Source: Pocillopora verrucosa (Eukaryota; Cnidaria; Anthozoa; Scleractinia; Pocilloporidae). Taken from it: a stretch of 64,000 bases of DNA. The translations under genes were made by a program, and so were the position numbers. The stretch spans positions 2,618,585 to 2,682,584 of the forward strand of contig NC_089313.1 of assembly GCF_036669915.1 (NCBI RefSeq), written 5' to 3'. The notes beneath the pieces are model-generated. The model saw only the letters and a list, made by a program, of their open reading frames with translations, had not been told where the DNA came from and did no database searches. Shown piece after piece: positions 1 through 64,000 of this stretch. The number at the start of each line of letters is the position of its first letter. Within the stretch, counting starts at the first letter, position 1.

Positions 1-2639
1 GTAAATTAGAAATGTCGCTTTGATTGAACAATAAAAAATTTAGCGCAAAGTATTATGATGTATCCATATAAATTTGAAGTATCGAGGACGACAACGTTTT
101 AAAGAATTTTGAGAATCAAATTCATAAGCATGTATATTTATCTGAGAAAAAGACATGATAAAAATTAATCTCTTAGTGTCTTTTTTTAAACACTTTTAAT
201 TAAAATAACGGACATATCACCCACGAGTTGTTTGAAGTTCTAGCTTATGATTTATTAATAAGCTGGAGAACCGGCCTTTGTCAACTGGAAATAGGTAAAC
301 CAGGGAGATTTTTCTGGGACGTTCGTATTTTAATAATTGAAAAGTAAAAAAAACCACCAAATCTATGATCGAAGTTGATTTGATCGTCGGAAATAAAGCA
401 GGGAAAGATTTATTTCGAAGACGGTGGACGATTCAAAATTTTCTGGGCTCAGAGAGAACTCCAAACTACTTTTGTAAGGGATTTTCGATCCTCCAAAAAC
501 TCTTTTTTAGCCTACTATCATAGTAATCGAGCCAATTCACAATATGTTCAATTTCTAGGGAAGGTAATGATTAATTCCAAATCCTTGGTAAGAAGAGTGA
601 ATTAAACCCAAATGGCTATTAAAGGTTTCATACACAATAACTCCAACCTTCTTCCCACTCCGCGCGTAGGTACGATATATAGTTCTTTTAAAAAAAGGAA
701 GTAGTTGGCAGTCAATGTGATTAAGCTACCATAATCTTTGATAAAACAATGCTTATCATGAAACCGGCTGAACAATATCTTCCCTTAAACAGACAATGAT
801 TCTTCCCCTAAAGACACGTGGCCAACGTACGACTGAAAATAATTCAAGATTTGTTTCTACTTTGGTAAGAGGAACCCTGATTTATCAGGAACATCTTTAA
901 AACTTCTAGCTCTTAACAAACACTTTTACTTGATGTAATAATTCATACTGTCAGGAAATCCTTAACAAAATTTAATGATTTGAAAGACGCGATTTCCTAG
1001 TCGTTGGGAACAAAACTGATTTGTGGACTTCCGTTTCGCAAAAACCGCGTGCTCAATATTCATCATCTGAAGACGTCTAAGAAAATTAAATTGTCTAAAA
1101 CATATTTGCAACAGATAAATAAACCAATAAAAACGCCATGCTCATAGAATTATGATGTTTTGGTCGATAAATGTACTATAACATTGGCGATAGCTTATAG
1201 AATTATAGAATTATAGAATTATCTTCCCTGAATTGCCTCATGGAGATAAAAAAAATTGGTTTCAAACAGGATCGCCCGGACAGCGGGATGACTTTTGAAA
1301 TAATTTGATTAACAAAAGCCCCCTTAAAAATAACATAAATTATCGTATGTGTTCTTTTCAAGCTCAGCCTAATTTTATGCTTTTATCAAGACAGCTTTTT
1401 TGCTCTTCTATTAATGTGTTAACAAATTGTAAGACATTTCTTCATTCTAGGAAGTCTACCCTTGCATTCCGCCTAATATTTTAACCTGCCTCTTAATTGC
1501 GCTTGTTTCCTTGAAACTTTGAGGTTCCGTATCGTAATGAAACTGCGGTATTTCAATAAAAACTGTTTAAAATTAGGACCTTGTAACTGTTTCCCGATGA
1601 CCATAACTGTATTTTGAGAAGGAGAGAAAAAAAAAACTCTCTCTCCATTGTCTTTAAAAATGGACAGGTTTTTGTCGTGTTCACATGATTCAACAACTAC
1701 TTCAGTAAATATTGTTTTTTCTTCTTCTAAATTGGATCACCCTTCTTCCGCCCAAACTTATCTACAAGTTATTAAGGGCGGGGGAAATCGGGAAACGGAT
1801 GAATAAAATACGACAAATGACTGATAATTAAGATTAAAACATGTCAGGTAGTTTTAATTGTTCCACTAAGAACAATGATAAATGGATGACTTTGACTGAT
1901 TCAGAAACACGTTAACTTCTCTATCACGAGTAAGATTACCGATGACATTGACAAAGCCACCGATGACTTTAATAAACGTAAAATTTTATAAATTTCACAT
2001 TGTAAATAACATTGAAAGGGTAAATTTTTTCGTCCATAACATGTTTTTACTTTAGTTCCAAACAAAGGAGAAAATTCTACAGTTTTCTAACCTTCAAATA
2101 TTGCACGCGACATGAAAAAAAAAACTGTGGAAAATGTTTGGTTTATGCGGTCAGGCGACTTTTAAATTGGCGATCCAGTTGACCTTTCAATGTTAATCTT
2201 TATTTTGGACAATCTTGATGAGACAGTTAAACCCATGATTGAAGCCACAATTTGAACAATTATATTCACAAAAAAAGTTGGTTATTTATATGCTAAACAT
2301 TTTTCGTACTCAAATTTTGTCCTTGTGCAATTCAAATCCAGTGTATAACTTTCTAGAGTGCCAGACATCAGTACAAATATGATATCAGTGGTATTTTATT
2401 TAAAATTATAACGCTCCCATTGCTTAATTTTTTTAACCAAAGTAACAGAACGTAAGACACAATTTAAGTGTTATGCTGGATTATTTCCAAGTACGGATAT
2501 TTCAAACTGTTTGAGCTTTTCCATTCAAGTTCCTTCTTGGTTAAGAGGCACAATTTTTCAAAGCAAACAACCTTTTTTCCAATTCAGTTTTTTAGAATTG
2601 TTCCATACTACTTATCATTGTCTCGTGACGAGGAACACT
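1..2639. other. gene-poor AT-rich intergenic DNA
   Basis: No exon, RNA gene or repeat family shared with the rest of the window is seen here, apart from one short tandem repeat near 1193. Open frames are short and have the composition of random AT-rich sequence. Distal regulatory DNA or an untranslated exon could be present but cannot be recognised by eye. Confidence 0.6.
1193..1222. repeat. short tandem repeat, about 8-bp unit
   Basis: About three and a half tandem copies of a TATAGAAT-type unit. It is a minor microsatellite with no apparent function. Confidence 0.7.
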
Positions 2640-2645
2640 TTTATT
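2640..2645 (-). terminator. polyadenylation signal AATAAA after the candidate peptide gene
   Basis: TTTATT on the plus strand reads AATAAA on the minus strand, 22 bp beyond the stop of the candidate precursor. This supports a compact transcript, although the hexamer is common in AT-rich DNA. Confidence 0.35.
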
Positions 2646-2666
2646 TTCTAGACACGGAATAAACTA

Positions 2667-2936
2667 TTAGAACCATTGCACTTCAACAAAATTATTTTCT
2701 ATAATTTTTTTCAAAGTGACACGGCCTATCAAAACAAATACCTTTTTCTCTGATTCAAATTCACGGCGTTTTCCATACCACGGTCTGTGAAACGAAGAGT
2801 ATGTACCAAGAAACTCTCCGCCATTATTTGGAGGTAAAACATCCCTTGTCCAGCGACTTCTTGCAACGGCGGAATTCGATGCTAAAAGTGTTGCTGCGAT
2901 AGAAACTAAAAAAATAGTTCTCAAGATGCCCGTCAT
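2667..2936 (-). CDS. candidate secreted peptide or neuropeptide precursor (89 aa)
   Basis: A single-exon frame encoding 89 residues. It starts with a convincing signal peptide: ILRTIFLVSIAATLLA forms the hydrophobic core, and cleavage is plausible after SAVA. About 28 residues follow, then HRPWYGKRR at roughly 51-59. Gly-Lys-Arg-Arg is a classic amidation plus dibasic processing site and would release a peptide ending in PWY-amide. A polyadenylation hexamer lies 22 bp past the stop codon. An alternative is that translation ends in a splice donor (AAG|GTATTT, just after residue 65), with more exons downstream. I do not recognise a family. The secretory and processing features are seen in the sequence; the neuropeptide role is inferred. 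A chance frame cannot be excluded. Confidence 0.4.
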   Translation of the reverse strand: MTGILRTIFLVSIAATLLASNSAVARSRWTRDVLPPNNGGEFLGTYSSFHRPWYGKRREFESEKKVFVLIGRVTLKKIIENNFVEVQWF

Positions 2937-3785
2937 ATTTGTCCTTTTCTCTTTTGCAACTTCTAACTTGGATGAAACACGATTTGTTTTGATGGTTAAA
3001 AAGAACTATGGTCTTAGTTATAACATGGTATTGATAAATACATCTGAGTATTCATTGACGCCAACCAATCACGAGCGAGGAGGAAGTGCCAGTCTTATTT
3101 GCCTTGAAATGGCTTCCATTGAGCTTAAAAAACGATTGTAGACTCTGTAAGGTACACAACGTGGTTCTGTTTGGCAACAAACATCCAATTCTAGTTTAAA
3201 TAAAAACTATCCCAGCTTTACAAAAAATGTTTTCTTGAACACTTTTCATGTCTATATCAACATTGCCAAATCATAAGACTTTAACGCTCTTATTAAGGAA
3301 ATGAATTGTCTATGGTAGAAATTGAGAAATTTAAGTCAAATGAAATAAATGATTGATAATTTCCTAACTCAATTTATTTGACTCGCTATCATTAAATCTG
3401 CGTAATTGCAAGTGTAAATTATGGAAAATTACGGAAAAACAACCCACAATAAATTTCTGGCAAACATTCTTCGACCACGTTTTAATCTAACTGTCAACAT
3501 AATCGTTTAATAATTTCAACAGGTACTGAAGAAAGAGTCGAAATGTCAGCGGTAAAATCTTCTCAAAAAAAAGCACAGAGATTTAACTGGTTTCAGTTTC
3601 CCTTGAGATAAGCGAAATGAAATGTCAGTGGATTTATCTGGAGATATTTCCTTCGGTAGACATATTCTGTGACTTTTGTAGCCTATTAGAGAGTAACCCT
3701 CTTTAACCTTAGGTACTAGAATAGTCAATGTATTCTGCTCAAGCTTGAAATTAGTAAAAATCATTTTCATCCGGTATCTAAAGCG

Positions 3786-3960
3786 GTAGAAATTGCTTTG
3801 GCTTTGTGATTGGTCGAGATCACTCTCGTGCCACCCACTAATGCAACCAATCAGATATAAACCTAAAACTAATCGCGGCATGCCCCCCGCGTTTTCCCGC
3901 GCTCCGTCTGCCTGTTTTCGCTTTCAGTTCTAACTGGTCCCTTGCGATATTCCTGTTTTT
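3786..3960 (+). repeat. dispersed CCAAT-containing repeat, copy 1
   Basis: It contains TGATTGGT, then ACCAATCAGAT, then CGCGTTTTCCCGCGCT, in the same order as the copies near 40022 and (inverted) 5085. GC content is higher than the surroundings. The family is not named; it is defined by comparing the three copies. Confidence 0.6.
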
Positions 3961-4604
3961 TTTTTTCCAATTGGCTATTTAAATAATTTTCATTGTAGTG
4001 ACGGTAAGTGAAAACTCGGCGGCAATTCGAGAATTTCCGCATGAACTCCGGAGAATAGAAGAGTTGAACTGAAAAGCAAACCAAAAAGGCAGTCATTTCA
4101 GAATTAGGAAAGACCGAGATTGCTTATCCAACAACAACTGACTGCATTAGGATATACTTCAAACCCTTCGAGAAGCCTTTTAGTGATTTCATCATGGTTT
4201 ACATGGAAGTCTCATTTGGGCCGCTGAGTTTTCATCTCCGTTTTTAAACTAATCCATTTAATTTCTAAGCAAAACCCTTCAGGTTTACGACAACTGTTCA
4301 AATAAACTGAGGGCGATTTCGCTGTACTATTGCAAGTCGCAATGGCTAAAAAAAACAACAAGCACATTACACTTTTCTGTGTTATGTCATTTGCCAGATA
4401 ATTATGACCAGCGGACCAAATTAAATTTACAAGTTTTATTACCCAGTAAACTATAACCCACACTTTCCGAAAGATGGTGGGTGCCAATCAGGGATTTAAG
4501 TTCAAGTTTGGTTTTGATGCCTCACCCGTCATAAACGTATTACTCTGTTAACGTCTTGGTGAACAGCAGTAACTACCTTGGAAAGGGGAGGGGCTTTGGG
4601 TGAG

Positions 4605-4612
4605 TGACGTCA
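4605..4612. promoter_or_regulatory. palindromic CRE-like site TGACGTCA
   Basis: A perfect 8-bp cAMP-response-element palindrome in intergenic DNA. No transcript start can be tied to it, so a regulatory function is only possible. Confidence 0.25.
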
Positions 4613-5084
4613 GACCGTCTAAGAATTAGCTGGCCTCTACGAGCGCAAAGTACTTCCTGTTTAGAGTGACTAGCTATTTTGTTTCGATGTCATTCACTCA
4701 CCTTACCTTTACGCAAACAAAAGCGACTACTCTATCAAAGATATCCATGTATTTAAGTCCAAGAAAGAAGGGAATTTCGATCCATAACTGCAGTTCTTTT
4801 CAATTCAAACTAAAGAATTTACACTATGGATTACATGCGCAGACAATTTCTTTTTCATTTTACGGCAACAAAGCTCTAGGAATCAGAATTGTACAATTTT
4901 CCAACAGAGCAACGCACATTTAATCAAGACATTGCCTTGAAATAAAAGCAAAAGAAATATCACTTAAAAAAATCTAGGTTTGTACAAAGGCAGGTAAGTA
5001 TCTCGGGTTGAATATCGGTCATTGTGGAAATCTGTAATTTAGTGAAATATAAATCCTTACAATAGAGCGGTTTTCAATTCAGTG

Positions 5085-5275
5085 TCGCAAAACAAAAGCG
5101 ATCCCAGGTTAAAAAAAAAAAAGGTTAAACATCGGCGACCAATGAGAACGCAAAGTGAGAAGTGAAGCGCGGGAAATCGCGTGCGACCAAGTCGCGATTG
5201 TTTTTGTTTAGCATCTGATTGGTTGGGAGGATGGCGCGACTTCTCTGGACCAATCACAGAGCGAATTTAAGTAAA
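5085..5275 (-). repeat. dispersed CCAAT-containing repeat, copy 2 (inverted)
   Basis: The reverse complement carries TGATTGGTCC, AACCAATCAGATG, CGACTTGGTCGCACGCG and TTTCCCGCGCTTCA, in the same order as the copies near 3790 and 40022. It is therefore the same repeat family in opposite orientation. Confidence 0.65.
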
Positions 5276-5559
5276 ATCAAAACAACCGCGGTCTACTTTC
5301 GACAATCCATTGAAAATCGCTCTAAACTGGAGAGTTCCAAGAGTCGAGGAAGTAATTGAAGAAGAATGAGAGGAAACAACCATCTCGTTTTCAACAACGC
5401 AAACTTTAAACGTCGTTAAGGTACACCAAGTCTAAATAATACATTATATTATCGCGTGAGTATGTTCTGAGTGCACAAATAATGGAGGAATTCTTGCAAA
5501 TCTATCGGGAAGACGTCCTTGATATGAATGCTGTTGCTGACACGAACCAAAAACTGTGC

Positions 5560-5565
5560 TTTATT
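5560..5565 (-). terminator. probable polyadenylation signal of eIF4H
   Basis: AATAAA on the minus strand, about 380 bp past the eIF4H stop codon. The 3' UTR between them (5566-5947) has a G-rich run near 5829-5846 and no coding exon. Confidence 0.45.
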
Positions 5566-5947
5566 TCCTGCACGAAGCTGTTGTTAGTAGAAGCATTGGA
5601 CATCTTCCAAAAGTGAAAAATAGCTTCTTCAATTCATATTTAAATTTCTGTGGGAGAAAATAAAGTAGATAAGGTCATTAACAACACTACAACCGGTATA
5701 GAGAGCTACATAAAGTTGGAGGGAAAAAAATTCTGGTGTAAGACATTTTCTTTGTGACACAGATTGCCTTACCTTAGAATGTCATTAACAAGTCTTTAAT
5801 TCCAATAGGAAGCTACAAAAAGTTGGAAGGGGGCGGGGGGGGGGGGAAGAGTATGAGGACAAGACATCAACCCACCACCAGCCCCACCCTAAGAAAATTC
5901 TAGTTTAAATCATTTTGCTTTGTGACACAGAATGCTTTACCTTATAT

Positions 5948-8900
5948 TTAACCACTGTTTTGACTGGACTGGCTGTTAGATCTCTCTTTCCCTTTCTCAT
6001 ACACGTTTTCATCTCTTGGTTTTGCACCACCAAAGATGGCCATCTGTTGAACACTTGAGGCTACGTCATTCACAGGATCTTTCACAGTGCGGGGTTTGAG
6101 TTTTAGTTTTGGTCTACCAGCTAATTCCTCTGTTGATGGCAACCAAAAATAGTAATGAAAAAAAAAGAAAAAAACTAAATTAACCTCAACTACTTGTGTT
6201 TTTTCTTTTGTCATTTACCTTCAATTTTTTCTTATCTGCTCAGCTACTGGAGCAAATAATAATAACACTTATTTCATCTCACAATAGAAAAATTAACATG
6301 GGTGACTCTCCGAAACAAATTTTTGGTTGTGGATTTTATCTCTCCCCTCCTCCCTTCCTATTTCAATCATGAACCCAACACAATCAATATCACATGCATA
6401 AATATATAATCTAAACCCTTGAACTCCCAGAAGTGATAAACATGTAACTTCTTCCTATAATATCTACACATTCTCTAGCAAACAGCTAATGAGAATATTA
6501 AAACTTATAATCAGGGAGAAGTTGTTGTCTTGATCTAACACCAAATTCTCATGACTAATTTACAAGGAAATGTGTTGCAGCTGAAGGGGAGAACTGACAG
6601 TCAGATCTTGAGGATTAGGATTTGAAGACTGAAACTAAAAAATATCATTAAATTTCCCTCTTAGACTTCACCCTTTCCCTAATCCAAGGTGCATGTGAAA
6701 TCTCAAGTTTAAAAAGGACAACATTGTTCCTCAGGGTGGGAGTGGAATTCATAGGACAATGGATTCTAATTGCTCAACATCCACAAAAATAAAGAGGCCT
6801 CTCAACCTTTTGTTGCTGACTGTAAGTTTAGAGATGCAATTATAGGTTTAAGCTATAAGACATTTTGGTGTTTTCCTGTGCAAGGAGTTGCTCAAATTAA
6901 CAGGAACTTGTAATTATCCTCACCAGCTGTTGGTTCACGAAAATTTTCTTGTCTAGGAGGGCCTCTTCTGTCTCCATAGCCACCACCTCCACCGCCTCCG
7001 CCTCTGCCACCTCCTCCCCCATATCTTCCCCCTCTTCTTCCTCCTTCATCCCTACCTCCCCAGCCACCATCATCTCGGCCACCCCAGCCACTATCGTCTC
7101 TTCCACCCCAACTGCCTCCTCCTCCTCCTCCTCCTCCTCCTCCACTCCAACCTCCGTGACTTCCTCCCTTGTTACCCCAGTTTCCACCACCTCCTACAAA
7201 GAAGAATAAACCAAGTAAAGTTAAAATCTTGGTCTGGATGGGTAAAACTAAAGTTTACATTTTCCATCTTATTCCCTTAACTTTATTAACTTTTGACTCC
7301 CATGAGTTACCAAGACAGAATTTCTCCTCACAATATCAGTACAATATCAAGTAGACAAATGAGGAAAATAAAGAAAAATATCAATAAGGGGATAAGTTAA
7401 TCCAATACCAAATTCTCAAAACTAATGTCACAAGAACTGTATGGTAAACAGTAAGGAGAATCACTAGTGAGATCTTGGGAGTTAAAGGGTTAACTTGATT
7501 AACTTTGAACTCCCATGAGTGACCAAGACAGAATTTCTCCTTACAATACCAGTACAATATCAGGGGGACAAGTGATGAGAATAAAGAAAAATATCAATTG
7601 AGGGGTTATGAGTTGATCCAGTGCCAAATTCTCTGAACTAGCACTATAAGAATTTTATGACAGAATTTATGGAGAATTATTTATGAGATCTTTGGAGTGA
7701 AAGGATTTAACCATTGTTTCAATCCTCAGATCTGATTTCTGGTAATTCCTCTTCCAGTATACAAATGTGCATTGCCTTTTATTTTGAGCCCAAACACTCT
7801 ACTGAGAATCAAGACAACATGCCATCATAAACAATGTTTTTCTGTTTCTATACCCCATTTACTGGTGTTGTAAGAGAGAGGTTTCATTTTGATCACATTG
7901 GCAACTTAAGCTACACACCTAGTTGGCAATTTTTTTCCTTCTCCCTATGGATCCCAAAACAAAGTAAAACTACTTACCATCACCCCCATATCTTCCACGT
8001 CTGTCATCATAGCCACCTAAAAAAGTATGAAATAGATTTATTTGAATGGCATAAAGATAAATGAATAATGAGTATCAACCCTTTAACCTCTAAGAATGAC
8101 CAGCATTTAATTTTTCCATAGATATCACCCCTAAATCACACATTAATGTCACAAGCATAAAGGAAATGATTAACAACTTAGGGAGCTCTTGATTGTTAAA
8201 CAAATTCTCCTTGTCAGCACCATAAGAAATAAATAGAGATCAGTATGGAAAATATGCATACTGATGTAAGGGTGTAAGGGGTTAAGATGAAGACTCCCTA
8301 ACCTCTGCCTCCTCTTTGTCCACCTCTTCCGCCACCACGGCCTCCATCTCGACGTCCCTCAGCAACATCCACTCTCAATGTTTTTCCATGCTCTCCAATT
8401 CTCTAGTCAACAGAAATAGATCACACCAAAATTAGGGGGCAAGAAGCCCTGGAATGCCTGGATTCAGTTACTGTCTTTATAAGCTAGCTTACAATTCCAT
8501 AAAACAATGATGCCAAAAAAAATAGGACTTTCTCTTTTGGCATTTGCTATAGAAAATGTTGTTTTTTGTTTGGTTTTTTGTATAGATGAAAATTCAATCG
8601 CTTGCCTTGCGATGTAGAGTCAGGCTATCAATAGTAATGATCACGACATTCGACTGCTATATTGCTAGTGTCTGCCAGGCAATGAGGTGGAAAGTTTACT
8701 TGTTGCTATTTATAGCACCTTAGTTTGCTGTTATTGGTGTGTTCTTGCATGCTGATAAATGAGTTGGCAAGTGTTGATTTTGATCTTAACTATTGTTTTG
8801 ATTTCTAAATGTCATAATCTCATAGGGCCAATTTGTTACCAATTAGTTGTTGTGCTTTTTGATGATAGGAACTTTTAGTAGTACTAGACAGGGACGTAAG

Positions 8901-11728
8901 CATAGCCTGCTGGAAAAAAAAAATTGGTTACTTACAGCCCCATCATAAGTCAGTGCTTCCTCCAGTGAGACCAGGTCTTCAAACTCAACATAACAAAAGC
9001 CTGGTAACAATACAATTGTAGTTCTTATAATAATAATGATGATGATGAAAGGGATAATAGTAATAAGTATTAACTGATTATGATTAATGATAGTGACAAT
9101 GAAAATGTTACAGTCAAACCTGTATTAACCCCTTAATCCCTAAGAGTGACCAGCATCTAATTTCTCCTTTCAATATCACCCCTGAATCAAACATTAAGGT
9201 CATGAGAATAAAGGAAATGATCACCAACCAAAGAACCTCTTGCTTGTTAAACAGATTCTCCTTGCCAGCACATTAGGAAATGTATAGAGAACAGTATGGA
9301 GAATATGCTTACTGATGTTAGGGTGTAAAGGATTAACAGGGAATAGTAGGGTGACCACTTTATACAGGTAGACTGTTTAACCCTTTAACTCCCAAGATTT
9401 CATTGGAAATTCTCCTTACTGTCCACCATACAATTTATGTGATGTATGTTTGGAGAATTTGGAATTGGATCAACCAATAATTTTTCTTTATTCTCATTAT
9501 ATGTCTGCTTGATATCATATTGATAGTGTAAGGAGAAATTCTGTCTTGGTCATTAGTGGGACTTAAAGGGTTAATATAGGTTTGAAAGTATAGGAATAAT
9601 ATAAGAAACAATAAAAACACCATGGTATGCATAGATGTACATAGATTTCATGCATAAAAAATTGCTCAAATATACTATCAACTTTGATTTTGGGAGATAA
9701 ACATGGAATAAGTATTGTTTGAAAGATTATTCTTAGTTTTATTTGAGTAGTTCTGCTTTAAGTGACTGTTCAAAACAAATGCAAGACATTACAAACAGGC
9801 TGTTGGGATTCACCTGAGGTGACTGCGACTGCTTAGTAGACCATCTAATAGAGGTGAAAATTGCAGTGATTAACCCTTTAACTCCCAAGAGTGACCAAGA
9901 GAGAATCTCTCCTTATAATATCAATACAATATAAAGCAGATGAGTGATGAGAATAAAGACAAATCTTAATTAGGGGATTATTAGTTGATCCAATACCAAA
10001 TTCTCAAAACTAACATCACAAGAACTGTATGGTAGACAGTATGAAGAATTACTGATGAGATCTTGGGAGTTAAGGGGAAAAAAATTCTGGACTTTGAAAA
10101 CTGACTGCTTAATACAGGGTGACTGCTTGACACAATGCCATATTAAGCAGATGCTGTATTAATAAAGATTTGACTGTACTGATGATGATAATGGTCATGG
10201 TAATACAGTAATGGCAAAGGCAACAGTAACTGTAATAGTAATACATAATTATGATAATTATGATAATTATGATAGCAATACATAATTATGATAATTATGA
10301 TAGTAATACATAATTGTGATGATGATGATAATTTGTATGTTGCCAAAAATGTTTCATTACCTTTGAATTTGTCTGTTTCTTTATCTCTTACGAGACGAAT
10401 GCTTCTGATGTTGTCCTGATCACAAAATATGTTACTATTAGCTTCAGACTAAAACATCAAACTGCCATAGAACACACAAAGCTGAATGAACAGGAAGTCT
10501 GGTGTTGCCATTGCTATCTGTTAATGGTAAGCAGGAGCATTCAGACTTTTATCTCATGTTCCAAATCATGAACAGTACAAAAATGATAATGACAAAAAAA
10601 ACACTGGACAGTAAATTCTCTCAAGTTTGCCATGTCAGTTCAAATTTAAAGAGATGATAGATTATTTTATGGGTTATTCAGTCAACCAAACTGGTAATCC
10701 AAGAAGAATTTTAAGACATTGACAAAGAAGACATTGAACACATGAGATCACTTGATTTTTCAGCTGGGCCACCAAACTATTTCTTACTCTGATTTCACCA
10801 TGAAATAGAAAACAATTAGTTCATTACTTCTCCCCTGATTTACATCCAATTAGCCTCCTACCCATTCCCTAACTTTCAAACCCACCTTCACCCCCGCACC
10901 CCCTCCTCCACTCTCATTTAAAGTTAATCAGCTGCACCATTGATCAAGAAACCTTACCGACAATTCAGACCATACTAAATAACACATTAATTACGTGAAT
11001 GCTTCGATAAAAGTTAATGTTTGACCAAATAATAACACTTTTAGGTGTATGATGTTGGGCCTGGTGCATAAACAGAATAATGGGAATCTCACTAGGAGAC
11101 AAGCGCGCAACCACTTGTAAGTCCTCAAAAATAGAATTAGGTTAAGAAATTTATGGTTTCAAGATCGAATTTCTCGCTAAAGCCAGCTACACCGTTGATT
11201 TTTCTGCCTTAAAGCGCAGGGCCCATTCACACCGATCCCTAAGATCTTTTGCACTGGAGGCGACGTGAAGAAACAGAATACCACAAAGCTTTCCCGAAGT
11301 GGTCGATGTACACTGCCATGCAGCTTTCCTAATGATAAACCAAGGGCCATGTGCGAAATCGTAAGCTGGCGGTATTTGAAGTGCCTTTGATCGTGATGAA
11401 AACATACCTTGATGTCTTGGAAGATAATATCAAGATCTCCCTGGACTGTATCCGGCGGAAGTCCACCGACGAAGGCAGTAAATGGAGGTTCCTTTGGAAG
11501 AGGTTTCGGTGCGCGATCCCTGTAACGATCTCCGCCACCACGCCGTCTTCCGCCTCCATGGGACGAACCATAATCCCTGATAGAAACAGATTGAGCGTAT
11601 TTTAGTACCAGAGGGGAAGAATCGAAAGTGAAAGGATTAACATGGCTCTATTACCTTGGTCCATCTCCGAAACTGTCGAAAAATCCACCACCCCGGCCAC
11701 TACCACTGCTATCGAAGTCGTCCGCCAT
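5948..11728 (-). CDS. EIF4H: eukaryotic translation initiation factor 4H
   Basis: eIF4H stimulates the eIF4A RNA helicase during mRNA scanning in the cytoplasm. Eight exons join in frame (minus strand): 11728-11655, 11576-11408, 10415-10361, 9000-8936, 8402-8303, 8016-7978, 7193-6924, 6129-5948, giving 317 aa (human 248). One RRM spans about residues 57-133, with AFVGGL as RNP2 and KFKGFCYV as RNP1. A long Gly/Arg/Trp region follows with three WGGRDD-type repeats. The C-terminus has [11 protein letters not shown] and AIFGGAKPR, which match the vertebrate protein closely. The start ATGGCGGAC gives MADDF, as in human MADFD. The polyglycine stretch is coded by a GGA/GGT-type run near 7120-7143 that may vary in length. 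It is head-to-head with MED31. Introns hold at least seven MITEs. Confidence 0.96.
6413..6618 (+). mobile_element. MITE family C, copy 1
   Basis: Starts AACCCTTGAACTCCCAG and contains ATTTACAAGGAAATGTGTTGCAGC, as in the other family C copies. The right end is degraded. It lies in the last eIF4H intron. Confidence 0.75.
7274..7493 (+). mobile_element. MITE family A, copy 1
   Basis: Carries GACCAAGACAGAATTTCTCC-type sequence on the left and GGGAGTTAAAGGGTTAA at the right end. It lies directly beside a second family A copy, in the eIF4H intron before the Gly-rich exon. Confidence 0.8.
7494..7712 (+). mobile_element. MITE family A, copy 2
   Basis: Same orientation and nearly the same sequence as the copy immediately to its left, so the pair forms a tandem. 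The right end has drifted (TTGGAGTGAAAGGATTTAA). Confidence 0.75.
8077..8284 (+). mobile_element. MITE family B, copy 1
   Basis: Starts AACCCTTTAACCTCTAAG, contains GACCAGCATTTAAT, and ends GGTGTAAGGGGTTAA. It ends about 18 bp from eIF4H exon 5. Confidence 0.78.
9125..9336 (+). mobile_element. MITE family B, copy 2
   Basis: Starts TTAACCCCTTAATCCC, contains GACCAGCATCTAATTTCTCC, and ends GGGTGTAAAGGATTAA. It lies in an eIF4H intron. Confidence 0.82.
9377..9574 (-). mobile_element. MITE family A, copy 3 (inverted)
   Basis: Plus strand reads TTAACCCTTTAACTCCCAAG at the left and GGACTTAAAGGGTTAA at the right. The internal order is reversed relative to the copy at 9870. Confidence 0.82.
9870..10077 (+). 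mobile_element. MITE family A, copy 4
   Basis: Starts TTAACCCTTTAACTCCCAAG and ends CTTGGGAGTTAAGGGG. It lies in eIF4H intron 3. Confidence 0.82.
10190..10335. repeat. GAT/AATTATGAT microsatellite
   Basis: Repeated ATAATTATGAT and TGATGATGAT units, including two near-identical 38-bp blocks. It lies in eIF4H intron 3. Confidence 0.75.
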
Positions 11729-11866
11729 GTTGACCGAACTGAATGCAGTCCATAATTTTTTAACTGCACAATGAAGCGATAGGACAAGCATTAGAAGCAG
11801 CGGCAGATAAACTTCTAAATTTTTTTTCAAGTAGGTCTCACTTAAGTGTCCTCAAAGAAACTTACC
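11729..11866. promoter_or_regulatory. bidirectional promoter between eIF4H and MED31
   Basis: Only 138 bp separate the divergent eIF4H and MED31 start codons, so both 5' UTRs and core promoters must share this DNA or run into the genes. No clear TATA box is seen. A YY1-type GCCATGTT lies across the eIF4H start (11724-11731). Its role in transcription is inferred. Confidence 0.6.
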
Positions 11867-14117
11867 ATGGCCGCCATGATGGACACCTCCGAAACAAACT
11901 CACAAGGTACACTTAAAGTTAAGTTAACTTAAGTTGTTTACTCGAAATTTTCATCTTATATACTAATTTAAGACTTTTTTATTTTTTATGACAAAGAAAT
12001 TGAAGATCGGACACAGCTGAGGTTTCAAGTTGAGCTGGAGTTTGTGCAATGTCTGGCAAATCCTCATTATTTGAATTGTAAGTTTTCCTTTGTTAAACGA
12101 TATCTTTGTTTGCCTTTTCCCTAGCTTCTTGATCGTTGGTATCAAACCAGAAAGAAATGTTGGCAAAATTCATTCAAAATTTAGCGTAGATAATATATTT
12201 TGGGTACTTTTCTAGATCTTTGTCTATTATTCATTGAGAATCGAAGAGACTGCCGGTAGTTGCAACCTTGATTATTGTACCCGATTTGAGGCCATAATTG
12301 TATAGTTTCCAACCATTTCCTCAGACAAAAACGCCTCAAAAATCATACCCTTCCAGGCAAAGTGTATTTATTTCAGTGTTTGGCTTATGTAATTATTTGT
12401 ATTGGGGAGTATGTTACTCACCTTCTCAAGGGTGAAACAGAGCTCTCTAGTTGATTTACTGGCAAAGAGTAAGACGCCATGGGCATCTCCTACCTGGAAG
12501 GGTATGGGAGCATGCTCCCCCACAAAATTGGGAAAGAAAGGAGAAGAATTGTGGCTAAGATGAGCATTGCTTTATTCTGAGTGAGAAGTTCCATTGTTAA
12601 AACATGCTCTAAGTTAGTACGAAGGGAATCAGAAGTAAATTTGGAAGAATAAGTAATTTTTTAGGCACTTGAGCAGAAGTTTGTATCAGAAACCTTAAAT
12701 GTGAGAAGTGATGGCTTTAGTGAGAGAGCACAAGATTGAATTCCTTAGAGTGAATCTTGCTCTCATCGCATGAGACTAGAGAGCTCTGGGTGAAGATAGC
12801 ACTGAGTAATGGCTTTTTTAAATTCATCTTGGTCTAAACACCTCATGATTAGAATAAGAAATTTATTGAGTCATGTTTTCTAGCCTTCTTTGTGGTGTAG
12901 AGCTTCCCTTTTTTTAATCAAGTCATTGCTTAGGGTTGCCTTCATATATGAGAGGAGGGAAAAGAAAGTTGGGAGGTCCTCACACTATCTTGAATATAAT
13001 TTATTTTCTATCAGTCACTTCTGAGATCTTTTGCAGTTCTTGCTCAAAGAGGGTACTTTAAAGAACAGTCCTTCATTAACTATCTCAAATATCTGCTTTA
13101 TTGGAAGAAGCCAGAATATGCAAAATTTTTAAAGTAAGTGCTATTTAATGTAAAAGTTGTGGCAGTAAATAGTAGAGGTAGTGTTATTTTATTATAATAA
13201 TTCAGACTTGTGTTTACTGTCACGACGATATGTATCAACTTTGCCAAAATTGGTTTTGCCCCTTTATCGCATTCTGCTCTATTGGGTTACTAAGATAAAT
13301 AGTAATATTTTCAGTACCTTCCTCAGTGTTTTGTGAACCTGAAAAACAAATCCCTCAATTTAAGAAATATGTTATTTTTAACTTTTCTTGAGCATTGGAG
13401 GAAAAAAAGAATTTTACTTTGACCTTTTCCTTGACAAAAAAAATAACATCTTTATTTCTTTGATTGCTTTTTTCAAAATGTAACAAGTTTCCGAATATTT
13501 GTTAAACTTTTTATGCAATGACATCAGTAGACATATTCTCCATACTGCTCTCAACACATTTCCTAAGGTGCTGGCAAGGAGAATTTGTTCAACAATCATG
13601 AGCTTCTTGAGTTAGTTTTCATTTCCCTCATTCTCGGAACTTTCATATGTGATCCAGGGGTGATATTGTAAGGAGAATTTAGATGCTAGTCATTCTTAGG
13701 GGTTGAAGGGTTAAATAAAGATGTCATGGGTGTATTTTTTTTATGAGCAGAGGAGAAGAGAACTTTTCAAAATCCCTCAGATTCAGAATGTTTCTTTGTC
13801 TCATGCGGTCTAAGGAAAGGAATCAATTATAATATTTTTTTGTATCTGACGACTCTTCTCAAAATTTACCATCTTTCTCGTTTCTTTAAATCCCATTATT
13901 CTTTTTTCATACTCACAGATATCCCCAGTGTCTACATTTCCTTGAGCTGCTCCAATATGAACATTTTCGCAGAGAACTTGTAAACCCTGCCTGTGCAAAG
14001 TTCATTGATGAACAGCAAATTCTCCATTGGCAGTATTATTCCCGAAAAAGAATGAAGATCAATTTACCAAAATCATCAGGACAAACAGGTTCTACAACTG
14101 AGGGTGAACCATCGTGA
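11867..14117 (+). CDS. MED31: Mediator complex subunit 31
   Basis: MED31 is a small subunit of the Mediator middle module, linking activators to RNA polymerase II in the nucleus. Four exons: 11867-11906, 11997-12077, 13037-13133 and 13919-14117, giving 138 aa (human about 131). The core is nearly invariant across eukaryotes: LRFQVELEFVQCLANPHYLN, then YFKEQSFINYLKYLLYWKKP, then YPQCLHFLELLQYEHFR, with IDEQQILHWQYYSRKRM near the end. Exon 2 could instead start at 12006, which keeps the frame and drops three residues. The N-terminal Met-rich start ATGGCCGCCATGATGG is in good context. An AATAAA lies at 14736-14741. The 3' UTR has no recognisable element. Confidence 0.96.
13515..13714 (-). mobile_element. 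MITE family B, copy 3 (inverted)
   Basis: Contains CCTAAGGTGCTGGCAAGGAG and ends AGGGGTTGAAGGGTTAAA on the plus strand, the reverse of the usual family B order. It lies in MED31 intron 3. Confidence 0.78.
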
Positions 14118-15225
14118 ACAATGCAATGTAGAAAGAAATGTGGACAAGATGTGTCTCTAGAGATGGCAAAGAATTTAGAGATGTGGGTGGGCTCATTTAA
14201 CACCAAGCCAAGCAGTAGCTCCTTCACACTTTCTCTTTTTTTTAAAAATACCCTTTGCTTAGTTAATCGGCAGACATCAAGGTCTCTGTAATCTTGACAG
14301 GGTACAGTGTTGATTTTGGTGGATGCACAAGCAGGATTTTTTTTTTGACAAAGTTGTGCAATGTATAATTTGCTCAAGCTTGATCCTGACAACAACTTGG
14401 CAGAAGATCAGGAGACTGAATATTTTGGTGAGCCAATTGTATACTGTGCCAGCCACATTTTTTGGTACCCAAAAATTAGGGAGTATTCCAACCCCTAGCT
14501 CCACTGCCTATGGTATTTAGAACATGCTCTACAAGATCTCAAACCAGGAACACACAAGGCAACAGATTCAAACAGGAGAAAAAAAAACTAGTTCATTTGT
14601 AGCAGGTTTGATGGTCTGATCCATGTTAAGGAAGTAGTGTGGCTGTTTTCTCTATTCAGTTCTGTGAAAAATCAATGGAACCTTGTTTTATCACGAGTGA
14701 TATTAAATGTAACTATACTGTACTGTACATTTGTAAATAAAATATTGAGCGAAATTGTTTGATATCTTTGGTTACCTTCAGGTTGGTAATATTACTGTAG
14801 TATTCTTTCTTGTGATGGTTTAATCCCAGCCTCTGTCCCTAGCCTGTTTTGCTTCAGTCACAATACTGAAACATTGCAAAAAGAAGTCTCCCTCTCTTAA
14901 TTCCCTCTATGTACTAAGCCCCCTGCATTTGAAGAGTCAAACATCCCCTCTCTGTAAACTGGGAGTAGGGCCTCATCAGCAGATGTAAATTTAAACCAAA
15001 TGACCAATTTTTCTTGGGGACTGTATGAAATGTTAGAGAAAAGCCTGCTTTCACTCCCATGAGGGGGGAGAAAAAAACCACTTTGTGCTCCATAATCTTA
15101 AACAACCTGATGCAGTTTTGCCTTTTAGTCTTGTATACTGACTGCCGACATGGATGGTTTGTATATGAATAACATAAAGAACAAGCACATAAAACAATCA
15201 GAATCCCATAACTTGAATTAAAATA
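14118..15225. other. MED31 3' UTR and tail-to-tail spacer with CASTOR
   Basis: Contains the MED31 3' UTR with its AATAAA at 14736-14741, then about 480 bp up to the likely CASTOR polyadenylation signal. No exons or shared repeats are seen. Confidence 0.6.
14736..14741 (+). terminator. polyadenylation signal AATAAA of MED31
   Basis: AATAAA about 620 bp after the stop codon, the first clear hexamer downstream in this 3' region. Confidence 0.5.
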
Positions 15226-15231
15226 TTTATT
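15226..15231 (-). terminator. possible polyadenylation signal of CASTOR
   Basis: AATAAA on the minus strand, 1.3 kb past the CASTOR stop codon. If used, the 3' UTR would contain the nested MITE pair at 15655-16067. Closer non-canonical signals are possible. Confidence 0.3.
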
Positions 15232-15654
15232 TTCAATTAAATAGACAAAAGGCCTGAACACAAAATGCCCTTTTTGCCTAAGTTTTGATTAGAATAAATT
15301 ATATACAATTTGAAAATACAAATATGTAATATAATATAAATAATAATTACCAATATCCACTCCAATTTAGAAAATTTAATGATGAATGATAAGTGATTCA
15401 AACAGATGTAACACTCATCTAAAGAGGCAACAAATCACCTCTAAAGGCATATCTACCTGTAGCTATACCACGGAACTCTGACATCCGATTTGAGAAAATG
15501 ACAGCTTTAGAACTCTATAACCTACTAACACTCTCACAATGTTTTTTAACTCAGATAAAAACATCTGACCAAAGGTCTACACAAGAAGTTCAACATATCA
15601 TACACAATGTACACAAACTGTAAAATAATTTGAACTGCTGTATCATGCAAAGCA

Positions 15655-16067
15655 GTAACCCTTTACACCCTAACATCAATTCCTATTTTTTCACACTCTT
15701 CTCTGTACATTTCCTTTGGTACTGACCAGGAGAATTCCTTTCACCCTTTAACTCCCACGGATGACAAGACAGAATTTCTCCTTACAGTATCAGTACAATA
15801 TCAACCAGATAGGTTATGAGAATACAGAAAAATATCAATTTTGGGGATAATTAGTTGATCTAATACTAAATTCTCTAAGCTAATGTTATAAGAATTGTAT
15901 GGTTGATAGTAAGGAGAATTACAAATTTGATCTGGGAATTAAAGGGTTAACAAATAAAATTCTAAGGCTGGCAATCATTTCCTTTGTAGAAATTCTCATG
16001 ATCCTGATTAATGATTCAGGGGTAAATATTACTGTAAGGAGAAATTAGGCACTGACCACTCCTAGTG
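15655..16067 (-). mobile_element. MITE family B, copy 4, interrupted by a family A element
   Basis: Plus strand 15655-15742 is the first part of an inverted family B copy (TAACCCTTTACACCCTAACA onward). 15951-16067 is the remainder (CAATCATTTCCTTTG, TCAGGGGTAAATATTACTGT). A complete family A element (15743-15950) sits between. Family A was therefore active after this B copy had inserted. Confidence 0.75.
15743..15950 (+). mobile_element. MITE family A, copy 5, nested in family B
   Basis: Starts CACCCTTTAACTCCC and ends GGGAATTAAAGGGTTAA. It is flanked on both sides by halves of one family B copy. It lies downstream of CASTOR, possibly in its 3' UTR. Confidence 0.78.
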
Positions 16068-16171
16068 TCGGTTATTTAGACAATCTGAAGATGCCATCTT
16101 CAATTTAGCCAAACCTTTTATCTGAACATTTAATTTTTTTAAAGAGTGTCTAGATGGCCAAAAGCTAACAA

Positions 16172-16276
16172 TAGAAGGACATTAATTTAATTAAATCAAC
16201 CTTCTTAAAGACAAAGCCTGAAGCCCACTGCCTGCGTAAAGACGAAGTTTGGATTATACCCCCTGTAAAAAACCAG
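16172..16276 (+). repeat. dispersed repeat family F, copy 1
   Basis: TTTAATTAAATCAACCTTCT, GCCTGAAGCCCACTGCCTG and the TTTGGATTATACC region match the same order of motifs at 54537-54662. The origin is unknown. Confidence 0.6.
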
Positions 16277-16529
16277 CCCCTAAGGGTTAGAGGGTTAAAA
16301 TTAAAAAACCTTTTGTGTGATACAAAAGGTATAATATGCAAGTGTTGATGAACTGGCAGCAACGTAAACAATGGAAGTTCATTATGCCTGACCCATATTG
16401 ATGATGATTAAATAAACTTGTCGAGGATAAGTTGTAATTACAATAATGAATGAATTTAAGACACACAATTAAAAATCTATCCAATTCAACTAAATGAACA
16501 ATAAATTAACAATAAAATAACATTTCTCA

Positions 16530-19500
16530 TCAATCCTTTAATACTTGTAGAGAACTAAGAAGTTCTATTGCCTTGACAGCTTCACTCTCAGGAACCTTGA
16601 AATTGAAAATAAAAACAAAGTCTTATCACAATCACAAGAAATTCGTCCTTCCACATTCTGGTAGTACATTTCCCAGGACCAATTTCCTGGTAAAGTTTTC
16701 TTGCAAATCTGAATTTCAAATTATTTTTGAAAAAGCCAAATTTAACTCCTGTGGAAACAATAAGCAGAAATTCCAATGCTTTAAAATAAAGAAGGGATAT
16801 TTTGGGAACACCACAAACAAATGCAAACCTTGCACTGAGTTACTGTGCTCCAAAAATAACCAAAGGCTCATTCAAAGATGCCACAGAAAATCAAGAGAAG
16901 ATTGTTCCAAAACAACTAGTTAAACAGGGGAAACTGTCTACCTTTGCCAGAGGAAAGTTACAAAACATAGGTGAATATTAAGCTAAAAGGAGAGGCTGTG
17001 CAAGATCACTGAAAATGGAAGATTCTCAAAATAGGAGGGCTACAAGCTATTTCCTGATAACTTTCAGCGATACTCAATAAGAAAATTCCTCACTGACCAC
17101 AGAGGACAGAAAGATAATCAACAAGTCCAACTGCAAAAACTCCTTGAAGAAATAATATTATTAACCAAGATAATATTACCAGCATTAACATAGGCAATGG
17201 TGATGAAAACCAAATTTGTTTCATGTTAGTGGATTCTCAACTCTTAGTCATGATGCAGATAAGATTAATTCATCAAAGGTACTAATTAAACGAATGATTA
17301 GCAATTAAAAGTACATACCAAAAGATGATCATAAAGGAAAGTACAGATGTAAGAAGTGCTACATGAAGCTTCAGTTAATGGTTCAGATAACTGAGCAACT
17401 ATGCCACTCTCCTCTAAAAGTAACACACAAACGGCTTCAAATTAATCCAGGGATGAATGGAAAGTAGCTGCGGGAAACTTGCCAAAAGTAGCTCTAAGAT
17501 TTTGATGGCAACTGAATTACAGGCACCTTTGTTATTTGACAACAAAGACAAGCCACTGATATTATCATTTGATAATATTCCAAAATGCTGGAGGCTGAAA
17601 ATCAATCAAAGATCCCTCAAGAGATAAGAGATAAGCCTCTTATTCACATACAAATTGCTTTGTTATCCTCCACAATTTTTTTCTTGGGGGTTTATCATTA
17701 AATAAAATTTGAGTTTTTATGCCCTGTTTTCAAGAAGGGAGATTCAACAATTTAACATTTCCTGGTGTAACTGTTGTTGCCAAGGAAAGCTTTAGTACTC
17801 TGTTCAAGTTTCCCACAACACCTCTATGACCCAGAGGTTTGTACATACCAGTGTATGACCAAGGCCATAAGTACTGATGTAATAAGTAGGCATTTGAACA
17901 TCTGCTAAAGGTTCTGCGATCTGGGCAGCAACGCCACTTTCATCTACACAACACACAACAGTGCAGTGTATCATTACATATTTATAAAGGAAGCCACTAA
18001 AGATTACAATGATAACAATAATACTAGCAATACTGATAATTATAAAAATAATAATAATATTAATAAAATTATGATCACTCTTTGGGTTTGCAGGCCACAC
18101 CTCTATTATGACTGATTTGTATCAAATGTTCACACCTTTCTAATAACCTTTGCAAAACAAGTGACTGAATAGGTGAGCGAATCAGTCAGTGAGTCAGTCA
18201 ATTTGTCATGCAGACCGTCATTCTGTAGGTCAGATGGTCAGTGAGTCAGTCAGCCAGTCTGAGTCAGTGAATCAGTGCACCACTATATCCACCTATCTGT
18301 TATCAGTTAGGCAGTCACCTAGATCAGCAATTTTCTTGTTTCTTATACAATGTCTGATGTCTGGTTGAGCCACATGCATCACAATGTCAGCCTGTTGAGT
18401 GTCTGTTTGTATGCACTAGTCTTAAGCTAACATCTTATTCACCAAATTTTCACTTGCTCATTTCAAATCAGAATAAAAAAAAGACAAAACTGACCAAATC
18501 CTAGGGGGTCATCTCCAACACGAATCATTCTCCATCCCTCATCATTGGTGTTTGTGTATAGTGAACCTTCAGGAAATCTAGATATTTAAAAAAAAAAGCA
18601 CATTGAGACACAAATTTTCTACAAATTCAAGCATATTGATCACAGACTATGTTACCATCTTGACAATTTTCTATCACTGCAGAAAAGCTATAAACTAAGG
18701 TATCAATTTTATCAATATTAGGTGATACTGGACAGTTTTGACTGTTAAATTACATTGTCAGCATGGAACCTTTCCTTGTTTCCAAAAGGTAACTGAATCT
18801 CAAGAGCCATTATTCACCAACCCTCAAACATAAAAGTCGGGAAAAAGAAGTAAAAATGACACATTGTCACTGGAAACATAGCCAGCTGAACATGACAACA
18901 ACAGGATTTTTATGTGTCAAAATGTGGTAGCCAAACTTCTGTTGTGCTGCACTAAACACAAAATCATAGTATGATTGACATAAAAACCCAGTTCAGTGGC
19001 CTTGTTACCATCCTGATGGTTTGTGTAGCTATTCTTTCAGTACAATTGGTTGCACTTTTCATGTCAACATCGAAAAATATAATTCATGTACAAACTGAAA
19101 ATAACTTTACAAAGCCAGAATTCTCAAAATGTAAGTACAAGCTAAGAGACAAAACATATACAAAATTTTCACCTTTACCTTGACAAAGCCTCACTGTCTA
19201 AAACTAATGAAATGTCTCCTTCAACAATTGAGATGTGAAAGAAAGGTTCATATCGTCCATCATCAGGTGTTCTGGGGTAAAACAAGCCATATAAATTATT
19301 GAAAATATTCAGTGATTCTACACATCAAAATGTCAAATAAGATATATGCATTTGTGCTATGATCAGCCAATTCATCAGGCTGTATTTCACTGAACATCCA
19401 CAAAATTAAAAGGGTAGTTGGAGTAGAGATCTTATAACTCTATTTGAACTCAGGGGTTTAATAAATACCTTACTGATCTTGTTTTCTTGGACTGTACTGT

Positions 19501-22500
19501 AAGTTACAGAGCCTTATTTTTTCGGCTGGGATTACTAGTGTGCATGCTTTGCCCTTGGGTCATAAATCCAAGCAAGAAAAACTCTCCTTCAACTTACAAC
19601 ATGGACTTTGAACTTGGTTAGTAAGAGGTATGTATCGACTCTTTTGGGGGAAGAAACTCTCAAAGAAGTAACTTGTCAAGAGAACAAAATTACCTGTGTA
19701 AGGTGGTGGATTCAATACAAAGTCTACACCTAGAGAGCCAGCTAATACACTTAAAAGCTAACATCTAATGACATATTTCATAGCAGTAGAAGAAAAACAA
19801 AAAAATTTACTCAGAATAGAACATCAGTTCAAGAATGGTGGTAGTGAGGCTTGGTAGCATTCGAAAATCTAGACTGGTCACATGAAATCTGTTCATTGGA
19901 CATGTGAATGGGTGAATAATTGGTCTGTGCTCATCTGCCAAACAAAGGAAAGAAAAAAAAACCAGTTACATATCAGTATGCAAAGCACACAAAAACCAAG
20001 TAGCTATAAAATCAAACTGAGGATATTACAGCATTAAAGAAAACCACTGGAAATTTACCTGCTTTCCTTTCATTCATTTGGTTCATTCCAACCAATCTAT
20101 CCTTAATAGAAAGAGTCACAGGTTCAAGTCCTGATCCACTGTCTTTAAAAATTTTATAATTTTCGGAAAGACACATTATGGCAGTTTCAAGATCTTTCTC
20201 TCTCACCTGACAGAAAAAAAGGAGTTCAACAAAATTAACAAAAAACCAAATTACAGATTAAATTTGTTTGCCCACCAACTCATTGTTTGAGGTGAGAAAA
20301 ATAATAATGAACATTTTAGCTCCCATGATCTGATTATTACTTCTCCCCTCTACCTGCTAGACATTTCCTTGTAAATTAGTCATGAGAAATTGGTGTTCGA
20401 TCAAGATAACATCTTCTACCTGATTAGTTTGAATATTCTCATTACATCTTTGCTGGATAATGTAAGGATATTATAAGGAGAAGATTTATGTTGATCACTT
20501 CTGGGAGTTAAATGGTTAAAAAGTGAAAGACTGCAAGCTCATTATTAATACCTGGATCAAACTTGTATCAATCAATCAATCAAAAAATTGTTCAATTAGG
20601 TTAATTAAACATCATTCATTCACAAATCCTGACATTCATTACAAAATCAAGGAACAGTTTTCCTCCTAAAAAAGAATAAATACAATTGATTGTATACTTA
20701 CAAAGAGTAAAAACAGTTTACCAGTTGAGGTGAACAAAGAGAACACTCTACACCAAATAATCATTAGTTTCAGTGAGAATGATACTTGACTAAAAAACCT
20801 ACCAAGATATAGTCTGACTGATAAGTTGAAATGACCAGAACTGAGATTTTAAAATCCGCCAAGGGAGAAATGACTGTTTTAACAATTCTACTGATTCCAG
20901 TCAGCTGATGGCTTCCATAGGCTCCTGCAGACACAGTCAGAACTCGCCAGATAAGGTCAGGCATGTCAATGCTCTCACTTTGTGGAAGCTCTGTCAACAA
21001 CAGCGGAGAGACTTAAGCCTTAGAGCCTTGTGAGGCGTGTAATAATAGACTTATTAGCACTTAATTAGACTTTTTGTTTATCATTTTATAAGAATGAAGT
21101 TATATTAATACAGTGTAACTTTGATTTCAGATGTAATGCAAACATAATAGGAACCTGCTGCATATCCTCTCATTAATGGCTAAAGTATTTGGGACCCACA
21201 TTGAAATAATGTTCTTTGACTTTATTTCATTACAAGTTCTTTCTCAATTTAGACCTTTCCCCAACCCAAACAGTTTTTTGCTCTAACCACACTGACAGAT
21301 AGACAAAACACAACTTTGTACTGCATACGGTAGTTGTCTAACTATGACAGTTTTGTCTAACTGTCATCGACTTCTTCAGGGAGTTTTACAAGTTAACACT
21401 AAATGCCTGTATTTATAAGCCATAGTTAGCAGCTGTATGGGGGCCGATGACCATAATGGCTTGGCCAGATATACCAACAGGAACAGGTGAAGTTGTGAAA
21501 AATTTGAAAATTTTTTTTGGGCAAGGTGAGAAAAATATTTGGGGGTCACAATTTTAGCTGAAACTGTGGCCCCCAAAAATACTTACTTCTATAGATTAGC
21601 TATTGTTACAGTTTTTCCTGTAACACACATTACAATCTAAGTCTGGCAGAACATTATTGATAACACTCTTAATACAGACATGACTGCAGTTTAACCTAGT
21701 CTTAAAGACCATAATCCTGCCTTGCCAAGATCTATGATTAAGTAGCCAGGAGAACCATTTATTCCTGTCATTGTAACATAAATCATGAAACAGTAACAGT
21801 GAAAACTTAAAAGAGCCTCTAATTTGCAGTTGCTTCCAGAACTTATCCCTAGTCTCAGAGAAAGACTTAAAGGAAGAACTGTTTCTAGCATATCTCATAA
21901 GCTCCCCTTTTACAAAAGCTTTCTTGTTGCTAGAAGGGTGAAACGACTCAAAAGGTATGTATGGTTTTAACTGAAACTGTAGCCCCCTAATATTTTTCTC
22001 ACCTTGTCCAAAAAAATTTTTCTCACCTTGTCCAAAAAAATTTTTCAAATTTTTCACAACTTCTCCTTTTCCTGTTCAAATGTCCGGCCAAGCCTTTATG
22101 GTCATTGGCCCCCGTATAGCCGCTAACTATGGCTTATAATTACAGGCGTTTAGCATTAACTTGTAAAACTCCTGAAGAAGTCTATGACAGTTAGATGAAA
22201 TGTGACGGCAAATAAAGAAGTTTTACAATTACTGTTTGCAGAGTGCGCTCTCTAGTTTAGTTTAACTAGTTTAGTTAAAAAAAAAAAATTATACAACAAA
22301 GTTATTGTAAGAAAAGGAAACCCTGAATTTTGTAGAGAACTGTTGTCTTTTTATTTTCACACTGATACATCCAAATGGGTAAGTGACAGGTAATTTTTGC
22401 TGAAAATTTAAAATCAAAGTCTGCATGCTTTGATTCTCTGATTTGAGCCTGATATTGTTCTTCAGGGCTTATTCAAAGGTAGATAAAAACATACCAGTGC

Positions 22501-25500
22501 ACTGTTTTACATTAATAATTTACGCAGACCTGTACCTATTCATCTCTTCCGACTTGGCAGTATAACTTTTGTTTACAGTTAAAAATGAAAAAATTACAAT
22601 TGATTGGTTGAAAATGAGAGCATTTTTCATGTAACATGAGTGCAAAGTTGTAACACAAGTACAAAGTTGCAAGTGCAAATTACAAATAGCCTGCGGGCTC
22701 TTAAAATTTCGTCTATCTTCAGCGTACAAAAAAAGTTGTGTCTGATAACCCGGGGCTAGTGGATTTTGTGATCGGGCTAGTGAATTCTGTGATTAACTTG
22801 CATGAAGGACAAGTGAAGAGTTTTTGGAGAATTAAAATTACATAAGTACTGTCAGACAAATGTTTTAAATTCCTAATAAATTCATGCAGACCAAAAGTCG
22901 CTCCCACAATGTGAAGTCTGCATAAACAAGACAAAGTATCGCATTACATGTCAGACGAGATATATTGAGATCTCGTGCATATATTATGTAAGCAGATATT
23001 GAAAAAACTTTGGAGGTAAATGCTGCTCGTAACTAATTCTTACTAATTCAGAGAAAGCTATTTGTCTGAATTTTGCTTCATAATCTTTTGTAAGGAATGT
23101 AAACAAAAAATTTTGGTCCTGAACTCCAGTGAGAAATGTATTGTTTCAGAAAATATTGGTCATGTGCATTACAATATGGTAAATTCTAAACAGCGATACC
23201 ATAAGTGTTTGTTGATTAAAATATGTAGACCACATTGTATTGTTTTCACTTTTCACAAAAGTCTTTCGGATGAAAAGTTGCCAGAAATGAAACAAACAAT
23301 TTTTGAAACCTAAAATCTTTGGTCACATGTAACAAGATGAACCACAAAATTGCATAATTTGTTCACTGATGCATGACTCGGCACTTTCCTGTGAACTTGA
23401 AACTTGACTTGGGAAACCAATTCCCAAACAAGCCTTCTTTAGAAAAATGATCTTCTGAATGCACTACTTTTGAATGAGAAGGAAACTGATGAAGTTATCA
23501 AATTTTTATCCCCTTTAATAATATGAATATCTCCCCTATCAGCTGCTAAGAAATATTACAGCCGGAAATTTTTTTGGCGGCAAATTGGAGAATGAAGTGC
23601 TTTCACTGACAGCTTTTTGCGTTGTCGATGTTATCATTCAATGTGACCATTGAGAACTTTGGTTTCACTGTTTCAACACCATTTTTTCTCTTAAAAAAAG
23701 TGTGTTTCTAAATACTAAAATGTCTAAAATGTATGTTAATCATTCATGTGTTGTGGAGGACCCAGCAAAAATCTACAGTGTGACAGCGCTAAGAGCAAAA
23801 CAGCTCTTTTTTTTCTGCTTGCCAAAAAATTATTTTCAGGCTGGTTAAAATGACTTTCGGGCTAGTAGATGTTAGTAAAACTGACTTTCTTTGCTCCCTG
23901 GTCTGACTTTCTGTGATACATTTTTCAAGTAAATTATTAACAAGTAACAACATGATTTCTTGCCCAATTTGGTGCAGTAAGCATTTGTTAATTTTCAAAG
24001 TTGCCCTATAGGCTCATGAAATTTTGTTGTCTTTGAAAAATTTACGCGTGCTTATCACCACAAAATTGCACTTAAAATCATGTTATCACCTTGACAAATA
24101 TGTCTTGTCAGCTGGTTTTTTCTGGCGGTTTTGTAAATCAGTTTGTATAGTTTAAAAAAATAAATATCTCCAAAAATTTTACAAATGCAATTATTAATAC
24201 ATTTGTTTTGTTCAATGAGCTAGTGGCAAACCACCATGTAGTTTTGAGGCATGTTATGTTTTTTAACTTTTTTTTAATCAAAGTAAAGAACAATTCCTGG
24301 TGATAATTTTCACCAAGTGAGAATATGTTTCACGCCGTGGTACAGAATATCTGCATATTTAACGAAAGGTATTTTCTATCAATTTTATCAAAAAAAAGCA
24401 TGAGGTAACTTTCTTTAGGAAAAGTTTTTCTTCTCACCAAAAATGCATTATCTAAGAAGTGTTCAAAACTGAAACATGCTTGAGAAAGCAAAAGAATAAA
24501 GGGGCTGATATATCTAACCCTAAATAATTACTATGCTTATAAGAAGGATAGGAAATGGTGAAGTTATTTCACAGTAATTTATTTTTAATATTGATGGCAC
24601 CAAGATTCAAGTTCTCTCTTGGTCGTAACGTAAACCACTGGATAAAGTCATTAAAATTACATAATGAATTTGTTGTTTTGAATTCAATTTTTTTCATTTG
24701 TTCAAATCTCTTGCGCTCTGTTCTTAGTCAGAACAATAACAATACTGATAACATTACATCTCAAAATGACTAAGATACCAGTTCTAATGTAACATCCCTT
24801 TTGGAAAAAGTAAAGAACCATCCCTTTGGAGAGGAACACCTTGCTTCAGTAAACAATTTTACTGCCAATATATTGAAATTTTCTGAGACAACACTTACAA
24901 AAACATCTCACTGCTTCAGTAAATTAAAGTATTATTTATCCATTTCACCTGTTTAAAATAATTTTGGTATAACTCATCACTAAGAAAAAGAAAGACCTTG
25001 ATACAGCAAATATCATCCCCTTGCATAATAATCATAACACAATGCATAGTTCTCTGGCTGTTGGGCAAAATGATTGGACTAAATTTGAATGGTATCTTTT
25101 CTTTTTAAATCCAGCTTAGATTTCATGACTGATCTCCAATACATTATCAACAACCATAAGTATTTTTCTTGTTTGTTTTGTTGCATTATGTCTCTTCATG
25201 ACGTTAGGAATAAAATGTAAATTCAGGCACATTTTCATGTTTTCTTTGGTATTTTTGTTACTCAGCATGAATTTCTGAACCATGGAATGAATCAAATTTA
25301 GTTGACTTATATGTAAACAGGAAGGTACAGCATGAATTTGATGCTAAATTAATTATGACCCTATTGTTTGTTGTGAAAAATTGATTTAGAAAACCCAAGA
25401 GTGTCCACTGATGAAAATGCAAATGTTTTGAGAGAGTTATCACGAAAAATGAATTTATCACATTTTTGTAGCAAAACAATTTTATGACCATATTTACATA

Positions 25501-26602
25501 ACAGGAAAAAAATTCACTTCCATAAAATAAACAGAAGGGATATTTCTTAAGAGTGTTCCAATTTACCTTTTTGGTGCTTCTATAGAAAAACAAATTATAC
25601 TCAGGCAAATACCACCTAATTTCAACGACTTTGAATATGAAAATGAATGTATTGCACACAGTTAGGATTAATAAATTCATCGATAGAATTTGTATGGGGT
25701 GAGGTTTTCAAAGTCACGTCCGGTATTCAATCTCGAAAGAAAAACATAAAATAGGAAACTTAATCTTTAGTTTCCACTCTGTAGGAATCTGCTCGGTCAC
25801 TGCATCAAATTTGGCCCTCACACTATCAAGAGATACAAGTGTATAATTATGCAATTCGTCCTTGCTGTGTACGCATGCGGCACTCAATATCAATTATTTT
25901 ACACTTCACAAGTACATTTGCAAAAGCAGTCTGTAATCAAAGGAAACAGACTTTCTTTTGAGCCTCAGTGTTGTGCTCCTTGTAGTGATACATGATCCCC
26001 TTGTTTCTCGCATGATCGCATTGTATACAAACAGCATATTTCTTAGTAATTACCTTTGCAAAGATCATCCTCCACGATTATGGTGTAACCATCTCTGGTC
26101 TCCGTAAAACTGAAAAACTTAGGTCTGTTGAAAGCGTAAAGGAGAATAAAACACAATAAATGAGTTTGTTATTTAATTTAAAATCACACCAGAAACCATA
26201 AGTTTACGCTGGCAAAACCAAACAAAATATGTCTCAGTAAAACACATGGCAGTCACCCTTGATCAAATTACAAATACACCGGTAGGACGTGACGCGCAAA
26301 GAATCTCACAAGATTGTGCAATGATGAGCGCTTCATCAAAACTATGACCATTCTGTGAATAAAACTACGATGATCTTGTGATGAATGGAAAATAACGTTA
26401 AAGTTTTTACACAGTTACACAGGAGTTAAGTTCTCCGCATGGACCGCGCTAAAATTTGAACTTACCTTGATCGAGGTAGCAACGAAATTTTTATTAGCGC
26501 GTGAGTGTATAAAGAAATTGCATCTTTCTTAATGTTGGAGACGCGAAGCTTGTGCTCCAAAATGTGAAGTTCCGATGAGTGCCCCAAATCTCCATTCATC
26601 AT
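16530..26602 (-). CDS. CASTOR: CASTOR-family cytosolic arginine sensor for mTORC1
   Basis: In vertebrates CASTOR1/2 (GATSL3/GATSL2) bind arginine and relieve inhibition of GATOR2, which activates mTORC1. Exons (minus): 26602-26466, 26124-26054, 20990-20803, 20206-20059, 19934-19811, 19271-19179, 18577-18495, then 17943-17849 or 17413-17319, then 16595-16530. Either form gives 334 aa (human 329). The protein shows the tandem ACT-domain layout: ELHILEHKLRV at the start, KFFSFTETRDGYT, ISPLADFKISVLVISTYQSD, HPFTCPMNRFHVTSLD, WRMIRVGDDPLGF. Ser119 matches human arginine-binding Ser111. ATG codons at 26602 and 26599 are both possible starts. Exon 8 is duplicated (see the separate entries). Intron 2 is 5 kb and holds a retroelement fragment. 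The gene is divergent from SBDS. One ancestral CASTOR gene is expected, so 1 or 2 is not assigned. Confidence 0.93.
17319..17413 (-). CDS. CASTOR: CASTOR alternative exon 8b (arginine-site Asp retained)
   Basis: A second exon-8 copy, exactly 95 bp, with consensus-like acceptor (TTTTAG) and donor (GTATGT), in the intron between exon 8a and exon 9. It encodes EESGIVAQLSEPL through YICTFLYDHLL, ending before Val of exon 9. It aligns without gaps to exon 8a and to human CASTOR (FDECGIVAQ ... STFNFDHALV). It keeps T-F-x-x-D, equivalent to human Thr300, Phe301 and Asp304. Entry phase is 1 and exit phase is 0. If spliced after exon 8a it reads AGG AGA GTG GCA TAG, a stop. Confidence 0.85.
17849..17943 (-). 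CDS. CASTOR: CASTOR alternative exon 8a (Asp replaced by Gly)
   Basis: The first exon-8 copy, 95 bp, with acceptor TGTAG and donor GTATGT. It encodes DESGVAAQIAEPLADVQ through YISTYGLGHTL. It aligns residue for residue with exon 8b but has T-Y-x-x-G where 8b and human CASTOR1 have T-F-x-x-D (Gly310 against human Asp304). Splicing of exon 7 to exon 8a or 8b and on to exon 9 keeps the frame either way. Skipping both gives GGT TCC TGA at the exon 7/9 junction. Confidence 0.85.
18160..18315. repeat. degenerate GTCAGT-type tandem repeat
   Basis: Repeated CAGTCAGTGAGTCAGTCA-like units in the intron between CASTOR exons 7 and 8a. A simple-sequence tract. Confidence 0.7.
19459..19634. mobile_element. 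foldback/MITE family D, copy 1
   Basis: Left end TAATAAATACCTTACTGATC with TACTGTAAGTTACAG; right end AACTTACAACATGGAC and GGTTAGTAAGAGGTATGTAT. The ends are inverted relative to each other. Related copies lie near 38544 and 46449. Confidence 0.7.
20315..20520 (-). mobile_element. MITE family C, copy 2 (inverted)
   Basis: Plus strand begins TTAGCTCCCATGATCTGATT, contains TTTCCTTGTAAATTAGTCAT and ends CTGGGAGTTAAATGGTTAA. It lies in CASTOR intron 3. Confidence 0.78.
20991..26053 (-). other. CASTOR intron 2 (5.06 kb)
   Basis: The longest intron of the gene. Apart from the inverted-repeat retroelement fragment at 21350-22210, it is AT-rich with no supported exon. A 140-codon minus-strand frame at 25258-25680 has no recognisable pattern and is taken as chance. 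Confidence 0.6.
21350..22210 (-). mobile_element. retroelement fragment flanked by long inverted repeats
   Basis: Arms of roughly 220-250 bp at 21350-21580 and 21960-22210 are inverted copies. For example TATAAGCCATAGTTAGCAGC on the left pairs with GCCGCTAACTATGGCTTATA on the right. Between them a minus-strand frame (about 22057-21596, 153 codons) carries PYIPFESFHP, KGELMRYARNSS and RDKFWKQLQIRG. These resemble the C-terminal side of a reverse transcriptase, as in Penelope-like and related retroelements; Penelope-like elements can have inverted terminal repeats. No catalytic RT residues are present. It is a truncated, presumably dead copy. The right arm also has a 26-bp unit in tandem. Confidence 0.6.
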
Positions 26603-27403
26603 TGTTATAAGATACAAAAAATCCACAGAAAAACGCGCGTAAATTGAAGCAGAGGTGTCTCGTACCCTTCCTACTATTTACGACTTCCCGCGGTTGGCAA
26701 CGTGATTCGTCGACTCGGCTCACTCACATGGAGAAACTGCTCCGTGGTTGGCATTTCCTGTCAACTCATCTTTTGTGAACAGGATCAATTCCGGTTCAAA
26801 ATATCTCCGGTTATAAAAATCGAAATAACAACAACTTCACCGCGCTAGTTGGTCAAGTAAACAACGTGACTGCAATCCAGCAATACCCTCTTTCCGGTTT
26901 TTCCCGATCACGAAGGCTTTGCACGTGTAGCAAGACTTTGACAATTGAACAAGATACCGGCGCACTTCCTTCAACGGAAAACCTCAATTATTGAACGAAA
27001 ACAAATTATTGTAAGCTCATTCAATAGCGATTCAAGCAGTATGCAAACTCACGTTATAGATAATTAACGCTCAAAGTAATTATGCTAATGTAGAGCTGTG
27101 GAGTCGGGACAACATTGAAGCGTGGTTACAAGGCAGTACACAAAAACATGACTGAGTAGGGTCCTGTTAGGTCGCAAAACATCATAGAAGTCCTTATTTT
27201 AAATTGAAGCTGTAATTTTCAATACTTATCTGAGGTAATTCCTCAGGTATAGTTTTTCATCAATTCAGCGGAATAATTTTGTTTTGGAAAGTTCAAAGTG
27301 GACTGTCGCGACAATATTTGTCTCTCTATCCCTCCCTCAGTGGAAGCTACTTTAGTCAGTGAAAGGTTTCGTCTTTAATCAAACTGAAAATAGTTGATAC
27401 AAA
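26603..27403. promoter_or_regulatory. divergent intergenic region between CASTOR and SBDS
   Basis: 800 bp between head-to-head start codons. It should hold both promoters and 5' UTRs. No MITEs are seen inside, and no TATA box is clear. Shared regulation is possible but not shown. Confidence 0.5.
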
Positions 27404-29550
27404 ATGTCGATTTTTACGCCAACCAATCAAGTAAAATTAACAAATGTAGCGGTGGTAAGGTTGAAGAAATCTGGAAAACGTTTTGAGATCGCTTGCTACA
27501 AGAACAAAGTTATGTCATGGCGAAATAAAGTGTAAGTACCTGTACCTTGAAAAGAATTTCATTCAGTGCTGACATTGCAATTTAGTGATTGAGTTTTAAA
27601 CAATGAAATATGCTCAAATTCATGTTACCAGTACGTGATTGAGGAACACCAACATATAATGGCTTCAACTCGGATTTTAATAATTTCTCGTGCAAAATTT
27701 AAAGCATAGTTCAAAACAACCCTGCTAGGAAAGGGTAGCCGAAACAAACTTATTATTCATACCGCTCAGAACACTATTATTTCTGGATGGAAAGTCATGA
27801 TGGTAACATTTCAGTGTCTTAATGTACATTTCTTTCTTGTAACAAATGCAAACCTTGAGACATGAGAAGGAGTCGTACAAACCCCTCAGACTCCTTAGAA
27901 TCTGGCTTCCTTTCTTTAAGCTCTGTACACCCCATTTTCACTACGAATTATGTAGTTCCACATCTACTTTAGCATAATAATTTAACCCCTCTTATTGGAA
28001 GACTACCAAAAAGGATTTTTTCCCTTCTCTTTGCACAGGGAGAAGGACATTGATGAAGTTCTTCAAACACATACAGTATTTACAAATGTTTCTAAGGGAC
28101 AGGTAGCTAAAAATGATGATTTGTCTCGAGCATTTGGTACCACAGATCAGACAGAAATTTGTCTGCAGGTGAGCAATATTTATCTCCAATTTAAGTTCCT
28201 TACAATTTTTCCTACTTGTCCTAATTCAATTCAAAAGGATGTGGTAAAATATTGGTGTGCATTGTGAACAGTCATATCAAAAGCAGACCTGACATAAATG
28301 TTAAATAAGTAAATTTGGTGATGTCAAACAATTATGCCAAAATTCACATTTTGCATCTGTTATATAGATTTTAGCAAAAGGAGAGCTACAGGTATCTGAG
28401 AAGGAAAGAAACACACAACTGGAATCAATGTTCAGAGACATTGCAACTATTGTGGCTGACAAATGTGTGAACCCAGAGACAAAAAGACCTTATCCAGTAG
28501 GTCTGATAGAAAGAGCTATGAAAGATATTCATTATTCAGTTATTCCAACCAGAACCACTAAACAACAGGTATGGGAAAATTTTTGATTTGTTTATAACAA
28601 AGACAGGATTTCATTGCAGTGGGGAGGGGGGAGGGGGTTATCTTTGCATCATCATGGTTTACCATTTTCTATAAATCTTTCCTAATTTTTCAGAGGGTAG
28701 TAAAGGGGGAGAATCCTCATCCTGTTTTATGCATTAATTTTGGAAATTAAAATTCATGTGTCATGGATATGAAATGAAAAACTGTGAATCTCTCTTTTTG
28801 TACACCAGGTTTCAGGAAAATCTTGAGGTTTTTATGAAATAGAAAAAAACTCATAGGTCAGGTATATTTCAGGAGGCAAATCACACCTCTTGGTGGTTCA
28901 TAAATTCGCAGATCACTCTAACTTGTCTCTCTGTAAAATTCTCACTCCACATATTAATTATGGCCTTTATCACAGGCTCTAGAAGTCATTAAACAACTCA
29001 AGGAGAGCATGGAGATTGAACGAGCCCAAATGCGCCTCAGGTTGATCATACCAAGTCGTGAGGCCAAGAAGGTTCATGAGAAACTGAGGCCACACATATC
29101 GACTGTTGAATCTGAGGATTGGCAAGGCGGGGACTTGGAAATGGTAAGGAAGACTGAAGAGTGTGATGAATCAAATGAAAAATTCATGTTTACAAATCAG
29201 TGCTGCTAACTGGTAAAGAATAAACTCATTTATTAAATAAACTGCACTGTATGACATGGATTTCCAGCCCTGAGAAAAGCTGTAACTGCACTGTAAAACT
29301 ACAATAATTTTTTTTACATGTGTTTGATTTTGCCAACTAGCTGCTGACATGTCACTTGCCTTTCTCATCACTCTGTCATAATAAACATGTTCTCCAATTT
29401 AATTTTTGTTCTCTATCCTAGGTTTGTCTCATAGATCCTGGTTGTTACAGGATAATTGATGAAACTCTCAGGGCTGAAACTAGGGGACGAGGAACATTGG
29501 AAATGATCAGTCTAAAGGATATAGAGGAAGGAGATGAAAGACTAGAATGA
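27404..29550 (+). CDS. SBDS: SBDS ribosome maturation protein
   Basis: SBDS works with the GTPase EFL1 to release eIF6 from late 60S subunits, allowing subunit joining. Five exons: 27404-27531, 28039-28168, 28368-28568, 28976-29143 and 29422-29550, giving 251 aa (human 250). The start [20 protein letters not shown] is close to the vertebrate N-terminus. The FYSH domain covers about residues 1-95, the middle helical domain ([20 protein letters not shown]) about 110-170, and the C-terminal ferredoxin-like domain begins near [17 protein letters not shown]. All junctions are GT/AG and in frame. AATAAA at 29595-29600 lies 45 bp after the stop. It is divergent from CASTOR and convergent with POP5, only 307 bp apart. 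Confidence 0.97.
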
Positions 29551-29594
29551 TCCTGAGAACATAATTTTATACCAATATGCTTCAGGAAGTTTTA

Positions 29595-29600
29595 AATAAA
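29595..29600 (+). terminator. polyadenylation signal AATAAA of SBDS
   Basis: A canonical hexamer shortly after the SBDS stop, in the narrow spacer between the convergent SBDS and POP5 genes. Confidence 0.6.
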
Positions 29601-29857
29601 ACTAAAGTGATGCTTACACCGACTAAGAAGTAGACTCATGTATATAAAACAGGCAATCCAAAGATGGCTAGAGAGGAAAATAGTATTGGTCTTCACCTAT
29701 ATACATTTGCTTTATTCTAGAATTTTTTGTTTGAAAATTTTTTCACTTCTGTGCATCAAACTTTGCAAAACTGTCTTCTCAGAATTAACTTGATTTGGGC
29801 TCTTTTTTAAATTACAAATTTCTCTCCACTGGGAAGGAGAATGTATCACATATCTCT

Positions 29858-32695
29858 TCAAAAATCTGAGTCAAACTCTTCATCGTCACATGCAATGTCA
29901 GAATTTTTCCTTCTATTTTCTGTTGTTTTCCTTTTCACTTTAAAAACAGATAGTGAAATCTCCTCTTTCTCTGCTTTCTTTATGATCTTTAATACCTTTT
30001 TCCTTTCAACTGAAATAAATTTTAAATGCAATGGTTACTAATTTAAGTACGGCTTAAAAATGAAAAATTCAACACTAGTTATTTGTGTATGTTTAAGCGC
30101 TAATTTTTTCCTCAAAAGTTCTTTCCCCTCTGTAGTAATGATATGAAAAAAATCTGTTCTAAAGGACTGTGGTCATTTCGGCTAGGAGTCCTTTTGCTAA
30201 TGGCCAAATTGCTAATGTCTGAAGTAGTTCCACCAATTTCTCAGGTCAGTTCACTAACACTTGATTGGCTGATTCCCTAATGTTTTAGATAATTTCACTG
30301 GACAGGTCTTGTTTCCTTTGAAATAGCAATAAATGAAATGCTATAAACATATGTGTAAGATTGGCCGAAAAATGGACTGGAATTGGTCAAGTTCTGCTGA
30401 TGGAATCACTAAATGTTTTGAATATGGTAGTGAAATGACCCATGAGATGTTAGCAAATTACCTGAGACTTTGGCAAAATGATATAAGACATTAATGAACT
30501 GGTTTTTGGTGAAACAACTTGAAGGTAACAGCACTGGTTACCATTGTGATAAACCCTGGATGCTCAAAATCTGCATAACTACTAATAGTTGTTACTTAAG
30601 TCTTGACCAATTTGCTTTTCCTATTGCATGGTATAATAACAAGTGCAATTCTGCAGCCTGAGATTTGAATCTGTTTTCTGGTTACTGTTTTGATGAGAGA
30701 GTTTAGACAGAGAATTCAGAAAAAGAGAATCTTTCAATAATTGATAAATTTATTACTCATGATGTTTATATTGCTACCATTAATAATAACAGAGAAAAGA
30801 AACCTCTTCTAACCTAAATAGTGTCATCTGTTGAAAACTCTCTTGTTATCAACTATGTAGGAGTCTCAGTTCAATAAAACGACTAACCTGGTGTTTTGCA
30901 ATTCTGCAACAACTGAAGGAGCTGGTCTTTATTATGACGTATTAGGAACTTTTGACAGGAGAGAATTGTACCTAAAATGGAAGATATTAAATTTAAATTA
31001 TTATGAATTCCTTTATTTTAGGTCAAAATATTTTTATGAAGCAGTACCCAACACAATCAACCTTTGTTCCAATGTTAAAATAAGGGTTAACAACTTGCAA
31101 AGGTGCATACCAGTCTATAAGCCTGTGTGACTTCTTGAGCCATCAAAAATACCACAAAGTGACAGGCTCTTGGGTCCACTCTGTTAAGTCAGTACTAGTT
31201 AATTAAAATAACTGCAAATCTAGCAGAGGGCAGATCTTATTTTTCTGGCCAGTTTCCATTTCTGAACCTTTAGTAGCATCTAATTTCTCCTTACAGTCTC
31301 ATCACGGATTCAAACACAAAGGTTATGAGACTAAAGAAAGTGATTGCCATCTAATGAAGCTCTTGATTCTTAACCAAAATTCTCCTTGACTGCATCATGG
31401 GAAATGTAAAGCCAGTAGTGGGGAGATTATGCATAATGATGTTGTGATGTATTTGGATGTGAACAATGAGCCACAAAATCTCAAAGCCACCCTAATGACA
31501 ATGTGTCAAATTGAATAGATGAGCAAAGATTTGATTCCACTATTTTCTAGAGTTATGTTAGTTATAGAAATCCAGTCAGTGAAGGTTACTTCTGAGCTGT
31601 TTTAAGTTCTTTGCTAAAATCTGAAAGTTAATCCAAAATTTTCAATTTCAGTTCTTTGAACACTAGATCATGATGTGTTCTGTGTATGCTGGATTTCGAC
31701 AGAGACATTGCCATACTTTAACCCCTTATGCATCAGTATGCATATTCCCCATACTGTTCTCCTATGTTTCCTAAGGTGCTGACAAGGAGAATTTGTTTAG
31801 CCATCAAGAGCATCCTTAGCTGGTGATGATTTCCTTTGTTCTTGTGACCTTAAAATTTGATTCAACTATGATATTGTGTGAAGAAGAAGAAAAGGATTAA
31901 TGAAATAACATCATATTACCTCCAACATGAAGAACGCGGAACACACATGGATGAACATAATTTTTTATTGTTATGGTTCTTATGAAGGTGACTGCTGACC
32001 AAACCATCCTATAATAATCTCTGGCACATGCAATAAATGCCACTCCAGTGACAGAGTTTAAATACTTTACTGAAATAAAATACAAAGCAAATTACACAGA
32101 AAATTAGAACGATTGCAAGCGCTGTAGTGTTGACTAGCTCTGCATTTTGGGTGTGGGGTTGGGGTGGGTACTCTACAAAGTTTTGAATGGTTCTCTCAGA
32201 GTTCTCCACCCTAACGTCCAAATGCGTAATCTTTTACAAGAAATATACACGATAGTATTAAAAGATAACCTGTAATATACCTATCATAGATCTATTATGG
32301 GAAATACCTTACGGCCGAGCAAGAAGCTGGGCTTAACAAATTCCATGCCCTTTTGAGAAAACGTCTCGAGAAAATTTTGCAATTACTTAGCTTTCGTCTT
32401 TCTATTTATTCATCCTCTGTAAATGGGTAAAACGTCTCTCACCTTGCAATGAGCGAGCAACACAAGCCATTCCATAATCTCCATGAGCCGAGATCACGGC
32501 TTTCTTCACAGTGTCAAAGACTACTCTTCCATCAATTCTCTCATCAACTTGGCCGTCTTGACAAGAAATTTCCACCAACAAATACCTAAAAAGGAGCGAA
32601 GAAGAAGGAAACTTTTTAGTTTTAAGCAATCAAGAATCCATAACTGAGACTGACGTTCTTGCAGGTGAAACTGACCTTTTTTTAAAGCGCACCAT
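29858..32695 (-). CDS. POP5: ribonuclease P/MRP protein subunit POP5
   Basis: POP5 is a protein subunit of nuclear RNase P (tRNA 5' end processing) and RNase MRP (rRNA processing). Five exons (minus): 32695-32676, 32585-32443, 32069-31920, 30971-30888 and 30009-29858, giving 182 aa (human 163). Exon 1 codes only MVRFKK plus part of Arg, as in human MVRFKHRYLL. Conserved blocks are RYLLVEISCQDG, YGMACVARSLQVKYLNSVTG, YYRMVWSAVTFI, LHVGGTILSCQKFLIRHN and LLQLLQNC. The C-terminus is a Lys/Arg-rich segment followed by an acidic tail (CDDEEFDSDF), like the acidic tail of vertebrate POP5. The start codons of POP5 and TYW1 lie 149 bp apart. Its intron 3 contains two family B MITEs. Confidence 0.94.
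30010..30887 (-). other. POP5 intron 4
   Basis: No exon or recognised repeat is seen. It is AT-rich. Confidence 0.6.
31265..31453 (+). mobile_element. MITE family B, copy 5 (degenerate)
   Basis: Contains AGCATCTAATTTCTCCTTAC, AGCTCTTGATTCTTAA and TTCTCCTTGACTGCATCA, but its ends have decayed. It lies in POP5 intron 3. Confidence 0.65.
31718..31900 (-). mobile_element. MITE family B, copy 6 (inverted)
   Basis: Plus strand starts TTAACCCCTTATGCATCAG and contains CCTAAGGTGCTGACAAGGAG. It ends within about 20 bp of POP5 exon 3. Confidence 0.75.
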
Positions 32696-32844
32696 TCTGT
32701 GTACTTCCTGCTCCTTGCCCGTAACAGATCAAACGTTCTGTCAATATTCGCCAGGCGTTCTTCACTTTCTCTACTTAGTAACCGAGCTCTTGGTCTGAAA
32801 AGTACCTACGTTGTATAAGAATAACTGCAGATTGCGCAAAAAAC
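32696..32844. promoter_or_regulatory. bidirectional promoter between POP5 and TYW1
   Basis: 149 bp between divergent start codons. The minus-strand YY1-type GCCATGTT lies over the TYW1 start (32842-32849). No TATA box is seen. Shared promoter use is inferred from spacing. Confidence 0.6.
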
Positions 32845-35800
32845 ATGGCGGTCAACGAAGCGTGTTCCCAGATGCGTTATTTTTGTATAGCAATTACCTT
32901 ACTTTTGGTATCGATATCTGTTCATATAGATGGTAAGTGTTATAAATATTGAGTTGTCGTCAGAGCTTTACAAATGCAGCGTTCTCAAAAGAAACATTGC
33001 ATCAGAACTTATCCTTTCAGATCCTCCCCAGCTTCGAGGAGCCACAGCGGAAGCACGCACGTTTCCACAACTTGTGAGAGACACAAAAGGAAAAAGGAAG
33101 AGATTATTTTGTTGGAAAAGGGTTGAAACACACTTGATATTTCCCCTTTTTTAGGAAAAAAAAAGAGATATTGAACACAAAAGGGTTAATTAATTTACCA
33201 AGGACTAGTATTGTGTTCTTATATGGCCTAACCTACTTTTTCGGCAGCACATTCTCCGATTGATCCAAGTATTGTTCGGAAGCCTAACTGGCAAGATCGT
33301 CTTATTACTTGGTGGATGTCAGTGAGAGTGTCCATAGGAACTCTGATCCTCGGGGGATTAGGTTTGACTTGGTTGATAATCAAGATCACAGGCAAAGAAA
33401 AACACAGGGATGAATATTTACGTTGGAAAGCCAGGCAGGAGAAGGTTTGATAAATTTGTTATTAAGTTTCAGTGTATCCATCCTTCCTCCCTTTTTGAAT
33501 TTCTCTTATCCTTCCTCTTTCTTTTCTCGAAATCTTTCGTTAGAGAGAGAGAGTTACATAATTATTAACTTGTGAATCCAGAAAGAGATTTAACTCTCTG
33601 ACCCCTAAGAGTGACTTTAATTTCTCCTTAAAATATCTCCCTGAATCACACATCAAAGTTATGAGAACATAGGAAATGATCAGTAATCAAAGAAATTCTT
33701 GATTGTTATACAAATTCTCCTTGTCTGCAAATGTATGAAGAATATGCATAATGATGTTAGGGTGTAAAGGGTTAAATCATGACTGGGAGTTGTTCTGTGA
33801 CTCTGTGTATATTATTAAATGAATATTTTATTATGTGCAAAAGCATTTGGCTTAAAAGGGCCTTTTTTTCTGGCAGGAAAATAAAAAAGTTTTGAAATCT
33901 CCAACTGATGAGACAGAAACTACAGTGTCAAAGGATTTGAAAATATTCTTTGGAACACAGACTGGAAAGGCTCAGGTACATCAGCAGGAGCTGTATTTGC
34001 CTATTAATTGTTAAATCATTATTATTGTGATGTATGCATTGAGCTGTTACGAGGATAGGGTATCAGACAGATAATATTTTTAATCTTGCAGGTTAGCTCT
34101 AAAAATTATTTAGTTCATGGCCAGTGAAAACTTGAAGCATATTCAACTTTTAGCTATGTATTACTAAGTGAAATACTGTGGCCAAGTGAAAATTGCTGTG
34201 TTTAGTTTTGAATCTGTTTGGCAGAAAAACTACATGTGTTTAGTACCCTACTGATTCACCTCACTGAAGATAAGCTCTGACTCAGACTTTGGGCTAACTG
34301 GAGCTAAAAAGTAAAGTGATTGCCAAATGATTGAACAGTTGGATATGGAACCTTTTTTTAAAGAAGATTTTGAAGCGATTCAGTGATCATAAAAATTATT
34401 TTAATTCCAGAATCTTGCAGAGTTAATACAGTCTGAAGCACAAGAAAGTGGGTTGAGAGCTGAACTTGTGGATTTAAAGAATTATGAACCAGAGGACAAT
34501 CTTTCTGAAGAGGTATCTCCAAATTTCACTTTTTTTTAATTTCTTTATATCCAGGTAGCATGCAAATAAATTTCACTTTAACCCTTTAACTCCCAGAATT
34601 GATTAACATGAAACTTCTCCCTACAATATCATGCATAGCTCAGCAAACAAGTAATGAGAATATTAAAACTTATTAGGTAGAAGCTGGTGTCTTGATCCAG
34701 CACCAAGTTCTCTCAACTAATTTACAAGGAAATGTGTAGCAGCTAGAGGGGAGAATTAACAATCAAATTTTGGGAGTTAAAGGGTTAAAAATATTGGAAA
34801 ATTCTAAGTTTTTGGTTTATCACCGGATTAGTTTTTATCTGAATCACGGAAAGTTTATTGGAAGAGAAATGTGGTTCTTAAAGGGTTAACTTTTCTTGTG
34901 CTCTGTATCTAAATGAATGTGAAAAACAGGGCAGTGGTTTGTCAGGCACTTGCCAGAAAGTGACCAGTATCAGTTGTGTGAGCCAAAGGAAGGAGAGTGT
35001 TCAGGTCACTTGCAGTCCCATACAATTGGGATCTACTTTGCCCACTAATCAAGGGAGATCTAGGGAATTTTGAGTTGGGGGTTGAAATATTTCAAGACTA
35101 GTATGTAAATTCTAGATACTCATTCTTTGCAACACTTTTGGTGTTGGACAAGCACTAATAAAAACCACATATAGGAGAGCAGGGTCTGGACCCTACTCGA
35201 CCATCCCTCTGTAATCACAACTGATAAATTTTACTGTATGTTTCAAGTGAATCTTATTTTCAATTCTCTACTCCACAGACAGCAACTTGTGTATTTATTG
35301 TTAGCACCTATGTGGATGGAAAGCCTCCAGAAAGTGTTCAGTGGTTTTACAAATGGCTAGAGGAGGCTGCCAATGATTTTCGTGTGCAGAAATCCCTCCT
35401 GCAAGGTTTAAACTATGCTGTGTTTGGCCTTGGTAATTCACTCTATGAAGACAAGTTTAACTTGGTAAATAAGTCTAATAAGTTATAAGTTAGTAAAACT
35501 TGGATTAAAAAAAATTGTGATAAATGGTTATAAGGTTGTATGATTATTTTTTGAAATGAGTACCTAGCAATAACTATATTAGATCTCTGTTATCATGCAT
35601 CCTTGATTGGGCATTTACCCTTTTACTTCCAAGATCTCATCAGTAATTCTCCCTACTGTTTGCCAAACAATACCTATGATGTTAATTTGGAGAATTTGAT
35701 GTTAGATCAACTGATAATCCCTTTTTGATAGTTTTCTTTAGTCCAATCATTTTCATGCCTGATGTAATATTTGATATTGTTAGAAGAAATTCTGTCTTGG

Positions 35801-38800
35801 TCACTCATGGGAGTTAAAGTTTTAATGCCTTTGAAATAAATTAGTATTCACTTTCAAAGGTTACATTTGACATTTCTGGATCTGATTTATGTACCCATCA
35901 ATGTGACTAGAACAAACAGTTAAGTGACCTGTATTGTGACATGCTCATATTCAAACATTCTCTTTTTGTAATGTGTCAGGTTGGGAAAAGAGTTGATAAA
36001 TGGCTGGAGTTGCTTTGCGCAAGACGTGTCTTTCCTTTTGGAATTGGAGATGAAAATGTAGCCAACAGCAAACATGGAGGTATGGAGTTGTCGAAACAAT
36101 CAATTTAAAGTAATGGGTTAGATAGGTAAAGTAAGTTTTAGGTCATTTTTTGCAATTTCTGAAACATGAGGGTAGAGTTTGTTGTGTTAACAAGGAGGAT
36201 AATTCTGAAAGGAATGATGAAATTTTCAGCAACAGAAGCTGACAGAACTTTTAAATCAAGAACAGAAGCAATCAACAGAGTGAACAGAAAATTATTTGGG
36301 TTGTCAAATGTGTCCCTGAAAGCTGAATTTCTTGACACTCTTGGTACAATGTATCTTTGGTAAGTTTATTGTTTTGACACAATTCTGGTACCTATTGGTA
36401 TTTGCCAGATAACAGGAAATTTCTGTAGAGGGTCATACCATACATTTCAGTTTTAATTTTTTCCTTTGCTTTCAGGCACAGAGGAGGATTTCAAATTCTG
36501 GAGAACAGATTTCTTGTCCTTCATAAAAGGTGCAAGTGGAAAATCAAAGGGAAATATATGTCAGAGTTCCAGAGGATCAAACTCTCAAGTTGATGAAACC
36601 TGTTGTCAGAGTGATGAAGGTCCTCAGGAAAATGAGGGTCAAGATGATGAGGTAACATGTGAAAGAAAGAAAAAGACACATAAACATAATATTAATTTAA
36701 GTTAGTCTGGTCTAATAAATTTGAAAGGGAACTAGTGTTATTACACAATTACTGGGGACTCAAAAGATTTCATTGTGGTCCACAAATTAAAATCGAATCA
36801 ACTGTAACATTTATTTAACCCTTTGATCCCTTAGAGTGACCAGCATCTAATTTCTCCTTACATTATCACCCCTGAATCAGACTATAAGGTCAGGAGATTA
36901 AAGGAAATGATGATCACAATCTTAACATTGATTGATTATTAAACAAATTCTCCTTGTCAGCACCTTAGGAAATGTATAGAAAACAGTATGAAGAATTCTG
37001 CATACTGATTTTAGGGTGTAAAGGGTTAAGAGGCAAACCAGTTGGGTTTTTTCAAACCGCCAAGGAGTTGTATTTGGGATTACGGAGAAAAAAAATTGAT
37101 CTGGTGGTCAGTGCTGTCAGTGTTATCAAGTGGGTGAAAACCTCATGGACACCTTGTCAAATAACTACATTTTATTACAGATTAAAGATTAAAAAGGTTC
37201 TGTTTTTGGAAATGTCTTTGTCATTTATTTAGTTGCTGGGTGATCCATGTTTTCTTGTTTCCTTTGTCAAGGTTCTGTATGAAAGCACAAGCGAGGAGTC
37301 TGCAGGTGAAGGTGAAGAAGAGAGCAATTCTGGCCTGGTAGATTTAGAAGACCTGGGTCCTATGATGGATAAAATGAAAAAAGATAAGGTAAGAATATTT
37401 TGATAAACATAGCACTCTATTTGAAGTGAGTTGGAGCATAGCTCCAAGCACTTGCAACCACAAATTGATAGTTCTGTCTGTGAGATTATTGCAGGACTAT
37501 TATTTGATACAGGACTTTGCACAGGCTCAATTCCAGTTTGATTTAATGTAATTTTTAATCATGCAAGTGTTTCACACCATCAAAGGATTGTCTTTTTTGT
37601 ACGCTTGAATGATATAAATGCATCAGAAAGCACACAGAACTGCACATAGACTATGCGACTCCTTGGCAACAAAACTCACAGACAACGCTCGAGGTTCTGA
37701 GATGGTATCTGGTGGTAATGTCATCAGTATCTAACTTAAACAGCATTTACATGTACATAGACAATCAAGACCAAATCATGTACAAATGAGTGTTTCAAAT
37801 AATGTTCTGAGAGTAAACAATAGTTTCTTTTCCTCATTTGGTCCATTTGTAGTCACAGTTTCTGTAATCATTTTGTTTAATGTTAATCAATGCAGGAAGA
37901 AAAAGGAGTCACAGGCGTGAAAAGCTCAAAGAGAGTTGTAGGTATGTTAATTGTGTAGTCATTAATAACACGCGGTATTTGTTTTCCAAATGTTAAGTTT
38001 GTGATTCGTTTTTAAATATTATTTCAAGACGAACGTGATTTGTACAAAGTACGGTTGTACTTTGTTTTAAGCTCTCTAATGGTCCGGAAGCTATTAATTG
38101 AAACTGTATTTGAAAGTATAATCTTTCTTGAACATGACATTTTGGATTTGGTGAATGTTGGCGTTTCTCAGCTCGCGGGAAGATTTGGGACGATTCGGGG
38201 AGAGGTTTGTCATGGGTCTGGCACTAATAATGAGCTCGTGTTCCTAGGCAGTCCCAGAATCCAGAGCTTTAGCAGAGAGAGAAGTGTGCTGACCTTCTGG
38301 TCACCCCTTAAATTAAGGAGACTGAATTGCTTCCATGTTTCTTTGCTGAAGGTAGCAAGAAAAAGGTTAAGACAGAACCCAAAGAGATGATAACACCCGC
38401 ACTGGAGAAAGCCCTGACAAAACAAGGTACTAAATGGTGATTATAGTAACTGTCATTTGTTGTTTTCGATGATAGTCCTAAGAATGAGGGTATGAAAGCT
38501 TTTATTGGAATGGGCGCTACCCATTGTCAATGCTTGTAAAGTTTTTTATTACTAACCGTGTTCGAGGTTTGTAAAGTCATTTATGGACCGAGGTTTTTCT
38601 ACTCTTGAGTTATGGCCCAAGTGCGGAGCGCGCGGGCCGTGATTCCGAGCGGATAAGACTCGGCCTGTAACTTACAATACGGACCTCGAACTCGGTTAGT
38701 AAGGGGTATTTATTATGTGACCTGTGATTGAAAAACATTTAACAAAAATCCCTGTTTAAAGATCGTATGCGTTAGCGTGAATAGGGACGGAAAATCCCAT

Positions 38801-41800
38801 GCGGCCCTGCGGGATACGAGCTGAGTAATAAGAGAAAAAGCACCAGCGGTAGTCACATGATATGATGCTTTTTGACTGAGTGTAATCGAGCCGGACTGGA
38901 AAATATTCAGCTCTCTTTCATGGCATGCAGTTTGTAGGCTAGATCAATATATTTCCATCAAAGACAACCTAAGTTTTTTTTTTATACTGGGAATTCAAGT
39001 ACCGTGATTAGCCAGTGCTAGGCCCTCGGTCTGTAGCGGCGAACGAATGAGCGGGCGAGAGAAATCAGTGGAACCTGAATGCCTGGAACAAGTTAGGATC
39101 TCATCGAAAGGTTGCTTTGCCAGTTTTTACTATAGCTCCAGCTCTCCTTGATTTCAGGAAATCAAATCTCAATCACTCTTTCTTAAGCTTGTTTCCTCGT
39201 TTCCGGTTATTTCCTAGGTTACCGTCTGATCGGTTCTCACTCCGGAGTCAAACTATGCAGATGGACAAAGGTATCTAGAATTGATGTTATTCCACTTTCA
39301 AACGAGTTAGATACTTTTCATGCGTAGTGTATTGTGTCTGTCGTTATCACGCCAAGTCACATAACCTCGTTTTCAGTTTTGCACCTCTTTCTACATCAGC
39401 CATCAGTCAAGTCAAATGATATTCCATTCTTATCACTTCTTCCTTTGAAGGACGCACTTTAGGCCGACACGTCGGTATTGTTAACTCTTAAGTGTTATGC
39501 GCATTTTTATTCACTAGAACGTATTCATTTGTCATTACGAATCCACCTGGTTACAGGTCAAATTTGACAACCTTCCATTGAAGCCGAAAAATTCAGAGAG
39601 AAATTTTTCACAGTGAACCCAACTGTTAATATGTCCTCTCAGCTCTTTATTGCATACTGGGGTTTAACTCTGCAACTCTCTTTACCCGCTTTGTTACGAC
39701 CTCGTTTGCATGACACTATCACGTGGTACATACATGAGTGCCAGGTTCGACTCAGTGACACTTGTGTTTTGTTCGCAGTCAATGTTAAGAGGTCGTGGTG
39801 GTTGCTACAAACATACCTTTTATGGTATAGAGAGTCATCGTTGTATGGAAACAACACCAAGCTTAGCTTGTGCTAATAAGTGCGTGTTTTGTTGGAGGTC
39901 AGTGTTATTGACTTGAAGAGTCCATGCTATTTGTGAGGATGTAGTGTACAGGGGGAAAAAACCATTTCTCTACAAGTGTCACTTCTCAGTCAGAGTGATT
40001 TTAGATTGAGTGCCTCTGTTTTGCTTTACCACGCACTTTGATTGGTTTAAAAATTTCTCGTCACCCTCTTAACCAATCAGATGAAAAGTAAAACCGATCG
40101 CAACTTGGTCACACGCGTTTTCCCGCGCTTCAGGTAGTTTGCTTGTTTTTACGCTGGGTTATCACCGACTCCTTGAGATACTTTTCCTTTGTTTAGATTG
40201 ATGTTGTGATAAATTTGGTTTTGCGACACTCAATCACAAATCTGATTTCCTCTTTGGTGTTTTATTTTGGGCGGCGTCGGTAATCTTTTGTGAAAATGCG
40301 AGATACTTTCATCTCAGTTAAGTTCGAAAATCTTTGGAACTGTTTGAAAGATCAAGGATACCAGGTCTGAAGATTTTGGTTTACTTAAAAATGCATGCTC
40401 GAACGTTTTTTAAGGAAAAGTACGTTCCTGAAACTAAACAATTTCTGACCGCGCCATTAAAAAATATTCGTGAAAGTTTGAAACTTTTTACCGTGTCTCC
40501 AGAACCCATCGGGTAACTTGACTTTCCGTCATTGTTTTCAAATATGCTAATAATTCGACCACAGACGTAGCCATTTTGAATAATGCTTGGCAGCCTGGCC
40601 GCTTACACGTGACATCATAGTCTTCTCTTTTATTTTTTTCTCCCCTTCAGGCATCACACAAATCCTGTTGGAACAGAATGGAAATGGAAGATGGACGATC
40701 CTGACACGATTGTGAATGGCGCCATGGAGAATCACCGCAACATGATCAAACAGTTCAGAGGTTAGTTGCATTAGTGACAGGTCAGGACCTTTTGAGTTTG
40801 TTTCTGATTCGTCATTCTATTTTAATGCACTTTTAGGTGTTCCTGGCGTGAAACCTGAGAGATTCGAAGAAGGAATGAAGATAAGACATTGTGCTCTTTC
40901 TCTTGTTGGTACGTAATTTTTCGTAACTTTAAACTTTTGGTAATTTTTACTCAAGCTTGGTAACACCCTGTAAATGTGTGCTTTTTCGTTCTGTCCAAGG
41001 TGAACCTATCATGTATCCAAGAATAAACGAACTCGTCAGGATTCTGCACGGACATGATATCTCATCTTTTCTCGTGACGAACGCACAGTTTCCTGACGCT
41101 ATAAGGTGGGTCCAAAACGATTTTTACCTTTCCCCCCCCCCCCCCCCTCCATCTCTTTGGTTACTCTGTGCAACATGGTTCTTGCACGTTAACGAATGAA
41201 TAAGTAGTTTCAGTCTCGTAATGAATTATCTAGCCTATTATGAAGTCTTTTTAAAACATTTCCTAAGCATTTAGATTAAATCGAAACAGTTGATTTGTCA
41301 GTAAACTACCACCGGATCTGTGATTTAGAGCAGTATTATATTTTACAGCGGGGGTCCCACCGAGAGAAAAAACTGAGTGGTTCTACGTTTTGAGCTATAG
41401 TATGTTGATGATTCATTATAAGAAACTGGTTATTCACATTTCAACCGGAAAGCAAAAAAGAGGATCGATGAGCTTAACGCCTTCAAGTTTATCTCCTCCT
41501 TAAAATAACGAAGCTTCGTCAGCGCACAAATGCATATGTGAAACCAGAACGAGTTATTTGGAGGACACGTTTAGGTATTTTAGAGCGCATTGTGTACCTC
41601 TCCATTTTCAATACTGCTATAATCTTCAGATTAATCATTTGTCACTCACGAAGGTCGAATATATTACCGTATTTATTCGAAATAACGCCCAACCTCAATT
41701 TAGCACCCACTGCTCTCAAGGTGAGCGCTTAGGACGCTTAATCGAAGAAATGTAGTATTCCTGTGTGCGGCTAGTGTTTGTCGTCCTTCTATGGTGGGTA

Positions 41801-44672
41801 GTTTGGTGTTTTGTTACGGCTATGAGTGAGGAAGGATTGAGCAAAGTTGTCGACAACATCAATGTAAGAGAGATTTCTTTTTCTTCTCAGGAACCTCATT
41901 CCAGTGACTCAGTTGTATGTCAGTGTGGATGCCAGCACTAAAGAAAGCCTCAAGAAAATCGACCGACCCTTGTTTAGAGATTTCTGGCCTCGGTTTTTGG
42001 ACAGCCTTAAGGCTCTGTCAGAAAAGGTTTGAAGAGGCTTTCATCTCCGTTTTTTGCTTTGTGTCAAAATGTTGTGATTATATTAGTGGCGCTGTTCTAG
42101 TTGTCTTGTACATGAAAACCAACTCACCCGACCAGTTTGAATCGCACCTTGAGGAGATTGCTGTTGTACCAATTTGTGTTTTGTTTTACGTGTCTCTGTT
42201 ACGTCAAACTCATTGGATAACCTTTGAAGTTATCGTGAATATTCGTAGCGTCCTCTGATTGGATGGTGGTATCCGGAGCCTCTTCGGTTTCGTTAGTCGT
42301 TGCTTTCTTAAGCTTCGGAACTATCGAGCTCTTTTTTCGTGTAACTGGAAATAATATATATAAGTGAAAGTTACCAGTTCTTAATGTGTTTTTAATTTCA
42401 GGGTCAGAGAACTGTGTACCGTCTCACACTGGTTAAATCCTGGAACAATGAAGAAATCAAAAACTATGCCGACTTGGTATCTATTGGCAAACCAGACTTC
42501 ATTGAAGTTAAGGTACTGTTACGTTTCTTTGTTTCCTTACGAAACATCATTGTGCGCTGAAGAATTTACTTATAAAACAGATATAAACAATGTCTCCCAA
42601 TGCTCTGTGTCGCCTAAAAGTTGGCTTTTGAACTGTCACACATTCTCTCCTTAGATGATGTGTTATTAGAATCTGGATCGTGAGATCTCGGGTTGAGCCT
42701 TGGCCGAGTCACAATGCTAAACAGTTTGCTCCCCCCATGCCCCCCCCCTCTCTCTCTCTCTCTCCACGTCGGAGTGTACATTGATACCAACAGACTGTCA
42801 CGGAAACCTGACTTAAATCTGGGGTAGACTGAAATATATCGCATCTCATCTAGGGGGAGTAACGATAAGTAAATATACCTCAGTCCCGGGAAAACGAATA
42901 CGCTCCCTTCAGGAGTGATATTGTACGGAGATATTAGATGCTAACCACTCTGAGGGTTCAAAGGGTCAACTGCTATGACAGCATTGTGGCTGTGTTCCTT
43001 TGTAGCTCACTCGGGAGTATTGAACCACTTGTCCTTGGGTGATTTATATAGAATATTATGTTTATTCTGTGTTTCTCGTTTCTTCCTCAGGGTGTAACCT
43101 ATTGTGGGGAATCTAAAGCATCCACCCTAACGATGCAGAATGTACCATGGCATGAAGAGGTAATGTTGTTAAAACTTTTAACTCTTCCTACTAATTCTGA
43201 CTCATTTGATTAGGCTGGTTTTAATAATTTGGATTGTTGTCCATTGAATTTTAACTGTCTTTGTCCGCTTATCCTGTTACATTTACATTGATTTAGTTTC
43301 AGTGGAGAATTTGCTTGTCCTTCTTCATCGACTGAGTCATTTTTTACATTGTTCCAATTTGTTATCATTTTCTCCTCAGGTCATTGGGTTTGTTCAGAAG
43401 CTAACAGATTTACTTCCTGGCTATGAGATCGCCTGTGAACATGAACATTCCAACTGTCTTCTTATTTGCCACAAGAAGGTGAGAGTTGAAAATGGAACTT
43501 GTTTTTGACGTTTCCTCACAAACTGGTCGAACATATCGAACAAACAAATCCCTTAGTTTGTACTGAAAATGACAGATATGGCAGCGCCAGTACACACGCT
43601 GAGCGAGGCTTTAAAATCGAGAGAGAAAGATATGAAAAAGAACTTGGGTACTAGGATCATCGACGCACTTTTATTGGTGTTTTGCTGTCTTTTTTCTCAC
43701 CTGACAAAAGGAAAAATTTTCGAACACTCATGGTGGGGCCTGTAGATTTCCTTATTGCTACTTTGGGTTTTATTTTTTTATTATTTTTTGTACTCTTAGT
43801 TTAAGAAAGAAGATGGATGGTACACATGGATTGATTACCCCACTTTCCACCGTCTGGTAAGGGCTGAAATATTCTTCACCAATACTGTTTAATTTTCACA
43901 ACCATCATCTTGTTTGATGAAGGTAATGCTTTGCTTAAAGTGAATATTACATCCATGGTTTAAGCCCATAACATACAACTATCGTTAGAACAAGTCGTAA
44001 AGCGTTTTTGGTGGCCATTACTTTTGTATCCCCAATGGGGGACCATTAATCATTTCTTCGGAGCGGATTATCTTTACGCATGGCCGTCATATCATCTTGC
44101 ATGGCTTTGCACCCTGATTCTTCTCACTGTTTTTTATACACTTCTTGTGGTACTGACAAGGAACGTTTGTTAAACAAGGGCTTCTCTAGGGGCGATCACG
44201 CGCGGATTTAGGGGAGGGGTGCAAGGGGTACGCACCCCTCCCCCCCCATGACCTTTGGCTTTCTAATATGACTAGTATTCTGCGGAAAAAGAAAAAAACT
44301 ACGTGGTTTATTGGTGTAGAAGTAAAACAAGCAGCAATTCTCATTATGTGATTGCCCAGTCCTACGTCTTTTTCCTCGTTGTTCTCTTTAAAAGCTGGTT
44401 TATGTCATTCTTTAGTGGTTTGCCCCCTACTGAGAAAAATCCTGAATCCACCCCGCCATCATCGATTAAAGTGTAGCATCAATTTATTTCCTGGTGCATT
44501 GTTTGTGTAGATGCAGCGTTATGAAGAGAGCAACGGAACCGAAAACTTTACAGCACTGGACTACATGGCTAAGACACCTGAATGGGCCTTGATGGGCCAT
44601 GAACAGAGAGGGTTCGATCCAGAGGAAACTCGGTGGCATCGCAAGAAGAAGAAGGACATTAGTGGCTGTTAA
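32845..44672 (+). CDS. TYW1: tRNA 4-demethylwyosine synthase
   Basis: TYW1 is a radical-SAM enzyme that makes the tricyclic core of wybutosine from m1G37 of tRNA-Phe, with pyruvate and a flavodoxin-like domain. Exons: 32845-32932, 33248-33444, 33877-33975, 34411-34512, 35279-35464, 35980-36079, 36476-36651, 37272-37388, 37896-37941, 38352-38426, 39218-39270, 39779-39897, 40651-40760, 40837-40908, 41000-41105, 41891-42026, 42402-42512, 43091-43159, 43380-43478, 43800-43856, 44511-44672. Total 759 aa (human 732). N-terminal hydrophobic segments ([13 protein letters not shown] and [16 protein letters not shown]) suggest ER membrane anchoring. Flavodoxin part: [11 protein letters not shown] to [13 protein letters not shown]. 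Radical-SAM cysteines are C444, C448 and C451 in [15 protein letters not shown]. The C-terminus [20 protein letters not shown] is typical. An acidic linker joins the two domains. Confidence 0.97.
33589..33775 (+). mobile_element. MITE family B, copy 7
   Basis: Begins TTTAACTCTCTGACCCCTAA and ends TAGGGTGTAAAGGGTTAA. It lies in TYW1 intron 2. Confidence 0.78.
34578..34788 (+). mobile_element. MITE family C, copy 3 (well preserved)
   Basis: Starts TTAACCCTTTAACTCCCAG and ends TTGGGAGTTAAAGGGTTAA, giving near-perfect terminal inverted repeats with TTAA at both ends. It lies in TYW1 intron 4. Confidence 0.87.
35615..35825 (-). mobile_element. MITE family A, copy 6 (inverted)
   Basis: Plus strand carries TTACCCTTTTACTTCCAAG at the left and CTCATGGGAGTTAAAGTTTT at the right. 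It lies in TYW1 intron 5. Confidence 0.76.
36815..37029 (+). mobile_element. MITE family B, copy 8 (well preserved)
   Basis: Starts TTAACCCTTTGATCCCTTAG, contains GACCAGCATCTAATTTCTCC, and ends GGGTGTAAAGGGTTAA. It lies in TYW1 intron 7. Confidence 0.85.
38544..38714. mobile_element. foldback/MITE family D, copy 2
   Basis: Left end TTTATTACTAACCGTGTTC; right end TAACTTACAATACGGACC and CGGTTAGTAAGGGGTATTTA. It is less AT-rich inside than the other copies. It lies in TYW1 intron 10. Confidence 0.6.
40022..40195 (+). repeat. dispersed CCAAT-containing repeat, copy 3
   Basis: Contains TTTGATTGGT, TTAACCAATCAGATG, CAACTTGGTCACACGCG and TTTTCCCGCGCTTCA, in the order seen at 3786 and (inverted) 5085. 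It lies in TYW1 intron 12. Confidence 0.65.
41106..41890 (+). other. TYW1 intron 15
   Basis: Nothing recognisable apart from a poly-C run near 41132-41149. Open frames inside lack conservation signals. Confidence 0.55.
42655..42875 (+). mobile_element. tRNA-derived SINE-like repeat, truncated
   Basis: Has a B-box-like CTCGGGTTGAGCCTTGGCC, followed by CACAATGCTAAACA, a CT microsatellite, GGAAACCTGACTTAAA and a CATCTAGGGGGAGTAAC-type tail. The combination is of the kind found in tRNA-derived SINEs of corals and sea anemones, from memory. The A box is not clear. It lies in TYW1 intron 17. Confidence 0.5.
42900..42970 (-). mobile_element. MITE family B, partial copy 9
   Basis: Only one end remains: CAGGAGTGATATTGTACGGAG, TAGATGCTAACCACTC and GGTTCAAAGGGTCAA. 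It lies directly after the SINE-like repeat in TYW1 intron 17. Confidence 0.6.
44190..44460. repeat. possible dispersed repeat with CCCC-rich inverted ends
   Basis: GGATTTAGGGGAGGGGTGC near the left and CCTGAATCCACCCC near the right are imperfect inverted ends, with AT-rich sequence between. No second copy exists in the window. Weak support. Confidence 0.3.
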
Positions 44673-45867
44673 ACATTTCCGATTGACGAATTTGTGTGTA
44701 CTTACCTTTGCTGTTGGGTTAGTCCGCTCTATGCGGTCCGAAAGAGTGACGTATTTCAAGTATGAAGTGGAGGAGAGGTTTCGATTTCATTTTTGGAGTG
44801 CGTGACTTTTTGGGAACATGATGGCAACATTTTCGAGGAGCAAACTGGAGGATTACATTAATGTAGCTTATAACTGGACATTTAAGCCCAAGAAAACCAT
44901 TTGAAGAAACGTTTTATCGTAAGTCTTCAGCACCTTTAGCTAGTTGGTTATATTATTAACTGTGCGTAATGTTGATAGACGCAATCTGAGTATGAAATGC
45001 GTGTAAATTACGCAGAGAAAATAAAACGGAACCCGTCAAATTCGTGTACTGAGGTTATAGTGTGTGAACTAAGACAAAACGACATATATGACGGCTTGAA
45101 ATTCCAGTCTACAGTGCCGTAAGTAAAAGAAGCGTCTAACAATGTTGAATTACGAATATCGTCAGAGATTGACGATAGGAAATTTTTTCCTTGGCGCGCA
45201 TCAGTCTATCATAATTGCGTAAATTTGCTTCGAGCCAAATTTAAGCGATAAAGTATAACTCTCCTCTTGCGATGAATATTCTTTATATGTTGTAAAAATA
45301 TTGAAAATGATAAATAAATAAAAACAAAATAGAACAAAATAATATAGAAGATAAACCCAAGACCAAATAGATATGCTCAGTTCCTCATATTAATTGCGCT
45401 TCCTGAAAAAAAAAGCGATGAAATTAAGTTTACATAATCGGCGTCTAGCCTCTCGAACTATAAATCACGATTCTGGTGCTTGAACTGTGCATGTTAGCTT
45501 AAACGCGAGGATAACACATGTAAATAGAGCGCATATGCCTGCATAACAAGAAAACTCGCTTTAAAAAATACGTGTAAGCATGTTTTGCTTTGCAATATTA
45601 ATTGATTCCCCACGCAATCTTCTTTATTCTTCCTGATGTTTTCAAAGAAGAAAATATCAAGAATACGGGACTGGCAGTTCTAGTTTACAGTTAATGAAGC
45701 GAGGGTTTCATTGGGTACACCATAAAATATCATAAGGCTGAAAGGATCCTCTCGTCATCGAACTCCTGGGTAGGCACCATGGGCCGCTTTTGGTAATTAC
45801 GTCATGGAAGACTATTGGGTTCACGTTACACGACATAAAATAGAGAGGCCATGTTGGTCAGTGTTCA
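44673..45867 (+). other. TYW1 3' UTR and spacer before SPRING
   Basis: Contains a possible TYW1 polyadenylation hexamer at 45020-45025 and the SPRING promoter and 5' UTR, with the short upstream frame at 45851. No exons or shared repeats are seen. Confidence 0.55.
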
Positions 45868-45871
45868 ATGA
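45851..45871 (+). promoter_or_regulatory. upstream ORF overlapping the SPRING start
   Basis: ATG TTG GTC AGT GTT CAA TGA codes MLVSVQ. Its stop overlaps the main start as ATGA, so termination-reinitiation or repression of the main frame is possible. The uORF start also lies in a YY1-like GCCATGTT (45848-45855). Whether it is in the mature 5' UTR is unknown. Confidence 0.45.
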
Positions 45872-48800
45872 GTGTTGTGTTCGTTCGCCGTTGGCTTGTG
45901 GCTTTTTTCATAGCCATAGGAATTATTTGCATAGTTTTTATTTCCCTCAGGAAGGTAAGGCCTCTTAGTTGAGCTAGTGTTGACTCAAAACGTCTGGTTA
46001 AGAGGGAATTTTGATTTTAAAGATACTACGTTTACCTGGTGATGAATGTCTCAGTGGAGACTGTTTACATATGGCGAGCACTGTTATGCTGAAAATTTGT
46101 GACCCCTTTTTGTGTACTTGGAGGTTTCAATATTTTAGTGCTGATTGTGGAATAGGTGACAGTGACCCCAAAATGAAAAGAATTGTGGAAGTAACTGGCT
46201 TTTATTGAAAGCTGTTCGAACTCTGTTAAAAGATTGACCCTTTGTGATATCTCTCAGTTAGTAAGTGCACCATGATTGGTCAATTTAGTGGGCTATATTT
46301 CACTGTGCGGCCTGCTACAGGAATATGACTGGTCAATTGAGTGGGCTATTAAAAAAAATGTATTTCACTGTACAGTCTGCTAAATTCAAACGTTTGTCTG
46401 AAATGAAATCCCCCCCCCCCCCCCCCTTACTGCATTGAACCCAGAGATAAAATAAATATCTTACTAACCTTGTTTTCTTGGTCCACACTGTAAGTTACAG
46501 AACCTAATTTTTCTCTGCTTGGATTTATGGCTTGTGGGTCTCACACTAGGGCAATAAACCAGAAAAAAAACTTTCGCAGTAACTTACATTATGGACCCTG
46601 AACTCTGGTAGTGAGAGGTGTATATTTAATCAATTTAACCATGGCAATGCTAATATGTACTCAATCTTTACCTGCACTCCAAGTAGCTAAATACTTCAAA
46701 CAGAAAATAGCTTTTGCATGTTTTTTAACAACTGAGTAAAGACCTTGGTATGAAAACACCATTTGTAATGTTGGCTCCTTTTTCAGTCTTATCAAGAGTC
46801 ATATATCCTTGAAGTTCCTACCACTGAGTTTCAGTGGATCAATATTGAGAACTTGACAGAGTTTAGAGATTGCAGAAATTCTATCCAAGGAGCTCTGTTG
46901 ATTGTTGATGAAAGAGGTAAGGAATCATTTTTTGTTTAGATTAACAAATTGTTTTGAAAATCAGTTGCACTGACTCTTATGAAGGAGCCTCTTAAAGTCA
47001 AGATCATCATAAACTTGCATTCAAAAGTGAAATATTAGAGGATGAAAAGTTATGAAGGTAAAGGCCAGTTAACCCTTTAACTCCCATAAGTGACCAAGAC
47101 ACAATTTCTCCTTACAAAATCAATACAATATCAAGTACGCAAGTGATGAGAACATAGAAGAATATCAGTTAGGGGATTATAAGTTGATCCAATGCCAAAT
47201 TCTCCAATCTAAGATCACAAGAACTGTATGACAGACAGTAAGGAGAATTACCAATTAGATATTGGGAGTTAAAAGATCAATGTTCATTTCCAAGGCCAAT
47301 TCAGTGAGAAAAAGCATTCTTACAAGTACAGTTTTTAATGTTTAATTATAACTGACCTGTTCATTGTGAGAAGAAGGCTTGACAGCCTTGAAATTATTAG
47401 TAAAACAACTGTGTTCTGGAAGTAATCTGTTGAGTTCTCTTCTTCTAGGATTTGTCTGTAATCGTAAAGACTTGTCTGCCAGTGGGTGTTGTCACAGTGG
47501 AGGAGAGAGTACAAAACGTTACGAGTGCAGATATTGTCAGAACAATAACTGTTGCAGCATTTATGAACACTGTGTTTCCTGTTGTTTAAACCCTGACAAT
47601 GTGAGTAAAGTGATAGCTTTCCTCCAACAGTTCATTTTTGAATTTAGTAAAGGTTTTGTATCATAAAATATAGTGCTGCTGACGAAGAAGGGCATAAAGT
47701 AATAGGGTGATATAACAATTCCACTTTGTAATATAAAAAGGACACAGGTCATATATGAAATTTGATTGGAGAATTCTCTGAAGTTGCTGAAGAATGCTTC
47801 AATTCTCAATGATCACCCTGAATTTTTCAAAAAGAAACAGAGAGAAACACCTTAACATACCTTGTGTTTTTCTCGTCACTTCTTTATGCTATTGCCCCTA
47901 CCTACATGCATTGCATCAGAGCAGAGTGCAGTTGAGTCCTCTTTATTTGTCACATGAATGACTCTTGATTACCCTGCAATAGTTACAGTAGCTTTTGAAT
48001 GATAGACTTAGGAATTGCTTTTGTATTCCAAATTTAACTCTTTACACCCAAGACATGATTGTTAATTCTCCCCTCTAGCTGCTACACATTTCCTTGTAAA
48101 CATGAAAGTTACTAGAATTTGGTGTTAGATTAAAATAACAACTGATACCTGTTAATTTTGAATATTCTCGTCTCCTGTTTGCTGGAAAATATGTGGATAT
48201 TACAGGGAGAAATCACTTGTCAATCAATTCTGACAGTTAAAAGGTGAAATAATTATGGACCGAAACATTTTCTTTGTAATTTAACATTTAGTTGTAATTG
48301 TGTATGTCTGACCTTTTTCAGAGGAGATTACTGGAACAAATTTTGATACTTGGATCATCAGTGCCTAATGTGATTTCCAAGTCTGTCGGTGACCAGTTTG
48401 AGCTGTGCTTGGTCAAATGCCGCACTTCCTCTAAGGTGCTTGTTAATCAGATTTTATTAAAAGTCATCTTTGAGATTTAAAAGTTCAAAAGTTCAAAATA
48501 CAAAAGAATCCTTAGTTTTAAAAGTGATTGATATGTACACTGTTATACACAAACACCTCAAGGTTAAAATACATGTATAGAAATGGCCTAAAGATCTCAG
48601 AATGGTCTTTCAAAAAATTTTTTTTTATTTGTCTTTTTGCTTATTATCTAAAACCTTTTGACTCCTAAGAGAAATTAGTATCTCATTTCTCCTTACAATA
48701 TTATCAGCAAGTCAAATATTAAGGTCATTGGAATGAAGGAAATGATCACCAACAAAGGAAGCTCTTGATTTTTACACAAATTCTTCTTGTGAACACATCA

Positions 48801-48956
48801 TTTTTTTCAGAGATGCTTGTTGAAGGGTTACAAATTTATTACTGATTTTTTAATGTTATTATTTTTCAGAGTGTGTGGCATGAGAACTCATACAAAGATA
48901 AGACATTCAAACACTGTTTTGGCCTGACTGGACCAGAATTTGCTGGTGCTTTGTAG
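45868..48956 (+). CDS. SPRING1: SPRING, SREBP pathway regulator in Golgi (C12orf49 homologue)
   Basis: SPRING is a Golgi membrane protein that supports SREBP activation by acting with the SCAP and site-1 protease system. Five exons: 45868-45954, 46787-46916, 47449-47600, 48322-48435 and 48870-48956, giving 189 aa (human 205). Exon 1 codes a signal anchor (FVRRWLVAFFIAIGIICIVFI). The luminal part has the family pattern: CRNSIQGALLIVDERGFVC, RKDL, GCC, NNNCCSIYEHCVSCC, then DQFELCLVKCRTSSKSVWHE and a C-terminal CFG. The cysteines match the vertebrate protein. The start was chosen by the hydrophobic anchor and the in-frame phase-0 junction. AATAAA lies at 49409-49414. Confidence 0.94.
46449..46627. 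mobile_element. foldback/MITE family D, copy 3
   Basis: Left AATAAATATCTTACTAACC with ACTGTAAGTTACAG; right GTAACTTACATTATGGACC and GGTAGTGAGAGGTGTATATT. The ends are inverted. It lies in SPRING intron 1, beside a poly-C run (46411-46426). Confidence 0.7.
47069..47280 (+). mobile_element. MITE family A, copy 7
   Basis: Starts GTTAACCCTTTAACTCCC and ends ATTGGGAGTTAAAAGATC. It lies in SPRING intron 2. Confidence 0.8.
48034..48247 (-). mobile_element. MITE family C, copy 4 (inverted)
   Basis: Plus strand TTAACTCTTTACACCCAAG, then TTTCCTTGTAAACATG, ending CTGACAGTTAAAAGGTGA. It lies in SPRING intron 3. Confidence 0.72.
48650..48831 (+). mobile_element. MITE family B, copy 10
   Basis: AAACCTTTTGACTCCTAAG at the left, AAATGATCACCAACAAAGG in the middle, and GTTGAAGGGTTAC at a shortened right end. 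It lies in SPRING intron 4. Confidence 0.7.
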
Positions 48957-50072
48957 ATATTTAGTTAACTTGAAATTAGCAAAGTCAGTACAGAAAAATA
49001 TTCTTGTAAATGAAAAGATATCTATTTTTTTGAAATTGTATTTTATTTGTGCAGAATTTGAAAATGTTATCATCTCATAGGTTTGTCTTTAGGATATTAG
49101 GTTCTTAAAAATTTTTCTAAAATTATCTTGCATTTCATATACCCACATGATAGGTATGCAATATTTTAAGTTTACATATTAGATTCTCATCTAGTCAAGA
49201 CTTTCATTGCATCTCTGTAATCTTTTTTTTTTTATAAAACCTAAGAGACTGACTAGCTTGTAAATATTGATGAAAGATTCTATTCTTTCTATTTATTTCA
49301 GAATAGGTACTGCATGATGTAGATATCAATATTGAGGTGTACACCTATAGAGATGTAATACAAAATTGCAGCACTTCAGTGCTTTTCATTTTTGTTTAAT
49401 TTATTTATAATAAATTACAGTATATCAGTTTATGGAATAAATACATTTTTATTTAGTTTATGTAAATTTGAACAAATAACTACAATTATAATCATTGTTG
49501 ATATCATGATAACCTTTTGCTGCTAATAAGTAGACAGTTTTAAGATCTATCAACTCTTTGGTCTAGAAGTAAGGCAGAAATTAAATCATTAAAAACTGAA
49601 TCATCAAGCGATGAGTGGTGAAGTTCCCGGCCACTACCATTTAGTGTGGTTAAATTCCTGTCTACAAGAGACACTCCTACCAGGCTCTTCTTGGACTAAG
49701 GTATTATTACAATAATCAATACCAGTAACATTTATTGATTTGGAGTGTACATAATCCCAAAGGGAGGATTTGATTACTCTGTATAAATTCTGCATGATGG
49801 AGAATGGGTGTGTTGTTACAGTTGTAGTTTTAAATAATTTCAGGTTCAAACTGGTTGATAGGGGATGTTAATGAGCCTAATAGACATCTTTTATAATGAG
49901 TAGACAACCTTACTCCCTGTGTTACAGTCTGGCCTTGTTTCCAAAAATTTCTAAATTGGGCTCATCTGCAACATTTTGTCTCAAAAATTTTGAAAACGGC
50001 TCAGTGCAAGGCACCCTGCAAAGTGTTGTAAAGAGCATTAGAGCATTTGATCATGATTGTCATCATCGATAT

Positions 50073-50291
50073 TTAATCCTTTGACCCCTCAAGAGTGATT
50101 AGCATCTAATTTCTCCTCACAATATCACCCCTGAATCACACATGAAGGTCATGAGACTATACCAAATGATCAGAAACTAAAGATCTTAAGCTCTTGATTA
50201 TTAAACAAATTCTCCTTGTCAGCACCTTAGAAAATGTATAGAGAACAGTATGGAGAATTGTGCATACTGATGCTAGGGCATAAAGGGTTAA
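50073..50291 (+). mobile_element. MITE family B, copy 11
   Basis: Starts TTAATCCTTTGACCCCTCAA, contains AGCATCTAATTTCTCCTCAC, and ends GGGCATAAAGGGTTAA. Confidence 0.8.
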
Positions 50292-50385
50292 GGATTGTTG
50301 ATGATAATTGTAATATTCCCGGAACAAGAAGGAAACAAAATGTAAAATAATGTAGCTTCAAATGTTTTTAACCTGAAATTTATAT

Positions 50386-50586
50386 TTACCTTTAACTCCC
50401 AAGATCTGACTGTTAATTCTCGCTACACATTTCCCTGTAAATTAGTAATAAGAATTTGGTGTTAGATCAAGATAATAACTTCTACCTGATATGTTTGAGT
50501 ATTCTCATTACCCATTTGTTGGATAGTGTATGGATGTATTAGGGAGAAGTTACATATTAACCACCTCTGGCAGTTAAAGGGTTAAG
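50386..50586 (-). mobile_element. MITE family C, copy 5 (inverted)
   Basis: Plus strand TTACCTTTAACTCCCAAGAT, then TTCCCTGTAAATTAGTAATA, ending GGCAGTTAAAGGGTTAA. Confidence 0.78.
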
Positions 50587-50784
50587 ATAGAATGGATATT
50601 TTGGAGTGATTATTTTAACACCCAAGACTCATCATTTCAAACAGTGAAATTGAATTCAAAACCTTTGTAATGAGAAAATGAGGGCTGGCGGATGATTAGT
50701 CCAAAGAGGAAAGTGGGATGGACATCATTGAAAAGTAAATTCTCACTATAGTAACAAGTTTTCACTTGCCAATTTTCTTTTCAG

Positions 50785-53700
50785 ATAAGAGATGCAATCA
50801 ATGCAAGGCTAGTCACCAAAGTGGAAGCATTTTGCAAAAATTCTCAAACTGAGAGGATTCAGTCTTTGTTGCATCTGCTGGGAAGACAGTTTGTAGAGAC
50901 TTACCTTGGCAGTTTAGCTCTTTATAACCAGGTGAATCCTTTAGATCAAATGAAAGTTAAGAACAATAACACAGGCAGTTGTATATTTAAGAAGTGGTTC
51001 GTTGTCCATTGATTTTAGGGAGAAAGATGAAAAGGATTTCTTGAATGAGAGAATTTGACTCTTTCAAATCATTTCTTTTGCAGACAGTTTTTTTGCATTC
51101 TAAATTTAAACTGAAAGATATTTAAACTAAATAGGCCACCCAAGACAAGTGGGATCTCTCAGATTCTAACAAAGAGGAAGCAGAAGCATGGCTGAAAACA
51201 GCACTTCATGAGATCACAGGAAGTCTTGGGTTACAATGGAGAGAGAGCAGAGATACTGTGTCTGGGGATATGTTGGAGTTTGTTGGGTTTGCTCAGCAAA
51301 CAGTGCATAGAGGAATGGAGAGAGAATTGGCAGCAACAGAACAGAAGGTTGTTCATGATCAAGAAAAGGTGAGAGTTTTTTCAAATTTAGGATAATTTAT
51401 AGGGTCAATTGCAATTTGCAGCTCCTTTCCAGGTACCTGGTAACACTGATTAGATCAGTGGAGGAGAGAAAAAGAGGGTGCTTGGAGTGACCCAGAGTAC
51501 CTCTTAAACTTTTAAAATTATTTTTTGCTTTAATTTCTGCCGTTCTCAAGCTGTATGGTTTATTATCTATACACTGTGCAGCATACACAAGGAGATTGCA
51601 GGGATTTCAAAACAAGCCAATGACTGGTGTTGTTCCACTGGCTACTTGATAACATGTCACTGGTTACTCTGGTCAGAATAATTACCTCTTGGCCCTTCAT
51701 GAAATTTTCATGGTCACTTACTTTTGCTGAGTCTGACACCTACTTCAAAGCATTTTGAAATCCCTGGAGTGATTTTAGTAATTCTTTTATTTGGTACTGT
51801 TTAAAACCAACTGAAAGTACATAACTGTACACTGTATTTTAAGAGTCAATGTACTTGATTTTGCTGTATGTACAACTTAATTGATTGAAGAAGAATAACG
51901 TACAGCTTGTTTTTCTTCACAGAGTTTATCAAACAGTCAAAAGCCAAGTCTCCTTGGATGCAGCCACCAAAGTGAAACTCTTGGCAAAGCTGTGGCTGCC
52001 CTCCTCAAAAGACACCCCTCTCAGCTAGGCCGCATCTGTGAACAACTCCAAGGACGACCATTGACTAATTCCCTGAGACACCTGATTTGGTCTATGAACC
52101 TACAGAGGAATAATCTAGACAGTGTAAACTCCCATGAGGACTTAGAAACTGAAATGGAAGAAATCAGATCTCAGTTTGAAGTGACTCTTTCTTGGGGTTT
52201 AAAAGAACTGGGTGTGTCAAGCGCAGTTCACTCCCCCATAGCAGGGGTGGTAGAAAATGCTGTCTCTGAGGCATACAAATACAGACATGGTTTTCACAGT
52301 GAATTGGTCACTGAGATGCAAATAAGGCTAGTGGTGGAAGCCTTGAATGTGCTGTATGTCTACAATAGGAGTTATGAACCTCAGTATGCCTTGCTTGTGT
52401 ATCCACTGATTGTTAGTGCTCTGAATGAATACAAAGATGCAGGTGTGATGAATGGTTTGTTGTATAGTTAAACTTGTTTTTCTGAATCAAAGTAAAATAC
52501 AATTTAATAATGTTATCCACCATAGCCTAAGCAATTTCATCAAGTCAGTGGTTATCATCTCAAAGTAGGCTCACATGGAATGTTAGAACTTTGTTACAGC
52601 AGACTTCTTTGGTTTAAGAGGCTAAATAGAATTGAGCACATGTACATGTACATGTGGGTTAGAGTCAAATAAGACCAGCAGCTACTTTTTGACAACCATG
52701 TCTGGTTGGTTCCCAGGTTTGCAGGGTTTTAGCAGGGCATCCGCATTGTGGATTCAAGTATTACTGTCATCAGTATTCAGTCATTTTGTACCAAGGGTTG
52801 ATTTTCTTATTTCAATGGCATTTTTAATGGCATATTTTAACCTTTTTTTCAGGAAATTCATCTCAAGATGTGGCTCACAAGCTTGCAATATCCCTGCACC
52901 TTTTGCTCAAAAATTGTTTCCCAACAAGGCTGAAAATCTTCAGCATGGCTGATCATGTCATGCAAAGACTGCAACGTGAAGATGAGGAGCTGTACAATCA
53001 CCTAACTCGTGAAACACTAAAGAATCTGTCTTCTAACCCAAGAGAATTCCTGGTGAATTTTATTCACACAGAGAAAGAGAAGGCCATGTTGGCCGAAAGA
53101 CAGGCAGTGGGAAGTTCATTTGAATCATTGCCATCTGATGCTAAGGAGCTGCTGTCCCACCCTGTTATGTTTATAAGAAAATGGATAGCGGAGGTAGTAA
53201 GGAATGTCTCGTCTTAACCCTTTACACCTGGACATCAGTGTACATGTTCTCCCTACTGTTTTCTATACATTACCTAAGTTGCTGATAAGGAGAATTGCTT
53301 TAACAATCAAGAGCTTCTTTAGTTGGAGATCATTTCCTTTACTCTCATGACCTTAATGTTTGATTCAGGGGTGATACTGTCAGGACAAATTAAATGCTCG
53401 TTGCTCTTAGGGATCAAAGGGTTGTAATATTGATGTACAAGGTTCAAAATGAACAGCATTATAGTACATTGATGCAATATGCATCAAAGATTTTGAAACT
53501 TGCTGAAAATTTTTTGAATTTGAATTTTGCGCAGTGTTTATGGTTTTCAAAGCAGGAGAGTATTGTGACATAGGCATAGTTCTCTCCCTATGTAAATTAA
53601 AAATAGCTCAAGCCATCAAAAGGTAGCTGGAGAATGCTGTTTAGTAGACATATATTTCTCTGATCTCTGCAGCCTTGAGAACACCTTTTTGATCATTTCT

Positions 53701-56700
53701 GTAGGGCTTTGTGGGCATTCTAGGAGTCCATGCTGTCATGCTTGTGTGGGATCAGTGCTTCCTGAGTAACTGGAAGCATAATGTGATGGAGAACACATGT
53801 CTTGTCATTCTCCAGCTCTTGAGAGCACGCATTTTAGAAGCTGAGGGTTACATTGGCATCAGAAGGAGTTTGTTGGATCAACCATCTGAGTTGTTTACTG
53901 TAGATGTTCAGAAAGGACTGTCATACCTGCACAATGGAGGAGCATTAATTGATGTTGGATCACTCAGACAGTGCGTATGGCTGAGTCATAGCTTTTCCTT
54001 TAAGAGTTCAGTTGCTAGGGGACTCAGTTACTTGAGTTAATCAGTGCTTTCACCGAGTGTGCTAGTCAAAGATATCTTTTTGGTGGAGCTTTTTCAGCTT
54101 TGATCAGAAAGCTCCAAATTAAGTGAAGAAAACCAGGCTCCAAGCTAAGTTTTCAACTTATTTATTATCCCTATATAATATGAAATGGATAATTGGGATT
54201 TAGCAATGGACATCCCAAAAGGTGGCTCTTTTTGTCTGCTGTTTCCAGATTGAATTGGAATTTGAAGTGTTGGTTTTCCGAGGGTGGAAAACCAGAGGAC
54301 CTGGAGAAAAACCTTTAGTGCAAGGATTAGAGCCAACAACAAACTTAGCCCATGTGTGACACCAGGTCCAGGAATCAAACCAGAGGTACAGTGGTGGAAG
54401 GCAAGTGCCCTCACCACTGTGCCATCCTTATATGTGATATTATATCCCTGAATGAAGATAAGTGATCGTCTGGGAACAAATTAACCATTCCTCAAACCTT
54501 ATTTACTTATTTTTGTGAACAGTGTCGAGGGCTTAAAGCTAATTTGGAAAGACATTTATTTAATTAAATCAGCCCTTGTAAAGAGAACCCCTGAGGCCCA
54601 CTACTTGAATAAAATGGTGGTTTGGGTTAGACCTCATATAAGTAACTGGCCCTGTATGTTTTTAAAAATGTCTCCTTGTGATGTTTCTGTATTATAGGCC
54701 CACACCTGTCCCGTCACCCTCAGAGTTTGGTGAAACTGTACCCAGCCCAGTACCATCTACGTCTGAATCTAGTCATTCATCACTAACCAGACCAATCAGT
54801 AGACGTTCTACACCCAGGACACCTTTCCAGGCTGATCCTGTGGAATTATGGGTTGAGGCCAAAGCGACATCATCACCCATGGAAGAGACTACTAACTATG
54901 ATTCATTTGATGTGTATATTGATGAAGTGAGGTTTTTACCTGACAATGCTACTATCATAAAGGTGATTGATCTGAGAGAATTCCACCATTACAATAATCT
55001 GTTTGATACAGCTTAGAGTGCCAGTACTTGGGAGGTAGTAAGTTTAATTGATTCCCCATAGTATGGTTAAAACTTTTTTCTGGTGACAAATTGCATGAAG
55101 TCATTGTGTGAAAATTCATGAATTTGCTTGTTAAAATTTACAGAAGTGAATCTGCAGACCTGGTCAAAAGCTTTTGGGACACTTGTACTTCTATGTCCAA
55201 ATGAAATATGTGACTTATATCAAGCTCTGCCCTGTTTCACTCCACCTCCAGTATTGTCGAAAACAACTGCAGCTTTTCTGAATTTTTTTAGGATTCCCAC
55301 CAACATCGCAGTAGAGGGAAATGGGGGTGGGGGCACCATTGGCAACTAGTTTTTCTAATGTTCATCATGAACTGTTTTGCTGTTAATGTCCCAAGTAAGG
55401 GTTTGTAGGGATTGTTGCCCAAAGAAATGGTTTTTTTGCAGTTTTGATCTTTTACTTTTTGCTGATGTAGGTTACTGGTAGTATTTTGGGACTTTTTTGG
55501 AAGACACCTGAGACTTTGGAGATCTCACCCGTTGAGGCATTTCCAATGCTAGATTCATCAGCAAGATGTCCTAAATTTCATTATAAGTACACTGTAAATG
55601 CCCCTGCAAGTGGCATTCCAGAAGAAGTTATGTTGCTGCTGAGAATCTACACACTAGATGTGAACAGTGGAGATTTGATTGTCATTGGAAACAGCATAAT
55701 TAGGATTTTCACTGAAAAATACAATGAGGTACTAGCAAAAGAAATCAAGACATAAATAGACAAGGGTTGCAGATTGAGAAGAAATACAAAGAAAAAACTC
55801 TTATATGCTCCAACTTTAATCTCAGTATTTAAGAACAAGAGTTTCCATAGAGGTGGATGGGGGGGGGGAGGTTTTGGCACAAATGACTTTTTTAGGGGGG
55901 TATACAGATATTTTCTCAAACAACTCACCTGTGTTCTCAGGTTACCAGAAGCAGGATGTTCTTTTTCTCTTACCCCTTACCCCTTCCCCCTTCCCCCCTC
56001 CCCCTTATTACACACAACAAGGATGTATGAGGTAATTCCACATGTGCTCTTTTTAATTTTAAAGAGAAACATTTTATTTTTTCAGTGGCATCTTAATGTC
56101 GGAGGACATCAGCTCCCCTTGAAACATATTCTTCCATCCACTGTGGCCAGACTTACAGAAGAGTCTTTTGATGGCATAACAAAGGTTCCTGTCTGTTCAG
56201 TTCTCATCAGGCTCTTGCCTCATTCAGAGGTTTGTTATGTACATATATATAAACATGTTTACCATGTTGTCAACATTTTTTCTGTTGAAAAGTTCTGATC
56301 ACCGCCATCAAAAAGACCATGAGCTATAACATGATATGTACACAAAGAAAACCATTTACCAGAGCTACATGATGTATATTAATTGGCATCATGTAAAAAT
56401 GTTTCATTGTATTCTATATTTCAGGTGTTCATTGAGGCCCCTGGTTATGCAAGTGGATTCTATGTCAGTGATCGTTGTAAACCCAATGAATCAGAGAGGT
56501 GTATATTCAGAAGGTTCCAAGGCTATCATGCTTATCCTCCAACAGTAAGGGAGGCTGTGCGTGACATCAAAGAAGAGGAAGCAAATCAAGATACAGAAGG
56601 TTTATCTTTGTGTGTTATAAATGTGACATTTTTCTTCCTGAGCAAATGAGATCTAATGTATTTAGATCTTTAACATGAATGGACAGGGTTTGTGTTTGTG

Positions 56701-59700
56701 TTATGTAGTGGGAGAAGAACTGTGTTAAGTAATAAACTGTAAATTATGCCAAGCTGATTTTTTTTGATGAATTTCACTAAAAAGCATCAAATCCATGAAC
56801 ATTCACTCATCTACATGTTTGACAAAATTTTGTCAAATCTGCCATTTACGTTACTGTGGGAAAATGTTTACCACACCTGAATCAAAAATCACTAAGGTCT
56901 TTGAAATGTTTGATTCCGGCTGTGTGGTATCCAGTGAATTGTTCAATCACTAACGCCTTTTGAACACCCTAAATAAGGTGTTTGAAATCATCTCTTTTTT
57001 CAGAGTTTGACCTCGCAAATGATCAAGTTGTCACTCAGTGGTATCAACGAAGGACAAGCAAACACATTTTGATGAGGGAGCCACCCAAGGCAATGGACCT
57101 GATCAAAGTTGTGCAATATAACCAGAAACAGGTAAGTTGGTTCAGTTTGCAGATGGATAAAGGGGGTAATTTTATAAAGAGACTGTGGTGCTGCACTGGT
57201 GGGAGAGTATAACAGGGTGATTAAGTATTATCAACTGAGTTGATGACGTAAATTGGCCATTGTAAAGAGTTTTAAGGCTAATGTTCCAAGTGTTAGCCCT
57301 TTGTTAGAGCGATTGGAGGAAATGTGGGTTGTGTGTGTGTTTATATGCTGACCATGTAGATACACCATTGGTGGGAATGTAGATGATTCTCAAAATCTGA
57401 GAATTATAGTGATCATATGCATGTCTATTTAACAAATAGATTCCAAGTTGCTGTGTGTCTGTTCAGTAATAGATCACAGATGATGTCAAAATGTGGTAAG
57501 AACAAAAAAGTGGCACACAAGGCGTAGCTGAGTGTGTCACTAATGTTCTTACCACATTTTGACGTCCTCTGTTATTTATTACTGAACAGACACACAGCAA
57601 CTTGGAATCTATTTGTTTTATATAATAAAGAATTAAAAAAAGTTTTAATGATGACATCATCTATGTGTCTGTCCTCCAATAGATCATCAGTGAGAACCAA
57701 TCAGAATGTGTGCATAACTGAGCTTATTATATAAAGTGCTATAGACATAATCAGACAGTCACATTTGTAGGTTGCTAGAACTCTCTAAACAATTTGTGGC
57801 TTTTTTTAATTTTCAGGGTCTATCCATAATGGTTGAACAGGCATTTGGCCTTCCAAACACACACTTTGTAAACGCCTTGCTTCATGTGTCTCCTGGACAT
57901 GATGTGCAAGATAAACAAGCAACAGAGGAAGGCCTTGGTGGAGAAGAGAAGGCATTGGTAAAACAACGGGACTTCAACAGCTTCCAGAAATCACCCAAAT
58001 GGATAGACCCATTTATGGTAAGTATCAAATACTTGTGGCCTTTTATGCTGTGATGACCTCTCAATACAGTTATTAGTCTGCAAGAGTATACCAACATTCT
58101 TTTGCAAGACCCTGTGTTGTGAGATCCAATCCCTTAACCCTTTCACATGATTATTCAGATTAATAAACACTACATCTTGTTTCTATACCCTTGTTTCTAT
58201 GTTGTGAGGAGAGAAAGACAACTAATAGAAAGACAACTACTAACTAGTTCTAGTTCCAGCTAGTTCCAACTAGTTCAGTAGTGTTCATAGCTGCAAGGAT
58301 CACTTATATCTCATTTCTTCACCCCAGTGCACATATATAATTTTCATATGTTTCCAGTAATTATTTACCACTTGGAAGGTTTATTTGGATCCAACATTAT
58401 GACCAGCTCCCAGTTGACTTGTTACCTCAGTTGGTAGAGCACTGCACTGGTATCGCAGAGGTCATGGGTTCAAATCCTGTACAGGCCTGAATTTTTTTCA
58501 GGTCTCATTTCAGCTACTAGTTCAGTAGTGTTCATAACTGTGAGGATCACTAATATCTCAGAACTGTTTCAGTTACTAACTGAATAACTTAACTTTCCCT
58601 TCAAGAGTAATCCCATAAGAGTGATTGAGTCGCTCGGCTCAAGTTGAGACTTTTTTCACTCACTGATAAATCTGTCCTCTAAGCCTCATTTTTAATGAAC
58701 ATGAGTTAATATATGTAGTCATATAAAAGATTACTGTAGGAGAGTTGTTATTTACAGTTTAGTAATTTATGGTCAATTGATAGCATGTGATCTATTTGTC
58801 TTGTCTTCCACAGGTGTTTCACCCTCACTGGGATGAAATGACAGTTTTGATAGTAAGGCTGTACTCACTTGATGCATCATACACCCCTCGTGCTGATGGA
58901 GCTGGACCAGGCTCTGTTGCTGATCGAAAAGGAAAGACTTTGACTCTGGTCCCAGCTGGATGGACTGTACTCCAGCTCTTTTCAAAGTACGGCTACTGAA
59001 TATAGGCCCAAGATGCATACATGTATGGGGTTTCAAAACAAGCTCGCAACTGTGAGACACTGACTTTTGCAGAGTCTGATGCCTACTTCAAAACATTTTG
59101 AAACCCCTATATGTACATGTATGGTTGATATGTAAAGTTTACATAAAACTGTACTGTAGTTATGTTATGGGTTAACAATTTGAAAAATGTTGGATTTGTA
59201 ATGATTGGTTCATTTTTTTACTTTTTAGATTCCAGATACATATTACCTTAGGAAAAACTAAGAAATTTAACGTATATAGCCTAATTATCATCACTGTTCA
59301 CATGAAATTAACCCTTGCACTTACAATTTCACCCAACAAAATCATGTCATTGTGTTGATGAAAAAAATTAATGTGATTGAAAGAATTGAATTCGTCCATG
59401 AGGGAATGTTATTTGACTCAACACCAAATTGTCAGGGCTAAGATGATAATTAGAATGAATGGCCATCATTGCGAAAAACTGATATTGAGGTCCTGAGTGT
59501 GAAGGCATAAATTAAACTGTACATGATGATACTATTACTAACACTTTTTTCCAAGAATTGATTGAATTGTTTGTCTTCAATTCACAGGGAGTATGTGAAT
59601 GCTGGAGTGCACTATTTACCCCTCTTTGAAGGGACTCCAAGTGCAGTAAGTCATCTCCTATATCTTTAATTGCTTAAAGGATTAGAGACAGTTGCTATAG

Positions 59701-62495
59701 ATCGCAATCCAGCACTTAAAAGTTTATAATTTTGGCATTGTCCTGGAAGTGATTTGAATACAGTATGTGTTACTATTGGAATAAAGGGTCACTATCTGTC
59801 TTTCCAACAACATGTATGTACTTGATCAGTGTTAAGAATAACATGACAACTTGGAAAGTAATTGTTGATGTCATGGTACCTTTTTTCTCTCAGACTTTTC
59901 TAGAATTTGTATCCAATCATTCAGTGGAGACAAGTTTGCAGGAAGCAATCAAGCAAAATATACACAATTTGTTGGTAGGACACAAAATGTTCTTTTTTTC
60001 TCAGTCAACATTGTTAGATCTATAATATATACATTAAATTAATAATAGTATTTACATTCAATTGGATAGAAGTGTGGATGATATAGAGGGAAGATATTTG
60101 ATATATTACCAATTTATTAACATTGCGAAGAAGATTAAAACAGTGCTGTTTGTTTATGTTTGTTTAGTAGAGGTACTTGATGAAATATTGTAACTTAGTC
60201 AATGCTTATGATTTGTGTCAGTGGTGTTATCTAGTTTTCATGGCAACAAGAGATAAGTGACATAGTTCTAGTGGTCGCTGGATAGGGACTTGACACTGCA
60301 AGCTGCAGTGCAAGTCACCAGACAAAAACAGGGATGCTTGGATAATGAGTTTTGCACACAGACTTTAAGTGATGATGATAACATTGACTACAATGGTATT
60401 TAATATAATTGAAAATCCTAATAAAGAAACCTTATCCCAGCAAGGCACCTCTTGTGTTGATGATAATAACTTTGACTACAATGATATTTAAGATTGAAAA
60501 CCCTAATAAAGATACCTTTACCTCAATAGGGTACCTCCTGTGTGGCTGTTCGACTTTGGGATGCACATTACTCCCCAGATGAATGCATTCCTTTACCAGT
60601 AAGCAATAACCATAAATTACATGACATGTACACAAACAAGAAAATTTTATTTTATCAACTGAGTTCATAATGTAAATTGGCCACAATGAAGAGTTTTTTA
60701 AATTCATTTGACGTTTTGTGCGTTAGCCCTTTTTCAGAGCTCTGATAAAGGGCAAACTCTTGAAATGTCAGCTTACAAACTCTCTACATTGGTCAATTTA
60801 CATTATCAACACAATTGATTAAACCAAATTATCTTGTTTACTCCCCCATCAAGGCAGTACTGCAATTTCTTTTGAAACTTGCCCCCTTTATTCATTAGTA
60901 CACTAAAAGTCTGCCTCTGAAGCCTTTTTTAATGCAATATACAAAACTTGAATATTTCAGTTACATTTGTTTGCACAAAGTGTATTACTGGATCATATTG
61001 TATTTAGCATCAGTTATGAAACTATTTTTTAATCTAAACTTTAATTGTTGCCCCTTTTCTCTTCCACTTTTTCTTTACTGAGGTCCAACAGTTCTCTACA
61101 AATCCCTTCTGTTTGTGAAAATGAATTTACTAGCAGCACTAAGCAACCCTTTTGCAAACTTTGATGCATTGTACAAGATTTGATGTTACAGTTCTTTTGG
61201 TATACTTATGACCTGCAGGTTAAGGAAGAACTTTTATTTCTTGGAAGACAAGACAGATACTGGAGAACAATTCAGACAAGTTCAGGGAAGTCAATATCTG
61301 ATATGGTATTACAGACTCTCACCCGGCAGGAACGGAAACAAGGTGTGGCAGGGAGTCAGTACATTGCTGAGAAAGAAAACTATGAAGAGGCTATGAACAG
61401 TGCATTCAATAACCTTTTGGTAAGGAAGCCTGACTGTGTTCATGAGGTCATTTCTACATTCATTTGGTATCTACTTATGGAGGCCACATGTGAGGATCTG
61501 GCGATGTGTAGGGATTTAAATGGGGTGCTAACAATAAAATCCTAGACCTGTGAGGTGTAGAGGCCCTTGTTTCTGAGGCTGAGACTTTTAAGTAGAGAAT
61601 TTCCCATTTTTATCTTTGTTTTACTCAATTGCAATTATTTGAAAACCACATTTAAGTACTCTTTTCTGTACTCCATTTATCAATATATCAGTTTTTAAAT
61701 TGAAATATTTCAAACAACAACAATCATACCCAGAATGCTTACTCTAAGGTACTCTTGGAGTACCCTGGAGCTATCTTCTGACCGAGACCAGGGACCAAAA
61801 GTAAAAATCCCAGACTTTGAAAACCTTTAACTCTTTAACTCACAGAAGTGATCAACATGAAACTTCTCCCTATAATACCATACATTATTCAGCAAAAAGG
61901 TAATGAGAATATTCAAACTTATCATGTAGAAGCTGCTATCTTGATCTAGCACCAAGTTCTCATAACTAATTTACAAGGAAATGTTAAGCAGCTGAAAGGG
62001 AGAATTAACAATCAGATCTTGAAAGTTAAAGCGTTAAAGAAATACCAGACTTCAAGACCAGAAAAAGTCCCTACAGAACTTGACAGTACCATCCACCTTC
62101 CTTTTTCCATTAATGGTTTAGGCTCTTGAGTAGATTACGTGAAATGCTCTTTTGGCTGATACCAAGTATTAAGGGAGGCTTGGTCAATGCATGCCAATAT
62201 TTAACATTTAAACTCTAAGAGGGATTAACATGCAGATTCTCCCCATAATATCCATACATTATCCAGCAAATAGGTTATGAAATACTCAAACTTATCAGGT
62301 AGATTTAGTTATCTTGATCTAACACCACATTCTCTTTACTAATTTACAAGGAAATGTGTTGCAGCTTTACTGGGAGTAGTTAATTAGTTTTAATCAAGTT
62401 TTATTCCAGTTTTAATTCCAGAACATTCTGTAATATTTTTGTTAAATTATAGGTTGATGTTCTTCTGCAGAGTGGCCTGGGGCCATTGACATGAT
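50785..62495 (+). CDS. uncharacterised large protein with degenerate TBC-like and C2-like regions
   Basis: Seventeen in-frame exons give 1100 residues; at least one 5' exon with the start codon is missing. Exons: 50785-50931, 51135-51368, 51923-52442, 52853-53193, 53705-53970, 54698-54962, 55471-55728, 56086-56229, 56425-56599, 57004-57131, 57817-58017, 58814-58986, 59588-59645, 59894-59974, 60530-60598, 61219-61419, 62454-62495. Residues about 175-431 resemble a TBC (Rab-GAP) fold: RPLTNSLRHLIWSMNL at the start and KWIAEGFVG ... VMLVWDQCFLSNW near the end. The catalytic IxxDxxR motif is not visible. A Pro/Ser linker follows (503-545). Segments beginning FDVYIDEVRFLPD (about 573) and LSIMVEQAFGLP (about 828) look like C2 first strands. 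I do not recognise the family. A trafficking or ciliary role is only a guess. AATAAA lies at 62736-62741. Confidence 0.8.
51600..51765. mobile_element. dispersed repeat family G with inverted ends, copy 1
   Basis: GGGATTTCAAAACAAGCC at the left and CTACTTCAAAGCATTTTGAAATCCC at the right pair as inverted ends. TTGCTGAGTCTGACACC also matches the copy near 59027. Confidence 0.65.
53214..53424 (-). mobile_element. MITE family B, copy 12 (inverted)
   Basis: Plus strand TTAACCCTTTACACCTGGAC, TTAATGTTTGATTCAGGGGT, ending TTAGGGATCAAAGGGTTG. It starts about 20 bp after the donor of exon 4 of the TBC/C2-like gene. Confidence 0.8.
54190..54430 (-). mobile_element. tRNA-derived SINE, minus orientation
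   Basis: On the minus strand: A-box-like GATGGCACAGTGGTGAGGGC, B-box-like GGTTTGATTCCTGG, then CACATGGGCTAAGTTTGTTG and GGTTTTTCTCCAGGTCC. This is the typical body of a coral/sea-anemone SINE as far as I remember. It lies in an intron of the TBC/C2-like gene. Confidence 0.65.
54537..54662 (+). repeat. dispersed repeat family F, copy 2
   Basis: TTTATTTAATTAAATCAGCC, CCTGAGGCCCACTACTTG and GGTGGTTTGGGTTAGACC match the copy at 16172-16276 in order and spacing. Confidence 0.6.
57226..57320 (+). repeat. half copy of foldback family E
   Basis: ATCAACTGAGTTGATGACG, TAAATTGGCCATTGTAAAGAG and GTTAGCCCTTTGTTAGAGC match the left half of the element at 60648-60835. Confidence 0.65.
57430..57620. mobile_element. 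large near-perfect palindrome (foldback element)
   Basis: Left arm 57430-57505 (GATTCCAAGTTGCTGTGTGT, CTGTTCAGTAATAGATCACA, CAAAATGTGGTAAGAACA) is the inverse of the right arm 57544-57620. The arms are about 70 bp and separated by about 40 bp. The transcript would form a long hairpin inside an intron. Confidence 0.8.
58250..58570 (+). mobile_element. composite repeat containing a tRNA-like SINE head
   Basis: 58425-58487 carries an A box (TACCTCAGTTGGTAGAGC) and a B box (GGGTTCAAATCCT), with an anticodon-like GGT. The tRNA-like part is flanked by direct repeats of AGTTCAGTAGTGTTCATA (near 58274 and 58519). The acceptor stem does not pair well, so it is a SINE-type element rather than a working tRNA gene. 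It lies in an intron of the TBC/C2-like gene. Confidence 0.7.
59027..59107. mobile_element. dispersed repeat family G, copy 2 (short)
   Basis: GGGGTTTCAAAACAAGC and ACTTCAAAACATTTTGAAACCCC are inverted ends around GCAGAGTCTGATGCC. ACATGTAT-type sequence flanks both sides. Confidence 0.65.
60648..60835. mobile_element. foldback family E, full copy
   Basis: TTTATCAACTGAGTTCATAATG and TAAATTGGCCACAATGAAGAG on the left pair with CTCTACATTGGTCAATTTAC and CATTATCAACACAATTGAT on the right. The GCGTTAGCCCTTTTTCAGAG core is also palindromic. It lies in an intron of the TBC/C2-like gene. Confidence 0.75.
61823..62038 (+). mobile_element. MITE family C, copy 6
   Basis: AACCTTTAACTCTTTAACTC at the left, AATTTACAAGGAAATG inside, and GAAAGTTAAAGCGTTAAA at the right. 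It lies in the last intron of the TBC/C2-like gene. Confidence 0.75.
62201..62385 (+). mobile_element. MITE family C, copy 7 (degenerate)
   Basis: ATTAACATGCAGATTCTCCC, ATCCAGCAAATAGGTTATGA and TTTACAAGGAAATGTGTTGC are present. The ends are decayed. Confidence 0.68.
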
Positions 62496-62735
62496 GGTGA
62501 AAGAGGGTCTGAGTTTTTCAGTGATGATAATTAAAGTTGGTTTGACATAATGGAGAGAATGTAGTCCATCTTGCAGTTCTAGATTTTTTCTTCATTATTT
62601 ATTTTTTGAACTCTGTTCAAAGCACTGGTATACTAAATGAGAATTGTTTTTGTACATAAGACTACCTGAAGATAGATAAGCAAAAACTTGTACAAACTTG
62701 GTGATAACTTTTATTTTTTTAATTTAATACTAAGC

Positions 62736-62741
62736 AATAAA
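62736..62741 (+). terminator. polyadenylation signal AATAAA of the TBC/C2-like gene
   Basis: A hexamer 240 bp after the TGA of the terminal exon. Confidence 0.5.
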
Positions 62742-63011
62742 ATTGCTAGTGAATCCAGAGTCATTGAGTGAGTTTCTTCAATTGTCAAGCTCTCAGAAGC
62801 TTTTTTTTTCACTCTGGCAAAGATCCCCTGAACTCTGCTCTACAAAAATGCAGTGTGTCTTAATTTCTTCTTCCCAATCAACTTCAGTTTTCATGAAGTG
62901 TTCTTTCATACAAAGGAGAAGAAATTTGTCTCTTGATGAGACTGATTTAAATGTTGAGCTCAAAGTCGTTTATTTGAAGTCCATTAGGTAAAGTTTGTGA
63001 CTTTGGAATTG

Positions 63012-63060
63012 TGTTGTATCTTTTTGTCTATGTGTTGTATCTTTTTGTCTATGTGTTGTA
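63012..63060. repeat. 21-bp tandem repeat
   Basis: GTGTTGTATCTTTTTGTCTAT is repeated about 2.4 times, immediately downstream of ARL6IP4 on its strand. Confidence 0.8.
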
Positions 63061-63081
63061 TTACAGGTGATCTTTTAAAAT

Positions 63082-63950
63082 TCATTTGTCCCCAAGACCA
63101 AGGTTCGCTTGGAAAAATGCACCATCACCTTGAGTCGCAGTCTGAAATGACACAACAAAAACAAGAGCAGATTTTAATGTGGAGCATATCTTGGTTATTT
63201 ATTAGCTAACAATTTCCTGTTTACCCTGAGCCCATAAGATTTTCAAAGACAATTTACCTTGTTTATTGCTTTATGTCTCTCTCTACTGACAATCTCTTCT
63301 AAAACCTCACCAGTCCCTTTGATTAGCCTGTGCAAAAGGAAAAAAAAACTTTTTTGCAGTGTTTTATCATGCAATAAAAGTTACCATTTATGAGATAATT
63401 ACCTTTGTCACACATGCAGCAAAACAATTCTAAACAAAATTGGCATATCTTGATTTAAAGACAGCGCTCCAGAGGCAAATGGTGTCATTTGATTAGGAGA
63501 AATTTCCCTGTGAATGATTCATATAGAACTGTAGTTATAAATGAGCAAAGTCTCTCATATGTCTTCTCTGTCTGTCTGTCTGTCATTCTGTCTGCCTTTC
63601 AGTCTGTCAGTCTATCTGTCATTCTGTCTGCCTTTCAGTCTGTCAGTCTATCTGTCAGTCAGTCTGGCTGTCTGTCTGCCTTTCTGTCTGTCAGTCTGTC
63701 TGTCTGGCTGCCAATCTGCCTCAACATAAATTTGTTTTCATCAACACTGCAAGTAACAGATGTATAAACCTATTACAGTAGATTCCATTTTGGGAAGTCA
63801 GCTGTTTTGCAGTCTTTACATTAAACACTAAACTAATATTTTGAAATTATCTGTAGAACATCTTTACCTGTGACGACCTGTTTCTGGGTCATAAACCCTC
63901 CTAACTTGGGCCTGTTGTTTTTCATACTCCTCTTTTGTCATAGGGACCAT
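63082..63950 (-). CDS. ARL6IP4: ARL6IP4 (SRp25-like), C-terminal exons, partial
   Basis: ARL6IP4 is a nuclear SR-like protein linked to splicing. Only the conserved C-terminal part is in the window. Exons (minus): about 63950-63868 (5' limit uncertain), 63327-63258, and 63141-63082 with the stop. The product reads MVPMTKEEYEKQQAQVRRVY, DPETGRHRLIKGTGEVLEEI, VSRERHKAINK and TATQGDGAFFQANLGLGDK, matching vertebrate PMTKAEWEARQSVIRKVVDP and the regions after it. The first exon may extend to the window edge, as the frame stays open there. It is convergent with the TBC/C2-like gene. The N-terminal Ser/Arg-rich exons lie outside. Confidence 0.9.
63560..63715. repeat. CTGT microsatellite/minisatellite
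   Basis: CTGTCTGTCTGT runs with a 44-bp higher-order unit (ATTCTGTCTGCCTTTCAGTC onward) present at least twice. It lies in an intron of ARL6IP4. The long open frames across it are an artefact of the repeat. Confidence 0.85.
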
Positions 63951-64000
63951 GGATCTTTCAGAAAAATCAAATAGAAGATACAATGAGTTTTTATTGCCAA

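Follow-up and report, generated by a model that had tools for sequence, protein, structure and literature searches.

The CASTOR gene of the coral Pocillopora verrucosa (Scleractinia, Hexacorallia) carries two versions of exon 8, here called 8a and 8b; both are intact, both lie in one gene, and each alone gives a CASTOR protein. Splicing is likely to pick in this way between an arginine-responsive form (8b) and a form without the guanidinium anchor of the arginine pocket (8a), the functional difference between the two being deduced from mutants of the human protein. The window, i.e. the whole stretch of 64,000 nucleotides that was analysed, holds this gene on its minus strand, with the coding part running from 26602 down to 16530:

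26466..26602, minus strand: exon 1, with the start codon at 26602-26600; spliced with 8b, the gene encodes a protein equal to the database protein P0001
26054..26124, minus strand: exon 2, from spliced translation
20803..20990, minus strand: exon 3, used in both isoforms; codes for an ACT2 part that has Ser111-Val112-Leu113 (human numbering) and the Tyr118/Gln119/Asp121 patch
20059..20206, minus strand: exon 4, from spliced translation
19811..19934, minus strand: exon 5, from spliced translation
19179..19271, minus strand: exon 6, with Asp at the position of human Tyr236
18495..18577, minus strand: exon 7, ending in P-L-G-F (human 272-275), donor GTCAGT
17849..17943, minus strand: exon 8a, DESGVAAQIAEPLADVQMPTYYISTYGLGHTL, with Val280, Ala281, Tyr301 and Gly304; transcribed before 8b
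17414..17848, minus strand: intron between 8a and 8b, 435 nt
17319..17413, minus strand: exon 8b, EESGIVAQLSEPLTEASCSTSYICTFLYDHLL, keeping Ile280, Val281, Thr300, Phe301 and Asp304
16530..16595, minus strand: exon 9, coding part and stop codon, from spliced translation
17469..17490, no strand assigned: inverted-repeat arm close to the 8b acceptor, with 77% complementarity to 17796-17817
17796..17817, no strand assigned: inverted-repeat arm near the 8a donor, pairing with 17469-17490

Two neighbours were noticed on the plus strand. An SBDS-like gene stands head to head with CASTOR (about 27400-29500, extent judged by eye; the Pfam PF01172 match is on its first exon only), and a Med31-like gene lies downstream (about 12000-14120, Pfam PF05669, exons joined by eye).

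Exons 8a and 8b are 95 nt long each and align without gaps, with 58 of 95 nucleotides and 14 of 32 encoded residues identical. Their splice sites are intact, with an AG ahead of each and donors that both start GTATGTAC. Exon 7 ends with one base of a codon and exon 9 begins a codon, so that 95 nt fits for either 8a or 8b; exons 1-7 followed by 8a and 9, or by 8b and 9, encode a CASTOR of 334 amino acids. Inclusion of both leads to a stop at codon 5 of 8b and omission of both to a stop at codon 3. The earlier note had described 95-bp tandem exons, 435 bp apart, that align gaplessly and each link exons 7 and 9 in frame, and had predicted stops whenever both or neither is used; alignment and spliced translation bear this out, and mutual exclusivity of the pair holds at the level of the reading frame. 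Adjacent and homologous, equal in length and phase and each in frame alone, the two exons bear the marks of tandem exons.

A chance resemblance between the two is ruled out by scans of the surrounding DNA. When 8a was compared with every 95-nt placement of the minus strand between 15300 and 26700, the mean identity was 24.7 (sd 4.3) and the best placement besides 8a itself and 8b had 44 identities. The same minus-strand region (26700-15300) contains nine open segments of 95 nt bounded by AG and GT; the 8a/8b pair scores 74 (BLOSUM62), and the remaining segments score -2 or less against 8a or 8b. The whole window has 91 segments of this kind (43 plus, 48 minus), the highest score against 8a outside the pair being 9. 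A tblastn search of the window for further copies of exon 8 returned none, apart from a weak match (E 0.052 and 0.43) to the part of exon 3 that corresponds to exon 8. A search for cnidarian genomic DNA among bacterial and archaeal genome contigs and among viral contigs turned up no relative. Substitution rates between 8a and 8b (NG86; dN 0.46, dS 0.92) come from copies too diverged for these values to carry weight.

Residues are numbered as in human CASTOR1, after PMC5020642 and PMC5187391 and our alignments; exon 8 then covers residues 276-307, most of the ligand-binding part of ACT4. Ser111, Val112, Leu113, Leu273, Gly274 and Phe275 are encoded by common exons and are kept in coral CASTOR. 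Exon 8b contributes Glu277, Gly279, Ile280, Val281, Thr300, Phe301, Tyr303 and Asp304, and exon 8a Glu277, Gly279, Val280, Ala281, Thr300, Tyr301, Leu303 and Gly304. The pocket set Ser111, Leu273, Phe275, Ile280, Val281, Thr300, Phe301 and Asp304 is complete in P0001 (8b), and the 8a form departs from it at 280, 281, 301 and 304. The 8b form thus resembles human CASTOR1 in keeping Ser111, Val112, Leu113, Leu273-Phe275, Glu277, Gly279-Val281, Thr300, Phe301 and Asp304; the coral gene differs from the human one in having a second exon version with Gly304 and in having Asp, not Tyr, at residue 236. In the 300-304 motif, T-Y-G-L-G in 8a and T-F-L-Y-D in 8b stand against human T300-F-N-F-D304, which upholds the assignment of T-F-x-x-D to 8b and T-Y-x-x-G to 8a in the earlier note; the loss of arginine binding on mutation of Asp304, which that note also stated, is in print.

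The human mutants are taken from excerpts of PMC5187391 and PMC5020642. In these, D304A and D304L leave no detectable arginine binding, D304A retains more GATOR2 in pull-downs, V281A raises the Kd from 5.5 to 25.6 uM, and F303A has a Kd of 17.6 uM; the residues introduced at 304 are Ala and Leu in the human protein, not Gly in a coral background. The 8b form reads FKI for human HHV at 108-110 and Leu for Asn at 302, positions that an excerpt of PMC5187391 suggests as the cause of arginine non-binding in CASTOR2, so that arginine binding by 8b is a prediction. A designed counterpart of 8a is the S111A/D304A double mutant, the apo-locked CASTOR1 of a preprint (2025) that describes the cryo-EM structure of CASTOR1-GATOR2 (excerpted from PMC12136191): 8a naturally changes one of the two designed residues, but keeps Ser111 and alters further pocket residues.

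Both forms are modelled to fold as CASTOR1, with four ACT domains. The Pfam families Castor1_N, CASTOR1_ACT-like and ACT_7 all score above their cut-offs in P0001 (8b) and in P0006 and P0007 (8a). AlphaFold2 models have mean pLDDT values of 87.0 (P0001) and 86.6 (P0006), with ten-residue means over the exon-8 part of 91-95 and 85-96, respectively. The best PDB match of both models is arginine-bound human CASTOR1 (5gt7_A; TM by target 0.92 each), and the resemblance to human CASTOR1 extends over the full length, at 42-43% identity in the best structural matches; this match informs on fold and not on ligand.

According to excerpts of PMC12136191, human CASTOR1 holds GATOR2 without arginine, and with arginine a loop closes over the Mios-binding surface, causing release. 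By analogy, a single coral transcript would use either 8a or 8b, and the 8b product, with its canonical arginine pocket, should release GATOR2 once arginine binds. The 8a form has Ala281 and Tyr301 and no Asp304 carboxylate, the partner of the guanidinium group, so that the usual arginine response is not expected of it. Because the Tyr118/Gln119/Asp121 part of the Mios-binding patch is present in coral CASTOR and common to both forms, 8a could hold GATOR2 regardless of arginine. It could act alone or in mixed dimers, and a higher 8a:8b ratio would then lower the arginine response of TORC1. The dimer contact is placed at ACT1 and ACT3 in the excerpted PMC5020642, and at ACT1 and ACT4 in the later preprint, also excerpted (PMC12136191); mixed 8a/8b dimers are expected with the former, and exon choice could also affect dimerisation with the latter.

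The fourth residue of the patch counts against GATOR2 holding by 8a, and makes GATOR2 binding a prediction only, since Tyr236 is not kept in the aligned cnidarian rows. Its mutation breaks GATOR2 binding in the human protein, as excerpted from PMC12136191. Every aligned cnidarian row with a residue at 236 has Asp or Glu, the four invertebrate bilaterian rows have Asp or Lys, and Tyr is confined to the 11 vertebrate or vertebrate-like rows. Judged from these rows, the CASTOR of invertebrates may touch Mios in another way, if it does so at all, and the known Mios contact through Tyr236 may be a vertebrate trait.

How one exon is chosen over the other may be hinted at by the intron between them. 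Its predicted fold has a z of -2.87, with none of 100 shuffles as stable, and it is the lowest of 12 slices of 435 nt along the gene (z -2.98, followed by -1.95 and -1.67, at 40 shuffles each). In the predicted fold the two ends of the intron, at the 8a donor and at the 8b acceptor, come together, and this might weakly help to block joining of 8a to 8b; predicted from the DNA of one species, the fold is a lead only. Short folds around three splice sites showed nothing unusual (z 0.93, -0.81 and -1.00). An intron of 435 nt would make simple crowding an unlikely cause of exclusion. Since 95 is not divisible by three, mis-spliced products are condemned by their frame. The exon 7 donor GTCAGT (18489-18494), directly ahead of the alternative pair, is unusual in a gene whose other donors start GTA, and a weak donor at this place could favour regulated exon choice.

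Protein records were searched with two full-length queries and one regional query, which gave 85, 62 and 11 overlapping proteins, P0001-P0112 in total. Both types were found. In P. verrucosa itself, P0001, named cytosolic arginine sensor for mTORC1 subunit 1 isoform X2, equals the 334-aa 8b form letter for letter; P0007, from P. damicornis, has an identical 8a peptide in a gene model without exon 5. Records labelled isoform X are computed gene models. In Porites lutea, isoform X3 (P0011) is of the 8a type and X4 (P0010) of the 8b type; both have 305 aa and both are without the part coded by exon 6. These two show no difference outside exon 8 and differ at 18 of 32 residues inside it (comparison block of 39 columns, 7 of them gaps). 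A further pair, P0002 (8b) and P0005 (8a), is identical at 286 of 300 positions outside exon 8 and at 15 of 32 inside (7 gap columns removed); both are full-length intron-free frames, on contigs of 4 and 1.5 kb, respectively, that look like transcripts. In sea anemones, the Actinia tenebrosa row is of the 8a type and the Nematostella vectensis row of the 8b type, the two types thus coming from different species.

Sixty of the 112 proteins were aligned, the other 52 being, by name and length, mostly vertebrate CASTOR2 or CASTOR1 or fragments. Residue 304 is Asp in 31 rows, Gly in 22 and Glu in 7. Gly304 occurs in the ten 8a-type rows among the 15 hexacoral rows aligned and in all seven octocoral rows; of the 12 medusozoan-like rows, five have Gly304 and seven Glu304. 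Asp304 is found in five hexacoral 8b-type rows, 15 bilaterian rows and 11 rows that group with the medusozoan-like ones (support 99, significant). Two octocoral rows were assigned by name and five by tree place, as were the hexacoral rows P0002, P0005, P0008 and P0014; the medusozoan-like label rests on tree place and on what we take to be the naming habits of EukProt. As judged from these rows, the Gly304 type is not a local oddity of Pocillopora. The database holds one representative per 90% cluster and the 8a and 8b forms differ at 18 of 334 residues, which mostly hides such pairs, so that the lack of the 8b type among octocoral rows is weak evidence. The 11-row Asp304 CASTOR clade (P0034, P0036, P0037, P0041, P0042, P0046, P0052 and P0096-P0099) groups with medusozoan-like Gly304 and Glu304 rows. 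P0034 (Asp) and P0092 (Gly) are named after one scheme, so that separate Asp and Gly genes may coexist in some medusozoans, a possible parallel to the hexacoral exon pair.

The 8a exon is highly conserved. Among eight 8a-type rows its mean pairwise identity is 0.92, against 0.67-0.89 for the other parts, the value of 0.67, for exon 5, being lowered by the P0007 gene model; in the seven stony-coral-like rows left after removal of Actinia it is 0.95, against 0.72-0.94, exons 1-2 (0.94) coming close to it. For exon 8b the identity is 0.88 in three stony-coral-like rows (other parts 0.69-0.94) and 0.67 in all five rows (other parts 0.50-0.80). In the eight 8a rows, which come from stony corals and one sea anemone, all eight pocket positions are invariant, compared with 17 of the 24 remaining positions of the exon; for the five 8b rows the counts are 3 of 8 and 9 of 24 (P0011 and P0015 excluded from these counts). 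This conservation and the invariant pocket indicate that 8a is not decaying. The invariance of the 8a pocket is more in line with a ligand site that is still kept than with a dead one, and is the main support for a different reading, in which the 8a form senses another ligand and splicing selects the nutrient read by the pathway. In 8a, the pocket residues that bind the backbone (Ser111, Val112, Glu277, Gly279) are kept, and the side-chain end (Val280, Ala281, Tyr301, Leu303, Gly304) would have been rebuilt for another amino acid or metabolite; Gly304 as the sole residue in the seven octocoral rows, and its presence in five of the 12 medusozoan-like ones, would be odd for a broken site. Against this, the sample behind 8/8 versus 17/24 is small, the residues could be preserved for structural reasons alone, no ligand is indicated, and 90% cluster representatives may conceal further isoforms. 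We regard this reading as possible but rather unlikely. Equally tentative, and if anything a shade more doubtful, is its fuller version, in which 8b would be an arginine sensor, 8a a sensor of another small molecule, and the Gly304 pocket a ligand type that is old in cnidarians and that hexacorals have retained beside the arginine type in one gene.

Preference goes to the choice between an arginine-responsive 8b form and an 8a form without the guanidinium anchor. This supposes that both exons are in use, and we think it improbable that one of them is a relic or noise, left by an old duplication without regulated use, a possibility raised when the pair was first noticed. The 8b exon is indeed the rarer (five of the 15 aligned hexacoral rows) and the less conserved of the two. 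Nevertheless, both exons are open with intact sites, both types recur across lineages and in the transcript-like frames P0005 and P0002, and all five 8b rows keep Asp304, Gly279 and Val281; conservation, too, speaks against a relic.

The history of the pair was examined by separating exon 8 from the rest of the protein. In a tree from which exon 8 was left out (54 of 60 aligned rows; P0007, P0011, P0015, P0032, P0058 and P0103 omitted), 8a and 8b rows interleave by lineage, P0005 pairing with P0002 and P0006 with P0010 (99 each, significant). In a tree of exon 8 only (47 of the 60 rows, 32 columns; P0011, P0015, P0027, P0032, P0038, P0041, P0046, P0058, P0088, P0089, P0101, P0103 and P0104 omitted), the eight 8a-type rows stand together, Actinia included (96, significant), as do the five 8b-type rows, Nematostella included (69, not significant); with weak support, 8b is placed beside bilaterian rows and 8a among octocoral and medusozoan-like rows. 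A single clade of all 13 8a and 8b rows was not rejected by the AU test (p 0.277). As exon 8 sorts by type and the rest of the protein by lineage, the trees point to one old duplicated exon and not to two genes. Since both types occur in anemones, in different species, and in stony corals, the exon duplication is most likely older than the split between the two groups. That the 8a and 8b proteins come from two paralogous loci, as vertebrate CASTOR1 and CASTOR2 come from separate genes and as some medusozoan-like rows may derive from two, is rejected by this comparison of exon 8 with the rest of the gene and is very improbable, given that 8a and 8b sit within this single gene with 435 nt between them, that the Porites lutea isoforms are identical outside exon 8, that the types do not separate in the tree without it, and that the 188-aa frame P0086, from an ENA contig, spans 8a and the intron up to the final bases before 8b (matched by eye).

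Vertebrate CASTOR1 and CASTOR2 also provide two sensor versions with unlike arginine responses, but as separate genes, and the aligned vertebrate rows keep Asp304. A CASTOR1-CASTOR2 heterodimer was obtained through co-expression (excerpted from PMC5020642). The PDB entry 9kpg (2026) is titled human CASTOR2-arginine, which conflicts with the lack of binding in the 2016 papers, and CASTOR2 may not be simply non-binding. Among the matches listed from the open-access literature (titles and abstract openings, most subscription papers lying outside), none describes a CASTOR exon pair. The sole match holding both CASTOR1 and "mutually exclusive exon", PMC9892061, concerns in its excerpts intron retention in rat Castor1; the retrieved part of PMC10957897 (2024), on TORC1 gaining new sensors, has 0 occurrences of cnidaria or Nematostella, and that of PMC12400658 has CASTOR only in its reference list. 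The isoforms are already in public protein records, so that the sequences themselves are not new. Taken together, the gene presents what appears to be a new instance of mutually exclusive exons in the CASTOR family, none having been found described in the literature searched.

Mutually exclusive exons in PKM1/PKM2 change how a metabolic protein responds to a small-molecule ligand, but PKM is an enzyme of an unrelated family and not a TORC1 sensor. The CASTOR exon pair would have an unusually pointed effect, on a single ligand contact, and the natural Gly304 type would be a ready-made probe of the coupling between pocket and GATOR2 surface. In the usual description, the binding constants of the sensors set the amino-acid input to TORC1, and corals and their algae exchange nitrogen compounds. 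If the proposed switch is true, exchanging the exon for the ligand-binding part of the arginine pocket would allow cells to adjust or change their nutrient sensitivity with a single gene.
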